From: Bacteriovoracaceae bacterium
GTDB lineage: Bacteria; Bdellovibrionota; Bacteriovoracia; Bacteriovoracales; Bacteriovoracaceae
NCBI GenBank assembly: GCA_020630335.1
Contig: JAHDBN010000005.1
Span: 78,467-142,466 of the forward strand
DNA length: 64,000 nucleotides
Reading direction: 5' to 3'
The translations under genes were made by a program, and so were the position numbers. The notes beneath the pieces were generated by a model. It did no database searches and had not been told where the DNA came from. It saw nothing but the letters and a program-made list of their open reading frames with translations. Shown here piece by piece: positions 1-64,000 of this stretch (the stretch's first letter is position 1; every line of letters starts with the position of its first letter).

Positions 1-88
1 AAAGTAATAAAAATAAATATTTCATAAATTAAGTTTACTTTATTTTTTAATTTTTACCAATAGAGACGTAATAAAGTAAGATTGGAAT

Positions 89-700
89 ATGGATATAGTT
101 TTTTTACATGGATACGGAGCAAATAAAGAAGATCTTATGCCTTTAGAGCGAGTTTTAAGATCCAATGAAGATCAAAAATTTCATTTCCTTGATGCTGCTC
201 ACTTAATACAACCAACTCATTTCGGAGGAAGATCTTGGTTTGAAATCAATGACTACGAGATGATGAAACTTCAAATGGGAAATTTAGATTTTTCGAAATC
301 CAAGCCAAATGATTTAGATGAAGCTCTTGGATATATCAAGAATGAATTAGATAAAAGAGGAATTAAGCAATGTATCCTTGGAGGATTTAGTCAAGGCAGT
401 ATGTGCGCAATTCATTTCTATCTTAAATATTTCAAAGATTTTGAATTTAAAGGGGTAGTTCTTTACTCAAGTACGCTTCTAGCAGAAGAGCTTGTTAATG
501 AGTTTACAGGTCCAAAGATTCCAGTTTATCAAAGTCATGGCAGAGATGACTCTATTTTGAAGTATGAATACGCTAAAAACTTAGAGAAATCTCTTGTTTC
601 TCTTGGTTTTCCACATCAGTTTCATGAATTTTCTGGAGGGCACGAGATTCCTTTAGAAGTTTTAATGAAGTCAAGAGAATTTATAGAGAAAGTTTCCTAA
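89..700 (+). CDS. phospholipase/carboxylesterase family alpha/beta hydrolase
   Basis: A serine hydrolase of about 200 residues, the usual size of the phospholipase/carboxylesterase (PF02230-type) family. The nucleophile elbow GFSQG puts the serine at residue 101. An HGRDD segment gives the likely acid at Asp154, and GGHEIP gives the histidine at 185. An oxyanion-side HGYGAN motif lies at residues 7-12. No signal peptide is seen, so it should act in the cytoplasm on small carboxylic esters or acyl-protein-like substrates; the true substrate cannot be told. It lies 75 bases upstream of sucA on the same strand and could share its transcript, but no functional link is evident. The family is clear, the substrate is not. 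Confidence 0.85.
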   Translation: MDIVFLHGYGANKEDLMPLERVLRSNEDQKFHFLDAAHLIQPTHFGGRSWFEINDYEMMKLQMGNLDFSKSKPNDLDEALGYIKNELDKRGIKQCILGGFSQGSMCAIHFYLKYFKDFEFKGVVLYSSTLLAEELVNEFTGPKIPVYQSHGRDDSILKYEYAKNLEKSLVSLGFPHQFHEFSGGHEIPLEVLMKSREFIEKVS

Positions 701-775
701 ATTCTTTTTGATCAACCATGATCATTCTTACTATAATTTTAAGTAGATACACTTTAATTAAGGCAGCGCAAAATT

Positions 776-3520
776 ATGGCGAATATGGATTTTACTCATC
801 TTTCAGGATCAGACACAGCTTATATTGATTCACTTTATGAAAATTTTAAAAACGATGAAACATCAGTTGATGAAACGTGGAGAAATTTTTTTAAAGGTTA
901 TGATTTTGCAGTAGCTCAAGACCCAAGCTTGGATTTAAATGATTTAAGTCCGGTTGCAACTAGTATATCTGGTTCTTCAGATTTAGATAAAGAATTTAGA
1001 GTATTCAGAATCATTCAAAGCTATAGAGCTAGAGGTCATCTTCTTTCAAAAACCAATCCAATAAGGGAGAGAAGAAATAGGCATCCACATTTGAACTTAA
1101 GTGATTATGGATTAAGCAATGCTGATTTAAGTTTTCAGTCTGTATGTGGTGAATATCTTGGGCTTGGTAAGTGTAGTGTAAAGAAGATATTAGAATTCAT
1201 GGACCAAGTTTATTGCAAGAGCCTTGGCTTTGAATTTATGCATGTCCAGAACACTGAAATCAGAAGATGGTTTAGAGATAAAATTGAAAAAAATAATGGT
1301 TTAATTAATTTCCCCCTAGATAAGAAAAAAAGAATTCTTAAGAAATTAAATGAAGCAGTTGTGTTTGAAAACTTTCTTAATACAAAATATGTAGGTCAAA
1401 AAAGATTTTCTCTGGAGGGAGCTGAAAATACTGTTCCGGCTTTAGATGCAATTATTGATGTTGCTCAACAAAATGGTGTTGAAGAAGTGGTTATTGGTAT
1501 GGCCCATAGAGGTAGGTTAAATGTTTTAGCTAATACTCTAGGGAAGACTTATGAGTATATTTTTAATGAGTTTGAGGGAAATATTAACCCTGAAGATACT
1601 TTTGGAGATGGTGATGTAAAGTATCATCTTGGATTCAGATCTTATGTAGAAACAAGATCAGGTGAGAAAGTATATTGTAAATTAATGCCAAACCCATCAC
1701 ATCTCGAAGCGGTTGGACCTGTTGTTCAAGGTTACTCTAGAGCTCAGAGTGATATTCTTTACAAGGGTGAACATAAAAAAGTTTTACCAATTATTCTTCA
1801 TGGAGATGCTGCTGTTGCTGGCCAAGGAATAGTCTATGAATCTGTTCAGATGTCTAGGCTTATAGGTTTTCATGTTGGTGGTTCTATTCACTTTGTTATT
1901 AATAATCAAATTGGTTTTACCACAGATTTTACTGATGCAAGAAGTTCTACATATTGCACTAGTGCAGCGAGAGTAATTAATGTTCCTATCATTCATGTAA
2001 ATGGTGATGATGCTGAAGCGGTAGTTTGGGCCGTTGAGTTAGCTGCTGAGTTTAGACAAAAATTTGGTGAAGATATTTTTATTGATATGGTTGGTTATAG
2101 AAAGCATGGGCATAATGAGGGAGATGAACCAAAGTTTACCCAGCCTAATCTTTATAAGTTAATTGGAAATCATCCTAACCCTAGAGAAGTTTATATGAAT
2201 AAACTTATTGAAGGGAAATCAATAGAAGCTGATCTTGCTAATCAAATGGAGCAAGAGTTTAGAAATTTACTACAAAGTAGATTTAATATGCTTAAAGAAA
2301 CAAGCATTGATTATAAACCACAACTTCCTGATCAAGAGTGGGAGAGTTTAAAGCACGCAACAACGGAAGACTTCGAGTATAATCCTAAAACAGGTTTTTC
2401 TTTAGAAGGTTTAGAAGAGATTTATAATGCTCTTATTCATATCCCTGATCACATTACACCTATTAAGAAAGCAGGTCGTATTTTAGATGATAGAAAAAAG
2501 AGATGGGAAGGAGATAATCTCAATTGGGCATTAGGTGAGTTATTAGCATATGGTTCCTTATTAAAAGATGGAATTGGCGTTAGGATGAGTGGTCAGGATG
2601 TTGTAAGAGGAACTTTTTCTCATCGTCATGCTGGAATTTTTGATGAGTCAGGTGATGAGATCTATTTAAGCTTGAATCATATCTCTGGAGATCAAGCACG
2701 ATTTAGAATTTATAATTCATTATTATCAGAATATGCAGTCTTAGGTTTTGAGTACGGATATTCCTTGGGTCGTCCGACAGATATAAATATATGGGAAGCT
2801 CAATTTGGAGACTTTGCTAATGGAGCACAAACTGTTTTTGATCAGTTTATTTCAAGCGGAGAGTCAAAGTGGGGTAAGATGAGTGGTTTAATTACTTATC
2901 TCCCGCATGGATATGAAGGACAAGGACCAGAGCATTCAAATGCAAGACCAGAAAGAGTTCTCCAGTTAGCAGCAGATTTAAATATGGTCGTAGCTAATTG
3001 TACAACTCCAGCGAACTTATTTCATCTTTTAAGAAGACATGTGATGTGGAACTTTAGAAAGCCTTTAGTTTTATTTACTCCAAAATCTTTACTAAGGCAT
3101 CCTGAGTGTGTGTCTACTAAAAAAGATTTAACGAGTGGGCGTTTTCAAGAATTTATTATGGATGATAGCGTTGCTCCAGAGAATGCGAGAAGATTATTGG
3201 TGTGTACTGGTAAAGTTTATTTTGATCTTAAAAAATATAGAGATGATAATAAAATTGAAGATGTTGCCATTGTTAGAATGGAGCAGTTGTATCCCATGAA
3301 TGAAAGACAATTGAACTCTTTGATGGATCAATATGGCTGTGAAAAGGTTTGGGTTCAAGAAGAACCAAAAAATATGGGAGCATGGACTTATTTGATGCGT
3401 TTTGATCAGTTTAGAGAATTTAAGTTAGTTAGTAGAAGATCTAGTGCATCTCCAGCAACTGGATACTCTAGTGTACATAAATTAGAGCAAGAGAAGTTAG
3501 TAAAATTAGCTTTTGAATAA
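776..3520 (+). CDS. sucA: 2-oxoglutarate dehydrogenase E1 component
   Basis: ThDP-dependent decarboxylase subunit of the 2-oxoglutarate dehydrogenase complex in the TCA cycle, oxidatively decarboxylating 2-oxoglutarate to succinyl-CoA. At 914 residues it matches the usual length (about 930). The N-terminal segment with the SDTAYIDSLY-like E2-binding start is present. Characteristic motifs include MAHRGRLNVL, HGDAAVAGQG, the ThDP/Mg motif beginning NGDDAEA, and RKHGHNEGDEP. The C-terminal transketolase-like half carries YLPHGYEGQGPEHSNAR. The start ATG follows an AAGG at about 10 bases. It is followed after 18 bases by sucB, so the two are very likely co-transcribed. The E3 partner gene is encoded 2.2 kb downstream. 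Confidence 0.97.
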   Translation: MANMDFTHLSGSDTAYIDSLYENFKNDETSVDETWRNFFKGYDFAVAQDPSLDLNDLSPVATSISGSSDLDKEFRVFRIIQSYRARGHLLSKTNPIRERRNRHPHLNLSDYGLSNADLSFQSVCGEYLGLGKCSVKKILEFMDQVYCKSLGFEFMHVQNTEIRRWFRDKIEKNNGLINFPLDKKKRILKKLNEAVVFENFLNTKYVGQKRFSLEGAENTVPALDAIIDVAQQNGVEEVVIGMAHRGRLNVLANTLGKTYEYIFNEFEGNINPEDTFGDGDVKYHLGFRSYVETRSGEKVYCKLMPNPSHLEAVGPVVQGYSRAQSDILYKGEHKKVLPIILHGDAAVAGQGIVYESVQMSRLIGFHVGGSIHFVINNQIGFTTDFTDARSSTYCTSAARVINVPIIHVNGDDAEAVVWAVELAAEFRQKFGEDIFIDMVGYRKHGHNEGDEPKFTQPNLYKLIGNHPNPREVYMNKLIEGKSIEADLANQMEQEFRNLLQSRFNMLKETSIDYKPQLPDQEWESLKHATTEDFEYNPKTGFSLEGLEEIYNALIHIPDHITPIKKAGRILDDRKKRWEGDNLNWALGELLAYGSLLKDGIGVRMSGQDVVRGTFSHRHAGIFDESGDEIYLSLNHISGDQARFRIYNSLLSEYAVLGFEYGYSLGRPTDINIWEAQFGDFANGAQTVFDQFISSGESKWGKMSGLITYLPHGYEGQGPEHSNARPERVLQLAADLNMVVANCTTPANLFHLLRRHVMWNFRKPLVLFTPKSLLRHPECVSTKKDLTSGRFQEFIMDDSVAPENARRLLVCTGKVYFDLKKYRDDNKIEDVAIVRMEQLYPMNERQLNSLMDQYGCEKVWVQEEPKNMGAWTYLMRFDQFREFKLVSRRSSASPATGYSSVHKLEQEKLVKLAFE

Positions 3521-3538
3521 GCAAAAAAGGATAAAGTT

Positions 3539-4735
3539 ATGAGTGATATTATCATTCCAGCAGTAGGTGAGTCTGTAACAGAAGTAACGATTGCTTCATG
3601 GATGAAAAAAAATGGCGAGTTTGTAGATATGGACGAGCCGATCTGTGAGATTGAATCAGATAAAGCTTCAATGGAATTACCTTCTCCTAAAGCCGGTATT
3701 TTAACAATCAGTGCTACTGAAGGAGATACTGTAGATATAGGTACAATAATTGGCTCTATTAAGCCTGGAGAGAGGCCTGCAGGATCTGCGAAAAAAGAGA
3801 CTGCACCGAGTGCCCCACCGACTAGCTCTGAGAATTCTGGTAATAGTGGGCTAGCATCACCAGCAGCAATGAAAATTTTAAGAGAAAACAATCTCGATCC
3901 TTCTCAAGTCTCTGGAACAGGTAAAGGTGGAAGAATAACAAAAGAAGATGCTTTAAATGCTAAGTCTGGAAGTGCAGCTACTGAGAAACCTATTAGTTCT
4001 ATTGGCTCACTAGAAATTTCCACTCCAAGTGGAAACAGAGAAGTAACTAGAAACAAAATGAGCTCTCTAAGAAAGACAATTGCCAAAAGATTGGTTGCTG
4101 CAAAACAATCAACTGCGATGTTAACAACATTTAACGAAGTTGATATGTATGCAATTAAGAGCTTAAGAGCAAAGTATAAAGAAAGCTTTAAAGAGAAACA
4201 TCAAATCGGTTTAGGGTTTATGTCATTTTTCACTAAAGCATGTTGTATTGCGCTTCAAGAGTTTCCTAAGGTAAATGGCCAAATAGAAGGAACAGAAATC
4301 TTAACTCACAATTATTGTGATGTTGGGATTGCGGTTTCGACACCTAAGGGATTAGTGGTGCCTGTTATAAGAAATGCTGAAAAACTAAGTTTAGCAGATA
4401 TAGAGAAATCTATTAGAGGACTTGCTTTAAAAGCGAGAGATGGAAAGCTTAAGCTTCAAGAAATGCAGGGTGGAACTTTCACAATCACAAATGGTGGAGT
4501 GTTTGGTTCTATGCTTTCTACTCCAATTATAAATCAACCTCAATCAGCAATTCTAGGAATGCATAATATTGTTGATAGACCTATGGCGATTGATGGGGAA
4601 GTAAAAATAAGACCGATTATGTACTTAGCTCTTAGTTATGATCATAGAATTATTGATGGTAAGGAATCTGTGAGTTTTCTTAAACGGGTTAAAGAATTAT
4701 TAGAAGATCCGACTCGATTATTATTAGACGTTTAA
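3539..4735 (+). CDS. sucB: dihydrolipoyllysine-residue succinyltransferase (E2 of 2-oxoglutarate dehydrogenase)
   Basis: E2 core of the 2-oxoglutarate dehydrogenase complex, transferring the succinyl group from lipoyl-lysine to CoA. A single N-terminal lipoyl domain (residues 1-75) has the lipoylated Lys42 in the ESDKAS context. A flexible Ala/Pro/Ser linker follows, then a peripheral-subunit-binding domain at about 105-140 with the [14 protein letters not shown] end motif. The catalytic domain ends with SYDHRIIDG, giving His369 and Asp373 as the catalytic pair. The length of 398 is normal. An AAGGA ribosome site lies 7 bases before the ATG. A strong hairpin terminator begins 29 bases after the stop, so sucA-sucB ends here. 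Confidence 0.96.
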
Positions 4736-4764
4736 TTAACTTAATTAAGAGTTCGTAAATAATT

Positions 4765-4793
4765 AAAAAGGCCTTTAATTTAAGGCCTTTTTT
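4765..4793 (+). terminator. intrinsic terminator of sucAB
   Basis: An 11-bp perfect stem (4765-4775 with 4782-4792, core GGCC) and a 6-base loop, with the right arm running straight into a T run. The A-rich left arm mirrors the T tail, so it can also stop the convergent gene read from the minus strand, whose stop codon is at 4818. Confidence 0.9.
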
Positions 4794-4817
4794 CTATGTG
4801 AATTTTATTTTTTAAGA

Positions 4818-5702
4818 TTATTTACACTCAATCGCATCAGTATCAAGCATATGTTCAGTAATTGTATCTATCACTTCTTGTTGTGTGCTTGCAGGTACAG
4901 CAACAGGACCTGATCCATCATCAATGGAAGTAATTTCTAATAAATCATTATTAGCAGCATCACCAGTTTTAATAATCTCGATATTAATAAGATTTCCGTC
5001 GTATTTTTTATTCACTTCAAGAATTCTTAATTTAACAACGCTTAGAGTGTAGTCACATGCAGTTCCTGAACAAACTGATTTTTTTGTTTGAGAATTTATA
5101 GCTTCTTCAATTTTTTTATAGTTGATAATATGACTAATTTCACTTTTAACTTTTGTAAGATTTCTCTTACAAGCTGAGATCTCACTTCTCGTAGAAGCAT
5201 AAGGTTTAGCAGTTAAAATATTAGCTAAGTATTCAGTTTTTGTAGCAGCGTCAGTTTCTAAATTATTAATTGGATGAGTTGATAAATCAAACTCAGTACA
5301 AGCTTCATCGTCAAACTTAATTCTGTCATAAGAAATCGTGCCATCTTCACATAAACTTAGTTCTAACTCCTCAATAGCAACACCATTCTTAGCAGCAATA
5401 TTTAGAATCTTCTCTTTTGTTTGTTCTAAAACTTCAGTTTCAGCTTCAACTCTTATATCTTGTTCTGATTTTTTTTGATCATCAGCTTTTTTATTATTAG
5501 CATTCATTTTTTCAATGAATATCTTGGAAATGCTGTTATCAATTTCTACAGAGCTCATATTTATTGAAGATAAGTCTTGCTCTAGACTACTCAAACTAGA
5601 TGAAATTGCAGAAAGTGATTTTTGATTTTCTATAGAACTTGTTAAACGAGCATTACAAGAAACTATAAAAATGCTTGATAGTAATAAGGTTAGTATTTTC
5701 AT
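4818..5702 (-). CDS. lipoprotein of unknown function
   Basis: A 294-residue predicted lipoprotein. The frame is open 18 codons further upstream, but I chose the ATG at 5702 because a near-perfect TAGGAGG ribosome site lies just before it and because this start gives a compact lipoprotein signal (MKILTLLLSS then FIVSC, lipidated Cys16). The mature protein begins with Ser/Leu/Asp-rich helical heptads (about residues 25-60). It has several cysteines in the second half (a CSGTAC pair among them), suggesting disulfides in the periplasm. No known domain is recognised. It stands alone between sucAB (convergent) and the metalloprotease gene at 5923 (divergent). Function unknown. Confidence 0.75.
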   Translation of the reverse strand: MKILTLLLSSIFIVSCNARLTSSIENQKSLSAISSSLSSLEQDLSSINMSSVEIDNSISKIFIEKMNANNKKADDQKKSEQDIRVEAETEVLEQTKEKILNIAAKNGVAIEELELSLCEDGTISYDRIKFDDEACTEFDLSTHPINNLETDAATKTEYLANILTAKPYASTRSEISACKRNLTKVKSEISHIINYKKIEEAINSQTKKSVCSGTACDYTLSVVKLRILEVNKKYDGNLINIEIIKTGDAANNDLLEITSIDDGSGPVAVPASTQQEVIDTITEHMLDTDAIECK

Positions 5703-5922
5703 GTTGTATCCTCCTAAGATTTTGGGAGAGTATACATCTTTTGCTGCGCCGCGCAAGAAGGTTTGTAATTTTTATACATATAGTCGACTCTACAGGTTTT
5801 TAAGATTTCTTACATTTGAGCACTCTCAAGAGATAAACTTAAACATGTGTAAGCGAAATATATTTAATAGAGTATCTTTTACCATAACAGGTTTAAATGA
5901 AGAATTACGTTAGAATAGAGGA

Positions 5923-6834
5923 ATGAATATTTTAAATACTTGTAAAGCTTTTTTTGTTTTTCCTTTTGCCTTGTGTCTTTTTTGTCTCAATTCTTACAGT
6001 TGTGACAAGGAAGGAAGAACAGGATTTTTCCCCGAAAATGATTTGTGGATTCCAGTTTCTTACAGTTCGAATAAAGCAGGTGGTGGCAAAGTGTCCAAGA
6101 AGGATTTCAATAAAATTATTGATGAAATTGCTGAGCTTTATAAATCTGAAATTGAAGATAAGGGAGCTGAACTTGTTACTTTGAAAAAATGGGAGAATGG
6201 AACAGTAAATGCTTATGCTCGGCAAGTAGAAGATATTGATAATAATAAGAAGTGGATTGTAGCAATGTTTGGTGGTTTAGCTAGAAAAGATGAAGTTACG
6301 GAAGATGCGTTTGCTATGGTTATGTGTCATGAGCTAGGACATCACTTAGCTGGCGCGCCTAGATATAGTGCATCTGATTGGGCGGCAAGTGAAGGGCAAA
6401 GTGATTATTGGGCAGCAAGCAAGTGTTTTAAAAGATGGGCCGATGAGCAAAGTAACAGAAGAATAGTTAGGAAGTTAAAAGCACCTAAAGAAGTTCAAGA
6501 AGTTTGTGAAACTGTTCATAAAGATAAAAATGATCAACGAGTATGTATTCGTTCAGCAATGGCCGGAAAATCATTAGCAACTCTATTAGCTTCTTTAGCA
6601 ACAGATCCACCAGTTATAGATTTCTCTACTCCAAATCCAGAAGTTGTTGAAAGAACTTATGTTAGACATCCAGAGGCTCAGTGCAGACTTGATACATATT
6701 ATGCTGGAGCTCAGTGTAATGTTGATTTCTCTATAAGCACTGATGCAAATGATGCCGAAATTGGAGTTTGTAATCGTAGAGATGGGTATACTAGAGGTGT
6801 TAGGCCACTGTGTTGGTTTAAGCCAAGAAATTAG
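5923..6834 (+). CDS. secreted HEXXH zinc metalloprotease-like protein
   Basis: A 303-residue protein with an N-terminal hydrophobic signal segment (residues 5-25) but no proper lipobox, so it is probably released into the periplasm or outside. The sequence CHELGHH supplies the zinc ligands His136 and His140 with catalytic Glu137. SEGQSDYWA, 17 residues further on, supplies a third-ligand glutamate (Glu157). This is the spacing of a gluzincin (M48-like) active site. Several cysteines in the C-terminal half suggest a disulfide-stabilised extracytoplasmic fold. A complete active site argues for an active peptidase. The target is unknown. In a predatory bacterium such enzymes are often thought to act on prey protein or the cell wall, but that is only inference. 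Confidence 0.75.
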   Translation: MNILNTCKAFFVFPFALCLFCLNSYSCDKEGRTGFFPENDLWIPVSYSSNKAGGGKVSKKDFNKIIDEIAELYKSEIEDKGAELVTLKKWENGTVNAYARQVEDIDNNKKWIVAMFGGLARKDEVTEDAFAMVMCHELGHHLAGAPRYSASDWAASEGQSDYWAASKCFKRWADEQSNRRIVRKLKAPKEVQEVCETVHKDKNDQRVCIRSAMAGKSLATLLASLATDPPVIDFSTPNPEVVERTYVRHPEAQCRLDTYYAGAQCNVDFSISTDANDAEIGVCNRRDGYTRGVRPLCWFKPRN

Positions 6835-6923
6835 TGGTTTATCCTAAAATAAATATCTCTCATTGATAACTTCCCAGTTGTTTAAGTCTGTTCTAAAATA
6901 AAGAAAATTTTAAAGGATTTTTC

Positions 6924-8330
6924 ATGTCAAAAATATATGATGTCGTTGTCATTGGTTCAGGGCCTGGTGGTTATGTTTGTGCGATCAGATGTGCTCAGCT
7001 TGGTTTAAAAACAGCAATTGTTGAAAAATATTCTACACTTGGTGGTACTTGTTTAAATGTTGGTTGTATTCCCTCAAAAGCATTACTTGACTCTAGCGAA
7101 AGATATTTTAACACTCTACACTCACATAAAGATCATGGAATAGAGGTTGGTGATGTTAAGTTAGACTTAGAATCAATGATGAGTAGAGTTCAAGATAAAG
7201 TTGTCGCCCCTACATGTGAGGGTGTTAAGTATTTGATGAAAAAAAATAAAATTGATGTTTTTCATGGCCATGGATCTTTTGCAAATGAGAAAACTCTTAA
7301 AGTAAGTGGTGAAGAGAATTTATCACTTACTGCTAGTAACTTTGTGATTGCTACAGGTTCTAAGCCTTCTAGTTTACCTGGAGTTACTATTGATAAAGAA
7401 CGTATTATCACTTCTACTGAAGCATTAAAGCTGAAGGTTCTACCTAAGCACATGGTAATTATAGGTGGAGGAGTTATAGGTTTAGAGATGGGATCTGTAT
7501 ACTCACGTTTAGGATCAAAAGTTTCAATTGTAGAGTATGCTGATAGAATAATTGCAGGCATGGATAAAGATTTATCCAAAGAAATGACGAAGGCCTTAAA
7601 AAAAGAAGGGATTGAATTTTACTTAAGTTCTGCAGTACAGTCAGTAGTAAGTAACGGAGAAGAGGTTTCTCTTTCAATTAAAGACTTAAAAAAAGAAGAG
7701 GTTTTTAGCTTGGAAGGAGACTATTGCTTAGTTTCCGTTGGTAGAAAGCCTTATACTGATAATCTTGGATTAGAAAATACGAACATTCAAAAAGATGATA
7801 GAGGAAGAATAGAAGTGAACTCTCACTTACAAACTGCTCATCCACATATATATGCCATCGGAGATGTCGTTAAGGGAGCAATGCTAGCTCATAAAGCTGA
7901 AGAAGAAGGCGTTTTTGTTGCAGAGTTTTTAGCCGGACAAAAACCACATGTAAATTATGAATTAATTCCAGGTGTTGTTTATACTCACCCTGAAGTGGCG
8001 GCGGTAGGTAAAACTGAAGATGAGTTAAAAGCTGCTGGTAGAAAATATAAAAAAGGAAGTTTTTCTTATAAAGCTCTCGGAAGAGCGAGGGCAAGTAATG
8101 AGTTTTTTGGCTTTATAAAAGTTCTTGCAGATGAAGTTACAGATGAAATCTTGGGAGTTCATATGTGTGGTGCTAGATGTGCTGATTTGATATCTGAAGC
8201 CGTCTTAGCAATGGAATTTAAGGCAAGTGCTGAAGACATTGCCCGAACTTGTCATGCTCATCCCACTTATGCGGAAGCTTTTAAAGAAGCTTGTCTTGCT
8301 GCAACTGAAAACAGAGCGATACATAGTTAA
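6924..8330 (+). CDS. lpd: dihydrolipoyl dehydrogenase (E3)
   Basis: FAD-dependent E3 that reoxidises dihydrolipoyl groups with NAD+. The FAD dinucleotide motif VIGSGPGGY is at residues 9-17. The redox-active pair is in GGTCLNVGCIP (Cys43, Cys48). The NAD-binding motif IIGGGVIG is near 180, and the C-terminal catalytic HPTYAE gives His446 and Glu451. At 468 residues the length is typical. An AAAGGA ribosome site precedes the ATG. It lies near sucAB and probably serves the 2-oxoglutarate complex; a second E3 is encoded at 48369-49730 with a different E2. The last base of its stop codon is the first base of the next start codon. Confidence 0.96.
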   Translation: MSKIYDVVVIGSGPGGYVCAIRCAQLGLKTAIVEKYSTLGGTCLNVGCIPSKALLDSSERYFNTLHSHKDHGIEVGDVKLDLESMMSRVQDKVVAPTCEGVKYLMKKNKIDVFHGHGSFANEKTLKVSGEENLSLTASNFVIATGSKPSSLPGVTIDKERIITSTEALKLKVLPKHMVIIGGGVIGLEMGSVYSRLGSKVSIVEYADRIIAGMDKDLSKEMTKALKKEGIEFYLSSAVQSVVSNGEEVSLSIKDLKKEEVFSLEGDYCLVSVGRKPYTDNLGLENTNIQKDDRGRIEVNSHLQTAHPHIYAIGDVVKGAMLAHKAEEEGVFVAEFLAGQKPHVNYELIPGVVYTHPEVAAVGKTEDELKAAGRKYKKGSFSYKALGRARASNEFFGFIKVLADEVTDEILGVHMCGARCADLISEAVLAMEFKASAEDIARTCHAHPTYAEAFKEACLAATENRAIHS

Positions 8331-9088
8331 TGAAATTAAAAAAGCTAACGAATGATTTGAATGCATATCTCAATATTTTTGATTTCAAAGATTATGGACC
8401 GAATGGTTTGCAAGTAGAAGGAAAAGAGGATTTAGAAAAAATAGCTTTTAGTGTTTCTGCAACGAAAGAAGCAATTGAACAATCCATTGCATGGGGAGCA
8501 GATTCTTTAATAGTTCATCATGGGATTTTTTGGAATTATCAAAAGAAAACTTTAACAAAACAGTTTTATAAACGAGTTGCTCCTTTAATAAAAAATGATG
8601 TCTCATTGCTGGCTTATCATTTACCCCTAGATGCTCATCTTGGAGTTGGTAATGCAAAAGCCGTTGCCGATTTGCTTGGGATGAACTCATTAATGCCTTT
8701 TGGTGATTACAAAGGTATGCCTCTAGGAGTTCATGGACTTTTTTCTAAACCAGTAAGTGCTAAGAGTTTAGAAGAGAAGTGCAAGAAAGTTTTTAGTAAA
8801 GACATTGTTTTAGCTAGTCCTAATAAAGAAAGCATGATTTCAAGTATGGGGATTATCACTGGTGGAGCTAATAACGAGTGGGTTGAAGCGAGTAAGCTTG
8901 GACTGGATGCGTATCTTACTGGAGAGATTAGTGAGTATAATTGGCATGATGCTATTGAAGCGAATGTTCATTATTTTGCTTGTGGCCATCACGCTACTGA
9001 AAAGTTTGGTATTCAAGAACTGATGAAAAAAGTAGAAAGTGATTATAATGTTTCAGTAAAGTTTTTTGATTCTGCTAATTTAGCTTAG
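8330..9088 (+). CDS. NIF3-family (DUF34) metal-binding protein
   Basis: A 252-residue member of the NIF3/YbgI family, toroidal proteins with a dinuclear metal site. The typical start (DLNAYLNIFDFKDYGPNGLQVEG-like region, about residues 8-30) is present. So are the metal-binding HHGIFW (near 63) and the C-terminal CGHHATEKFG motif (near 222), both family hallmarks. These proteins are widespread but of uncertain role; annotations such as GTP cyclohydrolase I type 2 are not well supported. Start and stop overlap the lpd stop by one base, which suggests translational coupling with lpd. The stop codon lies within the left arm of a long hairpin. Confidence 0.88.
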   Translation: MKLKKLTNDLNAYLNIFDFKDYGPNGLQVEGKEDLEKIAFSVSATKEAIEQSIAWGADSLIVHHGIFWNYQKKTLTKQFYKRVAPLIKNDVSLLAYHLPLDAHLGVGNAKAVADLLGMNSLMPFGDYKGMPLGVHGLFSKPVSAKSLEEKCKKVFSKDIVLASPNKESMISSMGIITGGANNEWVEASKLGLDAYLTGEISEYNWHDAIEANVHYFACGHHATEKFGIQELMKKVESDYNVSVKFFDSANLA

Positions 9089-9116
9089 CCCTTTCACTAA
9101 AAAGGGCTAAGCTAAA
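9079..9116. terminator. 16-bp hairpin between convergent genes
   Basis: A perfect 16-bp inverted repeat (9079-9094 with 9101-9116; core TTAGCCC/GGGCTAA) with a 6-base loop. It contains the stop codon of the NIF3 gene and lies before the stop of the convergent gene at 9127. Neither side has a clear T tract, so it is either an atypical bidirectional terminator or a 3' stability hairpin. Confidence 0.65.
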
Positions 9117-9126
9117 AATAAATATA

Positions 9127-9663
9127 TTAATTTGATGAAGAATAGATGGATACTTTGGTAGATGTCCAGATACCTAAATAATTAAGTTCGTAATGCCACC
9201 TGAAAGATCCTTTGATTTGATGAACAGGTTTTAGGTTCATTTCTTCTGCTAAATTCTTTAGTTTCTCTTGAGAGTCTTTCCCTTCAATAACTATAGTAGT
9301 CTCGTTTCCACAATCAATTTCAATACCACGAGGTTGAGTTATTCTGCTAAATATGGATTGAACTTTAAGATGCAAAGTTACAAGGCATAATTTTTTCTTA
9401 GCATCTTTGGAATAAATTATTACTGATCCTTTTTTATAACTCTTATTTGATTGTACAAGATGAGGAATATGCAACTTGCTTGCAAGGGAGTCAAGGTTTA
9501 CTTTTTCTACTCGGCCCATATTTTTATTACTATCACAATATAGATAGTAATCAGCATTGTGCAGAGATTGATAAGCACTTGGCTCTTGAATGGCCACGCA
9601 GTAGTCAGATGAGAAGAGAGAGAAAGATGTTAACAGTATTGTAGTTAGTATAAGTTTTTTCAT
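9127..9663 (-). CDS. secreted protein of unknown function
   Basis: A 178-residue protein with a cleavable signal peptide (MKKLILTTILLTSFSLFSS, cut likely just before DYC). The frame extends 29 codons further upstream, but the AGGAGG ribosome site directly before the ATG at 9663 identifies the real start. The mature part has four cysteines, basic stretches and a possible beta-rich C-terminal half. No domain is recognised. It lies 4 bases or fewer from neither neighbour's regulatory site and is downstream of speA on the same strand (the speA stop is at 9747), so it may be transcribed with it. Function unknown. Confidence 0.65.
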   Translation of the reverse strand: MKKLILTTILLTSFSLFSSDYCVAIQEPSAYQSLHNADYYLYCDSNKNMGRVEKVNLDSLASKLHIPHLVQSNKSYKKGSVIIYSKDAKKKLCLVTLHLKVQSIFSRITQPRGIEIDCGNETTIVIEGKDSQEKLKNLAEEMNLKPVHQIKGSFRWHYELNYLGIWTSTKVSIYSSSN

Positions 9664-9746
9664 GAAAAACCTCCTTTCTGCAATACTTAACATAATAAAA
9701 AAAATAGAAAAACAGTGATGAAAAAAATATATGTGGCAATATTGCC

Positions 9747-11627
9747 TCATGAAATATTTAGGTAAGTGTATCCTTTTAAAATCTCTTCATAAGTATCGAT
9801 ATACTTTACACCTTTTCTAGGAGTGATCTCTCCTTTTTTCACTTTGGCATCAATTGATCTTTTATAGTTAAAGGCCATATTTTCTGGATTATATTGCATA
9901 GTTGAAAGAATTTGCTCTGATTGATTTCCTTTAATTATTTCTTCTAAATAGAAATTTCCAGGTTCATTAGAATCATAAAAGACATGAACTTCATTTAGTC
10001 TTCCAAAAAGATTATGCATATCACCCATGATATCTTGGTAAGCACCAGTCATAAAAAAAGCTATAGGGTAGTCATCCTCTGGTTTTGCCTTGTGTAATCT
10101 TAAGAACTTTCTTTTGCCTGTCGGGCTAAGATATTGAGAAACTTTCCCATCCGAATCACAGGTAATGTCATAGATCTTAACAACCTCACTAGGATATTCA
10201 TGATGTTTTGTGATAGGTGCAATTGGTAAGACTTGCTTTATGGCCCAAGAATCAGCAATGGATTGAAAGATTGAAAAGTTACAAATATATTGACTAACAG
10301 TTTGATCTAGAATTTCACTTTCAAAAGTTTCAAAGGTTGGATCTTTTATATCAAGTTCTTTAATCTTGAATAGTAGTTTCTTGAACAGATAATCTACCTC
10401 TGCTTTGTCATTTAACTTTGCTTTGTTTTCTAAAAATAATTGATATGTATCTTTTTTGATTCTTTTTGCATTAAAGAAAGTTTCAGCATAATTTTCTTCT
10501 TTTAAATTTTCTAAAAGCTTTTTAAAAAGCACAGTGTTTTGATGCTCACTTTGGAAATCATAAGGCTTTGTCCCGTTAGTATTTACTAGGTTAGTAACGA
10601 TGCAGGAATGTAAAGCAGTTAAATATCTCCCTGATTCTGAGATAATGTTAGGGTGAGAAACTTTAGCTTCATCGGCCGTTTCCTTGATGATTTTAATAAT
10701 TGTTTCAATATAATCACTAGTTTTGTAATTAATAGCTGTTTGAGAAATTCCAAGGACTCCCTCGTAATTAACCCCAAGGCCTCCGCCTATATCTATATAT
10801 TTTAACGGAACTCCCATATTGCTAAGAGATGTATAAATTCTCATTGCTTCTTTGGTTGCATTTTGCACTGATGTAATTGTGCTCACTTGAGATCCAATAT
10901 GAAAATGTAAAAGATTCAGGAGATGGAGCTTGTTTTGAGACTTTAAATCTTCACAGAGTTTTAAAATCTCATTAATATTGAGCCCAAACTTAGAGGTTTC
11001 TCCAGAGCTTTCTGCCCAAGGGCCAGAACCCTTGGAAGAAAGTTTTACCCTGAATCCCAAAATGGGCTCTATTTGCATCTCTTCAGATACATCTAGTATT
11101 GATTGTAATTCTTGATATTTCTCAATAACAATCGCTGTTTTTTTTCCAGCTTTGATATTGAGAAGAGTTGTTTTTATATAATCTTTATCTTTGAAACCAT
11201 TAAATATACAAATTGAATCAGGGTTAAGATTAAATTGCGAGACGGCCAGGGCTTCTGTTTTTGAACCGGCTTCTAAACCAATTGGGTGATCTGAAGATAT
11301 AATTTCTTCTACAACTTCTCTTAACTGATTTACTTTAATAGGATAAACACCTTGGTATTTTCCTTGATAATGATGTTTATCTATTAAAGTATTAAATGTT
11401 TGAAAAAGATCGTGAACTCTATGTTTTAAAATATCATGAAATCTTATAACTAAAGGAAAGCTAATTTTTGAAGCTTTAACTTCTTTTAGAATTTCTTCTA
11501 TTGAAATACTTCGTTGGTCTTTATAAGGCCTGGCACATATTGATCCTTTTTCATTAATTGAAAAATAATCATCACTCCATTCATGTATTCTGTATTCTTC
11601 TAATGAATTTTGAATATTCCAATTCAT
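9747..11627 (-). CDS. speA: biosynthetic arginine decarboxylase
   Basis: PLP-dependent decarboxylase that makes agmatine from arginine, the first step of one putrescine route. The alanine-racemase-type barrel is visible. The PLP lysine is Lys98 in YPIKVNQ; GLEAGSKTE, a glycine-rich GGGLGVNYEG phosphate-binding loop and the C-terminal CDSDGK motif with the catalytic cysteine follow. At 626 residues it is slightly shorter than the E. coli enzyme (about 658), but the inserted helical domain (residues 350-450) is kept. The ATG has no strong ribosome site. An agmatinase or agmatine deiminase gene is not seen nearby, so the rest of the pathway must lie elsewhere. Confidence 0.95.
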   Translation of the reverse strand: MNWNIQNSLEEYRIHEWSDDYFSINEKGSICARPYKDQRSISIEEILKEVKASKISFPLVIRFHDILKHRVHDLFQTFNTLIDKHHYQGKYQGVYPIKVNQLREVVEEIISSDHPIGLEAGSKTEALAVSQFNLNPDSICIFNGFKDKDYIKTTLLNIKAGKKTAIVIEKYQELQSILDVSEEMQIEPILGFRVKLSSKGSGPWAESSGETSKFGLNINEILKLCEDLKSQNKLHLLNLLHFHIGSQVSTITSVQNATKEAMRIYTSLSNMGVPLKYIDIGGGLGVNYEGVLGISQTAINYKTSDYIETIIKIIKETADEAKVSHPNIISESGRYLTALHSCIVTNLVNTNGTKPYDFQSEHQNTVLFKKLLENLKEENYAETFFNAKRIKKDTYQLFLENKAKLNDKAEVDYLFKKLLFKIKELDIKDPTFETFESEILDQTVSQYICNFSIFQSIADSWAIKQVLPIAPITKHHEYPSEVVKIYDITCDSDGKVSQYLSPTGKRKFLRLHKAKPEDDYPIAFFMTGAYQDIMGDMHNLFGRLNEVHVFYDSNEPGNFYLEEIIKGNQSEQILSTMQYNPENMAFNYKRSIDAKVKKGEITPRKGVKYIDTYEEILKGYTYLNIS

Positions 11628-11744
11628 AAATACAGAAAATCATATATGCGAATTAAATGCTAATAAATTGTAACAGGTAAGAAAAAATTACATTAAAATA
11701 CTAATTCTCTAGATAAAAACTGGCAACTAGACTATGAATCTAAT

Positions 11745-12779
11745 GTGAAGTTCTTTTTACTTTTATTTTCTCTTAACTCGTTTGCTTGTTTTAAAACAGT
11801 ATTAAATAGATGTAAATCAGACGGATCATTGCATTCTATAAGTAAAGATAGACAAATAAAGAGATATGTTAATACTGACTTTAAGCAAGAAAATCTTCTA
11901 AAAGTAACGTCCTCTCTTTCAGCAAAAGACTTAGTCCGCAGGTATAAGGAAGGAGAAGTATTTAATAAAAATATTAAGATTTGTCAGAGCAAAAAAATAG
12001 CAAGAAATTGTTATAAATTTGCATTGAGAGTAATGATTCAATCTTTGTACAAACAAAAGCTTGTTGATGAATTAAGTGTGTTGCTTTTTTACAATGATTT
12101 GATTGTAGAGAAAAAAGATAGACTTTCATTGCCAGATTTGAAAAGTTATAGCTCGAAAGTTAGGGCGCTTAATAAAAAAAACAAACAAGTTAGCAAGAAC
12201 ACTTGTTTCTCATGCTCTATAAAGGGATATAAAGTAGGAAAAATAAAAGGTTTAAACCTTGATGAATATGTAATGTTGAAATATAGCTATTTACAGCTTG
12301 CGGTTCTAAATAAAACACTTGTCAACTATTCGAAAAGAATTACATCTTTAAAAGCAGGCTTCTTTTTTGACTATGAGAATGACGGTGAGTTTGATGAAGT
12401 TATTGAGCTCGATCCGTCTGAAGCGACAAGGCTGTCTATTAAATTGTTACGATTAGAGCTAGAAAAGTTGTCTTATAAAGGTGAGATTTTAAATGGAGTA
12501 AAAGTTAATACTCTAGAGTTATTGGCTGTTTCTTCTAATTTCATGAATCTTGATGAAGAAATTTTGAAGGAAATCTTTTCTGGACCATATTTAAAAGATA
12601 AAAGAAAACCAATTTGGAAGAAAGTTTTGTCTGTTACAAGAAGAATAGGAGAGTCAGTTCTTTTAATTATTCCAGGAGTGAATGTGTATGCAGCACTGCC
12701 TATTGTATTGCTAAATGCTTACGAAGATTTTAGAAAGGAGCAAAATGAAAATAGTGATTTGCATATTGTTACTTTTTAG
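11745..12779 (+). CDS. exported protein of unknown function
   Basis: A 344-residue protein with a short signal peptide (MKFFLLLFSLNSFA). It is rich in Lys and Leu with several cysteines (a CFSC motif near residue 152). A D-x-E-N-D-G-E-F-D acidic loop near 205 looks as if it could bind calcium, although it is not a full EF-hand. A hydrophobic stretch near the C terminus (VLLIIPGVNVYAALPIVLL) could anchor it in a membrane. The gene overlaps the following metalloprotease gene by 35 bases, implying translational coupling, so the two products probably act together. No family recognised. Confidence 0.7.
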   Translation: MKFFLLLFSLNSFACFKTVLNRCKSDGSLHSISKDRQIKRYVNTDFKQENLLKVTSSLSAKDLVRRYKEGEVFNKNIKICQSKKIARNCYKFALRVMIQSLYKQKLVDELSVLLFYNDLIVEKKDRLSLPDLKSYSSKVRALNKKNKQVSKNTCFSCSIKGYKVGKIKGLNLDEYVMLKYSYLQLAVLNKTLVNYSKRITSLKAGFFFDYENDGEFDEVIELDPSEATRLSIKLLRLELEKLSYKGEILNGVKVNTLELLAVSSNFMNLDEEILKEIFSGPYLKDKRKPIWKKVLSVTRRIGESVLLIIPGVNVYAALPIVLLNAYEDFRKEQNENSDLHIVTF

Positions 12780-13935
12780 TTCTTTACTCTTCTCTGAAGA
12801 AGTTGGTTGTATTGCGTATACGAGAAATTCAAAAGATAAACTCAGAAAGACTGCGGTAAGTGTTAATGTTCTCAACAAAGAAAACGGTTTTGAAAGTAAA
12901 TTCTTTAGTATACGAAATAAGACCGAAGATAAAGCTATTAAGTTTGAATCATCAATGTCGCTAAGAGCCTGCACAGCATTTTATCACTTAGAGCAAGCTC
13001 GTAGATTTTTTTCAAATAACTTTTCCTTAAATCCATTTAAAGAAAAAAAACAAATAGTAATACGACTGGAAATGGATCAGGCTTTTGATGATTCGGTTCA
13101 TTTTCTCCCAGAAAAGTTTGGAAAGGTTTATAATAACGCTATTACTATTCCACCAAGTGCAAAAATGAAGCTAGATGAAGTGAATCCTTGGGGATATGAA
13201 ATATGGTTTGCTCCTAAGAAAGAAATTAAATTAAAGTCTTCATTTGAAGAGAGTTCAGGTGTACTTGCCTCAAAAAGCGTAGTTGGAAATTTAGTCTTTT
13301 CTGTAGCTGAGAAAGAGTTAACTATTATGATGCAAGACTTTGCTCGAGGACAAGTATGGAATCAATTCACAAGAGAGTACTACTTTCAGAGTTTGCTTTT
13401 TTCAGTAGGTGTAACCGCACTTGTTCCAAACTTAATGAATTGGAGCAGTAAACTAGTTAAGAAAAAAATTTTTCTTGACTCAGGATTAATTCCAGAAGTT
13501 ATTTATCATGAGTATGCGCACTTTGCTCTTTCCGATCTCATTAATATAGGACATAGTTCACCAGTCGGTGAAAGTGTTGCAAACTACTTCGCTTCTAAAA
13601 TCTCTGGAAGAAATAATATTTTAAAAAACTCTAAGCCTTTTATGAAAGGTTTAGTGAAAATAGATGGAAAGAAATTAAAAAAATATAAATACATTTATGA
13701 TAACTCTAAATATGCTCAAGCTGATTTTGGTTTTAAATTTCTACATGCACTGAACAGAGAGTTGGGACAAAACTTTGATACATTGCTTATTAAATCTTTG
13801 GAATATCTAGATAAAAGAAAACCTCTAGTGATTAAGAATAATCTTGTGCCTGCATTACAACAGTCTATTTCCGATCACTCTCATGGGTTGAATCATTTTA
13901 AATATCTTAACGTGCTGCAAGAAGCAGGAATCTAG
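12745..13935 (+). CDS. secreted HEXXH metalloprotease-like protein
   Basis: A 396-residue exported protein. The frame is open ten codons further upstream, but GAAAGGAG sits right before the ATG at 12745 and this start gives a clean signal peptide (MKIVICILLLFSSLLFS). YHEYAHFALSD provides His255, Glu256 and His259. The following PVGESVANYFAS supplies Glu276 as a likely third zinc ligand, again a gluzincin arrangement. A hydrophobic region at about 213-230 may contact a membrane. It is coupled by overlap to the unknown upstream gene. The substrate is unknown. This is the second HEXXH protein in the first 14 kb; the two share no other evident similarity. Confidence 0.72.
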   Translation: MKIVICILLLFSSLLFSEEVGCIAYTRNSKDKLRKTAVSVNVLNKENGFESKFFSIRNKTEDKAIKFESSMSLRACTAFYHLEQARRFFSNNFSLNPFKEKKQIVIRLEMDQAFDDSVHFLPEKFGKVYNNAITIPPSAKMKLDEVNPWGYEIWFAPKKEIKLKSSFEESSGVLASKSVVGNLVFSVAEKELTIMMQDFARGQVWNQFTREYYFQSLLFSVGVTALVPNLMNWSSKLVKKKIFLDSGLIPEVIYHEYAHFALSDLINIGHSSPVGESVANYFASKISGRNNILKNSKPFMKGLVKIDGKKLKKYKYIYDNSKYAQADFGFKFLHALNRELGQNFDTLLIKSLEYLDKRKPLVIKNNLVPALQQSISDHSHGLNHFKYLNVLQEAGI

Positions 13936-14098
13936 ATTAGAGGTGCAAAAAGGCACCAATGGTGTCATACAAGTGGTGCTGTTCAATAAAAAATAATTAG
14001 TCGAGAAAGTTTTAGTCCTCCCATTTTCCCGAGCATCTTGGTCCGCTAATTGCATTAGCTCTAAACAAATCCAAACATACATCATTTAGGAGGTTTTT

Positions 14099-15022
14099 GT
14101 GAGGAGTCAAATCGCGCGACTTTTAGTGGTCGTTTTTCTATTTTCCAATGTTGGTTTTGCTGTCGATACAACAGACAAGGCAGAGCTTCTATCAAGTCTT
14201 TATAAGGACTTGAAAAGAAGAGTATTAGTTCAAAAGGAAGAGCCCCAAAAGGCCTTAAATCACTTCGCAACTTCTTTGGGGGCGCATTCGATTACCCTAG
14301 AAGATCTTGAAAATTATGTTTTAGAAAATTCTTCGGTTAGTGAGTATTTAAAATTTAAAGAGCAAGTAGCATTACTAAAAGATGAATTTGAAAGTATAGA
14401 AGAATTAGATGAAGAGAGTTTAGCTTTTGTGAGTGAATTATTTTCTTCAAGTTTAACTAAAAAAGGATCTAACTTTATAGGTTGTCCATCAAGTATAATT
14501 GTGGGCTCTACTCTTTTAATTACAACGGTAACTTTATTGATTACGTCTATTATACAGATGACTAGTCCTGAAATCTTCACTAGATATTCTCAAGAAGGTT
14601 TCTCATCTTGGGAAGAGTTCAGAAAAGATGAAATAAAAAAGCATGACAATAATATAAATAATCTTAATTCAGAAATAGATGGATATCAGACAACTATAGT
14701 TGATAATCAAATAATTATTGCAAGCTTAGAGTCAGACTTAGCTGCTGGAGGCTTATCAGCGAGTGAAGCAAATGAATTATCACAACTCATAAGAGATCAT
14801 CGGTTCCAAGTTACAGATGCAGAAGCTTTAATCAAGGAAGTTCAAGTTGATATTGACTACTATGAGGCTTCTCATAGTGCTTTGATTGAAAGAACTCATG
14901 AATGGGAAGTGATTGACTCTCAGACAATAGAAGATAAAAAGCAGAGCGGAAAAGTTCTTATGGGAGGAGCTGTTGCTTCAGGAATACTGTCAACCTTGTT
15001 TTTCACAAATTCAAATTGCTAG
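14099..15022 (+). CDS. tandem paralog 1: exported coiled-coil membrane protein
   Basis: A 307-residue protein starting at GTG, five bases after a TAGGAGG site. Order of parts: signal peptide (1-21); helical domain with an LYKDL segment; the motif GSNFIGC (about 124-130) directly before a transmembrane segment (IIVGSTLLITTVTLLITSII); a long coiled coil (about 175-280); a second hydrophobic segment; and the terminal residues NSNC. The cysteine before the first membrane segment and the one after the last would face the same, probably periplasmic, side. The next gene encodes a diverged copy with the same plan. No known family is recognised; the two likely form a hetero-oligomer. Confidence 0.7.
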   Translation: MRSQIARLLVVVFLFSNVGFAVDTTDKAELLSSLYKDLKRRVLVQKEEPQKALNHFATSLGAHSITLEDLENYVLENSSVSEYLKFKEQVALLKDEFESIEELDEESLAFVSELFSSSLTKKGSNFIGCPSSIIVGSTLLITTVTLLITSIIQMTSPEIFTRYSQEGFSSWEEFRKDEIKKHDNNINNLNSEIDGYQTTIVDNQIIIASLESDLAAGGLSASEANELSQLIRDHRFQVTDAEALIKEVQVDIDYYEASHSALIERTHEWEVIDSQTIEDKKQSGKVLMGGAVASGILSTLFFTNSNC

Positions 15023-15031
15023 GAGATTAAA

Positions 15032-15928
15032 ATGAAACTAATAAAATTATTAATTATTATGTTGTTTTCAAATGGTTTATTTGCAGAAGTCAAATACAAA
15101 TCAGTTGAAGAAATTGTAAAGAACTATAAAAAAGCTATTTTTTTAGATCAAAAAGAGTTAAATGAGTCATCAAGTGAACTCACAGAATCTCTTATCAAAA
15201 ACAAAATAACTCTAACTGAACTAAGTGCTTACGTTAGAGATAACGCGAGTTTAGCTCAATACTTAAAATTTAATGAAATAATAGAGTTAACAGTAGATGA
15301 ATTGTCTGTGAGTAGTTCACTTGAGCCAGAGTTTATATCAGAAGTTTTAGAAAATGCACTAATGTCCACTGAAGCAACAGGCTCTAATTTTATTTCTTGT
15401 ACAACAGGAAGAGCTATTGGAATTCCTCTGATTATATCCAGCGTAGTACTAAGTATTACATCGATGGCCTTGTCTACAATTTCGAAAGGAAAAATTAGAG
15501 AAAATTTTCATGGAGCAAAAGCTAGAGATACAGAGAAACATTTAAACAATATTGCAGACCTTGAGTTTGAAAAAGTGACTTATGAGTCAGATATTATTTA
15601 TTACAATGATGAAATTGATGAGTTAGAGAGAAGGATCAGTAGTGGTGTATATACTGTAGAAGAAGTAGAAGGTTTTCAAACTCTCATTCAAGGTTATAAC
15701 GAAAAGATTTTAGATGCGAATCAGCTTATTAACGGTGTTAATGATGATATTAGTTATTATCATAATGCATTCAGTAAAGCAGAGAGAGAAAGAATTCAAG
15801 ATGAAAAAAATATGTTGATCGCGGCAGATAAGAAAATTAAAGCTGGAAAAATTTTAGCCATACCTGCGGCAATAACAGGTGTAGCAGGAAGTGTAATTTT
15901 ATCTATTGGAAATCAAGATTGTAATTAG
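15032..15928 (+). CDS. tandem paralog 2: exported coiled-coil membrane protein
   Basis: A 298-residue paralog of the preceding gene, 9 bases downstream. It repeats the same architecture: signal peptide (MKLIKLLIIMLFSNGLFA), helical domain with a conserved YLKF segment, the GSNFISC motif, a membrane segment (IPLIISSVVLSITSMALS), a long acidic coiled coil with tyrosine-rich turns, a C-terminal hydrophobic segment, and a cysteine one residue from the end (DCN). Conservation of the two Cys positions in both copies supports a structural disulfide. An AGGAG site precedes the ATG. Gene duplication with divergence is clear; the function is unknown. Confidence 0.7.
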   Translation: MKLIKLLIIMLFSNGLFAEVKYKSVEEIVKNYKKAIFLDQKELNESSSELTESLIKNKITLTELSAYVRDNASLAQYLKFNEIIELTVDELSVSSSLEPEFISEVLENALMSTEATGSNFISCTTGRAIGIPLIISSVVLSITSMALSTISKGKIRENFHGAKARDTEKHLNNIADLEFEKVTYESDIIYYNDEIDELERRISSGVYTVEEVEGFQTLIQGYNEKILDANQLINGVNDDISYYHNAFSKAERERIQDEKNMLIAADKKIKAGKILAIPAAITGVAGSVILSIGNQDCN

Positions 15929-15937
15929 GAGATTATT

Positions 15938-17080
15938 ATGAAAGTTATATTGTTAATGTTTATTTTTTTAGCTTCTGAAGTCTATGCTCAGCGGAATAGG
16001 CCTTCCTCAGGTAGAACATCTTCAAGAAGTGGTACTTCGTCATCTTCATCAGGTTCATCTAGTTCTACGGTGAGTTCAGGGAGTTATAGTTCTTCAAGTT
16101 CTTCGAGTTCATCGTCTAGCGGGGGATCATCTGATTATTCTGGTGGAGGAAGTTATGGTGGAAGTAGTTATTATTCTCCTGAAGAATATACAGACAGAGC
16201 AAGACAAAGATTGAGGGGACGAAATACAGCGCCTATTCTTAAGAAAAGGTTTCAGGAAAAAAGATTGGTTAGATCTGGAAGTATTGGTGGTATGAGAGAT
16301 TATCATAATGGGTATTATAGAAGAAGATCACATGTCGTGTATTCAGGTGGTGGATGTTTTAGTTCTGTGAATTATTCATCTATTTATATGTATCAATCTA
16401 CCTTGAGTAGTGCTTATTATTATAATTCTTGGGTGATGGAGCCTACACTTTTTTACTACTCTCCAGGTTTTCATTGCGTGAATGGATATCCTTATTATAT
16501 TGATAGTGGATACCAGCATAGATACTCAGAGATTGATCTTTGTAATTACGAACTGGTAGATCTTGATGATAAAACAGTCGTGAAGACCTATCACTCCCAA
16601 TCATGTAAAGTTGGCTTTGATAGTTGTGCTGCGAAAAGAGATCAGTTGAATTCAACGAAGTATGCTCATCGATACGCTTGTTTAGAAAAAGCGGATGATG
16701 CGATTTCAATAGTAAAAACCAATAAAATTCCAAGTTTGATTAATGGTTTATCAGAATCAGAAATCGCCGAAACTAAATTATTTCTTGAAATGAATGATGA
16801 TAAAACGCTCTACAATATGGCTAGTGATGAGGGAATTAGGAGATGTAAAATCGTAAAAGCTAAAAAAAATCAGCATAAGTGTAACTACTTAGTTACAGTG
16901 GGTGATAAAATATATCCATTGGGGAATGGAACAGTGTGCTCGAACTCTAAAAAAACTAAAATATCTAGTTATGGTTGTAATTTTTCATCTCAACGGAAAA
17001 ACGCCGTTTGCTTATTATCTTTAGCAATAGCAGAAGGATATTGTTCCAAATCAGCTGAAATTCTAAGTAAATATTATTAA
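15938..17080 (+). CDS. Ser/Gly-rich secreted protein, third gene of the tandem-paralog unit
   Basis: A 380-residue secreted protein (signal peptide ends VYA before Q18). Residues 20-80 are almost wholly Ser, Gly, Arg and Tyr, a flexible and possibly surface-exposed linker. A Tyr-rich zone (about 120-185) follows, then a cysteine-rich C-terminal half with about a dozen cysteines (CNYEL, SCKVGFDSCAA, CKIV, CNYLVTV, CSNS, GCNF). The cysteine content suggests a disulfide-bonded extracellular domain. It follows the two coiled-coil paralogs after 9 bases with an AGGAG site and ends at a strong terminator, so the three genes form one operon. Function unknown. Confidence 0.7.
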   Translation: MKVILLMFIFLASEVYAQRNRPSSGRTSSRSGTSSSSSGSSSSTVSSGSYSSSSSSSSSSSGGSSDYSGGGSYGGSSYYSPEEYTDRARQRLRGRNTAPILKKRFQEKRLVRSGSIGGMRDYHNGYYRRRSHVVYSGGGCFSSVNYSSIYMYQSTLSSAYYYNSWVMEPTLFYYSPGFHCVNGYPYYIDSGYQHRYSEIDLCNYELVDLDDKTVVKTYHSQSCKVGFDSCAAKRDQLNSTKYAHRYACLEKADDAISIVKTNKIPSLINGLSESEIAETKLFLEMNDDKTLYNMASDEGIRRCKIVKAKKNQHKCNYLVTVGDKIYPLGNGTVCSNSKKTKISSYGCNFSSQRKNAVCLLSLAIAEGYCSKSAEILSKYY

Positions 17081-17085
17081 TATTT

Positions 17086-17122
17086 AAGTCACAGAGAAGA
17101 TTCACTCTTTTCTGTGACTTTT
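17086..17122 (+). terminator. intrinsic terminator of the tandem-paralog operon
   Basis: A hairpin with about 15 bp (10 perfect outer pairs, 17086-17095 with 17111-17120, core AGTCACAGA/TCTGTGACT, plus an inner stem with one G-T pair) and a 5-base loop. It is followed by TTAATAAAAA. It lies six bases after the stop of the Ser-rich gene. Confidence 0.85.
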
Positions 17123-17303
17123 AATAAAAACTTAGCTTTGAGATTAAAGTGCCAAAAAAAAAAGTAGCTCTGTACTCAAAAACCATTTTCTTTGTTCGAA
17201 TAAACTCAAATAAATTATTTTCTGAAAATCAAATTAATTCAAAGAGTTAGCTTTCAACTTTAACCAATAAGTGGATATAAAGAAAAGAATTCTTGAAACT
17301 TTT

Positions 17304-17333
17304 GCTAGGCTATAAAGGTATTTTCTGCCTAGC
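17304..17333. repeat. 7-bp dyad spanning the FliA promoter
   Basis: GCTAGGC (17304-17310) and its exact reverse complement GCCTAGC (17327-17333) flank a 16-base centre. The left arm lies just upstream of the TAAA element and the right arm overlaps the first two bases of GCCGATAA. It could be an operator for a dimeric regulator or a chance palindrome. Confidence 0.5.
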
Positions 17334-17339
17334 CGATAA
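17313..17339 (+). promoter_or_regulatory. sigma-28 (FliA)-type promoter
   Basis: TAAA at 17313-17316, a 15-base spacer, then GCCGATAA at 17332-17339: an exact match to the classical FliA consensus (TAAA-N15-GCCGATAA). Transcription would start at about 17345-17348, leaving a leader of about 22-25 bases before the ATG at 17370, which has an AGGAGA ribosome site. The match in sequence, spacing and position is convincing although untested. Confidence 0.8.
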
Positions 17340-17369
17340 ATGTTGTGAATGGCAGTCATAGGAGACATT

Positions 17370-18602
17370 ATGAGATCTTTATTCACTATCACTAGATACT
17401 TTTGTATCGCCTCTTTTCTTTTTCTTTATTCATGTCAGGACACAAGTTTTTATGCAGACAATTCTGTAAGTCCTGGATCTTCTCAAGATGATGGAGGAGT
17501 TGATGATAGATTCGGCTTTGATGACGGAGCTGGAGATGATGGTGGAGCAGATTCTGGAACAGATAGCGGTGTAGATGGAGGAGCTGATTCTGGAACAGAT
17601 AGCGGTACAGACGGAGGAGCTGATTCTGGAACAGATAGCGGTACAGATTCTGGAACTGATGATGGAGGAGGTAATGATGATGGTACTGCAAGTGATGGCG
17701 GAGCTGATTCTGGTGTAGATTCAGGAACAGATGGCGGTGGAAAAGAATGGGTAATGGATAGATTTGATGTCAACAAGCAGGATGCTGGTGAGATTGATAT
17801 TTTATGGGTTATTGATAACTCAGGATCTATGAAAGATGAGCAACAAGCATTAGCAGATAATTTCGATGAATTTATCAGACATTTTGTTACTAAAGATATT
17901 GATTTTAAAATGAACATTATTACTACTGATACTAAAGATGACACTGTCGGGGGAGAGCCTAACTTTGCATTAGATCAATACTTAACAAGAGCTCATTACG
18001 AGACAGATGCGAATGATTTTTTTGATGTTTTCTCTGATGCTATAAAAGTGGGAACGAATGGATATTGGCGTGAAAAAGGTTTACTTGCTGCAGATATGTT
18101 TTTTAGAAAATATCATAATGAATTTTTTAGAGAAAAAGCTCATGCAGCAATTGTTTATGTTTCTGATGAGGAAGATCAATCGTCTTTGAGTGTAGAGAAA
18201 TATGTTGATAAAGCTGTTGCTTATAAAAACAATATGAAGTCAAAACTCCAAATGCATGCAATCGTTCTTGACGATGTTCTTCCTGGAGCGGGACCTAATG
18301 GAGTACAGAGAGGTGGGAAAAGATATATTGAAGCCGCCAACAGAACAAATGGGCTTTACAAAGAGATTACGGAGCCTTTTGCTCAGACATTAAGCAAAAT
18401 TGGGCAAGATATTGTTTCGAATCTTCAAAACTTTATTTTATCTGAAAAACCAATTGAAAGTACTATTGAAGTATATGTAGATAATCAGCTGATTGATGCT
18501 TCAAAGTGGGAATATAATGCAAACTTAAACTCTGTCGAATTTGTTTACCCATACGCTCCAGCGGTAGGTAGCAAAATTCGAGTATATTACACAGCTGAAT
18601 AA
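17370..18602 (+). CDS. von Willebrand A-domain surface lipoprotein with Asp/Gly/Ser/Thr repeat linker
   Basis: A 410-residue lipoprotein. The ATG at 17370 is preferred over one 21 bases upstream because AGGAGA precedes it and it gives a clean lipoprotein signal (Cys22 after FLFLYS). Residues 35-125 are a linker built of GADSGTDSGTDG-like units, resembling linkers in myxobacterial surface proteins and possibly calcium-binding. The VWA domain (about 140-350) has the MIDAS motif DNSGS (Asp149, Ser151, Ser153) and a VSDEEDQSS segment. A C-terminal beta region ends YPYAPAVGSKIRVYY. It probably mediates metal-dependent adhesion at the cell surface. A FliA promoter lies upstream and a terminator downstream, so it is a single-gene unit, probably made with the motility regulon. 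Confidence 0.85.
   Translation: MRSLFTITRYFCIASFLFLYSCQDTSFYADNSVSPGSSQDDGGVDDRFGFDDGAGDDGGADSGTDSGVDGGADSGTDSGTDGGADSGTDSGTDSGTDDGGGNDDGTASDGGADSGVDSGTDGGGKEWVMDRFDVNKQDAGEIDILWVIDNSGSMKDEQQALADNFDEFIRHFVTKDIDFKMNIITTDTKDDTVGGEPNFALDQYLTRAHYETDANDFFDVFSDAIKVGTNGYWREKGLLAADMFFRKYHNEFFREKAHAAIVYVSDEEDQSSLSVEKYVDKAVAYKNNMKSKLQMHAIVLDDVLPGAGPNGVQRGGKRYIEAANRTNGLYKEITEPFAQTLSKIGQDIVSNLQNFILSEKPIESTIEVYVDNQLIDASKWEYNANLNSVEFVYPYAPAVGSKIRVYYTAE
17544..17651 (+). repeat. 36-bp in-frame tandem repeat, three copies
   Basis: Three consecutive 36-base units (17544-17579, 17580-17615, 17616-17651) encode twelve-residue blocks of the type GADSGTDSGTDG with a few base changes between copies. Partial units continue on both sides to about 17741. 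Repeats of this kind change copy number by slippage or recombination, so the linker length may vary between strains. Confidence 0.85.
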
Positions 18603-18619
18603 TTTTAGTAGTCAATAAA

Positions 18620-18653
18620 TTTGGGGCTAGGAAAAAAATTCCAAGCCCCAAAA
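18620..18653 (+). terminator. terminator of the VWA lipoprotein gene
   Basis: An interrupted hairpin with outer stem TTTGGGGCT/AGCCCCAAA and inner stem GGAA/TTCC around an A-rich loop, 17 bases after the stop codon. The A-rich right flank lacks a T run on this strand, so termination efficiency is uncertain, but stem strength and position fit. Confidence 0.65.
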
Positions 18654-18702
18654 TATGTTAATATAAAACAGAAGTTTACGTTTATATTATAAGGAAATAA
18701 GT

Positions 18703-19428
18703 ATGAAACAGTTATGGAAGATACTGGTTTTATTTTTAGCGTTTAATCATCTCAACTCATTCGCTTCAGAAGACTCTTTATATGATTTTTTATGGTTAGA
18801 CCCTGACAAGTCAGTCTATGTTTTACAGAATAAGTTATATAAAAAAACAAACTCCTTTTATCTTGAAATCGATGGTGGCCTTGCTTTTGGTGATGAATTT
18901 CTAAATACTCACAATGTAAATTTGAAGTTAGGGTATTATTTAAATGAAGAGTGGGGAATAGAGTTATTTGGTTCTAAATACTTTAATAGCTTTGCTTCTA
19001 ATAAAGAACAAGTTAAAAATGTTGCAGGTGTTTATCCTTTCTTACGAAGGCCACAAATGGCTTATGGTGCAACTGTTCAGTGGACGCCTTTTTATGGGAA
19101 GATAAATACATTTAATAAGATTTTTTATTTTGATTGGGGATTTGGTTTAGGAGCAGCATTCTTAGATACTGATTCTAATTTGAAGGTTGCTGGGGTAACT
19201 GGTCTAGCTGAAAGATTTGATGATGAATCACAGGTTTCTTTTGTTTATAAAACTGATTTTAGATTTCATATCAATAGAAACTGGCACCTTACAGCTGAGT
19301 TAAGAGGATTGCTATTTAGTGCTCCGGTTGTAAAGAAAAATCCTATCTCTGGAAGTGAAAATTTAGAAGGAGAAGCACAGATATTTGATTATTACGATTT
19401 TATGATCGGAATTGGTTACAAATTTTAG
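18703..19428 (+). CDS. outer-membrane beta-barrel protein, Glt-like cluster
   Basis: A 241-residue protein with a signal peptide (cut after SFA near residue 21), alternating amphipathic strands and a C-terminal aromatic strand ending GIGYKF, which is the outer-membrane insertion signature. It resembles the outer-membrane beta-barrel domain family (TIGR04565-type) found in myxobacteria and relatives, whose GltA/B/H members belong to the gliding machinery. It is the first gene of a tightly spaced ten-gene unit that also encodes a TolQ/R-like motor, and is followed after six bases by a TPR protein. I infer it is the outer-membrane end of an envelope-spanning gliding-type complex. Confidence 0.72.
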   Translation: MKQLWKILVLFLAFNHLNSFASEDSLYDFLWLDPDKSVYVLQNKLYKKTNSFYLEIDGGLAFGDEFLNTHNVNLKLGYYLNEEWGIELFGSKYFNSFASNKEQVKNVAGVYPFLRRPQMAYGATVQWTPFYGKINTFNKIFYFDWGFGLGAAFLDTDSNLKVAGVTGLAERFDDESQVSFVYKTDFRFHINRNWHLTAELRGLLFSAPVVKKNPISGSENLEGEAQIFDYYDFMIGIGYKF

Positions 19429-19434
19429 GAGATA

Positions 19435-20811
19435 ATGTTGAAAAAAATATTGTTGTCATTATTTCTTGTTAGTTCTTCAATGAGTTTTTCTCAGCCAGAT
19501 ACTGGTAAGCTTTTTTATAAAAAATCAATCAAGCATTACAAAGATAGAAATTTTAATCTTTCTCTTTATTTTTTATTTTCTTTGATTAAAAAAAATAATG
19601 GGGCCAGTGCAAAAGAGAAAAAACTCTTAAACGTTCTTCTTGCACAAACTGGAACTTTACCACTGTATTTGTATGATGTTTCACTGCTTGAAAAAATTTC
19701 GAATCCATATATAAACCTTCATTTAGCGAACATTTACTTTAAAAAGAAGATGTACGATAAAGCGATGACTTATGCAGCTCAGGTTCCTAAGAAAAATAAG
19801 TTTTATGCTGAAGCACAATTATTAACGGGAACCACATTGCAAGTATTAGGAAATCCTAATTACCCTACACATTATAAAACTTGTATTCAGTCTGCATCCT
19901 CAAGAGCTAAAAAAGTTTCTAATAAAAAATTTGGACTTTATTACAATCTTATTAAAGAGAATTGCCAAATTAATTATGCCAGAGATTTATTCAAAAAAAG
20001 AGAGTATGCACTTTCTAATGCAACTTATAACGAAATACCAAAGACTGCTTACTCATGGCCTTATATTTTATTAGAAAAAGGTTGGAATTATTATAAACAA
20101 AAAGATTACAACAGAACTCTTGGAGTGTTGATGACTTATGAGTCACCACTTTTATCTTCTTATTTTTTACCAGAAGCTGAAATCTTGAAAGCCTTAAGTT
20201 ATTATAATTTATGTCTCTATAAAGATACAGCAATCTTGATTGAAAAATTTTTCAAAGTATATAAGAAAAGATCTAGGAATTTAAGAAGTTTTGTAAAGAC
20301 TCACAAAAATCCAGAAACGTATTTTGATTTCATTGATAAGAAAAATAGCTCTTTGATTGAGAATCAGTATATTAAAAGTTTGAGAAACCAGTTGAAGAAA
20401 AAGTTAAAAGTAAATCTTCATTATGGTTCTTATAAAAAAGCGAAGAAAGAATTAATGGCCTTAAAAAAGAAAGGTGCAAGTGGGCGAGATATTAAGTTCT
20501 TAGAGTTTACTTTGAAAAGCATGAAGAAAAAAATTGGTCGACACGTTCAAGAATATTTTTATTATTTTATTAATCAAATTAATTTTGTAGCAAGTGAAAT
20601 GTTCAATATTAGATTAGAAATTATCACTAGGAAAAAAGATCTTCTTTATGATGACAAAAAACTTATTTCATCTAGAGCAAGAGGTTCTCATAATGAAGTA
20701 AATCGCTCAAGTGATGAGTTCTTTTATACTTTCAAAGGAGCCTTCTGGGCCGATGAGCTAGGAGATTATTCCTTTGGATTGAAATCAAATTGTGTGGAAG
20801 TGAAAAGATAA
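19435..20811 (+). CDS. exported TPR-like protein, Glt-like cluster
   Basis: A 458-residue exported protein with signal peptide MLKKILLSLFLVSSSMSFS and a TAGGAGA site before the ATG. It is very Lys- and Tyr-rich and helical. TPR-like helix pairs include the segment LEKGWNYYKQKDYNRTLGVL near residue 213. It lies between the beta-barrel gene and the motor genes, so a periplasmic scaffold role like myxobacterial GltC is plausible, but the sequence alone does not prove orthology. Confidence 0.65.
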   Translation: MLKKILLSLFLVSSSMSFSQPDTGKLFYKKSIKHYKDRNFNLSLYFLFSLIKKNNGASAKEKKLLNVLLAQTGTLPLYLYDVSLLEKISNPYINLHLANIYFKKKMYDKAMTYAAQVPKKNKFYAEAQLLTGTTLQVLGNPNYPTHYKTCIQSASSRAKKVSNKKFGLYYNLIKENCQINYARDLFKKREYALSNATYNEIPKTAYSWPYILLEKGWNYYKQKDYNRTLGVLMTYESPLLSSYFLPEAEILKALSYYNLCLYKDTAILIEKFFKVYKKRSRNLRSFVKTHKNPETYFDFIDKKNSSLIENQYIKSLRNQLKKKLKVNLHYGSYKKAKKELMALKKKGASGRDIKFLEFTLKSMKKKIGRHVQEYFYYFINQINFVASEMFNIRLEIITRKKDLLYDDKKLISSRARGSHNEVNRSSDEFFYTFKGAFWADELGDYSFGLKSNCVEVKR

Positions 20812-20822
20812 GGAGAAACTGA

Positions 20823-21074
20823 GTGAAAAAAATGCCTATTATTTTTTTATTTATGTTGCTGGGGTCTAATATAAACATGGCGCAAGAGCGTGTTATTAAA
20901 AAATACCAAAAACGTCAGAAAGTAGATTTAGGAGATTTGGAAATTAAAGGAGAAATTGTAACTCCTGGAGATTTTTCCATTCAAGTAGAAAGAAGGAAGA
21001 AATTTAGTAAAAGTTTATACGATAGAAATGAATTTAACTTTGAACTCAGAAATGATGTTCTCAATTTAAGATAA
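20823..21074 (+). CDS. small periplasmic protein of the Glt-like cluster
   Basis: An 83-residue protein starting at GTG eight bases after AGGAGA. A signal peptide (about residues 1-20, ending NMA) is followed by a mature part of only about 60 residues with a central segment DLGDLEIKGEIVTPGDF and a strongly basic ERRKKF patch. It has tight spacing to both neighbours (11 and 16 bases), good codon continuity and the right ribosome site, so it is a real gene. Function unknown; its place directly upstream of the TolQ-like gene suggests a motor or scaffold accessory. Confidence 0.65.
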   Translation: MKKMPIIFLFMLLGSNINMAQERVIKKYQKRQKVDLGDLEIKGEIVTPGDFSIQVERRKKFSKSLYDRNEFNFELRNDVLNLR

Positions 21075-21090
21075 GCAAGGGAGATTTTGC

Positions 21091-21804
21091 ATGGAATCAA
21101 CAACACAAGCAGTAGCAACTGCAGCCGAGACAACAGAACAAAGTGGTGGTTTTTTTACCTTCATGGGACAATTTATGGAAGACGGAGGGATCTTTATGTG
21201 GATCATTTTGTTTTCTTGGGTTTTTGCTGTTGTGTACTCAGTATTTAAGTATATGAAGTTAAAGCAATCAGACATTGATGCTCCTTCATTTATGAGTAAA
21301 TTAAAAAGTTTTGTTCTTGATAATCAAGTAGAGCATGCCATTCAGTTATGTCAAAACTCTAAAGCAGATCTAGGTATAGTTTTAAAAGAAGGACTTAAAA
21401 GAACAAATCAAAGTAGACAACAAATTCAAGATATCGTTGAAGCTTCGATTATTAGTATAAACGCCAAAGTAGAGAAAGGACTTGGGTATATTGCCTTAGT
21501 TGCTAATATATCAACGCTTTTAGGATTACTTGGAACTATTTATGGTTTGATTCAATCATTTGCAGCAGTTGCTTCAGCTGATCCAAGTGAGAAAGCAATT
21601 CTCTTAGCTCAAGGGATTTCAAAGGCCATGAATACCACTGCTTTTGGTCTTATTAGTGCAATCACTTTATTAGTTATTCATTCTTACTTGACTAACAAAG
21701 CTCAAAAAATTGTAACCGATGTTGATGAGTACAGCATGAGATTAATTGATCTTATAGGAACCAAGAAGAATAAAGAGTATCGAGATGCAGAAAGAGCGGC
21801 TTAA
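21091..21804 (+). CDS. MotA/TolQ/ExbB proton channel family protein (AglR-like)
   Basis: A 237-residue inner-membrane stator subunit. Three membrane segments are visible: about 34-52 (FMWIILFSWVFAVVYSVF), 133-155 (within YIALVANISTLLGLLGTIYG) and 182-203. The last two form the conserved TolQ/ExbB pore region with LGLLGTIYGLI. In this family five TolQ-type chains surround a TolR/ExbD dimer and convert proton flow to rotation or force. Two ExbD-type genes follow immediately, the same one-plus-two arrangement as aglR-aglQ-aglS of myxobacterial gliding. That, and the neighbouring TPR and AgmX-like genes, make a gliding motor the best reading. A general Tol or Ton function is the alternative. Confidence 0.85.
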   Translation: MESTTQAVATAAETTEQSGGFFTFMGQFMEDGGIFMWIILFSWVFAVVYSVFKYMKLKQSDIDAPSFMSKLKSFVLDNQVEHAIQLCQNSKADLGIVLKEGLKRTNQSRQQIQDIVEASIISINAKVEKGLGYIALVANISTLLGLLGTIYGLIQSFAAVASADPSEKAILLAQGISKAMNTTAFGLISAITLLVIHSYLTNKAQKIVTDVDEYSMRLIDLIGTKKNKEYRDAERAA

Positions 21805-21837
21805 AGTTTAAGTATTTTATAAATATAAGGTGTACGT

Positions 21838-22317
21838 ATGTTAAGAAAAAGAAAATTAGATCATATCAAAAAAGTAAATGTGATTCCAATTTTGGATGCG
21901 GTCTTTATCTTCATTTTCTTTTTATTAATGTCAGCACAATTTATTGAACTCTATGAAATACATACTAAAAAACCACTTATTGAAGAAGTGAGTGACTCAA
22001 GTCCTGGAGCGAGCGCTAAAAGTAAAAACTTTAGACTTAAAATTTATGAAGATAAAATTCATATCACTGAAGGGATGAGTGAAAAACTCTTATCTAGTTT
22101 TGATTGGAGCGAGGAATCTTTTGAGAAATTCAAAGAGTATCTTTTAGGATTAAAACAGACTCATCGTGAAGAAAATTCGATTATTGTAAAGCCTAATCCT
22201 CAAGTAGATTTTAAGAAAATCATACAAGTTATAGATGTGGCTCAGCAATATGTGGATTTAAATGGAAGTAAAAAAGAAAAGCTTTTTAGAAATATAGCTT
22301 TCGAGTCGATGGAGTAA
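21838..22317 (+). CDS. ExbD/TolR-type motor protein 1
   Basis: A 159-residue protein with a short basic cytoplasmic N terminus, one membrane helix (about 14-36) carrying the proton-path aspartate Asp20 in VIPILDAVF, and a periplasmic domain. This is the ExbD/TolR plan. It would pair with the second ExbD-type protein encoded four bases downstream and with the TolQ-like channel upstream. The periplasmic part is typical in length, but its sequence has diverged from classical TolR. Confidence 0.82.
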   Translation: MLRKRKLDHIKKVNVIPILDAVFIFIFFLLMSAQFIELYEIHTKKPLIEEVSDSSPGASAKSKNFRLKIYEDKIHITEGMSEKLLSSFDWSEESFEKFKEYLLGLKQTHREENSIIVKPNPQVDFKKIIQVIDVAQQYVDLNGSKKEKLFRNIAFESME

Positions 22318-22320
22318 AAA

Positions 22321-22806
22321 ATGGCAAGAAAAGCAACATACAATATGTCGATTTATCAAAAAAAATATAAATCACAAGGAACAGTAAAAGAGTTTGAAGA
22401 GGTTGATATTACCTCATTGCTAGATATTCTAGTAATCTTACTTGTTTTTTTACTGAAGAGTTATAGTGCAAGTAGTTTAGATGTGAATCTTGTAAAAGAT
22501 TTAGATCTAACATCTTCTACATCAGTAGAATTAGGACAGTTTGGAGCAACAGTCCAGATTAATAAAGATGAAGAAATTTTTATTGATAATGAAAAAATCT
22601 CAACACTTACTTCGCCTGATCTTGAAAAAGTTTTATCTGAAAGACTTTTAGCAGTGAAAAGCAAGATCAAAGCAGAGGCTAATAAGCATATTAATATTGT
22701 TGTCGATAGCAGTCTTAAATATGAAAAAGTAGATAAAGTAATGAGCATTGCTGCACAAAATGAATACGAAGATTTTAAATTTATCGTACGTGGGAGTAAT
22801 AATTAA
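22321..22806 (+). CDS. ExbD/TolR-type motor protein 2
   Basis: A 161-residue ExbD/TolR relative with Asp35 in the ITSLLDILVILLVFLL membrane helix and a periplasmic domain ending FKFIVRGS. The two ExbD proteins here are clearly different, so the motor is probably hetero-dimeric, as with AglQ/AglS. The gene ends directly before the ATG of the large TPR gene. Confidence 0.82.
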   Translation: MARKATYNMSIYQKKYKSQGTVKEFEEVDITSLLDILVILLVFLLKSYSASSLDVNLVKDLDLTSSTSVELGQFGATVQINKDEEIFIDNEKISTLTSPDLEKVLSERLLAVKSKIKAEANKHINIVVDSSLKYEKVDKVMSIAAQNEYEDFKFIVRGSNN

Positions 22807-25653
22807 ATGAAGAAAATAGTTCTAATTATTTTTTCTTTTTCTTTGCTTAGTTTTGGAGGCCCAAAAGAAAGACGGATTTTAAATCTGGTTAAATTAGAAA
22901 TTCGATCAATTGCAAAAATAAAAAACAGAGACCATAACATGTCTTATCGATTATTCGAGCTTTATTCAGAAAGATTGCAATTGCTTAGAACGATTGAGAA
23001 TGAGAAAGTTTTCGCTGGAGTCGTTCGTAAAGAAAGTGCTTACAATCAGACAAATAGGTTATTTGTACAAACTCAAGAATTTGGAAAGCATTTCTTATTA
23101 AAGTACAAAAAAAGTCGTCACCTTCCAGAGGTATATATTAGATTAGCTTCTAATATCATTCATATTAAAAACGACCTGTCTAATCATGAGTTAGCAATTA
23201 AAACTTATTTAAAGAAAGCTTTGCAGTTAAGTGATGATGTGGAGTTAAAATATAAAGCAAATGTGACGTTGGCAGAGTTAGACTATAATTTAAATAGGTA
23301 TAAAAGTGCTGCGAAATATTACAACGAAGTAGTAAGAAACTCATCTGATCCCGCTCATACTAAACACTTATTAAATTACTCTTGGTGTTTATTTAAACTA
23401 AATAATTACGAAAATGCGATTTCTTTAGTTAAGAAATCGTTTAAATTATCTAAACAATACCCCAATAAATATGATGACACGAGAAGTAGAGTAGGAAAAG
23501 CCATTAATTATTTCTACACTTATAATAAGCAACCAGAGAGAGCGATTGATTTTCACGGAAAATACTTCAAATCAGAGCTTGCTAATAATGCAGTCGCAGT
23601 AGTTGAGTTGAGCTTGAAAAGAATCTCTTCACAATCGGCAATGAGTGCTGAGAGTAGAGCTCGAAAGTATTGTACTGGTTATAAAAACTATGAGTGTTTA
23701 TTTCGTTTGTCACAATTAAAACTTGATGTATTAAAAGCTGGGAAGAAGTATAATGAACATCGACGAGCGACGATCTCCATAGGTAAGGAATATGCAAAAC
23801 TTCCCAAAAAGCTTAAAGATTCTTTAGAAAATGAAACCTCTCTTGCTCTGAATAATATTGGAGAAACTACTCAGTATATGCAAACACTTGGGTATAAAAA
23901 TATTTACCTAATCAATAAAAGCAAAAAGAATACATATGAAGCAATTGTAGGAAATTATGATGTGCTTAAAGTTTTAAAACCTGAAATGCAGTATGAGTAT
24001 GCTTTTCTTCAAGGAGAAATATCTTATAAGGAAAAATATTTAGATAATGCTGCGAAGTTTTATAAAGAAAGTTATCAGCTAGTTAAGAAAGATAGAAATC
24101 AAAAAACAACAAAGAAAAAAGTTTTAAATGCAATGTTAGGAATAGCGAATGAAGAGAGCTTTCAGAATGATAAGTTTTTTGAATTCGCGAACGTAGAGTA
24201 TTTAAAAACTTATCCTAGAGAAAAAAAATCCCAAGGGATTTACGAAAATTTGTTTAATTTTTATTTTGGTAAGGAAAAGTTTTTAAAAGCAGAAAAGATA
24301 GTAAAAGCTTATCACCAAAAAATTCCATCAAAAGTTAAAATTCAAAGAGATATGCAAACAACTCTGACTGATCATTATATTAAGAGAAAAGATACTGAGA
24401 AAGTAATGAAGTTGCTTGGAAGTTATCAGAGAGGATACCTTTCTTATCCAAAATCTTTTATTGATAAAAATATAGCAATTTTTGGTGGATTAGTTTTTGA
24501 AAAAGCTAAGAAAATCGAAGATTCAGGTGACATTTTAAAAGCTCAACTAGAATATGAAAAAATCTTTAATAATAAGTTATATCCAAAAGAGATTCGTTAT
24601 AACGCTGCATTCAATGTTGGGATTAACAAGTTAAAGCAACATAAGACAGAAGAGGCTTATACTTGGATAAAATCAGTAATAGAGAAAGATTCTTCAAAAA
24701 ATATTGCTAATAAAATTGATGGCATTATGGTCGCTGCTCAAAAATTTTATTTATTACAGAAAATTGATTTTGCTAAAGAGTTTTATGGTTTTGTATCACG
24801 GAACCATTGCAAAACAACAAAAAACTTTAAGAACCATTATCCTCAAATCCAAGAGTTGAATTTAGCAACAAATGATTATAGAAGTTTTGAATCTTTAGAA
24901 TCAAATGCACGGGCTTGTAATGTTCCGAATACAGAAGTTGCTCTAGCAAAAAAATCTTATATCGAAAGTTTAGTTTTAAATAACAAATCAGGGCTTTTAG
25001 TTAGTAAAATGAAAAGAGACTCTCAATATCTTGATTATCAAAATTTTATTTTAGATCATATCATTTCAAATTATTGGTCTGGAGCGAGACCTTCAAACCT
25101 TGGGACTAATAATGCTAACTATCAAAATGTTGTAGGGTTTCTGAGTGGCAACCAATTTGCAACAAAAAAAGTGATTGATAAAGTACAAGATATTAAATCT
25201 TTTGAACGTTTTGCTAAAGAATCAATTAACCAGCAGTATGTGTTAAATCAACAAGGAGCATTTTCTTTTCCTAGTTTCGAGCAAGACTTTACTGATAAAA
25301 TGAATACTTTGAATATAATTAAGGAACGTGGGTTAAAACTTGCTGAGGCAAGTAGTGACCCTGATGTTTATTCAGCAATCTTAGCAATAGTACATAAAAA
25401 CTTTGTTGAATTTAGAGGTAGTGTGGAATCTTTTAAAGTAAATACCGAGGACGCTGCATTAAAAGTTGAAGTTGAGAATAACTTATCTCAAATTGTAGCA
25501 GGATTAAGAAATCAAGAAAATGAATTCTTTGGCACATATTCTCAATTGAAAAAGAAAAATAAATTAAAAAATCATTTCGTTAAGCTTTTCAGATCTTCTG
25601 AGAAGAGAAGTTCTATCGCTACGAGTATTGATGAAAGAGAGTTGTTGAAATGA
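22807..25653 (+). CDS. large exported TPR-repeat protein (GltD-like)
   Basis: A 948-residue, highly helical, Lys/Asn/Tyr-rich protein with a signal peptide (MKKIVLIIFSFSLLSFG). TPR-like helix hairpins recur throughout, for example in KAALDYNLNRYKSAAKYYNEV-type segments near 170 and in later repeats around 400-460 and 600-640. Zero spacing to the ExbD gene before it and a four-base overlap with the lipoprotein gene after it indicate one operon. The order motor, large TPR, TPR lipoprotein, FHA/AgmX is close to the myxobacterial gltD-gltE-...-gltG arrangement, so a periplasmic scaffold of a gliding complex is likely. Orthology is inferred from context. Confidence 0.7.
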   Translation: MKKIVLIIFSFSLLSFGGPKERRILNLVKLEIRSIAKIKNRDHNMSYRLFELYSERLQLLRTIENEKVFAGVVRKESAYNQTNRLFVQTQEFGKHFLLKYKKSRHLPEVYIRLASNIIHIKNDLSNHELAIKTYLKKALQLSDDVELKYKANVTLAELDYNLNRYKSAAKYYNEVVRNSSDPAHTKHLLNYSWCLFKLNNYENAISLVKKSFKLSKQYPNKYDDTRSRVGKAINYFYTYNKQPERAIDFHGKYFKSELANNAVAVVELSLKRISSQSAMSAESRARKYCTGYKNYECLFRLSQLKLDVLKAGKKYNEHRRATISIGKEYAKLPKKLKDSLENETSLALNNIGETTQYMQTLGYKNIYLINKSKKNTYEAIVGNYDVLKVLKPEMQYEYAFLQGEISYKEKYLDNAAKFYKESYQLVKKDRNQKTTKKKVLNAMLGIANEESFQNDKFFEFANVEYLKTYPREKKSQGIYENLFNFYFGKEKFLKAEKIVKAYHQKIPSKVKIQRDMQTTLTDHYIKRKDTEKVMKLLGSYQRGYLSYPKSFIDKNIAIFGGLVFEKAKKIEDSGDILKAQLEYEKIFNNKLYPKEIRYNAAFNVGINKLKQHKTEEAYTWIKSVIEKDSSKNIANKIDGIMVAAQKFYLLQKIDFAKEFYGFVSRNHCKTTKNFKNHYPQIQELNLATNDYRSFESLESNARACNVPNTEVALAKKSYIESLVLNNKSGLLVSKMKRDSQYLDYQNFILDHIISNYWSGARPSNLGTNNANYQNVVGFLSGNQFATKKVIDKVQDIKSFERFAKESINQQYVLNQQGAFSFPSFEQDFTDKMNTLNIIKERGLKLAEASSDPDVYSAILAIVHKNFVEFRGSVESFKVNTEDAALKVEVENNLSQIVAGLRNQENEFFGTYSQLKKKNKLKNHFVKLFRSSEKRSSIATSIDERELLK

Positions 25654-26435
25654 TAAAGAAAATATTATTATTAGTTTTTTTATTCTCTTGTGCTTCTAGT
25701 GAATACTCAAAGAAGACTGAGGTTTCAGCAGAAAAAATTGGTGACTTTGATTCCTTTATGTCGATGTGTAAAAAAAATCCTATTAAGGCAAAAAAGATTT
25801 TGGAATCTCAAGAAATTAAAGAACAATCAGCTGAGCATTGGGGTAAGATTGGGAATTGTTATATAGAACAAAGAAATTTTGCAAAAGCGCGATTGTACTT
25901 AAAAATAGGTGAGTCAATTGATCATAGAAACTCACGAATCATGCAAGGATTTGCAAGATTGTATATGGCCAATAGGAATTATCACAAAGCATATGAAATC
26001 TTTCAAGAAATTGAAAAGTTTAATGAAGTTAGTAGTCTGAAAATATTAGCGAAGTTAGAAAACTACTTTGGTAATCATGAGAAGTCCAATGATCTTATCT
26101 CAAGGTTTATGAATAGAATTGAAAAAAATGAAGTTGTTGATTATGTTAAATTATCAGCTAAAAACGATATTGCCCAAGAAGATTTCTCAAATGCAGTTAA
26201 AAGATTTGAAAAGCATCAAAGAGAAATCTCTAAAGATGAAGAGGGTCGATACTTGTTTGCTTATTCATTGGCCCATATGGGAGAACTTGAAAAGGCTAAA
26301 ATGTTATTGTCTCAGAGAAAACCCGCAGGACAGTCATCGTATTTTCAACTCTATAATCAAGTACAACATTTCATAAATACAGAAACCAGTAAAAAACAAA
26401 TGCAGGAGGTTCATCATGGCCCAGCCTCAAGTTAA
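25650..26435 (+). CDS. TPR lipoprotein (GltE/AglT-like)
   Basis: A 261-residue lipoprotein (lipobox LFSC, Cys14). The mature part is built of TPR units, e.g. the region around residues 65-125 with WGKIGNCYIEQRNFAKARLY. The start overlaps the previous stop by four bases, and its 3' end overlaps the FHA gene by 20 bases. A TPR lipoprotein between a large TPR protein and an FHA/AgmX protein matches the position of GltE (AglT) in myxobacterial gliding clusters. It is expected at the inner face of the outer membrane. Confidence 0.75.
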   Translation: MIKKILLLVFLFSCASSEYSKKTEVSAEKIGDFDSFMSMCKKNPIKAKKILESQEIKEQSAEHWGKIGNCYIEQRNFAKARLYLKIGESIDHRNSRIMQGFARLYMANRNYHKAYEIFQEIEKFNEVSSLKILAKLENYFGNHEKSNDLISRFMNRIEKNEVVDYVKLSAKNDIAQEDFSNAVKRFEKHQREISKDEEGRYLFAYSLAHMGELEKAKMLLSQRKPAGQSSYFQLYNQVQHFINTETSKKQMQEVHHGPASS

Positions 26436-28278
26436 AATTGAGTTGTCTCCTTTTCTTTTAGATGAAAGAGGATGGCGCATTGAAATTCTAAAAGATCAAA
26501 TGATCATTGGTTCTGCAAATGGTGCAGACATTAGGATTTCTACTGGTAGTGAATTAACTTACGATGCAATATTAGTAAAGAATGCTAATGAATTTACTAT
26601 TACTAAAACCAACCCGTCTTCGGTTTTAAAAGTTAATGGAGAATTGGTACAATCTCAAGCTTTAAAACAAGGAGATGAGATTTCTATCAGAGAAACTATC
26701 TTTGTTTTACATACACCATCATCAGATTCGAGTAAAGATCTTGGGAAGAGCAAGTTGAAGTTGGTAGAAAATGAACGAGAATTAAACTCTAATGAGTTAG
26801 AAAATAAAGCGAATTTTTCATATATTGATAATGAATATTGTGATTTGGATTTCTCTTCAAAAGAAGCTTTGAAACCTCAGATAGCAATAATGTCGACTGC
26901 TTTAGATGCAGATAATTTCATCGACTCAGAACTTCTTGAGCCAATCGAGTTATTCAGCGAAGGAAAATCTTTCACTGAGAATTCTATTCTAGAAATCATT
27001 TTCTCTACTCATGGAAATATTTTAAGCTTTGATTCTTTGCCTTTAAAAGAAGTCGAGAAACAACAAAGATTTTTCTCAAGAGAGCTTTTGAGTTACTTAA
27101 AAGTTGAGAAAAACTTTAAGCTCGTAGAAAGACAAGATAAAACCTTTGTTGTGAACTTACCTCCCGGGTTTGTGCTTGACTCACAATCAAAAGAGCTTTC
27201 TCAAGATAATACTGTAGTCCTGAGAAAAGAATTTAACCAGATAACTTTAAAGCTAGGAAAAGAAATAGGTGCGATAAAATTTATTCCTAGCTCCATTAGA
27301 ACAATGCATGAAACTAGAAAAACTTTGATGGTTGCATTGTTATCGTTTTTGCCATTTCTATTACTACTTTTAGTTAATACTCAAAAAATAGAAGAAAAAA
27401 AAGATGAGAAGGTTGTCATATTTAAAAAGAAAATCATTAAAAAGAAAATTAAGTTAACTGAGCCGGTTGCAAATAAGTCAGATGATTCAAAGAATATAGA
27501 TAAAGCTCAGAATAAAGTTGCTAAAAAAGTTTCAGAGAAGAAATCAGAGATTTTCAAGGTGAGCAAAGCTAAGGTGAGTAAGTCTAGAAAGAAAACTCCT
27601 GCTAAAACAACCAAGAAAGTAGTCCGTAACAATAGACCTTCACAAACCATAAGAAGCCAAAAATCTAAAGTTTCTAATAAGCCAAGTACTCCAAAGGTTA
27701 GTCTTGCTTCTAGCTTTAGTAAAATGATGGGTTCTAGCCAAGTGAAATCAAAAAGTTTTGCAAAAAGTACTGGTGGTGCTAGTTCGGGAAGTTCTAGGAA
27801 GTCTGGACTCAATATTGCTAAGAATGGAGCCTTGACGACTGTCGGAGGAGGTATGGCCGTTGGTAAGCTATCAAACTCAGGTCAATTTGGTTCAGGAAAA
27901 GGTTTTAAATCAAAAGGTTTAGGTAAGAGTAATTTTAATTCCGCTTTTACTAGATCTAAAACAGTTGTACTGGGATCATTAGATCCTAAAATTATTGATA
28001 GAATATTAAGAGAACATATGCCTCAATTTAGACATTGTTATCAAGGTGAATTAAGTAGAAATGCTAATGCCCGAGGAAGTATAAATATGGATTTTACAAT
28101 AGGTTCATCAGGAAGAGTTTCAGCTACAAATTCTTCAGCAGGTGGAAATATCTCTAGAAAAACTACTGGCTGTATTGATAGTGTTCTTAGTAGAATTCAG
28201 TTCCCTGCGCCAAAAGGTGGAGGAGTTGTTGATGTTACTAAGCCATTAAGCTTTTCTGCTTCAAGTGTTAAGATTTAA
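26416..28278 (+). CDS. FHA domain, transmembrane, AgmX/PglI C-terminal domain protein (GltG-like)
   Basis: A 620-residue single-pass inner-membrane protein. The N terminus (about 20-100) is an FHA-type beta-sandwich for phosphothreonine recognition (IIGSANGADIRIS core). One membrane segment lies at about 303-321. The periplasmic part begins with a long Lys/Ser-rich spacer (330-520). It ends with an AgmX/PglI C-terminal domain (about 525-615) with the typical HMPQFRHCYQGEL and a second cysteine in KTTGCIDSVLSRIQFPAP, a TonB-like fold with paired Cys. This domain order matches GltG/GltJ of the myxobacterial gliding machine, which link cytoplasm to the envelope scaffold. AGGAGG precedes the ATG; the start overlaps the previous gene by 20 bases. 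Confidence 0.85.
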   Translation: MAQPQVKIELSPFLLDERGWRIEILKDQMIIGSANGADIRISTGSELTYDAILVKNANEFTITKTNPSSVLKVNGELVQSQALKQGDEISIRETIFVLHTPSSDSSKDLGKSKLKLVENERELNSNELENKANFSYIDNEYCDLDFSSKEALKPQIAIMSTALDADNFIDSELLEPIELFSEGKSFTENSILEIIFSTHGNILSFDSLPLKEVEKQQRFFSRELLSYLKVEKNFKLVERQDKTFVVNLPPGFVLDSQSKELSQDNTVVLRKEFNQITLKLGKEIGAIKFIPSSIRTMHETRKTLMVALLSFLPFLLLLLVNTQKIEEKKDEKVVIFKKKIIKKKIKLTEPVANKSDDSKNIDKAQNKVAKKVSEKKSEIFKVSKAKVSKSRKKTPAKTTKKVVRNNRPSQTIRSQKSKVSNKPSTPKVSLASSFSKMMGSSQVKSKSFAKSTGGASSGSSRKSGLNIAKNGALTTVGGGMAVGKLSNSGQFGSGKGFKSKGLGKSNFNSAFTRSKTVVLGSLDPKIIDRILREHMPQFRHCYQGELSRNANARGSINMDFTIGSSGRVSATNSSAGGNISRKTTGCIDSVLSRIQFPAPKGGGVVDVTKPLSFSASSVKI

Positions 28279-28281
28279 TAC

Positions 28282-28524
28282 TTGAAATTCGACTTAGACT
28301 TTTCAAGTCTGTCTTTCTTAGAAGATAGAAATAAAATTCTTGAGATGATTGCAAAGAAAATTCAATTGGTTTATGAAGAAGATCCCTCGAAGTTTTATGA
28401 TTTCTTATATCGATTTGACTTACCAGAAGAGAAAGTACTCCAGTATTTAGAAGGCTCCAGCGATTATCTGAAAATTTCGGCTTTAATATGGGATAGACAG
28501 ATAAAAAAAATGCAGAATTGGTAA
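28282..28524 (+). CDS. small conserved-looking cytoplasmic protein, possible frameshift at its end
   Basis: An 80-residue acidic protein starting at TTG three bases after the previous stop, so probably translationally coupled. It reads as a soluble helical protein (EDPSKFYDFLYRFDLPEEKV, then an ALIWDRQ segment near the end). Proteins with similar short sequence are familiar from other phyla, but I cannot name the family. The frame ends shortly after a run of eight A (28503-28510). One base on, the next frame stays open to a stop at 28607-28609 with plausible coding sequence; skipping one base in the A run would add about 28 residues. Either slippage, a sequencing error, or a real short end. 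Confidence 0.6.
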   Translation: MKFDLDFSSLSFLEDRNKILEMIAKKIQLVYEEDPSKFYDFLYRFDLPEEKVLQYLEGSSDYLKISALIWDRQIKKMQNW

Positions 28525-28640
28525 AAGAGAAGTATTCAAAATTTCTCAAGAAGAATTATCTGGCAGAAGCATCATTCCTAAAGTTCTTCTGATAAAAGCC
28601 GTAAAGTAATAAAATCATTAATTATGTTTTGGAGGCATAA

Positions 28641-29669
28641 ATGAAGTATTTGCTAATCTTAGGTTTATTATTATCTTGTATGAATCAGCGAGAAGGTTCT
28701 TCAACGACAGAAGTTGCTTTCCAGATGGATACAAATGCAGCGATACATGCTAGCGAATCATTGTCTTCCAAAGTCGATGCTTTGAGTCTGGAGACTGATT
28801 TTATATTAAATAGAGATGCAGAACTTGTCGAAGTAACGCAAACTCGGCATGCCTTATTAAGTGATGAGAGTTTAATAGTGTTGGATTCGTTAGGTGAAGA
28901 TGAATCTCAAGATGCAGTAAAAGTTTTAGTTTTGAGTAGAAGCGATAATGGATCAATGAAATCCTTGCTTGTTGCTAGTGATGATGACGGAGCAAGAGAT
29001 GAGGTTAAAGATCTATTAACAGATAATGAAAAAGCAGATGATATTAGATCAGCACTTTCTAAAGATATGCTAGGAAAAATCATTGATCATTTAAAAAACA
29101 AGATACCAGTAGATTTCCCTGATAATAAAGAAGATTTTGAAATTATTTTAGAATTGTTATTAGCAGGAGATTTAGAACTTGCAATAAAAGAAGTAGAGAA
29201 GTTGATAGAGAAATTTAAAGAAGATCCTGATCTTAATGAAGCTCTAATTACACGATTAGAAGGATTGAAAAAAAGATTGGAATTTGTAGGGCAAGATGAT
29301 GTTGATGTAGATCCGAAAGATAATAAAGGCAATCAGTTAAGTCCCAACCTAGATCCTAAAGATGTTCGAGAATGTGATAAAGCGATAAAAGAGAAGTTAA
29401 TCGAAAAATTCGAAGCAGGTGAAATTACAGAAGATGAGCTTGAAAGATTTATCGAACGATGCAAAGAAGGTGGTATTGATGCATCAGATATTTCGGGATC
29501 AGGAAAAGACAAGAATGGTAAAGGACCAACTTTTTCTCCTAATGCACCTGGAGCTAAAAACTGTCCTCCTGAAATTGAAAAACAGCTGATCGCACAGTTT
29601 GAGGCCGGGAAAATTAATCAAGATGAACTTGAAGATTTAAAAAAGCAGTGCTTGGATAGGCAAAAATAG
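28641..29669 (+). CDS. acidic lipoprotein with a Cys-flanked helical repeat
   Basis: A 342-residue lipoprotein (Cys13 in LLSC) with TTGGAGG before the ATG. It is very acidic (Asp/Glu-rich). The C-terminal third holds two copies of a unit of about 35 residues with the pattern C-x-x-x-I-x-x-x-L-I-x-x-F-E-A-G-x-I-x-x-D-E-L-E, ending in a second cysteine. The first copy is at about 243-280, the second at about 314-338. The copies are joined by a Gly/Pro/Asn linker. The paired Cys suggest a small disulfide-clamped helical hairpin. It is separated from the Glt-like cluster by 116 bases. Function unknown. Confidence 0.65.
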   Translation: MKYLLILGLLLSCMNQREGSSTTEVAFQMDTNAAIHASESLSSKVDALSLETDFILNRDAELVEVTQTRHALLSDESLIVLDSLGEDESQDAVKVLVLSRSDNGSMKSLLVASDDDGARDEVKDLLTDNEKADDIRSALSKDMLGKIIDHLKNKIPVDFPDNKEDFEIILELLLAGDLELAIKEVEKLIEKFKEDPDLNEALITRLEGLKKRLEFVGQDDVDVDPKDNKGNQLSPNLDPKDVRECDKAIKEKLIEKFEAGEITEDELERFIERCKEGGIDASDISGSGKDKNGKGPTFSPNAPGAKNCPPEIEKQLIAQFEAGKINQDELEDLKKQCLDRQK

Positions 29670-29671
29670 GA

Positions 29672-29697
29672 TTAGAGTTTTATATTAAAAACTCTAA
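29672..29697 (+). terminator. hairpin after the repeat lipoprotein gene
   Basis: A 10-bp perfect stem (TTAGAGTTTT at 29672-29681 with its complement at 29688-29697) with a 6-base loop, two bases after the stop codon. There is no T tract, so it is a likely but unproven terminator. The 190 bases that follow, up to 29889, hold no recognisable gene. Confidence 0.5.
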
Positions 29698-29889
29698 AAT
29701 CTACGATCTGTTTAATAAAATATTACCCTAAGCTATTTACATATATTTATCCTTAATAAGAAAACTCATATCAAATGTTGCCAACTTTCTAAGGCATAAG
29801 CAAAGGCTATGTTCTTACCTAACTACCTAAATATACGAGCATAAGCACTTTTCTTTCGAGATAGATGATATTGAGAATAAAATGAGAGG

Positions 29890-32800
29890 ATGTGGAAATT
29901 AAAAATTATATATGTATTGCTGAACTTATGCCTGCTAATTTCATGTGGAAATGACACTCTTGTTAAAAAAACAAAAAATGATGATCTGTACGCTCATGAA
30001 AAGAAATTTGATAGGAAAAACGCTGTGGCTCTTTCGTCATTGGTCACAGACAAGATAGATGGGTTGGCTAAAGATAAACATAATGAATTAAAAGTTGATC
30101 TACTTATACCAGCAGGTGTAGTTGCCTATCTAGATAAAAGTCTAAACGTTTCTAGCATTACGATTAAAGGTGAGTTGCATTGTGATCAGGATTCTGCAGA
30201 TGATTTAATTGAATTAAAAGTATATTTTCTTATGATCAATCAAGGTGTATTTCAATGTGGGACTAATACAAAACCTTATTTGAAAAAATTCATTATATCA
30301 CTCAAGGATCATCCCACAATAAAGCCTCCTAATCACATGTACAGAGGAATAGTCGTCAATAATGGAGGCCAGCTAATTTTAAATGGAAGTTTACGAAAAT
30401 CTGGCTGGGTAAAGCTAAAGGAGACTGCTAAAGTTGGAGATCAATATATTGTTGTTGATCAAAAAACTGGTATAGAAAGTTTTCCAGTACCATCTCCTGC
30501 GAGTACTTCTTTTTCTAAAATTAGTAACGCTAGTTCGCTAGATGTACCAAAAAAGAAGAGCAAGTTTTCAATAGGTGATGAGATTGTAATTGGTCCGACA
30601 GGATATAATTACGAAGAAGCAGAAAAATTTAAGATTATTCAAATAGATCCCTTGAATTTTAATAAGCTTTATCTTGATAAAACTATTAAATATCAACATT
30701 GGGGAGAAAAAGAAGAATTAATATCTCTAAGTAGAGGAAAGATTAATCTTGATGAGAGAGCAGAAGTTGCTAACCTAACGAGAAGTATTGTTATTCAGGC
30801 TGAAGAAAAAAATGATGAAGTTGATGTATCAGAGTTAGGAGGCCACGTAATGGTTCATGCTTCAGGTAAAGCATTCATAAGCGCGGTAGAGTTCTTTAAA
30901 ATGGGGCAAGCTGGTATAATGGGACGGTATCCTTTTCATTGGCATCTTTCTGGTAATGTAGATTCACAATACATCCGAAATTCAAGTATACATAGTAGCT
31001 TTCAAAGGTGTGTGGTTATACATCGAACTGATTACGCACGAGTTCAAAACAATGTATGCTACGATTTTAAAGGACATGGCTATTTCCTAGAGGATGGTAA
31101 TGAAATTAAAAATAAAATTATTCGCAATTTGGCAATAAAAGCGAAACATCCAAGTTCTGGTAAAGTTTTACTTCATTCAGAGCATCCTGAGCATTCAGAA
31201 AGTTCAGGCAGGTTTCCATCTGTCTCAAGTTTTTGGATCAGTAATCCACAAAACACTGTTATGTTTAATGTTTCATCGGGATCGGTAGGAACAGGTTTTT
31301 GGATGTCATTTGAAGATGAAGTGAAAGATCCTAGTACTGGAGAACTACTCGCAACACCTCGTACAGAGAATACCGATGCGTTTAATTATAATGTTGCTCA
31401 TGCTAGTGAAGTTGGCATGTCTTGGGATGGGGCAAGGAATTGGCAGAATGCGAATAATCCTAATAATCCTAATGATCGACTCTTGAGTTCCTCTCATTAT
31501 AGACCAGGAACAACACCATACTTTAAAGGTTTAGTTGTATACAAAAACTACCTAACGGGAATATATTTTAGAGGTCAAACCGTAGTTTTTGAAAATACGA
31601 TATTAGCAGATAACGGTTGGTCGGCATGGGTCAATGCTAACCAGGTTTTTTATAAGTCTTCTTTTGTGGGGAAAACTCTAAATCATTTTGATGAAATGGA
31701 TGATTTCTTTTATTCGCATCCAAGAATGAGAGCTGGTAGATATAGGCGAACAGGAGCAGTCATATATGATGGACCTTTAGAAGTACACGACTCTGATTTT
31801 TTTAATTTTTCAATAGAACCACAAGAATACACGTTGGAAAATGGTTTAACTCGAAACAGTACCTATGTTCCATTTACAGCAACAGGTGGGTCTACAAAAT
31901 ATACTAATTTTGTGAGTGGATTACATTTCTCACCTGATCCCATTCATCGTATTCATTTAAAAGACCCTGTTTTAAGAGATTTTAATAATTTTTTAGATAC
32001 AAATTGGCGAGAGCGATCTTTTTTAGGCATTACAACGATTAGAGATTTAGATGGATCTTTGGTAGGGAATTCAGGTGGAGAGCAGATGATAGTTTCAAAT
32101 CAATCTTTAGGTTTAATAGATAACTATCAGTGCTCGGATGGGGGAGAACGGTTACACAATTTTGTAGTCTGTGAAAAGAATTACAACGATGGAATTATTT
32201 ACTTTCGTAGAGAGAGTTATTGGACTACACCTTTTGTGGTCAGAAGAAGTGATGGTGTATTCAATTACCCAATGGAATCTTGGCAAGATGTGAAAGGAAA
32301 TTTCCCCAATAATTCGTTTGCTGTCGCTGACGATGAAGAGTTAACATATGAACTCTTACCCAATAGAGAATATCACTACCCATTTGCTAATTTAAACAGA
32401 GCGGTCATGTCTTTTAATGCAGAAAAAGAAACCTTTAAAGGACCTATTGTTAAAATACTTTCTTATGGTAAAAACTGTAGATTAGAAAACGGCGCAGAAA
32501 ATATTATAGACGCTGTACCTGAGAAAGTGGCTTCTGTAGCAGCTCTTAAAGAAGCAACTCAAACATCTTATGTTTCAATAGGAAATGATTTATATGTAAA
32601 AATTTTTACTACTCAAAAAAATGGTAACATTTCTGATGATTCTGTTTTCTTTGCAAAAGCTCGTCGTCATGGTGGAAATTATCGAATTACATGTGATGAT
32701 GAAGAAATTGATAAAGTAGTTAAAGGTGTTGTCGAGAATATTGAAAAAACAGATTCTCACACAATTGTTACTGGTTGGGCCTGTAATGAGAGAGTTACTT

Positions 32801-33066
32801 CTTCTATTAAAGTTGTTCTTTATGTTGTAGATAATCAAAATGAAGTGACTAAAGTTATATCTGAAGTGCAAAGCAATGAAGCATCAGAACCTGAAATTGC
32901 TATGAAATGTGGAAGTCTCACTGATAATGGACGTAGATATACGTTTTCAATCCCTAATGAAGAATTAATTGGTTTGGAGGGAGGATCATTTAAGGTTAGA
33001 GGAATATCTCAAACAGACGAACCAAGTAGATTTTTGCGTGGTTTGGTTAACTATATTATTGAGTAA
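29890..33066 (+). CDS. large lipoprotein resembling G8/beta-helix (CEMIP/TMEM2-type) proteins
   Basis: A 1058-residue lipoprotein (Cys19 after LLIS). Region about 55-190 looks like a G8 domain (repeated beta strands, IPAGVVAYLD). Region about 290-700 is a right-handed beta helix. The motif YPFHWHLSG (residues 347-355) matches the YPxHFHLxGD hallmark of animal CEMIP/TMEM2. The following stretch repeats that family's order of motifs: YIRNSSIH, F-R-C-V-V-I-H, GHGYFLEDG, then VSSFWISNPQN, GTGFW and YKNYLTGIYFRG. Animal members are hyaluronan-binding or -degrading; the bacterial substrate is unknown. A C-terminal GWAC-type beta domain (about 950-1058) ends it. The ribosome site is weak and close. 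Confidence 0.75.
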   Translation: MWKLKIIYVLLNLCLLISCGNDTLVKKTKNDDLYAHEKKFDRKNAVALSSLVTDKIDGLAKDKHNELKVDLLIPAGVVAYLDKSLNVSSITIKGELHCDQDSADDLIELKVYFLMINQGVFQCGTNTKPYLKKFIISLKDHPTIKPPNHMYRGIVVNNGGQLILNGSLRKSGWVKLKETAKVGDQYIVVDQKTGIESFPVPSPASTSFSKISNASSLDVPKKKSKFSIGDEIVIGPTGYNYEEAEKFKIIQIDPLNFNKLYLDKTIKYQHWGEKEELISLSRGKINLDERAEVANLTRSIVIQAEEKNDEVDVSELGGHVMVHASGKAFISAVEFFKMGQAGIMGRYPFHWHLSGNVDSQYIRNSSIHSSFQRCVVIHRTDYARVQNNVCYDFKGHGYFLEDGNEIKNKIIRNLAIKAKHPSSGKVLLHSEHPEHSESSGRFPSVSSFWISNPQNTVMFNVSSGSVGTGFWMSFEDEVKDPSTGELLATPRTENTDAFNYNVAHASEVGMSWDGARNWQNANNPNNPNDRLLSSSHYRPGTTPYFKGLVVYKNYLTGIYFRGQTVVFENTILADNGWSAWVNANQVFYKSSFVGKTLNHFDEMDDFFYSHPRMRAGRYRRTGAVIYDGPLEVHDSDFFNFSIEPQEYTLENGLTRNSTYVPFTATGGSTKYTNFVSGLHFSPDPIHRIHLKDPVLRDFNNFLDTNWRERSFLGITTIRDLDGSLVGNSGGEQMIVSNQSLGLIDNYQCSDGGERLHNFVVCEKNYNDGIIYFRRESYWTTPFVVRRSDGVFNYPMESWQDVKGNFPNNSFAVADDEELTYELLPNREYHYPFANLNRAVMSFNAEKETFKGPIVKILSYGKNCRLENGAENIIDAVPEKVASVAALKEATQTSYVSIGNDLYVKIFTTQKNGNISDDSVFFAKARRHGGNYRITCDDEEIDKVVKGVVENIEKTDSHTIVTGWACNERVTSSIKVVLYVVDNQNEVTKVISEVQSNEASEPEIAMKCGSLTDNGRRYTFSIPNEELIGLEGGSFKVRGISQTDEPSRFLRGLVNYIIE

Positions 33067-33067
33067 A

Positions 33068-33103
33068 CCTTCTACCCTATAATGACAATTATGTGGTAGA
33101 AGG
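33068..33103 (+). other. hairpin between the G8-type and GH16 genes
   Basis: CCTTCTACC (33068-33076) pairs with GGTAGAAGG (33095-33103). An inner ATAAT/ATTAT stem lies within the loop. It starts just after the stop codon of the G8-type gene and lies 64 bases before the GH16 start. It could be a terminator without T run or a messenger-stability element. Confidence 0.5.
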
Positions 33104-33167
33104 CGTATACCTGAAATCTTTGCATATCTCTACATACAAAATAGTTTTCTTATAAACTAAAAAGGAA

Positions 33168-34559
33168 ATGTATTCCTTTTATTTTATCCCTATTCTTTTC
33201 ATACTATCTTGCTCTCAAATCTCTCAGAACATACAGCGAAAAATTGCACAAACTGAACGAAAAGGCTGGAAAGTTGTTTGGAGTGATGAGTTTGGAGGTA
33301 AAGAAAATATTGGCAATACGGGAGAATCACTCGAATGTTTTGAGAGAGTTCCTGTATGTCATCAAACTTATTCAAATGAAGTACAGTGTCCTGAATTTAC
33401 TGAAAATCTTAAAGATTTAAACAAGTGTAATTGGTCTGTTTTTAATCATTATAATTGGATGGATAGTGATGCAGAAGAAAAGTATAGAATTAATGCTTTC
33501 TCTGCAAATCAAGTGGAAGTAAAAAATGGGATGCTAAATCTCAAGGCTCAGCTGATTTCAAAAGAAAAGTTCCCAACTTGTGGTGCCGTTACAGATCCTA
33601 ATTTAGATAAGACTGCTTGGAATTCAAACTGCCCTATTGAATCAGGAGGCATTTCTTCTCAGCCCAATTCCCTGAATCCTGGATTTTCTCAGCAAGAAGG
33701 ACGATTTGAAGTTAGAGCAAAAATCCCATACGGCTTGGCTTCATGGCCTGCACATTGGTTACTTCCTCAAGGTGGTGGATGGCCTCAACATGGTGAAATT
33801 GATATAATGGAAGCTTGGTATAAAGATGAAGATCATATTTATGGAAATTTTCACACAAGCGGATTAAGCACTGGAAAACATGTTTCTAAAGGTGAAAGTA
33901 TCAAATCGGAACATTCTAAATGGCATGAAGGATTTCATAATTATTTTGTAGAATGGGATTCAGATAGAATTATTTGGGGTGTTGATAACAAGCAATATTT
34001 ATTAATTCGTAAGGGCGAAGAAATAGAAAATGAAAAATGGGAATATTTGAAGCATCCTTTCTTTTTTATATTAAATACCACAGTATCTACTCATCATAAC
34101 CTTGAAAAAAATAAGCCAAGTGATTTTAATGATTTCAAAGACCTAGAGCATCTCATTGATTATGTGCGAGTGTACAAAAAGTGCGAGCTGAACACGCAGG
34201 ATTGCATTGATTTCTCAGCTAATTATTTTAACACAAGCGTGAATAATTATAACAAGAGAACAAGCGGAGTTAATATCACAGTGTATGCTTACCCTATTCC
34301 TATTCAAGCTGGAGGCGAATTAAATGTTGAGTTTAAGCTTGATGATAATTGTAAAAAAATGGAATTATCATTATATGATCAATTTAGAGAGTTAAGAAAA
34401 GTGGATCTTGAGCAACCAGAATTTGTTGCAGGAAAAACTTACTTCGCACAAACCAGAGCCCCTATAACAAATGGAGTGAGTTTTTTGCGCTTCCAAGCTT
34501 CAGATTGTTCTTCCAAACGAAAAACTCAAAAAACTGTAAAGCTTTTAATCTTGGATTGA
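33168..34559 (+). CDS. GH16-family glycoside hydrolase lipoprotein
   Basis: A 463-residue lipoprotein (Cys15 in FILSC). The GH16 catalytic domain covers about residues 33-345. The signature EIDIME follows GWPQHG, giving nucleophile Glu210, Asp212 and acid/base Glu215. Family members cut beta-1,3- or mixed-linked glucans, agar or carrageenan by a retaining mechanism. The active-site spacing EIDIME is that of the laminarinase-like group rather than the agarases with an extra residue. A beta-sandwich C-terminal region (about 370-463) could bind carbohydrate. It follows the G8-type gene and both are lipoproteins, suggesting cell-surface polysaccharide attack. The ATG is very close to its AAGGA site. 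Confidence 0.85.
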   Translation: MYSFYFIPILFILSCSQISQNIQRKIAQTERKGWKVVWSDEFGGKENIGNTGESLECFERVPVCHQTYSNEVQCPEFTENLKDLNKCNWSVFNHYNWMDSDAEEKYRINAFSANQVEVKNGMLNLKAQLISKEKFPTCGAVTDPNLDKTAWNSNCPIESGGISSQPNSLNPGFSQQEGRFEVRAKIPYGLASWPAHWLLPQGGGWPQHGEIDIMEAWYKDEDHIYGNFHTSGLSTGKHVSKGESIKSEHSKWHEGFHNYFVEWDSDRIIWGVDNKQYLLIRKGEEIENEKWEYLKHPFFFILNTTVSTHHNLEKNKPSDFNDFKDLEHLIDYVRVYKKCELNTQDCIDFSANYFNTSVNNYNKRTSGVNITVYAYPIPIQAGGELNVEFKLDDNCKKMELSLYDQFRELRKVDLEQPEFVAGKTYFAQTRAPITNGVSFLRFQASDCSSKRKTQKTVKLLILD

Positions 34560-34668
34560 GAAACGATTTTATTTCACTCTTAAATAAATATACTTTCCTC
34601 TAAATTTCTTAACGACCACTTCGGTAACATGTATCCTTAACAAAATCATTATATGAAGAGGAGAAAAA

Positions 34669-35238
34669 ATGAGAATTTTATCATTTATGACTTTATGTCT
34701 ATTAATGACATCTTGTGGGTTCCAAAGTTTACCAACAGCAAAGAATGATGTTGAAGCTGGTTGGGCCGAAGTTCAAAACCAATATCAAAGAAGAGCTGAC
34801 TTGATTGGAAATTTAGTAGAAACAGTTAAAGGATATGCTAAACATGAAAAAGAAACTTTAGAAGGTGTTATCCAAGCAAGAGCTAACGCAACTAAAACTA
34901 CTTTGAAAGTAGATCAATTAACTCCAGAGACTATGAAAAAATTTGAAGCTGCTCAGCAAGGCTTAACCGGTGCTCTTTCAAAACTTATGATGGTGAGCGA
35001 GCGATATCCTGATCTGAAAGCAAATCAAAACTTTAGAGATCTACAAGCAGAGCTTGCTGGTACTGAAAATAGAATTGCAATTGCTAGGCAGCGGTATATT
35101 GAAATCGTTAATCGGTTTAATAAACTTGTTAGTGTTCCTTTTACATCTTGGACTAACTCTTTAATTTACAAATATGAGAAGAAGCCTCAATTTGAAACGA
35201 AAGCAGCGAACCAAGAAGCACCTAAAGTTCAATTCTAG
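34669..35238 (+). CDS. LemA family lipoprotein
   Basis: A 189-residue LemA-type protein with a lipobox (LMTSC, Cys16). The LemA helical core is clear: VEAGWAEVQNQYQRRADLIGNLVETVKGYAKHE-like region at about 28-60, and RYIEIVNRFN plus FTSW near 140-165. Unlike most LemA proteins, which have an N-terminal membrane helix, this one is predicted to be lipid-anchored. It is followed by two TPM-domain genes, the common LemA-TPM neighbourhood. AGAGGAG precedes the ATG. The role in the envelope is not known. Confidence 0.9.
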   Translation: MRILSFMTLCLLMTSCGFQSLPTAKNDVEAGWAEVQNQYQRRADLIGNLVETVKGYAKHEKETLEGVIQARANATKTTLKVDQLTPETMKKFEAAQQGLTGALSKLMMVSERYPDLKANQNFRDLQAELAGTENRIAIARQRYIEIVNRFNKLVSVPFTSWTNSLIYKYEKKPQFETKAANQEAPKVQF

Positions 35239-35244
35239 TTTTAA

Positions 35245-36039
35245 GTGCTTAAGTTTCTTTTTTTATTATTTATTACTTTTAGTGCTTGGCCCTTAGAAGT
35301 CCCTGCACTCACCTCTCCAGTCATCGATCAGGCAAATTTTCTTGACACTTGTGAAGAAGAACATCTTTCAAATTTATTAGTTTCATTAAATAAGAAAACA
35401 GAGATTCAACTTCAATTACTTACAATCTCAAGTCTAGAAGGTGAAGTAATAGAAAACTATTCAATTAAAGTTACTGATGCATGGAAACTTGGAGATGAAA
35501 AAGAAGATAAAGGTTTATTATTTTTAATTTCAAAAAATGATAAAAAAATGCGTATTGAAGTTGGGCAAGGCCTAGAGGGTGATATCCCTGATATGAGGGC
35601 AAAGCGAATATTAGATGAGGTAGGAGTCTATTTTAGATCATCTAATTTTTATGGTGGTATTCATCATGCTTTCTCTCGAATTATTAAGCTGTCTGCCCCC
35701 GATTTTCAAACAACTGGGAGTTATAATTCTAGCGAGCATTGTGCAGGTTTCTCCCCTACTGGTATCGCCTACTCAGACAATCAGATGAGATTAGATGACT
35801 GGATTCCATTTATTATCTTTTTATTAATTTTTCTTCATATACTTTTTTCAATATTTAGATCCAGAAATAAAAATACTAGAAGCTTAAGAGGAAGACGACG
35901 AAATCCTTTTGATAATGATCATTGGGGCAGTGGCGGAGGATTTGGCGGCTTCGGAGGCGGAAGCAGCGGTGGTTTTGGAGGCGGTTGGTCTGGTGGAGGC
36001 GGAGGCTTCTCTGGAGGTGGAGCAAGTGGAGGTTGGTGA
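35245..36039 (+). CDS. TPM-domain membrane protein (YgcG-like)
   Basis: A 264-residue protein starting at GTG. Signal peptide (about 1-17), then a TPM domain (about 22-150; PALTSPVIDQANFLD start, KLGDEKEDKGLLFLISKNDKKMRIEVGQGLEG-type core), a membrane segment (about 190-207), a basic stretch, and a C-terminal tail of almost pure Gly, Ser, Phe and Trp. It follows lemA by six bases, with no good ribosome site of its own, so coupling to lemA is likely. TPM proteins have been linked to photosystem repair or phosphatase activity; in this setting the function is unknown. Confidence 0.88.
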   Translation: MLKFLFLLFITFSAWPLEVPALTSPVIDQANFLDTCEEEHLSNLLVSLNKKTEIQLQLLTISSLEGEVIENYSIKVTDAWKLGDEKEDKGLLFLISKNDKKMRIEVGQGLEGDIPDMRAKRILDEVGVYFRSSNFYGGIHHAFSRIIKLSAPDFQTTGSYNSSEHCAGFSPTGIAYSDNQMRLDDWIPFIIFLLIFLHILFSIFRSRNKNTRSLRGRRRNPFDNDHWGSGGGFGGFGGGSSGGFGGGWSGGGGGFSGGGASGGW

Positions 36040-36629
36040 TGATAAATAAAGACAAAGTTAAAAATTGTATAGAAAAAATTGAAAATAAAACTAGAGCGGA
36101 AATAGTACCAGCAATACTCAAGTCATCAGATAAATATCCTGCTACCTATTATAGATCAGGCTTATTTTTTTCTTCTTTTTTCTTTATTACTAGCTTTTTG
36201 ATTTTTCATGAATGGAGGCTGAAAGCACTTATAGTCGGATATATTCTAGGGTTATTGTTGTGCTTTATTCCTTTTGTAAAAAGATTATTTATCTTTAGAC
36301 CAGAATTAGAAGAAGAAACCTTACAAAAAGCTTATGAAGTATTTCTTGAGCACAAAATACATCAGACTAAAAATAGATCTGGGGTTCTTGTTTTTTTAAG
36401 TGTTTTTGAAAAAAGAGCGATTATTTTAGCTGATAAAAATATTAATGAAGTGGTTGCTGAAAATACTTGGATCAAAAAGATAGATCTATTAATTGAAGAA
36501 ATTCATGAGAAAAGCTTAGAAGAAGGGTTCTTGAATTGCTTGAATGATGTAGGAGCTATTTTAATTCAAAATTTTCCTGGAAATAATAAGAATGAGAATG
36601 AACTTAGAGATGATTTAGTCTCTGAATAA
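36039..36629 (+). CDS. second TPM-type membrane protein
   Basis: A 196-residue protein. A longer frame begins at 35922 inside the previous gene but encodes an Arg/Trp-rich shadow of its Gly-rich tail. The ATG at 36039 overlaps the previous TGA stop by one base and is the natural start. There are two membrane segments (about 40-85). The cytoplasmic part (TRAEIVPAILKSSDKYP; later KRAIILADKNINEVV) matches the small TPM-like partner found beside YgcG-type proteins. Its stop codon directly abuts that of the convergent phosphotransferase gene. Confidence 0.8.
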   Translation: MINKDKVKNCIEKIENKTRAEIVPAILKSSDKYPATYYRSGLFFSSFFFITSFLIFHEWRLKALIVGYILGLLLCFIPFVKRLFIFRPELEEETLQKAYEVFLEHKIHQTKNRSGVLVFLSVFEKRAIILADKNINEVVAENTWIKKIDLLIEEIHEKSLEEGFLNCLNDVGAILIQNFPGNNKNENELRDDLVSE

Positions 36630-38564
36630 TTATAGACCTGTCGCTTTAAATAGCGAGTATTGATAAATCGATTTAGCTAAATTATTCATATATTTTGTTT
36701 TTAAAGGAATATTTTCAGAATGATCCAGAAATGGTTTATCAGACTTATAATCAAAAACCTGTGCCTTGTTATTAAGAATTTCTAAGTAATATTCCTTGTT
36801 GATGACACCTACTAATGAAGGCCTATAGTCCCAGGAAAAGATAAAAGCATAATTCTGATTCTCCCCTCTTGGTTCAAATAAGTTTCTTCCCAAAGCGCTT
36901 GTTTTTACAGAAACACCAGCAAGAGAAGCAGCAGTTGGAAAAATATCAATTTGACTGGCCAACACCTCACTATTAATACCAGTCATTCCTAACTTAGGAA
37001 CATGAATAAGTAATGGAGAGTGATGCATGGAAAGTCTATGGTAGGTATAACCTTTTGCTAGATTATCACTTTGATGAGTATTCAGCCCATGATCTCCAAC
37101 AACAATTAAAACAGTGTTTTTATAATGTTTTGATTGTTTGAATTTTTTCATAAAATGACCGAAAGAAAAGTCTTGAAGTTTTAATGAGTTGTATTCAGCT
37201 AGAGAATGAAACCCATATTTTTTGAGTTGATCACTAGGAATATTTTCTTCAGCTTTAAAGCCTACATGATCAGGAATAGTATAAGGTCTGTGAAAACCAG
37301 AGCTTTGAAGTATAGAAACAAATGGTTTATCTAGTGAGTTTAGTTTTTCCAGCGCAAACTCAAAAAATTCTTTATCACTTATCCCCCAAGCATCAACAGG
37401 TTTTTTGCCAGTATGTTCTTGCTGGAAAAGTTTTAGATCAGGAATACTGGTCTCATAAAACTTATCAAGATTACCCCAGTTGGCATGGCCTCCAATAAAG
37501 TAAAGTTTTTCATAGTCAGTAAAATTCTGAAAATATGTATTTTGCTTTAGATTCTTAACATCTCTAGATCTAGGGACAGTTGATCTAACATCAGGCAGGC
37601 CCGTAAGCATTGTCCAGATTCCCCTATTGGTTTTATAACCAGGAGTAAAAAAGTTAGTAAAAAGAAGAGATTCTTCAGCTAGCTTATCTAGTTCTGGAGT
37701 TGCGTTCAATGGATTATTGAAAACTCCGCTTTGATGAGCAGTCAGAGATTCTAATAAAACAATAAGTACATTTTGTTTTTCTTTTTGCTCGGTTTTAATC
37801 GTTCTATTCTCTGGCGCTTCCTGGAAAAATGAATTCAAGGTTGATTCTAAGTCTTTTCTTTTAAAGTCTGGGAAAATATTTTTTTCTTCATCCCAAGTTC
37901 CAAATACACTAAATACAGGATTTCTACTGGTTTGAGCTAGGTATCTATTATGTGAGAAATAAGCATCTGTAGAGCGTAATGGCTTTAAACCAATATTTCC
38001 AAAAAGAAATAAAAAGAAAAGAAAATAACAAAGTATTTGCTCATTTTTTTTAGGTTTTATTTTTTCCAATGAGCACATGCTCTTAGTAAGGTATTTATAA
38101 TACAAGAAAATAAGTAAAGCGATTCCTAGAAGTGCCAAAGGGATAGGATATGTATCTTTGGCCATGGTTAGCGCTGTTTCTGTTTCAACCATATCATCAA
38201 GAAAAATTCCTGAACTTACTCTATGAGTAAGATAGGAAAAGTGACCAAAGTCCATAATATAAATAATAACGATAAAGATCTGAGCTAGAGCTGCTATTAG
38301 AGCGAAGATAAAGTTTAGTATTTTATTTTTAAATCTTGTTAAGGAATAAAGAATTAAAAAAGGTAAAAATTGAATAGCAATTAGTCTAAGATCAAACTTT
38401 ATACCTAGGTATAAAGAGTAAAAAACTTCGGAAAAACTTGCCGCTTTATAGAAGAATATTTGAGTAGATAACCTACAAAGAAGATAAAAAATAAATGAAA
38501 AAGAACAAGCTTTAATCATGTTTTTTAAAAAACTATCATGAATTTTATGTCTAGCAATTGGCAT
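36630..38564 (-). CDS. LTA-synthase-like phosphoglycerol transferase/sulfatase-family membrane protein
   Basis: A 644-residue alkaline-phosphatase-superfamily enzyme. Five membrane segments (about 15-190) precede a large extracytoplasmic sulfatase-like domain (about 260-600). The metal and active-site order is visible: VLLESLTAHQSG (Glu272), the threonine nucleophile region TPGYKTNRG (Thr312), and VVGDHGLNT near 490. In Gram-negative bacteria such proteins add phosphoglycerol or phosphoethanolamine to glucans, lipids or lipopolysaccharide; the target here is unknown. There is no terminator between it and the convergent TPM gene. Confidence 0.88.
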   Translation of the reverse strand: MPIARHKIHDSFLKNMIKACSFSFIFYLLCRLSTQIFFYKAASFSEVFYSLYLGIKFDLRLIAIQFLPFLILYSLTRFKNKILNFIFALIAALAQIFIVIIYIMDFGHFSYLTHRVSSGIFLDDMVETETALTMAKDTYPIPLALLGIALLIFLYYKYLTKSMCSLEKIKPKKNEQILCYFLFFLFLFGNIGLKPLRSTDAYFSHNRYLAQTSRNPVFSVFGTWDEEKNIFPDFKRKDLESTLNSFFQEAPENRTIKTEQKEKQNVLIVLLESLTAHQSGVFNNPLNATPELDKLAEESLLFTNFFTPGYKTNRGIWTMLTGLPDVRSTVPRSRDVKNLKQNTYFQNFTDYEKLYFIGGHANWGNLDKFYETSIPDLKLFQQEHTGKKPVDAWGISDKEFFEFALEKLNSLDKPFVSILQSSGFHRPYTIPDHVGFKAEENIPSDQLKKYGFHSLAEYNSLKLQDFSFGHFMKKFKQSKHYKNTVLIVVGDHGLNTHQSDNLAKGYTYHRLSMHHSPLLIHVPKLGMTGINSEVLASQIDIFPTAASLAGVSVKTSALGRNLFEPRGENQNYAFIFSWDYRPSLVGVINKEYYLEILNNKAQVFDYKSDKPFLDHSENIPLKTKYMNNLAKSIYQYSLFKATGL

Positions 38565-38579
38565 TATTTTCCCTCAGTG

Positions 38580-38605
38580 TTGTCAATAATAACACAGGGT
38601 ATAAT
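38580..38605 (+). promoter_or_regulatory. promoter of the Xer recombinase gene, possibly leaderless
   Basis: A perfect -10 hexamer TATAAT (38600-38605) lies seven bases before the ATG at 38612. The expected start of transcription would fall on or next to that A. TTGTCA at 38580-38585 is a possible -35 box but its spacing of 14 bases is short. No ribosome site lies between promoter and start codon. Confidence 0.55.
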
Positions 38606-38611
38606 AGTCTC

Positions 38612-39595
38612 ATGAATACAGCATTAAAAAAACACAATTCGTATGAGCTTGATACTTCGCTCAATTATGACAATCCTTTCTTTTTTGAATTCTTTGAAAA
38701 CTTTGAATCAGAAAATACAAAAAAATCGTATAGAAATGATATTAATCAATTTTTTACATTTCTTAAGGATAGTGTCTTTCAAATTCAAGGGCTTCCTGAT
38801 GTAAAAAGACTACATGCTGTTACTTATAAAAAATGGCTAACAGATACTGGTTATGCTCCTAAAACAATTAATCGTAAGATGTCTTCAGTTTCAAGTTTTT
38901 GGGATTATTTAGTTGAAAAGTCTATGGTTGATTTTAACATCTTCGATTCAATTAAAAGACCAAAGCAAGTAGTTGCAAAGCCAACAAATGATTTATCTGA
39001 TGAACAAATTGGAAAAATCTTTGATGAGGCAAATAAGTTAAAATCTAAATCTAAATATTTGCATAGAGCAGTTATTTATCTACTCTTTACTACTGGAATT
39101 AGAAAGTCAGAGCTAATTAATCTGAAAAAAGAAGATATCTTCAATGAAAAAGGTAATTGGTTTATTAAAATTAAAGGTAAAGGTGGAAAAATATTAATTA
39201 AGTTATTACCTGTTCAGACTTACAATGTTATTCAAGAATATCTTCAGTGGATGACTAGAATTAATAGAGACGTTCATGATAAAGATTGGGTATTTCAGCC
39301 TACTAGAAACCCATCTGATGCTACTTTGCTTACAAAACCACTAAATCCTAAAACAATTGATTATATTCTTAAAAATTGCTGTAAAAAAGCAGGTGTTACT
39401 CAAAGAGTTTCTCCTCATTCTGCTCGAGCTTCTTATATTGGCTCAGCTCTTGATAATGGAGCAGATCTTTATAAGGTATCTATGGATGTAGGCCATTCAT
39501 CAGTAAAAACAACTGAAGAGTACAATAAAAGAAGAAGTAAGGTTGCAGACAGCCCTACTCACCATTTAGGGTTTCTAAAAGACAGTCTAGATTAA
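38612..39595 (+). CDS. Xer-type tyrosine recombinase
   Basis: A 327-residue site-specific recombinase. The N-terminal SAM-like DNA-binding domain is at about 30-115, the catalytic domain at about 130-310. Catalytic residues: Arg164 in TTGIRKSEL, His269 and Arg272 in HSAR, His295 in VGHSS and Tyr304 in EEYNKR. The size is that of XerC/XerD, which resolve chromosome dimers at dif. The frame is open 18 codons upstream, into the divergent gene, but the ATG at 38612 is the better start by length, by comparison with Xer proteins and by promoter position. Chromosomal context (housekeeping genes) argues against a phage or element integrase. XerC or XerD cannot be told apart here. Confidence 0.87.
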   Translation: MNTALKKHNSYELDTSLNYDNPFFFEFFENFESENTKKSYRNDINQFFTFLKDSVFQIQGLPDVKRLHAVTYKKWLTDTGYAPKTINRKMSSVSSFWDYLVEKSMVDFNIFDSIKRPKQVVAKPTNDLSDEQIGKIFDEANKLKSKSKYLHRAVIYLLFTTGIRKSELINLKKEDIFNEKGNWFIKIKGKGGKILIKLLPVQTYNVIQEYLQWMTRINRDVHDKDWVFQPTRNPSDATLLTKPLNPKTIDYILKNCCKKAGVTQRVSPHSARASYIGSALDNGADLYKVSMDVGHSSVKTTEEYNKRRSKVADSPTHHLGFLKDSLD

Positions 39596-39598
39596 ATT

Positions 39599-39757
39599 CT
39601 ATTCGATTTTATCATCATCTTTTTTAGTGACTTCATCTTTGAAGTTTTTAAGTGCTTTTCCAACAGATTGGCCCATCATTGGAAGCCTTTTCGCTCCAAA
39701 AAAGAACATTACTATTGCCCCAACAATTAAGATTTCAGTAATCCCTAATCCAAACAT
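39599..39757 (-). CDS. tatA: twin-arginine translocase subunit TatA
   Basis: A 52-residue protein: a short N-terminal membrane helix (GITEILIVGAIVMFFF), the FFGAKRLP hinge, an amphipathic helix (MGQSVGKALKNFKDEV) and an acidic tail (KKDDDKIE). This is the full TatA/TatE plan at the short end of its size range. AGGGG precedes the ATG. It converges with the Xer gene, three bases apart, and diverges from ileS. TatA forms the pore of the Sec-independent pathway for folded proteins; tatB and tatC are not near. Confidence 0.9.
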   Translation of the reverse strand: MFGLGITEILIVGAIVMFFFGAKRLPMMGQSVGKALKNFKDEVTKKDDDKIE

Positions 39758-39844
39758 CACTACCCCTTTATTTTACGTTGCGTTACCGTTTTATTATGCT
39801 TATAAAACACTATATTGAGAAGACATTTTAAATAAGATTTATTT

Positions 39845-42800
39845 ATGAGCGAAAAAGAAGCAAGTTTTTCATTTGTTAAAACTGAACACAAAATTTTAAA
39901 TTTTTGGGATCAAGAAAAGATCTTTCAAAAAAGCTTAGATAAAAACCCTAAGCAAAACCCTTATATTTTCTACGATGGGCCACCATTTGCAACAGGCTTA
40001 CCTCATCATGGTCATCTGGTTGGAAGTACCTTAAAAGATATTATCCCACGTTATTTTACGATGAAAGGTTTTCATGTAGATAGACGCTTTGGCTGGGATT
40101 GCCATGGCCTTCCTATCGAGCATGAGATTGATAAATCATTAGGTATGTCAGCTCATGAAGCTGTTGAGAAATTAGGAATCAAAAAATATAACGATGAATG
40201 TAGAGGAATTGTTCAAAAGTTCACTGGCGAATGGAAAAAAACTATTAGAAGAATTGGTCGTTGGGTAAGTTTTGATCGTCAATACAAAACCATGGATTTA
40301 AATTTCATGGAATCAGTTTGGTGGGTTTTTAAAGAACTTTGGGATAAACAACTCGTTTATCAAAGTACTAAAGTTATGCCTTTCTCTACCGCCCTAGGAA
40401 CAGTGCTTTCAAACTTTGAAGCGGGCTCTGATTATAGAAACGTACAAGACCCTGCTATTACTATTCTTTTCAAGATTAAAGATAGTGAGCATTACCTTGC
40501 AGCTTGGACTACAACTCCTTGGACACTACCTTCAAACTTAGGCCTTTGTGTAAATAAAGATTTAGATTACTGCTTAGTGAAAGATGAAGAAACATCTAAG
40601 AGTTTTTATATCGCCAAAGAACGAATTGAGTCATACAAGAAAAGAAACTTTGAAGTTTTAGAAGAATTAAAGGGTGAAAAATTACAAGGTTTAGAATATG
40701 TTCCTTTGTTCAATTTCTTTGAAGATCAAAAAGAGTTAGGCGCTTTTAAGGTTCATGCTGATGATTATGTTAGTACTGATAGCGGTACAGGAATCGTTCA
40801 CCTTGCTCCAGCTTTTGGTGAAGATGATGAAAGAGTTATGAAGCTTCATGGGGTAAGTGCGAATGTGTGCCCTATTAAAAATGATGGAACGTTTTCTTCT
40901 GAAGTGAAAACTTATGAAGGCCAGTTTATTAAAGATGCTGATAAACAAATCATTAAAGATTTAAAAACATCTGGGAATTTATTAGAAGCATCTCAAATTA
41001 CTCACTCTTATCCTTTTTGTCCTCGATCAAAAACCCCTCTTATATACAAAGCAATTCCTTCTTGGTTTATAAATGTGACTAAGGTTAAAGACGATATGAT
41101 CGCTGCGAATCAAGAGATTAATTGGGTGCCAGGTCATTTAAAGAATGGACGTTTTGGTAAGTGGCTAGAAAATGCTAAAGATTGGGCAGTATCTAGAAAC
41201 AGAGTGTGGGGTACACCTATTCCTATTTGGTATAATGAAGAAACGAATAAACATATTTGTATTGGTTCTATTGAAGAGTTAGAAAAGTTTTCAGGGGTTC
41301 GGGTTGAAGATCTTCATAGAGAAAATGTAGACACTATTGAGATTAAGATTGATGGTGAAGAAGGTGTCTATAAAAGAATTAGTGAGGTTTTAGATTGTTG
41401 GTTTGAATCGGGTTCTATGCCTTATGCTCAACAACATTTCCCTTTTGAGAATAAAGAAGTTTTCCAAAAAGGTTTTCCCGCAGAATTTATAGCAGAAGGG
41501 CTAGATCAGACAAGAGGATGGTTTTACACTCTAACTGTTTTATCGGCAGCTCTTTATAAAAAACCTGCCTTTAAAAATGTCATTGTTAATGGATTAGTTC
41601 TTGCCAAAGACGGTAAGAAAATGAGTAAAAGTTTAAGAAATTACACCGCTCCAGATGCTTTAATGGAAGAATATGGAGCAGATGCTTTAAGATTATTTTT
41701 AATCAATTCTGCTTTAGTCAAAGCAGAAGATTTAAAATTCACTGATGATGGTGTGAAGGAAATGGTCAGAAAAGCATTGCTTCCTTGGTATAATGCTTTT
41801 AAGTTCTTTAAAACTTATTCCACTGTTGATAATTGGAAGCCTAAATGTGAGTTCTCTGAGTTTAAGCCTGAACATATTTTAGATAAATGGTTGATTTCTA
41901 AGCTTCAAACATTAATTGAAAATACAAACCAAGAAATGGATCAGTATAAACTTTATAACGTGATCCCTCACCTTTTTAGCTTTATCGATGACTTAACAAA
42001 TTGGTATATTCGCTTAAATAGAAAAAGATTTTGGGCCGATGATTCTGCTGAGTTTGCTAAAGACAAAGATAGTGCTTATCACGCATTGTACTTTACGCTT
42101 TTAGAGCTCTCAAAATTAATGGCACCTTTTGCACCCTTTCTTTCTGAGCACCTTTATCTTGAACTAAATAATATTCAAAAGCTAGACGTTGAATCTGTTC
42201 ATCTTTGCGACTACCCTACTCACCATGAGCATTTAAGATCTTCTGTTTTAGAAGAAGCTGTAAAGAAAATGCAAGAAGTGATCTTGCTTGGTAGGCAAAA
42301 AAGAATTCAAGAAAAAGTTAAAGTGAAAATACCTCTTAGAGATTTAACTATTATTCATCAAAATAAGGCCATCCTCGATGAGATCGCTAAGTTAGAAGCA
42401 CCAATTAAAACAGAGCTTAATGTTAAAGAATTAAGCTATGCTACAAATGAGTTGGACTATATTCGTTTTTTCGCTCTTCCCAATGCTCCTGTTCTAGGAA
42501 GAAAACTTGGTAAAGATTTTAAGAAATATAAAGAAGCAATTGGAGCTTTAAGTTCAGAAGAAATTCAAAAAATTGAGAGTGGAAATAAGATTACTATTCT
42601 TGAAATAGAATTTGAACCTTCTGAGATTTTGGTATTTAGAGAAGCAAAAGAAGACTCTGATGCTCTTTCGAATAGACATATTTCTATTAATTTAAGTTGT
42701 GAGTTAGATGATGAATTAATAGAAGAAGGTGTTTCAAGAGAAGTTGTAAATAGAATTCAAAAAACTAGAAAAGAGCTCAATTTTAATGTTGATCAAAGAA

Positions 42801-42973
42801 TTAATATTACAATCTGTGGGGATGAGAAATTAGTAGGAGTTGTTAAAAAGTTTGAAACATATATCGCAAAAGAATCATTGATTAATTCTTATAATTATTC
42901 TAATGATAAAAAATTAGAATTTATGTTTGATATTAACTCTCAGAATATAGGATTTAGTATTGAGAAAGCTTAA
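39845..42973 (+). CDS. ileS: isoleucyl-tRNA synthetase, type II-like
   Basis: A class I synthetase of 1042 residues that charges tRNA-Ile. The HIGH-type motif is HHGH (54-57) in GLPHHGHLVG. KMSKS is at 592-596, and the editing domain lies between them (about 200-400, TTPWTLPSN and STDSGTGIVHLAPAFG). The sequence RRFGWDCHGLPIEHEID is characteristic of the eukaryote/archaea-like clade (type II, as in mupirocin-resistant enzymes), and the C-terminal Cys-rich zinc site of type I enzymes is not seen. The first bases of the next gene overlap its end by 14 bases. Confidence 0.95.
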   Translation: MSEKEASFSFVKTEHKILNFWDQEKIFQKSLDKNPKQNPYIFYDGPPFATGLPHHGHLVGSTLKDIIPRYFTMKGFHVDRRFGWDCHGLPIEHEIDKSLGMSAHEAVEKLGIKKYNDECRGIVQKFTGEWKKTIRRIGRWVSFDRQYKTMDLNFMESVWWVFKELWDKQLVYQSTKVMPFSTALGTVLSNFEAGSDYRNVQDPAITILFKIKDSEHYLAAWTTTPWTLPSNLGLCVNKDLDYCLVKDEETSKSFYIAKERIESYKKRNFEVLEELKGEKLQGLEYVPLFNFFEDQKELGAFKVHADDYVSTDSGTGIVHLAPAFGEDDERVMKLHGVSANVCPIKNDGTFSSEVKTYEGQFIKDADKQIIKDLKTSGNLLEASQITHSYPFCPRSKTPLIYKAIPSWFINVTKVKDDMIAANQEINWVPGHLKNGRFGKWLENAKDWAVSRNRVWGTPIPIWYNEETNKHICIGSIEELEKFSGVRVEDLHRENVDTIEIKIDGEEGVYKRISEVLDCWFESGSMPYAQQHFPFENKEVFQKGFPAEFIAEGLDQTRGWFYTLTVLSAALYKKPAFKNVIVNGLVLAKDGKKMSKSLRNYTAPDALMEEYGADALRLFLINSALVKAEDLKFTDDGVKEMVRKALLPWYNAFKFFKTYSTVDNWKPKCEFSEFKPEHILDKWLISKLQTLIENTNQEMDQYKLYNVIPHLFSFIDDLTNWYIRLNRKRFWADDSAEFAKDKDSAYHALYFTLLELSKLMAPFAPFLSEHLYLELNNIQKLDVESVHLCDYPTHHEHLRSSVLEEAVKKMQEVILLGRQKRIQEKVKVKIPLRDLTIIHQNKAILDEIAKLEAPIKTELNVKELSYATNELDYIRFFALPNAPVLGRKLGKDFKKYKEAIGALSSEEIQKIESGNKITILEIEFEPSEILVFREAKEDSDALSNRHISINLSCELDDELIEEGVSREVVNRIQKTRKELNFNVDQRINITICGDEKLVGVVKKFETYIAKESLINSYNYSNDKKLEFMFDINSQNIGFSIEKA

Positions 42974-43760
42974 AATATTTTTATTATTATTACCTTTTTT
43001 AGGGCTATCCAATATACATACCATTGATAGTAGTCACTTATATAATAACAATATTTATAATTATGTTTCTAACCAAGTAGATAATATAGAGCTTGGGTTT
43101 TATAAAATTTTATCAAGAAATATTTTACCTAGGAGTACTGGTTCATTAAAAAAGCATTTAGACATTCATCTGAAACTCTTAAGCAAGAAAGTTAATAGTG
43201 GAAATAAATTTAATGCCGAATGCGCATTAAAATTTTCAGAAATGTGTAAATACCATATTAAAAACTTAATTAGCGCGCTAGATGAATCAAGTCAAAATGC
43301 TAAAATTATAGTTCGCCTAGCTTCAAATAAACTTCTCATTAATACATTTCAAAAAATTGTTAAAGAAGATTATAAACAATCACTTTTCTTTGCATCTAAC
43401 TATTTTAATATGATGAAAAACAAAAACAATTTAACTCCAGATTTTCTTTACTCTTCTCAGGGACATATTAGAAATACGATACAAAGCTCTATTGATAGAG
43501 TTTTAAGGCTTGCAAATACGCATTCTAGGCCTCAATTTAGAAATTTTATTAATAACTTTATTCTTCCTGTAAAACATATACTCGATAAACCTGATCATTA
43601 TACTTTCCTGGAAAGCTCAATCAATAATCTCAATAGAACTCTCTATGATTTTTCTTTTTATATGGATAAACTAGAAAAAGTATCTAAAGAAACAAAAAGA
43701 AGATCAAATGTGATGAGAAATCAATGGAATTTGATCCATAAGCACTTAGTGAGTAAATAG
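42960..43760 (+). CDS. exported helical protein of unknown function
   Basis: A 266-residue protein starting at TTG within the ileS end, with an AGGA seven bases before. Signal peptide MRKLKIFLLLLPFLGLS. The mature part is Asn-, Lys-, Ser- and His-rich and helical, with one pair of cysteines near residues 83 and 92. It is translationally coupled to ileS and followed after two bases by another unknown gene. No family recognised. Confidence 0.6.
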   Translation: MRKLKIFLLLLPFLGLSNIHTIDSSHLYNNNIYNYVSNQVDNIELGFYKILSRNILPRSTGSLKKHLDIHLKLLSKKVNSGNKFNAECALKFSEMCKYHIKNLISALDESSQNAKIIVRLASNKLLINTFQKIVKEDYKQSLFFASNYFNMMKNKNNLTPDFLYSSQGHIRNTIQSSIDRVLRLANTHSRPQFRNFINNFILPVKHILDKPDHYTFLESSINNLNRTLYDFSFYMDKLEKVSKETKRRSNVMRNQWNLIHKHLVSK

Positions 43761-43762
43761 TT

Positions 43763-44467
43763 ATGAAAAAAAATTCTCTTATGTTTATTTTAACATTTTT
43801 GTTAGGAGCGGCTGTTTTATTATTTCTTTTGGGGTTAAAAAGCCGCACGAGTGGAGTTAAAGTTTTGCCAAATGATAACAGCACAACCCCTCTCACAACT
43901 GTTAAAAACATTAATCAGAATGAAGAGAAAATAGCCAATAGAGTGCAAACTTCTTCATCTTCAACAACAACCACGGTAAAAGAAGAGAAAACTCAAATTA
44001 CTTCTGAAAAATTTAATAAGGAAAATGTCTGCCCACTTATTGAAAGTAATATTGGAAAAAATGACCTTATTCAAAAATTAGAAAATATGGGAATCTTGAC
44101 TAGTAAGATGAAAACAATGAGAAAAAATATTCATATCCTTACAAAAGAGGATAAAAAATTGCGCTTATCTTTTAGTAGAAAAGAGCAAGACAATTTAAGT
44201 ACCAAGTTAACTTTAAAGGTATTAGAAGAAAAACAGGACGGAAGTTTTTCAAAAGTAAAGGTGCCTGAAAACTATAAAACGAATACAGACGTTGCTAGTA
44301 TTTTAAAGCACTATAATTCAAAAGAAATTGTCTATAAAGAAGAAGTTAATATCTTCGATTCTGATGATCTTGAAATACTGTTTGAATCACTTGATGATAA
44401 GGTGGTGAGTTTTAACGCCCTGACAAGAGACTTTTCAAATACGTTTTCTTGTAGATTTAAAAAGTAA
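43763..44467 (+). CDS. single-pass membrane protein of unknown function
   Basis: A 234-residue protein with one N-terminal membrane helix (about 6-26, MFILTFLLGAAVLLFLLGL), a Ser/Thr-rich spacer (about 30-75) and a charged periplasmic C-terminal region of about 150 residues with two cysteines (CPLI near 93 and CRFKK at the end). It lies 29 bases before the HerA-like ATPase gene and two bases after the previous unknown gene. Function unknown. Confidence 0.6.
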   Translation: MKKNSLMFILTFLLGAAVLLFLLGLKSRTSGVKVLPNDNSTTPLTTVKNINQNEEKIANRVQTSSSSTTTTVKEEKTQITSEKFNKENVCPLIESNIGKNDLIQKLENMGILTSKMKTMRKNIHILTKEDKKLRLSFSRKEQDNLSTKLTLKVLEEKQDGSFSKVKVPENYKTNTDVASILKHYNSKEIVYKEEVNIFDSDDLEILFESLDDKVVSFNALTRDFSNTFSCRFKK

Positions 44468-44496
44468 TTTATTATTGAATTTTTCATGGAGAAAAG

Positions 44497-46056
44497 ATGA
44501 AAGAAAAGTTTATCACTAGAATACAAGATTCTTATGAACTAGAAGGATCGAATATTGTCTTGGGTTGTGGAATGCTAAACAATGAAGTTCATAGTGAAGC
44601 TCAAGTGAAAATTCCTTTAAGAACTCTTAATAGACATGGCCTTATTTCTGGTGCCACAGGAACAGGAAAAACGAAAACAGTACAAATTATAGCAGAACAT
44701 TTATCAGAGCAAGGCGTCCCTACTCTTTTAATGGATATCAAAGGTGATATGAGTGGCTTGGCAATGGCCAGTGATGGACATCCCAAAATTGATGAGAGAC
44801 ATCAATTGCTAGATATAGAGTTTAAGCCCAAAAAATTCCCCTTAGAGTTTTTAACTATCTCTGATGGGAATGGCACGAAGTTAAGAGCAACACTCTTAGA
44901 ATTTGGGCCGGTCTTATTTTCAAAAATCTTAGGTCTAAATGATACTCAGACGAGTGTTACGACAATTATTTATAAGTATTGTGATGATAATGCCCTTCCT
45001 TTACTTGATCTCAATGACTTTAAAGAAGTTCTCCGGTTTATTCAGGGAGAGAGCAAAGATCAATTCGAAAGTTTGTACGGAAAAATTTCGCCCGCGACAG
45101 TCTCTACTATTTTAAGAAAAGTTGTTGAGCTTGAGCAGCAAGGAGCAAATACATTTCTTGGGGAGCCTTCATTTGATGTAAATGATTTTCTTTTCGAAAA
45201 AGAAGGTGACGCCCCTATTCATGTTTTAAGATTAACTGAAATTCAAGGCAAACCTAAGCTATTTTCTACTTTTATGTTAAGTTTGCTAGCTGAAATTTAT
45301 GCAACTTTCCCTGAAGTTGGTGATAGTGATAAACCAAAGTTTTGTTTATTTATAGATGAAGCCCATCTTGTATTTGATGAAGCGAGTGATATTTTAATTG
45401 ATCAGTTAGAACAAGTCGTAAAACTTATTCGTTCTAAAGGTGTTGGTGTTTTCTTTTGTACTCAGAATCCCGTTGATGTACCAGAAAGTATTCTTTCTCA
45501 ATTAGGACTTAAAATTCAGCATTCTCTTAGAGCTTTTACTGCTAAGGATAGAAAGGCAATCAAAAGTGCCGCTGAAAATTTTCCTTTGTCTGATTTTTAT
45601 AAAATTGATCAATTAATTACAGAGTTAGGTATTGGAGAAGCACTAGTTACTTGCTTAGATAAGAAAGGACGACCAACTGAGTTAGTTCATACTATGCTTA
45701 GAGCACCTCAGACGAGAATGGGAATATTAACTGAGGGTGAAATCGTAGATGTTGATTCCAAGAGCACTCTTAAAGAAAAGTATGATAAGGCCATTGATAG
45801 AAAGAGTGCTTATGAGATCTTAAATGATAAACTCAAAGAAAGTGATGATGATCAAGGAAATGATGAGGAACTAAAAGAAACGAGAAAAACTAAGAAAGAT
45901 GATGAGGAAGGTTTTTTCTCATCTCTTTCTAAAAATACAATGATTAGACAAGTGGGAAGAACAATTACTCGTGAAGTAACTAGAGGTCTTCTTGGAGCGC
46001 TCGGTTTAAAAACAACAAGAAGAAGATCTTCTCGAAGAAATTCAAAATGGTTTTAA
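44497..46056 (+). CDS. HerA-like P-loop ATPase (DUF853/YjgR family)
   Basis: A 519-residue ATPase of the helicase HerA-like, DUF853 family. Walker A GATGTGKT is at 52-59; Walker B CLFIDEAHLVFDE is near 285-297. The LLMDIKGDMSGLA and GVFFCTQNPVDVPESILSQLG segments are typical of this family. The C terminus is a charged linker followed by a helical basic tail (RRRSSRRNSKWF). YjgR-type proteins are widespread, but their role is not settled; DNA- or nucleoid-related pumping is suggested by fold only. GGAG precedes the ATG. Its stop codon lies one base from the stop codon of the convergent lipoprotein gene. Confidence 0.9.
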   Translation: MKEKFITRIQDSYELEGSNIVLGCGMLNNEVHSEAQVKIPLRTLNRHGLISGATGTGKTKTVQIIAEHLSEQGVPTLLMDIKGDMSGLAMASDGHPKIDERHQLLDIEFKPKKFPLEFLTISDGNGTKLRATLLEFGPVLFSKILGLNDTQTSVTTIIYKYCDDNALPLLDLNDFKEVLRFIQGESKDQFESLYGKISPATVSTILRKVVELEQQGANTFLGEPSFDVNDFLFEKEGDAPIHVLRLTEIQGKPKLFSTFMLSLLAEIYATFPEVGDSDKPKFCLFIDEAHLVFDEASDILIDQLEQVVKLIRSKGVGVFFCTQNPVDVPESILSQLGLKIQHSLRAFTAKDRKAIKSAAENFPLSDFYKIDQLITELGIGEALVTCLDKKGRPTELVHTMLRAPQTRMGILTEGEIVDVDSKSTLKEKYDKAIDRKSAYEILNDKLKESDDDQGNDEELKETRKTKKDDEEGFFSSLSKNTMIRQVGRTITREVTRGLLGALGLKTTRRRSSRRNSKWF

Positions 46057-46057
46057 A

Positions 46058-47104
46058 TCAAAGTATTTGCGAGTAAATCGCAGCTCTTTGAGCTGACGTA
46101 AGCTCTTGTTTTAGTAAAACAAACTTATATATTTTCCCATTCCAATGCCCCTTAGCGGCTCTACCAAGAAATAATTTATTTTTCTTAGCATATAAAGAGC
46201 CAGCAAGAGGCCTTGATTTTGTAGAAAGTTTTCCATCAACATAGAGCTTTAATCTTTTATCTGTCGTCCAACTTAGACCTATAGCAACCTTACGCTTCAT
46301 TTGAAGATAAGCTCCTGATTCAATCGCAGTCTCTCCTTCTGTCGTCGTGATTGCAGCTTTTATACACTCCAGGCAACCAGTTGAATGTCCTTTTTTATCG
46401 TATCTAAGGGTAAAATGATTATCATCTTTATCATCACCTACATCTATAAAGCCCCTATCATGATCAAGGAATTCAGAATCAACAATCATAATTAACTCAA
46501 AACTCTTTAAACCTTGAGTGATATTTTCTGAAATGAGAGTTGAGTTTTTAAAATATAATGCTTCCCCATCAAAAACCGGTGCTGATTCAGCATTTTTTGC
46601 AACAAATCTTATATTATCTTTTTCATAACAAAGAATCTTTGTAGAGGACTGCTTTACTTTCTTTAAGCAATCTCTGTCACTCCTCATATCCTCTATATCT
46701 GTGAAGTCAAAATTCGCTTTAACTGTTTTTAATTTTGCAATCGCATCAAAGTTTGGAGTTATTTCTATATTAGTTTCATAGAAACCATCAGTATTTTCAC
46801 TATAAAGTTGGATATTTAAATCTTGTCCATTAGCTTCCATGGGTAATGGATAAGTAAAATTAAATGCACCGTTGATACATTGAATGCTAAATTCTTCAGA
46901 TAATTCTGGAATACTAACTTTTATAGACTTTGTTTGAGTGCAAGCTCCTGAAAAAACAATCTTATCAGAGTTTAAGTTCCCTGACTTTGGAGAGCTAGCA
47001 GATAAAATAGGAAATCTTTTCGCCTTTTCTTGCGGTGACTCCGCTGATTTATCTGATGAACAAGATAATAAAATACTGACTAGTAAAATATTAAAATAAT
47101 TCAT
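46058..47104 (-). CDS. lipoprotein with a LamG/concanavalin-like C-terminal domain
   Basis: A 348-residue lipoprotein (Cys15 in ILLSC). After a short Ser/Lys linker, an Ig-like beta segment (about 45-115, with one Cys pair) is followed by a LamG-like jelly roll (about 150-348) with LKSFELIMIV, GFIDVGDD, LKLYVDGKL and FLGRAAKGHWNGKIYKFVL. Such domains often bind carbohydrate or protein at the surface. The ATG lies 14 bases inside the end of the E2 gene with a GAGG before it, so translation is coupled to a metabolic operon, an unexpected partner for a surface protein. Confidence 0.75.
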   Translation of the reverse strand: MNYFNILLVSILLSCSSDKSAESPQEKAKRFPILSASSPKSGNLNSDKIVFSGACTQTKSIKVSIPELSEEFSIQCINGAFNFTYPLPMEANGQDLNIQLYSENTDGFYETNIEITPNFDAIAKLKTVKANFDFTDIEDMRSDRDCLKKVKQSSTKILCYEKDNIRFVAKNAESAPVFDGEALYFKNSTLISENITQGLKSFELIMIVDSEFLDHDRGFIDVGDDKDDNHFTLRYDKKGHSTGCLECIKAAITTTEGETAIESGAYLQMKRKVAIGLSWTTDKRLKLYVDGKLSTKSRPLAGSLYAKKNKLFLGRAAKGHWNGKIYKFVLLKQELTSAQRAAIYSQIL

Positions 47105-48356
47105 CAGGCCTCATTTGGTGAAGATTATTTCTAACACTTGCTAAAAATTTTCCTCCTAACTCACCATCAACTAATCTATGATCATATGAGTGAGTCAAAA
47201 ACATCATTGATCTAACAGCAATGGCATCATCAGGCATAACTGCAACTCTTTTCTTAATTACACCTGCTGCCATGATTCCAACTTGTGGTTGTAATATAAT
47301 GGGTGTTGCGAGAACAGTTCCAAAACTTCCAACATTAGAGAAAGTAAAAGTTCCACCCTGAAGATCATCAACTTTTAGTCTTTTAGCTCTTGCTCTTGTT
47401 GCGATATCTTGAAGTTTCCTACAAAGACCAGTCATATTAAGGCTTTCAGCATTTTTAATAACAGGAACAACTAATCCGTTTCCTGGAACAGCAACCGCGC
47501 AACCTAAGTTTATATCTTTTTTAAGAACAATATTATCACCATCAACAGAAGCGTTCACATATGGATGTTCTTTTAATGCTTGAATAATTGCCATCATAAT
47601 AAATGGAGTATAAGTAAGCTTGAAGCCTTCTTGTTTTTGGAATTCATGCTTAAAGCTTTCTCTAAATTTCACTAGATGAGTCATATCAACTTCATCAACT
47701 GAATTAACATGTGGAGAGATTTGTTTTGATACGACCATATTTTTCGCAATCATTTTCCTCATATTATCCATTGGGATAATTTGAACATTTTCTCCTGGGG
47801 CATAAGCAGGAACACTTGGTGTAGCTGTTGGCCTTGAAGATGATGATTGATTTCCAGAACTAAGATATTTTTCAAAGTCCGATTTATTAAACCTTCCCCC
47901 TGCTCCACTACCGCTTTGATGATCTAGATCACTTAGAGAAACTCCATGTTCTTTCGCCATCTTTCTAACAAGAGGAGTATAGAATTTTTTATGATTAGAA
48001 GTTGTTGTATGAGTAGTACTGGTTTCAGAGGTAGATGTTTGCGTTGTTGTTTCTGTCTTCACTTCAGCTTTCTCAGCTTTGCTAGATGCAGAGCTTGTAT
48101 CTAGTGTTGCACTGGCATCGTCTTCGATGATAGCAATTACTTTTCCAACATCAACAGTTTCACCTTCTTCAAATAAAAGTTTTTCTAATCTTCCAGAAAA
48201 TGGTGAAGGTATCTCTGACTCTACTTTATCAGTAGAGATTTCAAGGATGATTTCATCTATCTCAATTTCATCACCAACATTTTTATTCCATTTAGTAATC
48301 GTTCCAGTTGTAATAGATTCACCCATCTGGGGCATTACTAGTTCTTGTTTTGCCAT
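47091..48356 (-). CDS. dihydrolipoamide acyltransferase (E2) of a second 2-oxo acid dehydrogenase
   Basis: A 421-residue E2 enzyme with an N-terminal lipoyl domain (Lys44 in STDKVESE), an Ala/Ser/Thr linker, a peripheral-subunit-binding domain (about 130-165, ending GGRFNKSDFEKYL) and an acyltransferase core with HSYDHRLVDG near the C terminus. It differs from SucB at the lipoyl site context and is closer in style to branched-chain or acetoin E2 proteins. It is followed (in transcription) by an unrelated lipoprotein and preceded by its E3 partner. No E1 gene is seen here, so the substrate (pyruvate, branched-chain or other oxo acid) cannot be set. Confidence 0.9.
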   Translation of the reverse strand: MAKQELVMPQMGESITTGTITKWNKNVGDEIEIDEIILEISTDKVESEIPSPFSGRLEKLLFEEGETVDVGKVIAIIEDDASATLDTSSASSKAEKAEVKTETTTQTSTSETSTTHTTTSNHKKFYTPLVRKMAKEHGVSLSDLDHQSGSGAGGRFNKSDFEKYLSSGNQSSSSRPTATPSVPAYAPGENVQIIPMDNMRKMIAKNMVVSKQISPHVNSVDEVDMTHLVKFRESFKHEFQKQEGFKLTYTPFIMMAIIQALKEHPYVNASVDGDNIVLKKDINLGCAVAVPGNGLVVPVIKNAESLNMTGLCRKLQDIATRARAKRLKVDDLQGGTFTFSNVGSFGTVLATPIILQPQVGIMAAGVIKKRVAVMPDDAIAVRSMMFLTHSYDHRLVDGELGGKFLASVRNNLHQMRPDELF

Positions 48357-48368
48357 TATATTTTTCTC

Positions 48369-49730
48369 CTAAAAATTAATTGATCTTTTCTTTGCTGACA
48401 TCATTGCTTCAGATAACCACTCACCTAGTGTTGGGTGTGGATGAACTGTCGCAAAAATTTCTTCGTCTATACCCTCCATTTGTCTAAAAAGAGTATATTC
48501 GTGAATCAACTCTGTTGCGTGTGTTCCAACAATATGAGCTCCTAATAATTCTCCGTATTCACCAGTGAGAACTTTTACAAAACCATCTGTCTCATTTGAT
48601 GCGATTGCTTTTCCATTAGCACTAAAAGGCATTTTCCCTACAGAGTATTTAATCTTTTTTTCTTTCAAGGCCCTTTCTGTGTAGCCAACAGAAGCAACTT
48701 GAGGCTGACAATAAGTACAACCTGGAATATTCATTTTATCTATTGGGTGTGGGTGTTTACCAGAAATAGCTTCAGCCGCAACTATGCCCTCATGACTTGC
48801 GGCATGTGCGAGAAGAGGTGGCCCGGAGACATCGCCTATTGCGTATACTCCAGCAACATTTGTTTCCATTTTATCATTTACAGTGATAAAGCCCCTATCA
48901 GTTTTAACGCCAATTTTTTCAAGACCAATGTCCTCAATACGACCAGTCATCCCTACAGCAATTAAACCAAGATCAAATTTTACCTTTTTCCCATCGCAAT
49001 TAATAGTTACATCTTTTGCACTGGCCTTAGCTGAAACTTTTTTAACTCCAAGGCTCATTTTTATGCCGTATTTTTTATAGGCTTTTTCTATTTCTTTAGA
49101 TGATTCTTCATCTTCGATTGGTAATAAATGTTTTTGTAATTCAAAGATATGAACATCAACACCAAATGCATTCCAAAAATACGCAAATTCCACCCCGATG
49201 GCCCCTGCTCCTATGATGGCGACAGATTTAGGAAGTTTTTCTAACTTTATGGCTTCCCATGCCCCGATTAATTTTTTTCCATCATGTTCTAGACCTGGAA
49301 AAGTTCTATACTTCGCTCCTGTAGCTATAATGATATTTTTGGCTTGAACTTTTTTCCTATTCACTTCAATTGTTGTTTTGTTAATAAGTTTTCCAGTTCC
49401 TTTGATAACAGTAATTTTATTTTTTTTCATGAGGTACTCAACCCCACCTGAAATTTTATCTGAGATTTTTTTAGCTCTTTTAATTGCTTGAGAGCCATCA
49501 AGTTTATTCACTTTTACATCTATTCCTAGATCCTTAAAAGTCTCAAGCTCATGAACTGAATGTGCTGATTTGAGAACGGCTTTTGTTGGAATACAACCTC
49601 TATTAAGACAAACACCACCAAGTTTATCTTCTTCAATTATCGCAACTTTCTTTCCTAATTGAGCTGCTCTAATGGCTGCGACGTACCCACCTGGCCCAGA
49701 TCCTAATACAACGACATCAAAATTATCCAT
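48369..49730 (-). CDS. dihydrolipoyl dehydrogenase (second E3)
   Basis: A 453-residue E3 with FAD motif VLGSGPGGY, redox pair Cys41/Cys46 in GGVCLNRGCIPTK, the NAD motif IIGAGAIGVEFAY and the C-terminal HPHPTLGEW. It is a diverged paralog of the Lpd at 6924-8330 and precedes the E2 gene by 12 bases in the same operon, so it should serve that complex. The 126 bases upstream are shared with the divergent exonuclease gene and likely hold both promoters. Confidence 0.94.
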   Translation of the reverse strand: MDNFDVVVLGSGPGGYVAAIRAAQLGKKVAIIEEDKLGGVCLNRGCIPTKAVLKSAHSVHELETFKDLGIDVKVNKLDGSQAIKRAKKISDKISGGVEYLMKKNKITVIKGTGKLINKTTIEVNRKKVQAKNIIIATGAKYRTFPGLEHDGKKLIGAWEAIKLEKLPKSVAIIGAGAIGVEFAYFWNAFGVDVHIFELQKHLLPIEDEESSKEIEKAYKKYGIKMSLGVKKVSAKASAKDVTINCDGKKVKFDLGLIAVGMTGRIEDIGLEKIGVKTDRGFITVNDKMETNVAGVYAIGDVSGPPLLAHAASHEGIVAAEAISGKHPHPIDKMNIPGCTYCQPQVASVGYTERALKEKKIKYSVGKMPFSANGKAIASNETDGFVKVLTGEYGELLGAHIVGTHATELIHEYTLFRQMEGIDEEIFATVHPHPTLGEWLSEAMMSAKKRSINF

Positions 49731-49946
49731 TAAAATTTCCTTATAAATTCGACTTTACTAAAAGAGGTCAAATGAACTAAATATACAATTGTCGGAAGAT
49801 TAACATTTTTTCGCTTATTTTACACCAGTAAAGGTCTAATAACACGGAGCAAAATCATTATACAAAGTATTGAAATTTCTAAGCTTCTCCCTGATTTTAA
49901 ACTAGATTTATTCATAGATACTGTTGCGCCATTCATAAAGAATTCG

Positions 49947-50741
49947 ATGGTTATATTTGATGTGGAGACTAGTGGCCTCTCTCCTATGGTTCACGAGATT
50001 ATAGAAATAGGTGCCGTCAAAATAGATATGAAGACAAGAGAGGTTACTCAGTTTCAAAGTCTTCTTAAAAATGAAAGAGCTTTAAGTGAAAAAAATATGA
50101 GTATTCACGGTATCACGAACGAAGATCTGATCGATGCTCCAGCTCAAGATATTGTTTTAAAAGAATTCTTTAGTTTCATCAAAGGTTCTAGCTTAGTTGC
50201 TTATAATGCTCAATTTGATGTTGGATTTTTGATTTCAGAGCAATGGAAGCATAAGTATCAAATCGATGTGCTAGATGTTTTCGATGCACTCTATCTAGCG
50301 CGGGCCACTTATAAAAAGAGAGAAGAAAAACCAGAAAATTATCGTCTTGATACCTTGAAAGAATTTCACAATTTAACTTTTGGTAGTCATCGAGCCTTAG
50401 AGGATTCTATTGTTTGCCTTAAGGTTTTTGAAGAGTGTCTAAAAGTCCTGTCCTGGAAGGCTCCTCACTTGAAAAAATTTATTATTTTTAACTTTAAAGA
50501 ACCAATTGATATAGGAGATCAAGATAACAACGAATTAATAGAAATAAAAAAAGCTATAAGCTGCTCTAGTATAATAAAAATTTCTTATAAAGGTGGATCT
50601 AAAGGAAGAGAGCAAAGGCCAATACAGCCGGTTGCCTTGCTTCCAATGCCCAATTGTTTAAATTTATATGCAAAATGTTTAAAAGATGATCAGTTTAAAC
50701 TATTTAATACAAAGAAGATTAAAAAGGTCACGCATGTTTAA
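49947..50741 (+). CDS. DnaQ-like 3'-5' exonuclease
   Basis: A DEDDh exonuclease of 264 residues from this ATG. ExoI motif FDVETSGL (Asp5, Glu7), HGITNEDL and AYNAQFDVGFL (ExoII), and HRALEDS (ExoIII). It is related to the DNA polymerase III epsilon subunit, but a C-terminal region of about 80 residues (KGGSKGREQRPIQPV) looks like an additional basic domain, so it may act in repair rather than in the replicase. The reading frame is open further upstream to 49776 without an ATG, GTG or TTG. GGAG at 49846-49849 precedes an in-frame ATT at 49857, so the true start may be there. Confidence 0.87.
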   Translation: MVIFDVETSGLSPMVHEIIEIGAVKIDMKTREVTQFQSLLKNERALSEKNMSIHGITNEDLIDAPAQDIVLKEFFSFIKGSSLVAYNAQFDVGFLISEQWKHKYQIDVLDVFDALYLARATYKKREEKPENYRLDTLKEFHNLTFGSHRALEDSIVCLKVFEECLKVLSWKAPHLKKFIIFNFKEPIDIGDQDNNELIEIKKAISCSSIIKISYKGGSKGREQRPIQPVALLPMPNCLNLYAKCLKDDQFKLFNTKKIKKVTHV

Positions 50742-50955
50742 AAAATTTATTCAATTACTTATCCTTCTTATTCATTTCTCGTTATTAGCATGGATTCTCT
50801 ACATTTTGTTTTATGGTGGACGCATAAGTATGGATAAAATGATTTATCATTTTATAGGAATTGGAATATTAGGAGTGTTTTCAATTATTGGTACTGCGAA
50901 AATCGAGATGGCTTTTTTTACTAAAGAGCAAAAAAAAAGACATAAGAAAAAATGA
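50734..50955 (+). CDS. small membrane protein
   Basis: A 73-residue protein with two membrane helices (about 5-25 and 33-53) and a basic tail. Its ATG overlaps the previous stop codon region by eight bases with an AAAGG site seven bases before. It ends in a one-codon overlap (ATGA) with the next gene, so it is translationally coupled on both sides. Function unknown. Confidence 0.6.
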   Translation: MFKKFIQLLILLIHFSLLAWILYILFYGGRISMDKMIYHFIGIGILGVFSIIGTAKIEMAFFTKEQKKRHKKK

Positions 50956-51911
50956 ATACTTGGCAAAATGAACTTAAAAACAGTTTTCGATCTTTAGATG
51001 ATATTAGATCATCTTATCCCTCACTGAAATTAGATAGTCTAGATAAAGTATCTGCTAAGTATCCTGTCTTTGTTCCTAGAAGAATAATGGACAAAATCCA
51101 TGAAGCTCCTAATGGGAAAATCGCAAAACAATTCTTACCGCATAATGATGAATTAGATAGTGGTGGGTTATTTGATCCTATAGGCGATAACTTGAACTCT
51201 CCTATGAGTAGAATTGTACATCGATATACAAATCGAATCTTATTTTTCCCTACAAGTAAGTGTCCTATTCATTGTAGGTATTGCTTTAGAAAAAATGAAA
51301 TATCTACTAGTAATGAGATTTTTAGTAACAATACGAAGATCTTTGATTACATAAATAAACATCAAGAAATTAATGAAATTATTCTTAGTGGTGGTGATCC
51401 ATTAATTTTAACTGACGAAGTGCTAACGAAGTATTTAGAAAGTTTTTCTAAAATTAAACATGTAACGACGATAAGATTTCATACAAGATTTCCCACAATC
51501 CTGCCATCAAGGTTAAATCAAGATTTTTTAAATACAATGAATAAGTTCAAAGATAGATTTAGAATCATTTTTGTTATTCACGTTAATTGTACAGAAGAGT
51601 TGGATAATGAAGTTTCTCTGGCCTTAAGAAAATTCTCAAATAGTTTTAGAACATTATCCCAATCAGTGATTCTTAAAAATGTTAATGACGACTTTGAGTC
51701 TTTATTTCAACTTTGCAAGAAATTATTGAGTTTAAATATTCAACCTTATTACATACATGCTCCAGACAACGTTTTGGGTGCTCAACATTTTAAAGTAAAA
51801 AAAGAGTTGTTAAAAAAATTGCATCTAAAATTACGAAGTAACTTATCAGGTCCAGATTTACCTGTTTTTGTTTTTGAAGATATTCAAAAGAGTACGAAAA
51901 ATTACATATAG
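50952..51911 (+). CDS. KamA/EpmB-type radical SAM protein
   Basis: A 319-residue radical SAM enzyme with the [4Fe-4S] motif CPIHCRYC (Cys104, Cys108, Cys111), and the LSGGDPL SAM-binding segment. The whole length and the HTRFPTILPSRL and YYIHAPDNVLGAQHF segments match the lysine 2,3-aminomutase/EpmB family. EpmB makes (R)-beta-lysine that EpmA attaches to elongation factor P. An EpmA gene is not seen nearby, so either the partner is elsewhere or the enzyme serves another lysine-isomer pathway. It is translationally coupled to the small membrane protein gene. Confidence 0.85.
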   Translation: MNTWQNELKNSFRSLDDIRSSYPSLKLDSLDKVSAKYPVFVPRRIMDKIHEAPNGKIAKQFLPHNDELDSGGLFDPIGDNLNSPMSRIVHRYTNRILFFPTSKCPIHCRYCFRKNEISTSNEIFSNNTKIFDYINKHQEINEIILSGGDPLILTDEVLTKYLESFSKIKHVTTIRFHTRFPTILPSRLNQDFLNTMNKFKDRFRIIFVIHVNCTEELDNEVSLALRKFSNSFRTLSQSVILKNVNDDFESLFQLCKKLLSLNIQPYYIHAPDNVLGAQHFKVKKELLKKLHLKLRSNLSGPDLPVFVFEDIQKSTKNYI

Positions 51912-51927
51912 TTAAAAATTAAAAGCT

Positions 51928-51941
51928 AAAGGAATATGCGA
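51928..51941 (+). repeat. 14-bp direct repeat covering ribosome site and start (copy 1)
   Basis: AAAGGAATATGCGA covers the ribosome site and first codons of the alpha/beta hydrolase gene. An identical copy lies at 52805-52818, just after the gene's stop codon. Confidence 0.6.
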
Positions 51942-52796
51942 ATGGATATGAAGAATAAATTATTAAATCTTAAGTCAGATATAGCTTACGGATTGTTCAA
52001 TACACCCATAAATATGCCTCCTCTAAATTTATCAGAACTTAAACTTATTCGAGAGGCCTCAGTTCATTTCAATAGTCTCAAGCCTCAAGTAATAAAGGTA
52101 GACTCTTTCAGGAATTATGTTGTCTACCGTTTTGAGAGAAATCCTCCCAAGAAAAGGGCCCTTGTTGTTCATGGCTGGTCTTCTAAGTCTGTTTATATGA
52201 TTAAATTCATTGAAGTTTTATTAAAACATGACTATGAAGTATATGCCGTTGATTTACCAGCTCATGGTTCATCAAAAGGATTTCAAGTGTCATGGAATGA
52301 TTCCATAAAAACTGTACTAGATATTCAGAAAATCTTTGGAAAGTTCGACTTTGCACTTGGCCACTCCCTTGGAGGGACTGCAATGCTAGGTGCTTTATCA
52401 TTGAGTCATTATTTAAGTGAATTTCAATCAGCCTTCCAAGCAAAAAAAATAGCACTTATCTCTGCCCCAACTAGAATGCAAACAATAGTTGATAAGTTTT
52501 CAAATTACGTAAACCTAACAAAAGCACAGCGTGAAATATTTGCCAATAAAGTAAAGTCTGTTGCCCAAGTAGAACTTGCAGTCTTAGATGCTAAAAGATT
52601 GCAAACTGAACACCCTTCCGATACGGAATTTCTTTGTCTTCATGGAACTAAGGATGACATCATACCTTTTGATGATTCGGTGCATTTTTCAGAACTAAAC
52701 AATGTAAAACATGTTCCTATTTTAGATGAAGGGCATGTTCATATTCTTCATAATGATATAGTTCTCTCTGAAGTTTCAAACTTTTCGAAGATCTAA
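51936..52796 (+). CDS. alpha/beta hydrolase
   Basis: A 286-residue serine hydrolase. HGW (79-81) is the oxyanion-side motif, and the nucleophile is Ser144 in GHSLGG. The acid is likely the aspartate in HGTKDDIIPF near 234-243, the histidine that in DEGHVHIL near 265. The start is not certain: ATG codons at 51936, 51942 and 51948 all follow an AAAGGA site. It may belong to the same operon as the KamA-type gene (24 bases apart). Substrate unknown. Confidence 0.82.
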   Translation: MRMDMKNKLLNLKSDIAYGLFNTPINMPPLNLSELKLIREASVHFNSLKPQVIKVDSFRNYVVYRFERNPPKKRALVVHGWSSKSVYMIKFIEVLLKHDYEVYAVDLPAHGSSKGFQVSWNDSIKTVLDIQKIFGKFDFALGHSLGGTAMLGALSLSHYLSEFQSAFQAKKIALISAPTRMQTIVDKFSNYVNLTKAQREIFANKVKSVAQVELAVLDAKRLQTEHPSDTEFLCLHGTKDDIIPFDDSVHFSELNNVKHVPILDEGHVHILHNDIVLSEVSNFSKI

Positions 52797-52804
52797 AATA
52801 AAAA

Positions 52805-52818
52805 AAAGGAATATGCGA
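52805..52818 (+). repeat. 14-bp direct repeat (copy 2) with a seven-codon mini-ORF
   Basis: The second copy of AAAGGAATATGCGA opens a frame ATG CGA GGT TTT TTT AGT CTT TAA (52813-52836, product MRGFFSL). It lies between the hydrolase and the tRNA-Gly gene. It may be a remnant of a duplicated translation start. Confidence 0.4.
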
Positions 52819-52878
52819 GGTTTTTTTAGTCTTTAATTTTTGATCATTTAGAACTATATTACTTTCATACAACACTTT

Positions 52879-52954
52879 GCGAGTGTAGCTCAGTTGATAG
52901 AGCGTCTGCTTGCCATGCAGAAGGTCGTGGGTTTGAACCCCATCACTCGCTCCA
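52879..52954 (+). tRNA. tRNA-Gly (anticodon GCC)
   Basis: A 76-base tRNA with a 7-bp acceptor stem (GCGAGTG/CACTCGC), encoded CCA end, and a 5-bp anticodon stem (TCTGC/GCAGA) holding the loop TTGCCAT, so the anticodon is GCC for glycine codons GGC/GGT. The T-arm has GTTTGAAC. A TATATT at 52855-52860 is a possible -10 box. The gene is complete and is the likely attachment site of the adjoining element, whose integrase gene begins 115 bases beyond and is read toward the tRNA. Confidence 0.96.
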
Positions 52955-53034
52955 CTACTAAAACCAATAAATTCAACAGCTTAAAAGCCAAAGACCAACC
53001 TATGATTAGAAATAATTTTCTTAATTCTTAGAAA

Positions 53035-53055
53035 GTGTGCACAAAATGTGCACAC
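53035..53055. repeat. 21-bp perfect palindrome near the integrase, candidate integrase or Xis site
   Basis: GTGTGCACA-AAA-TGTGCACAC: two 9-bp arms, each an exact reverse complement. TGTGCA occurs twice here, 11 bases apart. It is placed between tRNA and integrase, where arm-type sites for integrase or excisionase are expected. Confidence 0.6.
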
Positions 53056-53069
53056 AGATTTAATTTTTT

Positions 53070-54152
53070 TTAGAAACTTCCAAGGCTTGTGCACACGTTT
53101 TGCACATCTTTTGAAGCTACATGAATATACCGTAAAGTGGTTTTTATGTTCTTATGACCAGCAATTTTTTGAACTTTAACAATGTTTATATCTTTTAAAA
53201 CCATCAAGGTAATCGCCGTATGTCTAAGATCATGAAACCGTATTTTGGGAACCTTGGTATGCAATAAATCATAAACAAAGACTCTACTCGTGAAATTGTC
53301 ATGATTTATCGCTGTACCGACAGATGTTTGAAAAAGCAACTCACCTTGGTTGAGTCCTAGCTCATGGATATAATTTTCCAAGGAACCTTTAAGCTCATTG
53401 CTAATTGGAACAAACCTTATGTCCTTTCCCTTCGTTGGAATAAAGCCAGATTTATCTTTTTTTCTTTGCCTGGCAATGTGAAAGCCACTTAAATCTAAGT
53501 CAAGATCTTTAACCCTCAAGGCCCAAAGCTCTCTTCCTCGAATAGCAGTTTCCAGACTTATCCAATATACATACAAAATCCATTCCTTCTCACTACTTAA
53601 GTATTTTTCTTTTGTTCGTCTCAAAAACTCTAAAGCATACTTTTTGCTCCAATACCTTGTGGCTTTCTTCACCTCTTTCATCTTTTGGTAACCCTCCGTG
53701 GGGTTGTAACTAATTTTCTTTTCTTTAAAATAAAAATTAATCACCCTGCAAAGAATACTGACATATCTATTTTGCGTAGAAATCGAAATTCCATCTTTTT
53801 GCAAAGATGAAGCGATTTTTCTTAAATAAACAGGGGTAAATTCAGATATCGGTTCGCTGCCATATTTTGGCAACAGTCGTGTTCGGCATGGATTAATTAC
53901 TCTGAAATATCCATCTGTAAAAGTTCCACCTTTTTCGCTAAGCCAATAATCAAATGCATGATTTAAAGATAATTTACATGGATCAATGCTTTCTTCTTGA
54001 GAACTCCTCTTAGAGAAACTATCAAGAAAAAGAATTGCTTGTGATTTCTTATTAAATCTTCTGCGGATTCTTTTACCTGAAAACTTATCTTTCCTTAAAT
54101 AAACCTCGTACTTATGCTTGCCATTAGCCAGCGTTATTTTTTTTATCGCCAT
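53070..54152 (-). CDS. tyrosine recombinase/integrase of the element
   Basis: A 360-residue integrase with an N-terminal arm-binding/AP2-like region (about 1-45), a core-binding domain (60-160) and a catalytic domain (165-350). Catalytic residues: Arg205 in TAIRGREL, His307 and Arg310 in HDLRH, His333 in AGHKN and Tyr342 in LRYIHV. It is read toward the tRNA, the common orientation for tRNA-targeting ICE and phage integrases. The gene for a likely excisionase lies 12 bases upstream in the same transcript. It would catalyse insertion into tRNA-Gly and excision with Xis. Confidence 0.92.
   Translation of the reverse strand: MAIKKITLANGKHKYEVYLRKDKFSGKRIRRRFNKKSQAILFLDSFSKRSSQEESIDPCKLSLNHAFDYWLSEKGGTFTDGYFRVINPCRTRLLPKYGSEPISEFTPVYLRKIASSLQKDGISISTQNRYVSILCRVINFYFKEKKISYNPTEGYQKMKEVKKATRYWSKKYALEFLRRTKEKYLSSEKEWILYVYWISLETAIRGRELWALRVKDLDLDLSGFHIARQRKKDKSGFIPTKGKDIRFVPISNELKGSLENYIHELGLNQGELLFQTSVGTAINHDNFTSRVFVYDLLHTKVPKIRFHDLRHTAITLMVLKDINIVKVQKIAGHKNIKTTLRYIHVASKDVQNVCTSLGSF
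53088..53106. repeat. second TGTGCA pair, inside the integrase 3' end
   Basis: Read on the minus strand, TGTGCA-N5-TGTGCA with the same 11-base phase as in the palindrome at 53035-53055, about 50 bases away. It overlaps the last codons of the integrase gene. The pair of sites fits a protein-binding array at the attachment region. Confidence 0.5.
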
Positions 54153-54164
54153 AAAATCTCCTTT

Positions 54165-54431
54165 TTAATAAAAGGGATTTTCTTGGAGAACCCATTTCTT
54201 TAAGATTGACTTGCTTAAAAATAACTTTCCACCAATCTTTAGAAATAGCTGTTTTGGTATCCTTCTCATCTCTCCTCTATATCTCCAATCATAAATTGTT
54301 CCTACTGGAATCCCAATTTTTTTGGATAAATCTGAGGGTGCTATCACTTCTGGTAAATTTTCAAAGAGCTCATCAAAGCCACTTCTAGCTTCTGTATCAT
54401 TATATTCTTTTTTCTTATTATTGTCTTTCAT
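54165..54431 (-). CDS. excisionase-like helix-turn-helix protein (AlpA/MerR-type)
   Basis: An 88-residue protein. The first 30 residues are charged and probably disordered. The rest is a winged helix-turn-helix of the AlpA/helix-turn-helix_17 type: VIAPSDLSKKIGIPVGTIYDW, then a wing with RRIPKQLFLKIGGKLFLSKSILKKW. This is the size and position of an excisionase that directs excision or regulates the integrase. AAGGAG precedes its ATG. It is encoded next to the integrase, as usual. A purely regulatory role is the alternative. Confidence 0.75.
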   Translation of the reverse strand: MKDNNKKKEYNDTEARSGFDELFENLPEVIAPSDLSKKIGIPVGTIYDWRYRGEMRRIPKQLFLKIGGKLFLSKSILKKWVLQENPFY

Positions 54432-54486
54432 AGAATCTCCTTATTCCTTTTATCTCCTATCTGACAACCGCGCCTTGAGCGGAGAA

Positions 54487-54503
54487 GTGGGGCATCGCCC
54501 CAC
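54487..54503 (-). other. GC-rich hairpin between ssb-like and xis-like genes
   Basis: A perfect 7-bp stem GTGGGGC/GCCCCAC with a 3-base loop, plus a small CCGC/GCGG dyad (54468-54482) next to it. The island is G+C-rich against an AT-rich background. It lies in the leader of the excisionase-like gene, about 55-70 bases upstream of its ATG, with no T run. It may act as attenuator, RNA stability element or binding site. Confidence 0.55.
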
Positions 54504-54512
54504 GTGCCTAGT

Positions 54513-54818
54513 TTATACTTCTATTGCTGCCGCCTCTCCATTGAACTCTAAATACTCAATGTCTTCTCCTGCCTTATTTCTAAACTGAACTAACTTCTCA
54601 ATGCCCTCAATGAAAACCTTCATTCCTTTCTTGGCTTGAACACTAAAGTCACTCGCTTTCTTACCTTGAAGCTTCACCTTTCTCCAAACTGTTAGATCTA
54701 CACCATCAATAGAAGTAGCTATTTCAAAACGACATATGGGTGTTTGATGCTTCGTCGTATATGTGACTCTAGGATCTTTTCCAATCCTTCCTTTTATAAT
54801 TTCTTTTTTCCTAAACAT
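54513..54818 (-). CDS. small single-stranded DNA-binding (SSB-like) protein
   Basis: A 101-residue OB-fold protein. The start (MFRKKEIIKGRIGKDPRVTYTTKHQTPICRF region) matches the SSB beta-strand pattern of G-R-I-G-K-D-P-x-V and a variant of N/C-R-F-x-I-A-T. The Gly/Pro-rich acidic tail of housekeeping SSB proteins, used for partner contact, is missing. Elements often carry such a protein to coat transferred single strands in the recipient. It overlaps the unknown gene upstream by eight bases. Confidence 0.7.
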   Translation of the reverse strand: MFRKKEIIKGRIGKDPRVTYTTKHQTPICRFEIATSIDGVDLTVWRKVKLQGKKASDFSVQAKKGMKVFIEGIEKLVQFRNKAGEDIEYLEFNGEAAAIEV

Positions 54819-55272
54819 GTAATTCCTTTTTCATATTCTTTAAATTTTCTACATTCAAAACCATCCATCCTGCTCTAGAGAGTGGAACTTCACTTTCAAG
54901 ATTAGGTGTAAAGTCTTTCACGTACTCTTCATACCAACTATCTAAAATGTCATCGTGAGACCAACTCCTCTTTTTTAATCTCTCAACATCTTCATCTTTG
55001 ATTACTTCAACAAAGTATTTGAGAACTTCTTTCACGCTAATGATCCCTCCTCTATCTTTCTTATTAAGCCTTTCAAGAAGACTGAATAAACCAGTTCTCA
55101 TCTCTTCATCGTCCTTGCAATTGACTAAAAATTTAAACTTTTCTTTTTTTGAATTAACATTCTTCTTATTATTTAAATTTTTAGATTTCTTTTTTGATGT
55201 ATTTGAAGCATCAATTCCTAATTGATTCTTCAAAACAACTTCTACCTTCTCTATCTCTCTACTCTCTAACAT
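54811..55272 (-). CDS. element protein of unknown function next to the oriT candidate
   Basis: A 153-residue protein with no recognised domain. The N-terminal third is basic, with long Lys/Asn stretches suited to DNA contact (about 25-50). The rest is predicted helical, with segments SLLERLNKKDRGGIISVKEV and a Trp-containing SWSHDDILDSWYEEYVKDF. It lies just downstream of the candidate oriT, between relaxase and ssb, so a relaxosome accessory protein is a reasonable guess. Coding is supported by overlap with ssb and by its frame length. Confidence 0.55.
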   Translation of the reverse strand: MLESREIEKVEVVLKNQLGIDASNTSKKKSKNLNNKKNVNSKKEKFKFLVNCKDDEEMRTGLFSLLERLNKKDRGGIISVKEVLKYFVEVIKDEDVERLKKRSWSHDDILDSWYEEYVKDFTPNLESEVPLSRAGWMVLNVENLKNMKKELHV

Positions 55273-55327
55273 TACATACCTCCATATATACTCATTACTT
55301 ACCCCTCATCCTCACCCAACTTTTTTA

Positions 55328-55381
55328 CTTAAAGTGACTTTTCTATCGATAACTACGTTGAGAGAGGAAAGTCACTTTAAG
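55328..55381. repeat. 14-bp perfect inverted repeat, part of oriT candidate
   Basis: CTTAAAGTGACTTT (55328-55341) and AAAGTCACTTTAAG (55368-55381) are exact reverse complements around a 26-base centre that includes a TATCGATA palindrome. It lies in the 213-base noncoding gap between the relaxase and the unknown gene, upstream of the latter's start. This is the arrangement of an origin of transfer. Confidence 0.65.
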
Positions 55382-55455
55382 GGTTCTAAAAAACGTTGTG
55401 ATTCTGAGGGGTTACTGCCTATTATTTTCCCGCCTTGGACACAACTCACCAACTA

Positions 55456-55495
55456 CGCGCAGGCCTTGCAACAACCTCGCGCAGTCTATGCGCAG
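55456..55495. repeat. three phased (C/T)GCGCAG repeats, part of oriT candidate
   Basis: CGCGCAG at 55456, CGCGCAG at 55478 and TGCGCAG at 55489 (start positions), so spaced 22 and 11 bases, i.e. whole helical turns. The tract is markedly richer in G+C than the surrounding DNA. The third copy overlaps the relaxase stop codon region. Phased repeats near a relaxase are typical of relaxase or accessory-protein binding. Confidence 0.6.
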
Positions 55496-56217
55496 CTTCC
55501 TAAGATTTTTCCCAAATCATTTATTTCCTTTAGTTCCCCCAAGTATTCAATTTTTAGATTTTCGATACATTCATGAAGAACTTGATTCTTTATTTCAAAA
55601 TAAATAAACTTCTTCACAGTTCCGCCATGAAGCAACTCAAAGTGATTAATGTAACTTTTCTTAACTCCCTCTGATGTGAAAAACCAAAAAACTGTGTCGA
55701 TTTTTTTATCTTGAAGATATCTTTCATATTTGCTCTCAATCCTATTTTTAGACTTTCGAGTAATCTCTAATTCAATGGCTATACTTAGTTCTTTTCCCTG
55801 ATGATTTGTTTTAATTAAGCCATCAGGAATGACTTGATTTTTTGATCTGAACTGTTGCTCTCCTTTTAACTCATGCTCAAGATAGCAAGCTCTTACACCC
55901 TTAAATTTCTCAAAGTATTGGAGTATGTGTGAGACTAAAAGGTCGTGTCTTTCATGGCCTTCAGCAACGCAATCATAACTCTCATCTGGCTTTAGAAAAT
56001 CTTTTCCTTTCTGGGAGAGATAAGCGTACTTTCGGCCTCTATTAAAATCCCTTGTTGTTTTAATTATTCCAGAGCGCTCTAATCTGTTTAGTTTTTTCCT
56101 AAAGGCCGAGTCCGAAAAAGGATAGCCTGCAATAAGTCTTAAGCTTTTAAAATCTAAAATTCTCCATTTTAAAAGGGGTTCTAAGAAGTTAAGGTCGCTT
56201 AGTTGAAACCTCATCAT
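55486..56217 (-). CDS. candidate MOB-C (replication-relaxation/PD-(D/E)XK-like) relaxase
   Basis: A 243-residue protein. The N terminus (about 10-75) is a winged helix (LRLIAGYPFSDSAFRKKLNR; LSQKGKDFL). The C-terminal part has a PD-(D/E)XK-like core: a glutamate in YLEHELK (Glu114), VIPDGLI (Asp132) and IAIELEITRKS (Glu149/Glu151, Lys155). This is the layout of the replication-relaxation (PF13814) family, which includes the MOB-C relaxases related to restriction endonucleases. It overlaps the coupling-protein gene by four bases and borders the oriT candidate. No HUH relaxase is seen elsewhere in the window, so this is the most likely nickase; its tyrosine-free mechanism would be as described for pAD1 TraX. 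Confidence 0.68.
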   Translation of the reverse strand: MMRFQLSDLNFLEPLLKWRILDFKSLRLIAGYPFSDSAFRKKLNRLERSGIIKTTRDFNRGRKYAYLSQKGKDFLKPDESYDCVAEGHERHDLLVSHILQYFEKFKGVRACYLEHELKGEQQFRSKNQVIPDGLIKTNHQGKELSIAIELEITRKSKNRIESKYERYLQDKKIDTVFWFFTSEGVKKSYINHFELLHGGTVKKFIYFEIKNQVLHECIENLKIEYLGELKEINDLGKILGSCA

Positions 56218-57674
56218 ATAATCGCCTCCTTGCTTTCTTCTTCTAGTTTTTTTCTTTTCTCCCTTGCGTACTTAATCATTGGGCTCACTTTCTCAACCCT
56301 CCATAATTGATTTCTCCACCTCGCTTCTTCATATCTAAGGTTGATTATCTTTTGCATTTTAGGACTAAAATTCACATGCACGCACTGCCCAACTTTTAGA
56401 TTCCTAATGATGTTTGGATCTAAAATAAACTGTTGAACTTTTCTCGTAGAAGTCATCCCGGTACTAACCCCATCTTCTTGAACAGACGTAAGCTTTTCAG
56501 TTTCTAGAGTTCCAATACTCTGAGCTAGAAACGTTGTCGCTTCGGGGATCATTTGCTTTAAGATAAATAAATTATTGCAATTCTCTATTACTCTTTTACA
56601 AAATGTAGGATGAACAACTTCTAAATCTGCTAGAGTTTGAACCGCCATGGTTAACTCCATTCCAGAACCTCTACACTTATTTAGAAGCTCCATAAATTCT
56701 TCCATCGCCACTGAGCCGAACTCATCAAAAATTACCGAGACTGGTTTAAACTGCTTTCTTACCTCGTCAGTTTGAGATAAATACCAATAAGAATGATGAA
56801 GAAAATCACCTAAGAAGATCTTTCCAAGCGCTTTCGCGGTATCAGCATAACCTTGAGTTGAAACTCCTATGTAGAGACAAAAATTATTCTTTCTTAGATC
56901 TGAAACACTTATTCCTCCATCTGTATTTAGCATCTTTCCGTAATCAGACTTACTAATTCTTTTGAGTTTATTAATGAGCCCTTTGATGTTGAGCTTATCT
57001 TTTCTCTTATCTAAGATTTCAAGGATGCGATCGAATCTAAATTCAATGTCTCGCTCTTTTAAAATCTCTAAAGTTTCTTCTAGAGCTTCAGCACATTCTT
57101 CTTTATAAAACTCCTCACTCCAATTAAACGCTCTCATGATTCTATCTGTTACCTGATTTATGCTTCCATCCTTGATTGGATTTACTGCAAAATGCTCAGC
57201 TTCAAACTCACTAAAAGCATAAGTCGGCATCCCGTATCCTCTACATAAATCTTTAAACATCTGATACGAATCTCTATCCGCCTTTGGATCTAGAAAAATC
57301 ACTGGTCTTTTGTTTCTAAGAGCATCTCTGATCATAAGATTGATTAAATTGGTTTTCCCGGCTCCACTTGCTCCAACGATAAATGAATGCTTAGACGTAT
57401 CAATATCTTTAAATGGAATAACTTTTTTTGTACTGCAATCCACTCCTAGAGCTTGATAGTTATTAGTTTTTTTATTACACGTAAGAGCTTTTAATCTTAA
57501 AACCTTTGGTTTTCCTTGAAGCCCAGTAAAGATCTTGGGAGCAATCCATTTTAATAGATGAACGCATCCATTCACACTCGCTATAGCGATGTCTTCAATG
57601 AGATCGCAGAGCTGAAGCATCATTTCATCAATGAAGGTTTCACCTTCTGCTCTTTTGATTTTTTCTTTATTCAT
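56214..57674 (-). CDS. type IV coupling protein (VirD4/TraD/TraG-type ATPase)
   Basis: A 486-residue P-loop ATPase. Walker A GASGAGKT is at 101-108, Walker B in VIFDEFGSV near 310-318, and an ELTMAVQTLADL segment follows. TraD/TraG-type signatures (KCRGSGMELTMAVQ; ENCNNLFILKQ) are clear. It couples the relaxosome to the secretion channel. The usual N-terminal pair of membrane helices is not evident: residues 1-95 contain only a weakly hydrophobic stretch (28-50). It may therefore be soluble or rely on a partner for membrane contact. It overlaps its neighbours by four and eight bases. Confidence 0.85.
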   Translation of the reverse strand: MNKEKIKRAEGETFIDEMMLQLCDLIEDIAIASVNGCVHLLKWIAPKIFTGLQGKPKVLRLKALTCNKKTNNYQALGVDCSTKKVIPFKDIDTSKHSFIVGASGAGKTNLINLMIRDALRNKRPVIFLDPKADRDSYQMFKDLCRGYGMPTYAFSEFEAEHFAVNPIKDGSINQVTDRIMRAFNWSEEFYKEECAEALEETLEILKERDIEFRFDRILEILDKRKDKLNIKGLINKLKRISKSDYGKMLNTDGGISVSDLRKNNFCLYIGVSTQGYADTAKALGKIFLGDFLHHSYWYLSQTDEVRKQFKPVSVIFDEFGSVAMEEFMELLNKCRGSGMELTMAVQTLADLEVVHPTFCKRVIENCNNLFILKQMIPEATTFLAQSIGTLETEKLTSVQEDGVSTGMTSTRKVQQFILDPNIIRNLKVGQCVHVNFSPKMQKIINLRYEEARWRNQLWRVEKVSPMIKYAREKRKKLEEESKEAII

Positions 57675-58167
57675 AAGTCACCTCGTAAGCTTTGAAAGGA
57701 TCAATTTGTATTGTCTTATCCCCGTACTCAATCGTTTGAGCTTTAGTTTCGTATTCAATAACGTATTGCTTTCTAGCTTTTCCTTTTAAATGTTTTGGTA
57801 GTTTTTGAGTTGGTACTTCGTATTTTTTAAGTGGCTTAAAAGTTACTTTTGGCTTAATGCCCTTTAATTCTTCAGAGAACTCAAAGATAGGAAGACTTGT
57901 TTTCGCTTCATTGATAAGCTTCATCTCTTTTTCTTTTTTTATTTCTCTTGGATCTTTATAGATATAATATCCAGCCCCAGCACCTAAGGCAGCTCCTATA
58001 GAGCCAAATAAAAATGCGTTTTTAGACTTGTCCTCTTCGTTTGGTGAAAACACAGAGCCACCAACTGAAGCTGCTATGCTACCAAGGATTGCTCCAGAGA
58101 TGATGTTTCCTTTTAGGCTTGAGCAAGATGAAAGTGATAAAGACAAAATAAATATTAGATACTTCAA
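57667..58167 (-). CDS. glycine-zipper lipoprotein in the place of VirB11
   Basis: A 166-residue lipoprotein (Cys15 in SLSSC). Two Gly/Ala-rich zipper segments (about 20-40 and 50-70; GAILGSIAASVGG, GSIGAALGAGAGYY) suggest membrane insertion or oligomerisation. The C-terminal half is charged and beta-prone. It sits between the VirB10-like and VirD4-like genes where virB11 would be expected. A VirB7/TraV-like core lipoprotein is the best guess; no sequence identity can be shown. Confidence 0.6.
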   Translation of the reverse strand: MKYLIFILSLSLSSCSSLKGNIISGAILGSIAASVGGSVFSPNEEDKSKNAFLFGSIGAALGAGAGYYIYKDPREIKKEKEMKLINEAKTSLPIFEFSEELKGIKPKVTFKPLKKYEVPTQKLPKHLKGKARKQYVIEYETKAQTIEYGDKTIQIDPFKAYEVTYE

Positions 58168-58886
58168 TATTGAACCTCCTTGTTAAAATAAATTAAAACT
58201 TCTTTTCCTGAATTGATTTGAACCGACTCAGACTCATCTACTTGATTTTTAAGATAATCATCAGCACTGCTATCTAGCACTCCAGATACTCCCTCGATGC
58301 TTTGATTTCTTATGGTTTGATCAATGACTGCTCCTCTATCAGAGTTAACCCTCGTTTTTGAATACCCAAGTACTCCTCTTCCAAAAGCTTTTAATCCTTC
58401 AATAATAGAGCTTCCTACTTTTCCAGAAGTGTACTTTCCTTTTAGGCCAAGTGATCCATCTAGGGATAAAATCTTCGCATTAATCTGAATGTCCTTACTA
58501 GGAGTTAAAAGAACAGAGCAAGTAAGATTCGCTCTTTTTGATACTCTCTTAGCACTACATAAAAGCCTTGATCCTTCTAGTTTAGAATTTAGAACTTCTA
58601 TAATTACAGGGGATCCTGCCTGAGAAGTAGTGATTGAGTTTAAAAGCCTTCCTTTGATAATGCTTCCTACTCTTAATCTCGCATCTTCAATAACTAAAGG
58701 AGTGCTGTCCATCTCAGATAAGAGCTTTCTCATTTTTTCTTTTGATTCTTGGATTTTTAATAAGGCATTTAAATCAACTACTTCTTTTTTTACTCTAGAG
58801 ATCTTTCTTTTCTTTTTCTTCTTAGCTATTAAATTAAAATTTGAGGCGTAAAGATTGGTCATTAAGATTAAAACTAAATACTTCAA
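58164..58886 (-). CDS. VirB10/TraB/TrbI-like protein, short form with signal peptide
   Basis: A 240-residue protein with an N-terminal signal-like segment (MKYLVLILMTNLYAS) and a basic KKKKKRK stretch. The VirB10-type domain is at about 70-240: GSIIKGRLLNSI, a Cys pair (LLCSAKR...LTCSVLL), then NAKILSLDGSLGLKG and the ending INSGKEVLIYF. Usual VirB10 proteins have about 380-450 residues with a cytoplasmic tail, membrane helix and Pro-rich linker; here these are missing, so it may not span both membranes. It overlaps both neighbours by four bases. Confidence 0.68.
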   Translation of the reverse strand: MKYLVLILMTNLYASNFNLIAKKKKKRKISRVKKEVVDLNALLKIQESKEKMRKLLSEMDSTPLVIEDARLRVGSIIKGRLLNSITTSQAGSPVIIEVLNSKLEGSRLLCSAKRVSKRANLTCSVLLTPSKDIQINAKILSLDGSLGLKGKYTSGKVGSSIIEGLKAFGRGVLGYSKTRVNSDRGAVIDQTIRNQSIEGVSGVLDSSADDYLKNQVDESESVQINSGKEVLIYFNKEVQY

Positions 58887-59338
58887 AATCTAACCTCCTT
58901 GTTGTTAATAAATAATCTCGCCCCTTTTGATACGTATGTTCTCTTGTTTATCTTTTTATTATTTACACTGATATTCTCACCTAAGACTTTTAGAGATGTA
59001 CTGCCTTCAAATACTTTATAATTAGCGCCTTCTAAAATTAGTTTATAAGCTCTATTAATTATCCCGTGCTTTATATCTAAGAAACCATCAGAAGATTTTG
59101 AGAACCTCAAATCAAAAGCGTATTTCCTCTTCCTCGTTACAACTAATAAATTTGATGGATTAAAATCTTTTTTAGCTTTTAAAACTAAAGTTTTATTGTG
59201 GTGAGCTTTATTAAAGTAAATATCAGATTGCTTCCCGCCATAGATATAGCTGATAATTTCAGAATCAAAGCTTAAAGTCGTTAAGCTTTGATTTCCAACT
59301 AGAATTAAAATTACTGAGCCTAGTAAAGAGTAAATCAT
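58883..59338 (-). CDS. VirB9/TraK-like N-terminal domain protein
   Basis: A 151-residue exported protein. The region about 20-90 matches the N-terminal beta domain of VirB9/TrbG in strand pattern (LSFDSEIISYIYGG; KTLVLKAKKDFNPSNLLVVT; RKYAFDLRFS, comparable to the HVLVKP...TNLVV.T..R.Y segment of VirB9). The C-terminal VirB7-binding domain of ordinary VirB9 (about 250-290 residues) is absent. Overlaps virB8-like and virB10-like genes by four bases. Weak similarity, supported by gene order. Confidence 0.58.
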   Translation of the reverse strand: MIYSLLGSVILILVGNQSLTTLSFDSEIISYIYGGKQSDIYFNKAHHNKTLVLKAKKDFNPSNLLVVTRKRKYAFDLRFSKSSDGFLDIKHGIINRAYKLILEGANYKVFEGSTSLKVLGENISVNNKKINKRTYVSKGARLFINNKEVRF

Positions 59339-59787
59339 AACACCTCCCTAGGAGTAATTTGATCCACACTATCAATGACTGAGCCGAGGGTTTGATCTTT
59401 TATAAACCCAACTCTAAATAAATAAGTCTTTTCATCTGAAAGAAGCAAGACTAAACAGGATTCGTCTTTCATGCCAATTGATTTGATTCTAAATGGATCA
59501 ATCACAAAGGGGCGCTCTGCTAAAATATCTCTAAGTCCGGTAGATAGAAAAACTGAATCATTTTTATCAGTAACTATGTCTTTGAAACCTTCCTCACAAA
59601 TGGCTTCAATTGCAGGTAGCTTTGATAAAGCAGGTGATAAATTAATAAATCTCTTCTCTTTTGCCCAGAAGACGTAGCCAATTCCAATGACAGCAATGAT
59701 GAAAAGAATCGTCATTACAAAAAAGCCGTATTTAAAAAATCTTGATTCTTTTGAGTATAGCTCTTCAATAGTATTTACTTTTTTCAT
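59335..59787 (-). CDS. VirB8/TraE-like inner-membrane protein
   Basis: A 150-residue bitopic protein: short cytoplasmic start, one membrane helix (about 21-43, FFVMTILFIIAVIGIGYVF), and a periplasmic domain of about 105 residues with two cysteines (near 64 and 109). VirB8 proteins have about 220-240 residues, so this is short. Identity rests on topology and on the position between the VirB6-like and VirB9-like genes. Sequence match is weak. Confidence 0.55.
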   Translation of the reverse strand: MKKVNTIEELYSKESRFFKYGFFVMTILFIIAVIGIGYVFWAKEKRFINLSPALSKLPAIEAICEEGFKDIVTDKNDSVFLSTGLRDILAERPFVIDPFRIKSIGMKDESCLVLLLSDEKTYLFRVGFIKDQTLGSVIDSVDQITPREVL

Positions 59788-60602
59788 CTCTTAACTCCAA
59801 TTGATCTAGACACTCTTGATCCAACTGATCTCATCTTGCCCATAGCTCTTGGTGTCCATTTATAAGTATTGCTTCCTCCTTTTAGGTTTAGACTTGAAAA
59901 GCTTGTCCCCGATGCTGAGATATTTGAATCTTTAATTAATGAAAAGGTGAAAGCTGGAGCAATAAGCATTAATAGATTTACTCCAAATAGCCATAAGATT
60001 TTTTCAATTCCATTTAGAGCAGAAGTCTCAGAGAAATTAATAGCATTTCCAATGATTGCTATAATACAAATCAAGATAAATGGAAGAGTCATGCACCATA
60101 CACTTGATCTGATCATTCCATTAATTGAGCCTTTAAAACCGGCTAGATAAAACACTGCACTTAATCCACTAAAAACATAGGTTAAATGAAAAACTGAGCT
60201 ATAAATAAGCTTTAGTAAAAATGAAAATATTCTAGAGAGAAAATAAAAAAAGTTCGCAACTAAATCCTCAAACCCACCCAGAAGAGTTTCAAAAAGATTT
60301 TTATTTTCTTTCTCACTCTTTGCTACTCCAAAGAACTTATTATTTGGACTAATCTTATTTAAAAGCTCTGTTGAAGTTTTTAAACTCATCTTCACTGCCT
60401 CTTGGTGAAACTTTGGAAAATAACTTAAAAAAAGTACTGAGATGATTAATGCCTTTAATACTCCTATAAAATCAAAATTACTTAAGTATTCCTTGATTAA
60501 AGCGATTCCAAAGGCAGGAAAGATCAATAGCCTTGAGATACTTTTTAGTTCAGTAAATAGCTTTTCAATGGAAGGCTCATTAATAAGTAAAATTTCTTCC
60601 AT
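59784..60602 (-). CDS. VirB6/TrbL-like polytopic membrane protein
   Basis: A 272-residue protein with five or six membrane segments (near 22-40, 48-66, 115-160 probably two, 165-190, 210-230). The basic C-terminal tail (KWTPRAMGKMRSVGSRVSRS) should be cytoplasmic. Size and topology fit VirB6 in the mating-channel inner-membrane part. It overlaps its neighbours by four and one bases. The family call depends on gene order. Confidence 0.68.
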   Translation of the reverse strand: MEEILLINEPSIEKLFTELKSISRLLIFPAFGIALIKEYLSNFDFIGVLKALIISVLFLSYFPKFHQEAVKMSLKTSTELLNKISPNNKFFGVAKSEKENKNLFETLLGGFEDLVANFFYFLSRIFSFLLKLIYSSVFHLTYVFSGLSAVFYLAGFKGSINGMIRSSVWCMTLPFILICIIAIIGNAINFSETSALNGIEKILWLFGVNLLMLIAPAFTFSLIKDSNISASGTSFSSLNLKGGSNTYKWTPRAMGKMRSVGSRVSRSIGVKR

Positions 60603-61249
60603 TACTTAACTCCTTGATAGAGATTCTTTCTTAATAAATCCACTCTTCTAGATCTAATGAGTTCTTCACTTTTAAGCTTATTGTTTCTAGCGAGTTCAAT
60701 AATCATTTGGTCTTGATTTTTTTTCATTTCAAGCTGAGTTTCAAAAATAAGCCCCGTATTCTGACTAGTGATCTGACTGACCTTTTTAAGTGATTTTGCT
60801 GAGCTTGCTTTTGAAATTTGATGACGAGCTAGTTTTTCTTTAAGACTTTGAGAATTGCCTGAGATTGCCTGAGTTTTCTTGATAAGATCTACTCTGAAAA
60901 TATTTTTATTGTACTCATCCATTAATCCTTTAATACTTTCTATGCTTGAATCAATCTCTCTAATTGATTGATTCACATCAGAGATATTCTTTACTCTCTT
61001 TTTCTCAGTTAACTCTTTAGTTAAGAGCTTGATTCTTTGAGCTTTAAATAAATGATCTTGAACAAGCTCGTTATACTCAGTAATTTTCTTGGTGTATTTT
61101 TCAGTATTGCTAACTAACTTTTCAAGTTCATTTAATTCTTTGATAGTTGTTACTAGTATTTTTCCAAGCGTGATGTTCTCCTCTCCAAGTATCGATGCTT
61201 GGATCTTAAAGCTCATGCATATTGCTAAGCCAATTAATAAAACTTTCAT
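60602..61249 (-). CDS. VirB5/TrbJ-like exported coiled-coil protein
   Basis: A 215-residue protein with a signal peptide (MKVLLIGLAICMSFKIQAS) and two long helical stretches (about 30-125 and 140-205) rich in Lys, Glu and Leu. This is typical of VirB5/TrbJ, a minor pilus component at the tip that may contact the recipient. AAAGGAG lies nine bases before the ATG. Its start lies 44 bases inside the end of the VirB4 gene. Confidence 0.7.
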   Translation of the reverse strand: MKVLLIGLAICMSFKIQASILGEENITLGKILVTTIKELNELEKLVSNTEKYTKKITEYNELVQDHLFKAQRIKLLTKELTEKKRVKNISDVNQSIREIDSSIESIKGLMDEYNKNIFRVDLIKKTQAISGNSQSLKEKLARHQISKASSAKSLKKVSQITSQNTGLIFETQLEMKKNQDQMIIELARNNKLKSEELIRSRRVDLLRKNLYQGVK

Positions 61250-63095
61250 TCTTATTCACTCCTTTGAAGTATTCAGTTTTGTATTGATGGATAATGTCTT
61301 TAAATGAGAAATGATCCTTTTTCTCATTGATATAATTCTCTATTCTTCTCGTGAAACTCCTACTGGAATTAAATAAAATAAACTCAAGCTCACTTGGGAT
61401 ATATCTAAGTATTCTCGCCTCATCTCCAACACTTAGAGTGAATTCTGAATATCTATCCTTAACTGAAGCTGAACTTTTAAGATAACTAAGTTCATGCTCA
61501 TCAATTGGTGGATTTGATATTTTTTGTCTAAATGAAAACCTATAAAAGCAGTTTTGAAAGACGACTTTTCCAAGCTTATGATTAGTAAAATCATCCAAGG
61601 ACTGAGAGATAGCTATAGCTGAGCCATCCATCTTTCTAAGCGTTCTAAAAGTCTCAGCGATGAATTCACCATTGTTTTTTAAAAACTGCCAAGACTCATC
61701 CATTAATAGAATTTTTTGTCCTTTTAAGCTTTTAAAGAATTCAACGATATAGATAATAAGTGGGCCCTTGATGTTATCTGGATACTTAGATAGCTCTACA
61801 TACAAGAGCTTTTTGTTTTCTAGAATTTGATTATTAAAGTGATCCTTAAACTCTTCAAAATGAAACTCAATTTCAGGGATGATTTCTTTTAAGCATTCTA
61901 AAAACTCATTTAATGACTTTATAGTTTCGCTAGCTCTTAGTGCTTTTAAAATTCTCCCTGAATCAAGCTTTGATAAATCAGGTAGTACTGATTTTACAAA
62001 TTCTAATAAGTACTCAGGCTTAGTGAACTGAAACGGATTAAAGGACTCAGCCAAACTCACTCCTCCAAAGTACTCAACGTTTCTAGAAAAAGAGTTTCCT
62101 AGATCTAAAATAATTACACTTGTCTTCTTATTGATTTGCTCTAGAAGAATTTTATTAGCAAGCATAGACTTACCCTCTCCACTGGCCCCAGTAATAAGTG
62201 CGTTGTAATTGGTAGAACTAGGATCGAAGAGATTAAAGCTGATTTTATTTTCTTTAGTAGTATTTAGCTTAAAACCAGCATCATGAACCCTAGGCCTATT
62301 AAGTGGAAGAAGAGAGCTTAAAAAAGATATTGGAGCTTTACTCGAATATTTAAAACTAGGAACAACTCCAGGAAGATTAAAGTAAAAATGATAACTTAAA
62401 TCTTTTCCAAGGACTTTGTATTCAATTTGCTTTTCTTTTAATTTGTGAACTGTTTGATCTATTTTTTTATTTAACAGATCTATACTTTGTGCCTTCACGT
62501 ATATAAAAGCTTCGTATTGATAAAACAAATCCTCATCTTTTTTAAGTCTCTCTAAATACACCTCGGATTCAGAAAAACTACTCTCACTATCAATATCTTT
62601 GATATCTTTGAAGAGGCTTGAAAAATGAAGCCTTCGTTTTAAATCTAGTGATCCAACTGATTTTAATTTTGGAATTGGTTTTAAGTTTAAAACGAAATCA
62701 AAGTCATTAAGTCCTGAGATTTCAATAGACTCAAAGTTTTTAAGCTCTACTATTGAATAGTAATTATGATCTATCCTATAGAAGTGATCCTTGAACTCAA
62801 TACTCTTCTTATAATCAATGAGATAGTTTTCTAGTAAAACTTTTGGGTGGATTGATTTTAAATTTATTGAGTTAATCGCTTTAGTTTTAGCGTTTAGAAA
62901 ACTTCTTTTATTAAAATGATAAATCTTTAAGATTTCTTTATTATCTCTTAAACTCGCCTCATAGCTTTGATAAATAGCATTTAGTTTATCTACTGAGTAA
63001 ATAGAATTATCGATTGGTTCTATTTCAAAGCATTGAGTGACGTTTTTCTTAAGATCACTTAATAAGTTACCACTTATTTTTAAGGGAAGAATCAT
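61206..63095 (-). CDS. VirB4-type conjugation ATPase
   Basis: A 629-residue ATPase, the energising subunit of T4SS assembly. Walker A is GASGEGKS (303-310), Walker B LLMDESWQFLKN (near 465-476), and an AISQSLDDF arginine-finger-like segment follows. The N-terminal domain (about 1-270) is recognisable (FYFNLPGVVPSF near 238). VirB4 proteins commonly have about 780-850 residues, so this is short. It overlaps virB3-like by four bases. Confidence 0.88.
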   Translation of the reverse strand: MILPLKISGNLLSDLKKNVTQCFEIEPIDNSIYSVDKLNAIYQSYEASLRDNKEILKIYHFNKRSFLNAKTKAINSINLKSIHPKVLLENYLIDYKKSIEFKDHFYRIDHNYYSIVELKNFESIEISGLNDFDFVLNLKPIPKLKSVGSLDLKRRLHFSSLFKDIKDIDSESSFSESEVYLERLKKDEDLFYQYEAFIYVKAQSIDLLNKKIDQTVHKLKEKQIEYKVLGKDLSYHFYFNLPGVVPSFKYSSKAPISFLSSLLPLNRPRVHDAGFKLNTTKENKISFNLFDPSSTNYNALITGASGEGKSMLANKILLEQINKKTSVIILDLGNSFSRNVEYFGGVSLAESFNPFQFTKPEYLLEFVKSVLPDLSKLDSGRILKALRASETIKSLNEFLECLKEIIPEIEFHFEEFKDHFNNQILENKKLLYVELSKYPDNIKGPLIIYIVEFFKSLKGQKILLMDESWQFLKNNGEFIAETFRTLRKMDGSAIAISQSLDDFTNHKLGKVVFQNCFYRFSFRQKISNPPIDEHELSYLKSSASVKDRYSEFTLSVGDEARILRYIPSELEFILFNSSRSFTRRIENYINEKKDHFSFKDIIHQYKTEYFKGVNKNESFINWLSNMHEL

Positions 63096-63334
63096 TTCTG
63101 CTCCGTATAAGGGGTTATTTCAGAGAAGTTAACCTCAAAGCTCTTTAGAATCATCACCAAGTCTAGAAAATACCTCATAAGCTTAATCACAATAAAAATG
63201 CCTAAACTTATAAAGATATTAGAAATTAAAAATAGTTGAGGAAGAACAATTGCAAAGGATAATACTCCTAGATCAATTAGATCTAATCCTAGAAACCTTG
63301 GTGAGTTGGTTAAAGACTTTGGATACTTTCTCAT
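63092..63334 (-). CDS. VirB3/TraL-like small membrane protein
   Basis: An 80-residue protein with a paired membrane hairpin (about 18-60; LGVLSFAIVLPQLFLIS, ISLGIFIVIKLM) and a conserved early P-x-F-L-G-L-type start (SPRFLGLDLID). The size, topology and location directly before VirB4 are those of VirB3/TraL. Overlaps VirB2 by four bases. Confidence 0.75.
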   Translation of the reverse strand: MRKYPKSLTNSPRFLGLDLIDLGVLSFAIVLPQLFLISNIFISLGIFIVIKLMRYFLDLVMILKSFEVNFSEITPYTEQK

Positions 63335-63582
63335 CTAACCAACCCTTTAATGAAAGTTACTATTGTCGGTGCTCCAGAAAATAAAAGTATCGCAAATACA
63401 GCCCTTATTATTTTCTGAGTAGCATCTTGTTTTCCAAACATTAATGCCGCTGCCCCAAAAGCAATTCCAGCTACTGATAAAGCTAGTCCAAGCCCCACGG
63501 ATTCTTTTCCTAAATTATCAATCGTTCCTTTAATTGATCTTGCAAATAATGGGGATGAAAAAAGAAGTAGTAACTTATTCAT
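63331..63582 (-). CDS. VirB2/TrbC-like pilin
   Basis: An 83-residue protein with a signal peptide (about 1-14, cut after LFA) and two membrane segments (about 28-50, GLGLALSVAGIAFGAAALMFG, and 58-79), the plan of the VirB2/TrbC prepilin that forms the conjugative pilus. It overlaps the gene upstream by eight bases. Confidence 0.75.
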   Translation of the reverse strand: MNKLLLLFSSPLFARSIKGTIDNLGKESVGLGLALSVAGIAFGAAALMFGKQDATQKIIRAVFAILLFSGAPTIVTFIKGLVR

Positions 63583-64000
63583 GGACTGCTCCTTTTAAAA
63601 CATAGGAATATCCGATATTTCTTTTTGTTGATTCATTCATTGACCTTGCTACTTGATGACTTTTAAGTTTTAGACTTTTTCTTAGATAAGCATATCTAAC
63701 TGATTGCGGTGAAATCTTTTGCTTATAACTATTTACATAAACAGCAAAGGTGAAAATATTTGCTGGCGCTGATCCACTGAATTGAACGATTCTCATTCCT
63801 GGATAAAAAGTTCTACTCAGCCCCTTGAGAACTAATTTCATCTCACTTGTTTCATCACCATCAAAAAATGATTCAAAACTTTTAATAGTTATATATGCCT
63901 CATCTTTACTAAGGACCTTAATATTCGCTAGCTTCTTTTTTATTAGATCAAGCAGTGGGTATTCTTTTTTATTAATTTGAAGATAAACAAAAGAAAGATC
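63575..64000 (-). CDS. element protein of unknown function, N terminus beyond the window
   Basis: The frame is open from 64000 down to the stop at 63575 (141 codons in the window). An ATG at 63841 is available but no strong ribosome site lies before it, and upstream codons (…YPLLDLIKKKLANIKVLS) read like real protein, so the true start is outside. The visible part has a basic C-terminal half (SYKQKISPQSVRYAYLRKSLKLKSHQVARS). Position directly before the pilin gene suggests a transfer-related protein. No family recognised. Confidence 0.55.
   Translation of the reverse strand, partial: DLSFVYLQINKKEYPLLDLIKKKLANIKVLSKDEAYITIKSFESFFDGDETSEMKLVLKGLSRTFYPGMRIVQFSGSAPANIFTFAVYVNSYKQKISPQSVRYAYLRKSLKLKSHQVARSMNESTKRNIGYSYVLKGAVHE

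Follow-up and report, generated by a model that had tools for sequence, protein, structure and literature searches.

A small T4SS in a Bacteriovoracaceae element at tRNA-Gly, probably a reduced branch of a Bdellovibrionota conjugation lineage

The window, a stretch of 64,000 nucleotides from a Bacteriovoracaceae bacterium, carries the genes of a small T4SS. Very probably these are the conjugation genes of an ICE that has integrated at tRNA-Gly, and represent a reduced branch of a T4SS lineage widespread in the Bdellovibrionota. The element appears to move between Bacteriovorax-type bacteria. A preliminary description had placed the unit at 57667-63582; genes of the unit do lie there, but the whole is larger, from about 53070 to 65194, running past the window end. 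The integrase, the tRNA site, the MOBC-type relaxase, the putative oriT, a 539-aa lipoprotein, the distribution and a full-size relative are points beyond that description. Conjugative T4SSs are of a known kind, and the small lineage and its oriT are apparently undescribed: no description of either was found in the openly accessible literature, subscription papers lying mostly outside this scope.

In the direction of transcription, ten intact minus-strand ORFs encode VirB2, VirB3, VirB4, VirB5, VirB6, VirB8, VirB9, VirB10, a glycine-zipper lipoprotein and VirD4, neighbours overlapping by 1 to 44 bases; both this order and the overlapping starts and stops had been correctly described. Direct family matches in the window identify four of them: the VirB4/TraC-like ATPase of 629 aa (61206..63095; TIGR02746, TraC-F-type, 6e-35; also the trees), VirB9 of 151 aa (58883..59338; PF03524, CagX, 9e-6; TIGR02781, 8e-7), the VirB10/TrbI beta-barrel part of 240 aa (58164..58886; PF03743, 3e-9) and the VirD4/TraD coupling protein of 486 aa (56214..57674; TIGR03743, SXT_TraD, 2e-34; PF12696, 1.5e-11). 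Four more have no family match of their own and are identified by profile comparison (hhalign) together with position: the pilin-like VirB2 of 83 aa (63331..63582; 98%; its L048 relative matches PF04956 at 3e-5), the TraL-like VirB3 of 80 aa (63092..63334; 82%), the polytopic membrane protein VirB6 of 272 aa (59784..60602; 99% to the full-size VirB6 position; TM segments) and, with less certainty, a VirB5-like secreted helical protein of 215 aa (60602..61249; 96%). A 150-aa protein (59335..59787) with one TM segment and a small alpha/beta periplasmic domain (AF2 pLDDT 83) may be VirB8, as suggested by topology, position and a weak NTF2-like fold; profile comparison with the full-size relative gives only 12%. 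The structure search proposed earlier as a check on the small proteins returned for it NTF2/cystatin-like folds, with VirB8 first appearing weakly at rank 38 (E 0.8).

The small sizes noticed earlier for VirB4, VirB8, VirB9 and VirB10 are all below the medians of the full-size relatives. The PF03524 match of VirB9 spans profile positions 16-86 of 198 and the hhalign match 37-123 of 249; the protein is read as the N-terminal domain only. VirB10 begins with a signal-peptide-like segment and has no inner-membrane anchor in a hydrophobicity comparison, which is no signal-peptide predictor. VirB6 is without the C-terminal extension of its relatives and is not short, since the median in the full-size relatives is 296 aa. 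VirB11 is absent, as had been claimed: none was found in the module or in the 9.5 kb by which the contig extends beyond the window, and none above the curated cut-off in the genome itself. PF00437 proved useless for this search, as it matches every genome, presumably via type II secretion and pilus ATPases. The glycine-zipper lipoprotein (166 aa, 57667..58167, minus strand), which has an invariant lipobox Cys and matches its counterpart in the full-size system at 99% (hhalign), had been taken to stand in place of VirB11. This idea is not supported, because VirB11 is also missing in the full-size Bdellovibrionota relatives, which carry a homologous glycine-zipper lipoprotein; the protein is likely an outer-membrane component in the VirB7/TraV role.

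What surrounds the T4SS genes? Downstream of VirD4, all on the minus strand, lie the MOBC-type relaxase, the putative oriT, a conserved module protein with no role assigned (unk153, 153 aa, 54811..55272; present in 26 loci), an SSB-like protein recognised by sequence and position (101 aa, 54513..54818; kept in 22 loci), a small HTH protein (88 aa, 54165..54431) and a tyrosine integrase (360 aa, 53070..54152; PF00589, 7e-20) adjoining tRNA-Gly. The HTH protein may be an excisionase, considering its position beside the integrase, and has a homologue in L044. Since an integrase, tRNA-Gly, a MOBC-type relaxase and a putative oriT are present, the unit is read as an ICE; relaxase, coupling protein and T4SS all lie within the one element. 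An integrase homologue closes the module in 20 or more loci, and integrases at tRNA genes are also seen in the relatives L044, L055, L057 and L069. The tRNA-Gly (gcc) gene (52879..52954, plus strand; ARAGORN) would serve as attL, the attachment site. Copies of the 3' half of this gene, 50-54 bp long, stand at C16:2574, 5025, 10577 and 18901; these four matching copies are all on contig C16, and none was found on contig C17, which holds the window. C17 stops 9.5 kb beyond the window without showing the right end of the element. Upstream of VirB2, the operon is headed by the 539-aa lipoprotein with a Ca-binding TSP3-type motif (63575..64000, minus strand, continuing past the window to L002:1194), which is conserved in 28 loci; TSP3_bac is matched in two relatives. 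The best fold match of this lipoprotein is CDTb (E 4e-4), with a TM score of about 0.2; a CDTb-like fold was not accepted, and the match possibly reflects only a common Ca-binding repeat.

The relaxase (243 aa, 55486..56217, minus strand) matches PF13814 (Replic_Relax) at 2.7e-5, its 24.8 bits being just below the cut-off of 25.3. D132, E149, E151 and K155 are invariant in all 48 homologues and P131 is kept in 43, so that by sequence the protein has a PD-(D/E)xK-type active site; its front part is likely a winged-helix. Just behind the gene lies the putative oriT (55299..55414, minus strand): an outer inverted repeat (55299-55308/55405-55414) nested around an inner one (55328-55341/55368-55381), within which is the conserved loop CTCTCAACGTAGTT (55351-55364). 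The arms covary: the inner repeat is 97% paired, against a maximum of 47% when slid, and both bases vary in 9-10 of the 12 pairs. For the outer repeat, the shuffle control in the window itself gives only 2/60, so that the evidence for the outer pair there comes from the relatives. Such a site was found in 68 of 144 genomes, recurring beside MOBC genes throughout the phylum, full-size systems included; neither a further copy in the genome itself nor an Rfam match for the region was found. It also occurs in integrase elements where no relaxase was detected, which fits an oriT acting in trans. Could the repeat instead regulate transcription of the downstream gene pair, as an operator or attenuator? 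It does lie in the intergenic gap ahead of unk153 and ssb, and mobilisation genes are often autoregulated near oriT. However, it is kept beside integrases where unk153 and ssb were not found (L244, L245, L247 and L248), it stands on either side of mobC, its nested arms and conserved loop with almost no G-U pairs point to the DNA level, and no T run follows it in the window. Regulation is thus an unlikely explanation.

About 30 sampled Bacteriovoracaceae loci have the whole module in the same order, and therefore the arrangement is far beyond chance. The small-type VirB4 occurs in 41 genomes, all of them Bacteriovoracaceae by record title, and was found in none of the phylum's other families; some genomes have several divergent copies and others lack it. 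One match in Paceibacterota (L112), on a 4.5-kb contig of a MAG, was treated as mis-binning. VirB4 phylogeny, proposed earlier as a check, was run with references of MPF_F, T, I and FATA and gives the small type a single clade (100/100) separate from them; an MPF_B reference from Hymenobacter has no intact VirB4 gene annotated and was left out of the comparison. R64 TraU (MPF_I) and pCF10 PrgJ (MPF_FATA) have very long branches (4.4-4.6); neither falls inside the small clade, which stays one group when they are left out. Against NCBIfam models, the small VirB4 proteins match TraC-F at best at 2e-40, MPF_B at 5e-13 and MPF_G at 4e-9; a search with TIGR03744 (MPF_G) across the phylum gave no match, nor did any positive control match. 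Of the minimal, perhaps new mating-pair class suggested in the preliminary description, what stands is a distinct lineage with small core proteins and no VirB11, set apart from the references in this tree.

A related full-size system with this gene order is found throughout the Bdellovibrionota (L077, L168, L174 and others), and profile homology links it to the small type at 10 of 11 shared positions. We take the window system to be a reduced offshoot of the full-size Bdellovibrionota T4SS, a reading drawn from sizes and gene order and not from the tree, in which the small clade, the full-size clade and MPF_F branch in no well-defined order. About 30 loci uniformly show the small sizes at roughly 23-69% VirB4 identity, and therefore size is a lineage trait.

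A competing view takes the system as an ordinary MPF_F (F/SXT-type) one in a divergent host, its small sizes being mere drift. In its favour, the VirB4 of all 15 members matches TraC-F-type best, VirD4 matches SXT TraD, VirB11 is missing as in F, VirB8 of the full-size relative matches TraE (6e-6), and VirB3 and VirB10 of some relatives weakly match F TraL and TraB. However, the TIGR02746 score of 120 of 567 bits is far under the curated cut-off, the MPF_F VirB4 clade (likewise 100/100) leaves the small type outside, the gene order is VirB-like with a CagX-type VirB9, and TraU, W, N, F, H, TrbC and TraG were not found in about 60 loci (phmmer, E<=1e-3, single-sequence queries of moderate sensitivity). 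We consider this view quite improbable. A T4SS that secretes proteins into prey might be expected of a host from a clade of predators, and the lipoprotein at the operon head is large, of surface type and weakly similar in fold to a binary-toxin translocase; a predation weapon is nevertheless very improbable, as nearly every locus has relaxase, oriT, SSB-like protein and integrase within the T4SS module, divergent copies are several in some genomes and missing in others, and the putative oriT recurs in integrase-only elements. A decayed, non-functional remnant would account for the short core proteins, the VirB6 without its extension and the stop inside the VirB4 match of some relatives, but is highly unlikely given that the ORFs in the window are all intact and tightly coupled and the small sizes uniform across diverged loci.

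A conjugative element would work as follows: the integrase and the excisionase-like protein would free the element, and the relaxase would bind and nick the nested inverted repeat just behind its own gene. VirD4 would then pass the strand to a channel driven solely by VirB4 and VirD4. VirB3, VirB6 and VirB8 would sit in the inner membrane, and VirB2 and VirB5 may form a pilus or its tip. The outer-membrane part would be reduced to a ring of the VirB9 N-terminal domain and the VirB10 beta-barrel, both kept in place by the glycine-zipper lipoprotein, and would lack the VirB9 C-terminal ring as well as a VirB10 inner-membrane anchor; the large Ca-binding surface lipoprotein probably serves recipient contact.

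Going further, a ninth MPF class specific to Bdellovibrionota may be proposed, with a Bacteriovoracia branch whose channel works without VirB11, the VirB9 C-terminal ring and an anchored VirB10, together with a phylum-wide new MOBC oriT architecture copied by small integrase elements for movement in trans; we hold this proposal to be evenly balanced. If working as read, the system would have one of the more unusual outer-membrane cores among diderm conjugation machines, in being so small, and would reveal which parts of VirB9, VirB10 and VirB4 are dispensable. The repeat is a comparatively well supported candidate oriT for MOBC-type relaxases and provides a sequence model for finding mobilisable elements. 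The element also suggests a route of gene exchange among predatory bacteria that digest their neighbours' DNA.

Among known systems, the MOBC relaxases (TraX of pAD1, MobC of CloDF13) share with the window relaxase the PD-(D/E)xK-type acidic residues, a likely Replic_Relax-like front and a gene adjoining that of the coupling protein, whereas the window protein is only a weak Pfam match. TraX has been reported to bind five direct repeats 70-120 bp from nic, with no covalent intermediate seen, and the chemistry of MOBC-type relaxases is still open (PMC12857230). Unlike these direct repeats, the putative oriT of the window consists of nested inverted repeats around a conserved loop. The system resembles MPF_F (F plasmid, SXT/IncA/C) in its TraC-like VirB4, TraD-like coupling protein and lack of VirB11, and through the TraE-like VirB8 of the full-size relative, whereas its VirB4 forms a separate clade and is about 200 aa shorter, its gene order and VirB9 are of VirB and CagX type, the F-specific proteins were not found in the phmmer search of about 60 loci, and its relaxase is MOBC-type rather than MOBF/MOBH. 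With MPF_T (R388/RP4, VirB/D4) it shares the order B2-3-4-5-6-8-9-10 and the CagX and TrbI domains; in contrast, it has no VirB11, no VirB1 was found, VirB4 falls in another clade (PF03135, a domain of MPF_T VirB4, has no match in the genome), VirB9 lacks the C-terminal domain and VirB10 the inner-membrane anchor. The full-size Bdellovibrionota T4SS has the same ordered genes, MOBC-type relaxase, oriT architecture and glycine-zipper lipoprotein, likewise without VirB11. It differs in its median sizes (VirB4 about 824 vs 627 aa, VirB8 194 vs 150, VirB9 240 vs 156, VirB10 317 vs 252), in an anchored VirB10, in a glycine-zipper lipoprotein placed after VirD4 and in a 146-aa protein that heads the operon instead of the 539-aa lipoprotein.

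The transfer genes first listed lie on the minus strand of the window from 63582 to 56214. These genes, VirB2-3-4-5-6-8-9-10, a glycine-zipper lipoprotein and VirD4, are all intact, with the sizes first described and with overlapping ends, as the preliminary description had observed, and the identities of VirB4, VirB9, VirB10 and VirD4 are backed directly by family matches. The window is a portion of contig C17 of a draft genome (2.36 Mb, 98% complete), and C17 extends 9481 bases beyond it. The operon is headed by a 539-aa lipoprotein that crosses the window end (63575 to position 1194 of L002, the continuation of C17). This protein carries a DSDGD calcium motif and matched no known family over its whole length; its predicted structure is poor (pLDDT 71), and the sole fold matches, to the binary-toxin translocase CDTb, are too weak to be relied upon. 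VirB8 is modeled as one transmembrane helix with a small alpha/beta domain (pLDDT 83), for which a fold search returned weak NTF2/cystatin-like matches. In L048, L060 and most relatives with the small system, VirB6 is longer by some 150-200 aa at its C-terminus; the window and locus L043 lack this extension.

Behind VirD4 lies a relaxase candidate, mobC (243 aa), whose Replic_Relax match is slightly under the cut-off. Its homologues keep D132, E149, E151 and K155 in 48 of 48 cases and P131 in 43, which at the sequence level is the pattern of MOBC relaxases, relatives of PD-(D/E)xK nucleases (PMC12857230). mobC is followed by a 213-bp gap and then by genes for a conserved 153-aa protein, an SSB-like protein and a small HTH protein. 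A tyrosine integrase closes the series, with 115 bp between it and a tRNA-Gly gene. Because a relaxase candidate, an SSB-like protein and an integrase beside tRNA-Gly occur together, we read the element carrying the T4SS as an ICE. This context, the full-size relative described below and a candidate oriT found across the phylum go beyond the preliminary description.

The tRNA 3′ end was not found a second time on C17; contig C16 has four copies of it, 50 to 54 bp long (L010: 2574, 5025, 10577, 18901). These serial ends, with no tRNA gene nearby, resemble an array of accreted islands. C17 terminates within a CusA-like efflux gene and C16 opens with metal genes, and thus the right end of the ICE and metal-resistance cargo may lie on C16. 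The heavy-metal genes at the two contig ends (L002 5917-9480, L010 120-1090; CusA-like RND, MerP/MerT-like, CsoR-like) are possibly such cargo.

The gap behind mobC contains an inverted repeat (55328-55341/55368-55381) with CTCTCAACGTAGTT in its loop. Comparable arms are present in most relatives by an exact-repeat scan, and in the alignment the arms covary while the loop is conserved. Over 21 loci, pairing is preserved at 96.8% and both sides change in 10 of 12 pairs, against at most 47% paired in a sliding control; over 30 sites of small and full-size systems the values are 97.5% and 9 of 12, the full-size sites having been chosen partly by pairing, a selection that favors it. Hardly any G-U pairs occur (about 4 of 360 cells), as would suit DNA and not RNA. 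No Rfam family matched. A second, outer inverted repeat, element-specific, flanks the inner one at a steady distance; in 19 of 22 loci it scored above every one of 60 shuffles, and in the window it is weak (2 of 60). The inner site also follows mobC in eleven full-size loci, and a covariance model found it in 68 of 144 genomes. Among 20 further sites, around some of which the stretch ends at a contig end, 13 have a mobC gene no more than about 0.4 kb away (in several cases together with VirD4 and no T4SS genes in the stretch examined), five are near an integrase without detectable mobC and two are without a recognized neighbor. Sites near integrases lacking mobC, or with mobC but no T4SS, form the pattern expected of an oriT used in trans. 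The conserved repeat is a candidate phylum-wide oriT. Integrase elements bearing such a site with no relaxase detectable in the stretch examined (L232, L233, L235, L245, L247) are candidate non-autonomous mobilisable elements in the same family. L242 and L243, from two single-contig genomes that belong to a different family (f6) of the phylum, combine a MOBC-type relaxase, VirD4 and an identical oriT-like site, and no T4SS genes were recognized within the 13 kb examined.

Small-type VirB4, at E below 1e-40 and with frames that mostly span 607 to 700 aa, was found in 41 of 291 phylum genomes searched, often in several copies. All 41 belong to the family of the window, and no other family yielded it; the carriers are labeled as Bacteriovoracaceae, Halobacteriovoraceae and Bdellovibrionales bins. 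Matches outside that family reach E 8e-25 at best, and their frames are mostly 690 to 920 aa long; 72,556 plasmids gave only fragments of about 22-28% identity, mostly TraC. ORF profiles recovered the order lip539-B2-B3-B4-B5-B6-B8-B9-B10-lip-D4-mobC-unk-ssb-int (lip539, the 539-aa lipoprotein) in about 30 loci, some stopping at contig ends.

A full-size system (VirB4 roughly 790-880 aa) occurs across the phylum in the order A146-B2-B3-B4-B5-B6-B8-B9-B10-D4-lip-mobC, A146 being a 146-aa protein. In one example, L077, VirB8 matches TraE, VirB9 CagX, VirB10 TrbI and VirB2 TrbC/VirB2. Profile-profile comparison linked the small families to their positional counterparts with 82-100% probability, except VirB8 (12%), and found no counterpart of the 539-aa lipoprotein. 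A full-size subgroup (L180-L185) has mobC ahead of the lipoprotein; there the VirD4 profile used recognized no coupling protein, and no oriT-like hairpin was found near mobC. The small proteins have lower median lengths than the full-size ones: 627 against 824 aa for B4, 150 against 194 for B8, 156 against 240 for B9 and 252 against 317 for B10. Small VirB9 is alignable over the N-terminal domain only (37-123 of 249). In full-size VirB10 a charged tail is mostly followed by a long hydrophobic anchor (residues 15-65), whereas most small VirB10s begin at residue 1 with a short hydrophobic segment resembling a Sec signal peptide. The outgroups carry the larger forms, so the simplest reading is that the Bacteriovoracia branch has undergone reduction, of which the tree gives no proof. 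The inner ring is built from the N-terminal domains of VirB9, the outer ring from its C-terminal domains together with VirB7, and the barrel from VirB10 (PMC12857230); given these roles, we infer that the window's machine would lack the VirB9 outer ring and depend at the outer membrane on its glycine-zipper lipoprotein.

The idea that this lipoprotein substitutes for VirB11 is not supported. The absence of VirB11 itself holds: phmmer found no match to it in the modules, nor to TraU, TraW, TraN, TraF, TraH, TrbC or TraG, and in the window's own genome VirB11 matches lie only below the cut-off. The best family match of all 15 VirB4s tested was the F-type TraC, at scores far below the cut-off. 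Related TraC-like VirB4s of 839-923 aa occur in Omnitrophota (L139-L144), most grouping in a clade of their own. The small VirB4s form a single clade (100/100) in two maximum-likelihood trees, and the branch leading to it measures 1.6 to 2.0 changes per column; no firm branching order emerges among this clade, the full-size Bdellovibrionota VirB4s, the Omnitrophota VirB4s and MPF_F. The class comparison covered MPF_F, MPF_T, MPF_I and FATA by tree, and MPF_B and MPF_G via family models only. Within this set of references, the suggestion of a new mating-pair lineage finds support, as the clade stands apart from MPF_F (F, IncA/C and Rhodovastum TraC) and MPF_T (R388, R751) in both trees, and from R64 (MPF_I) and pCF10 (FATA) in the first.
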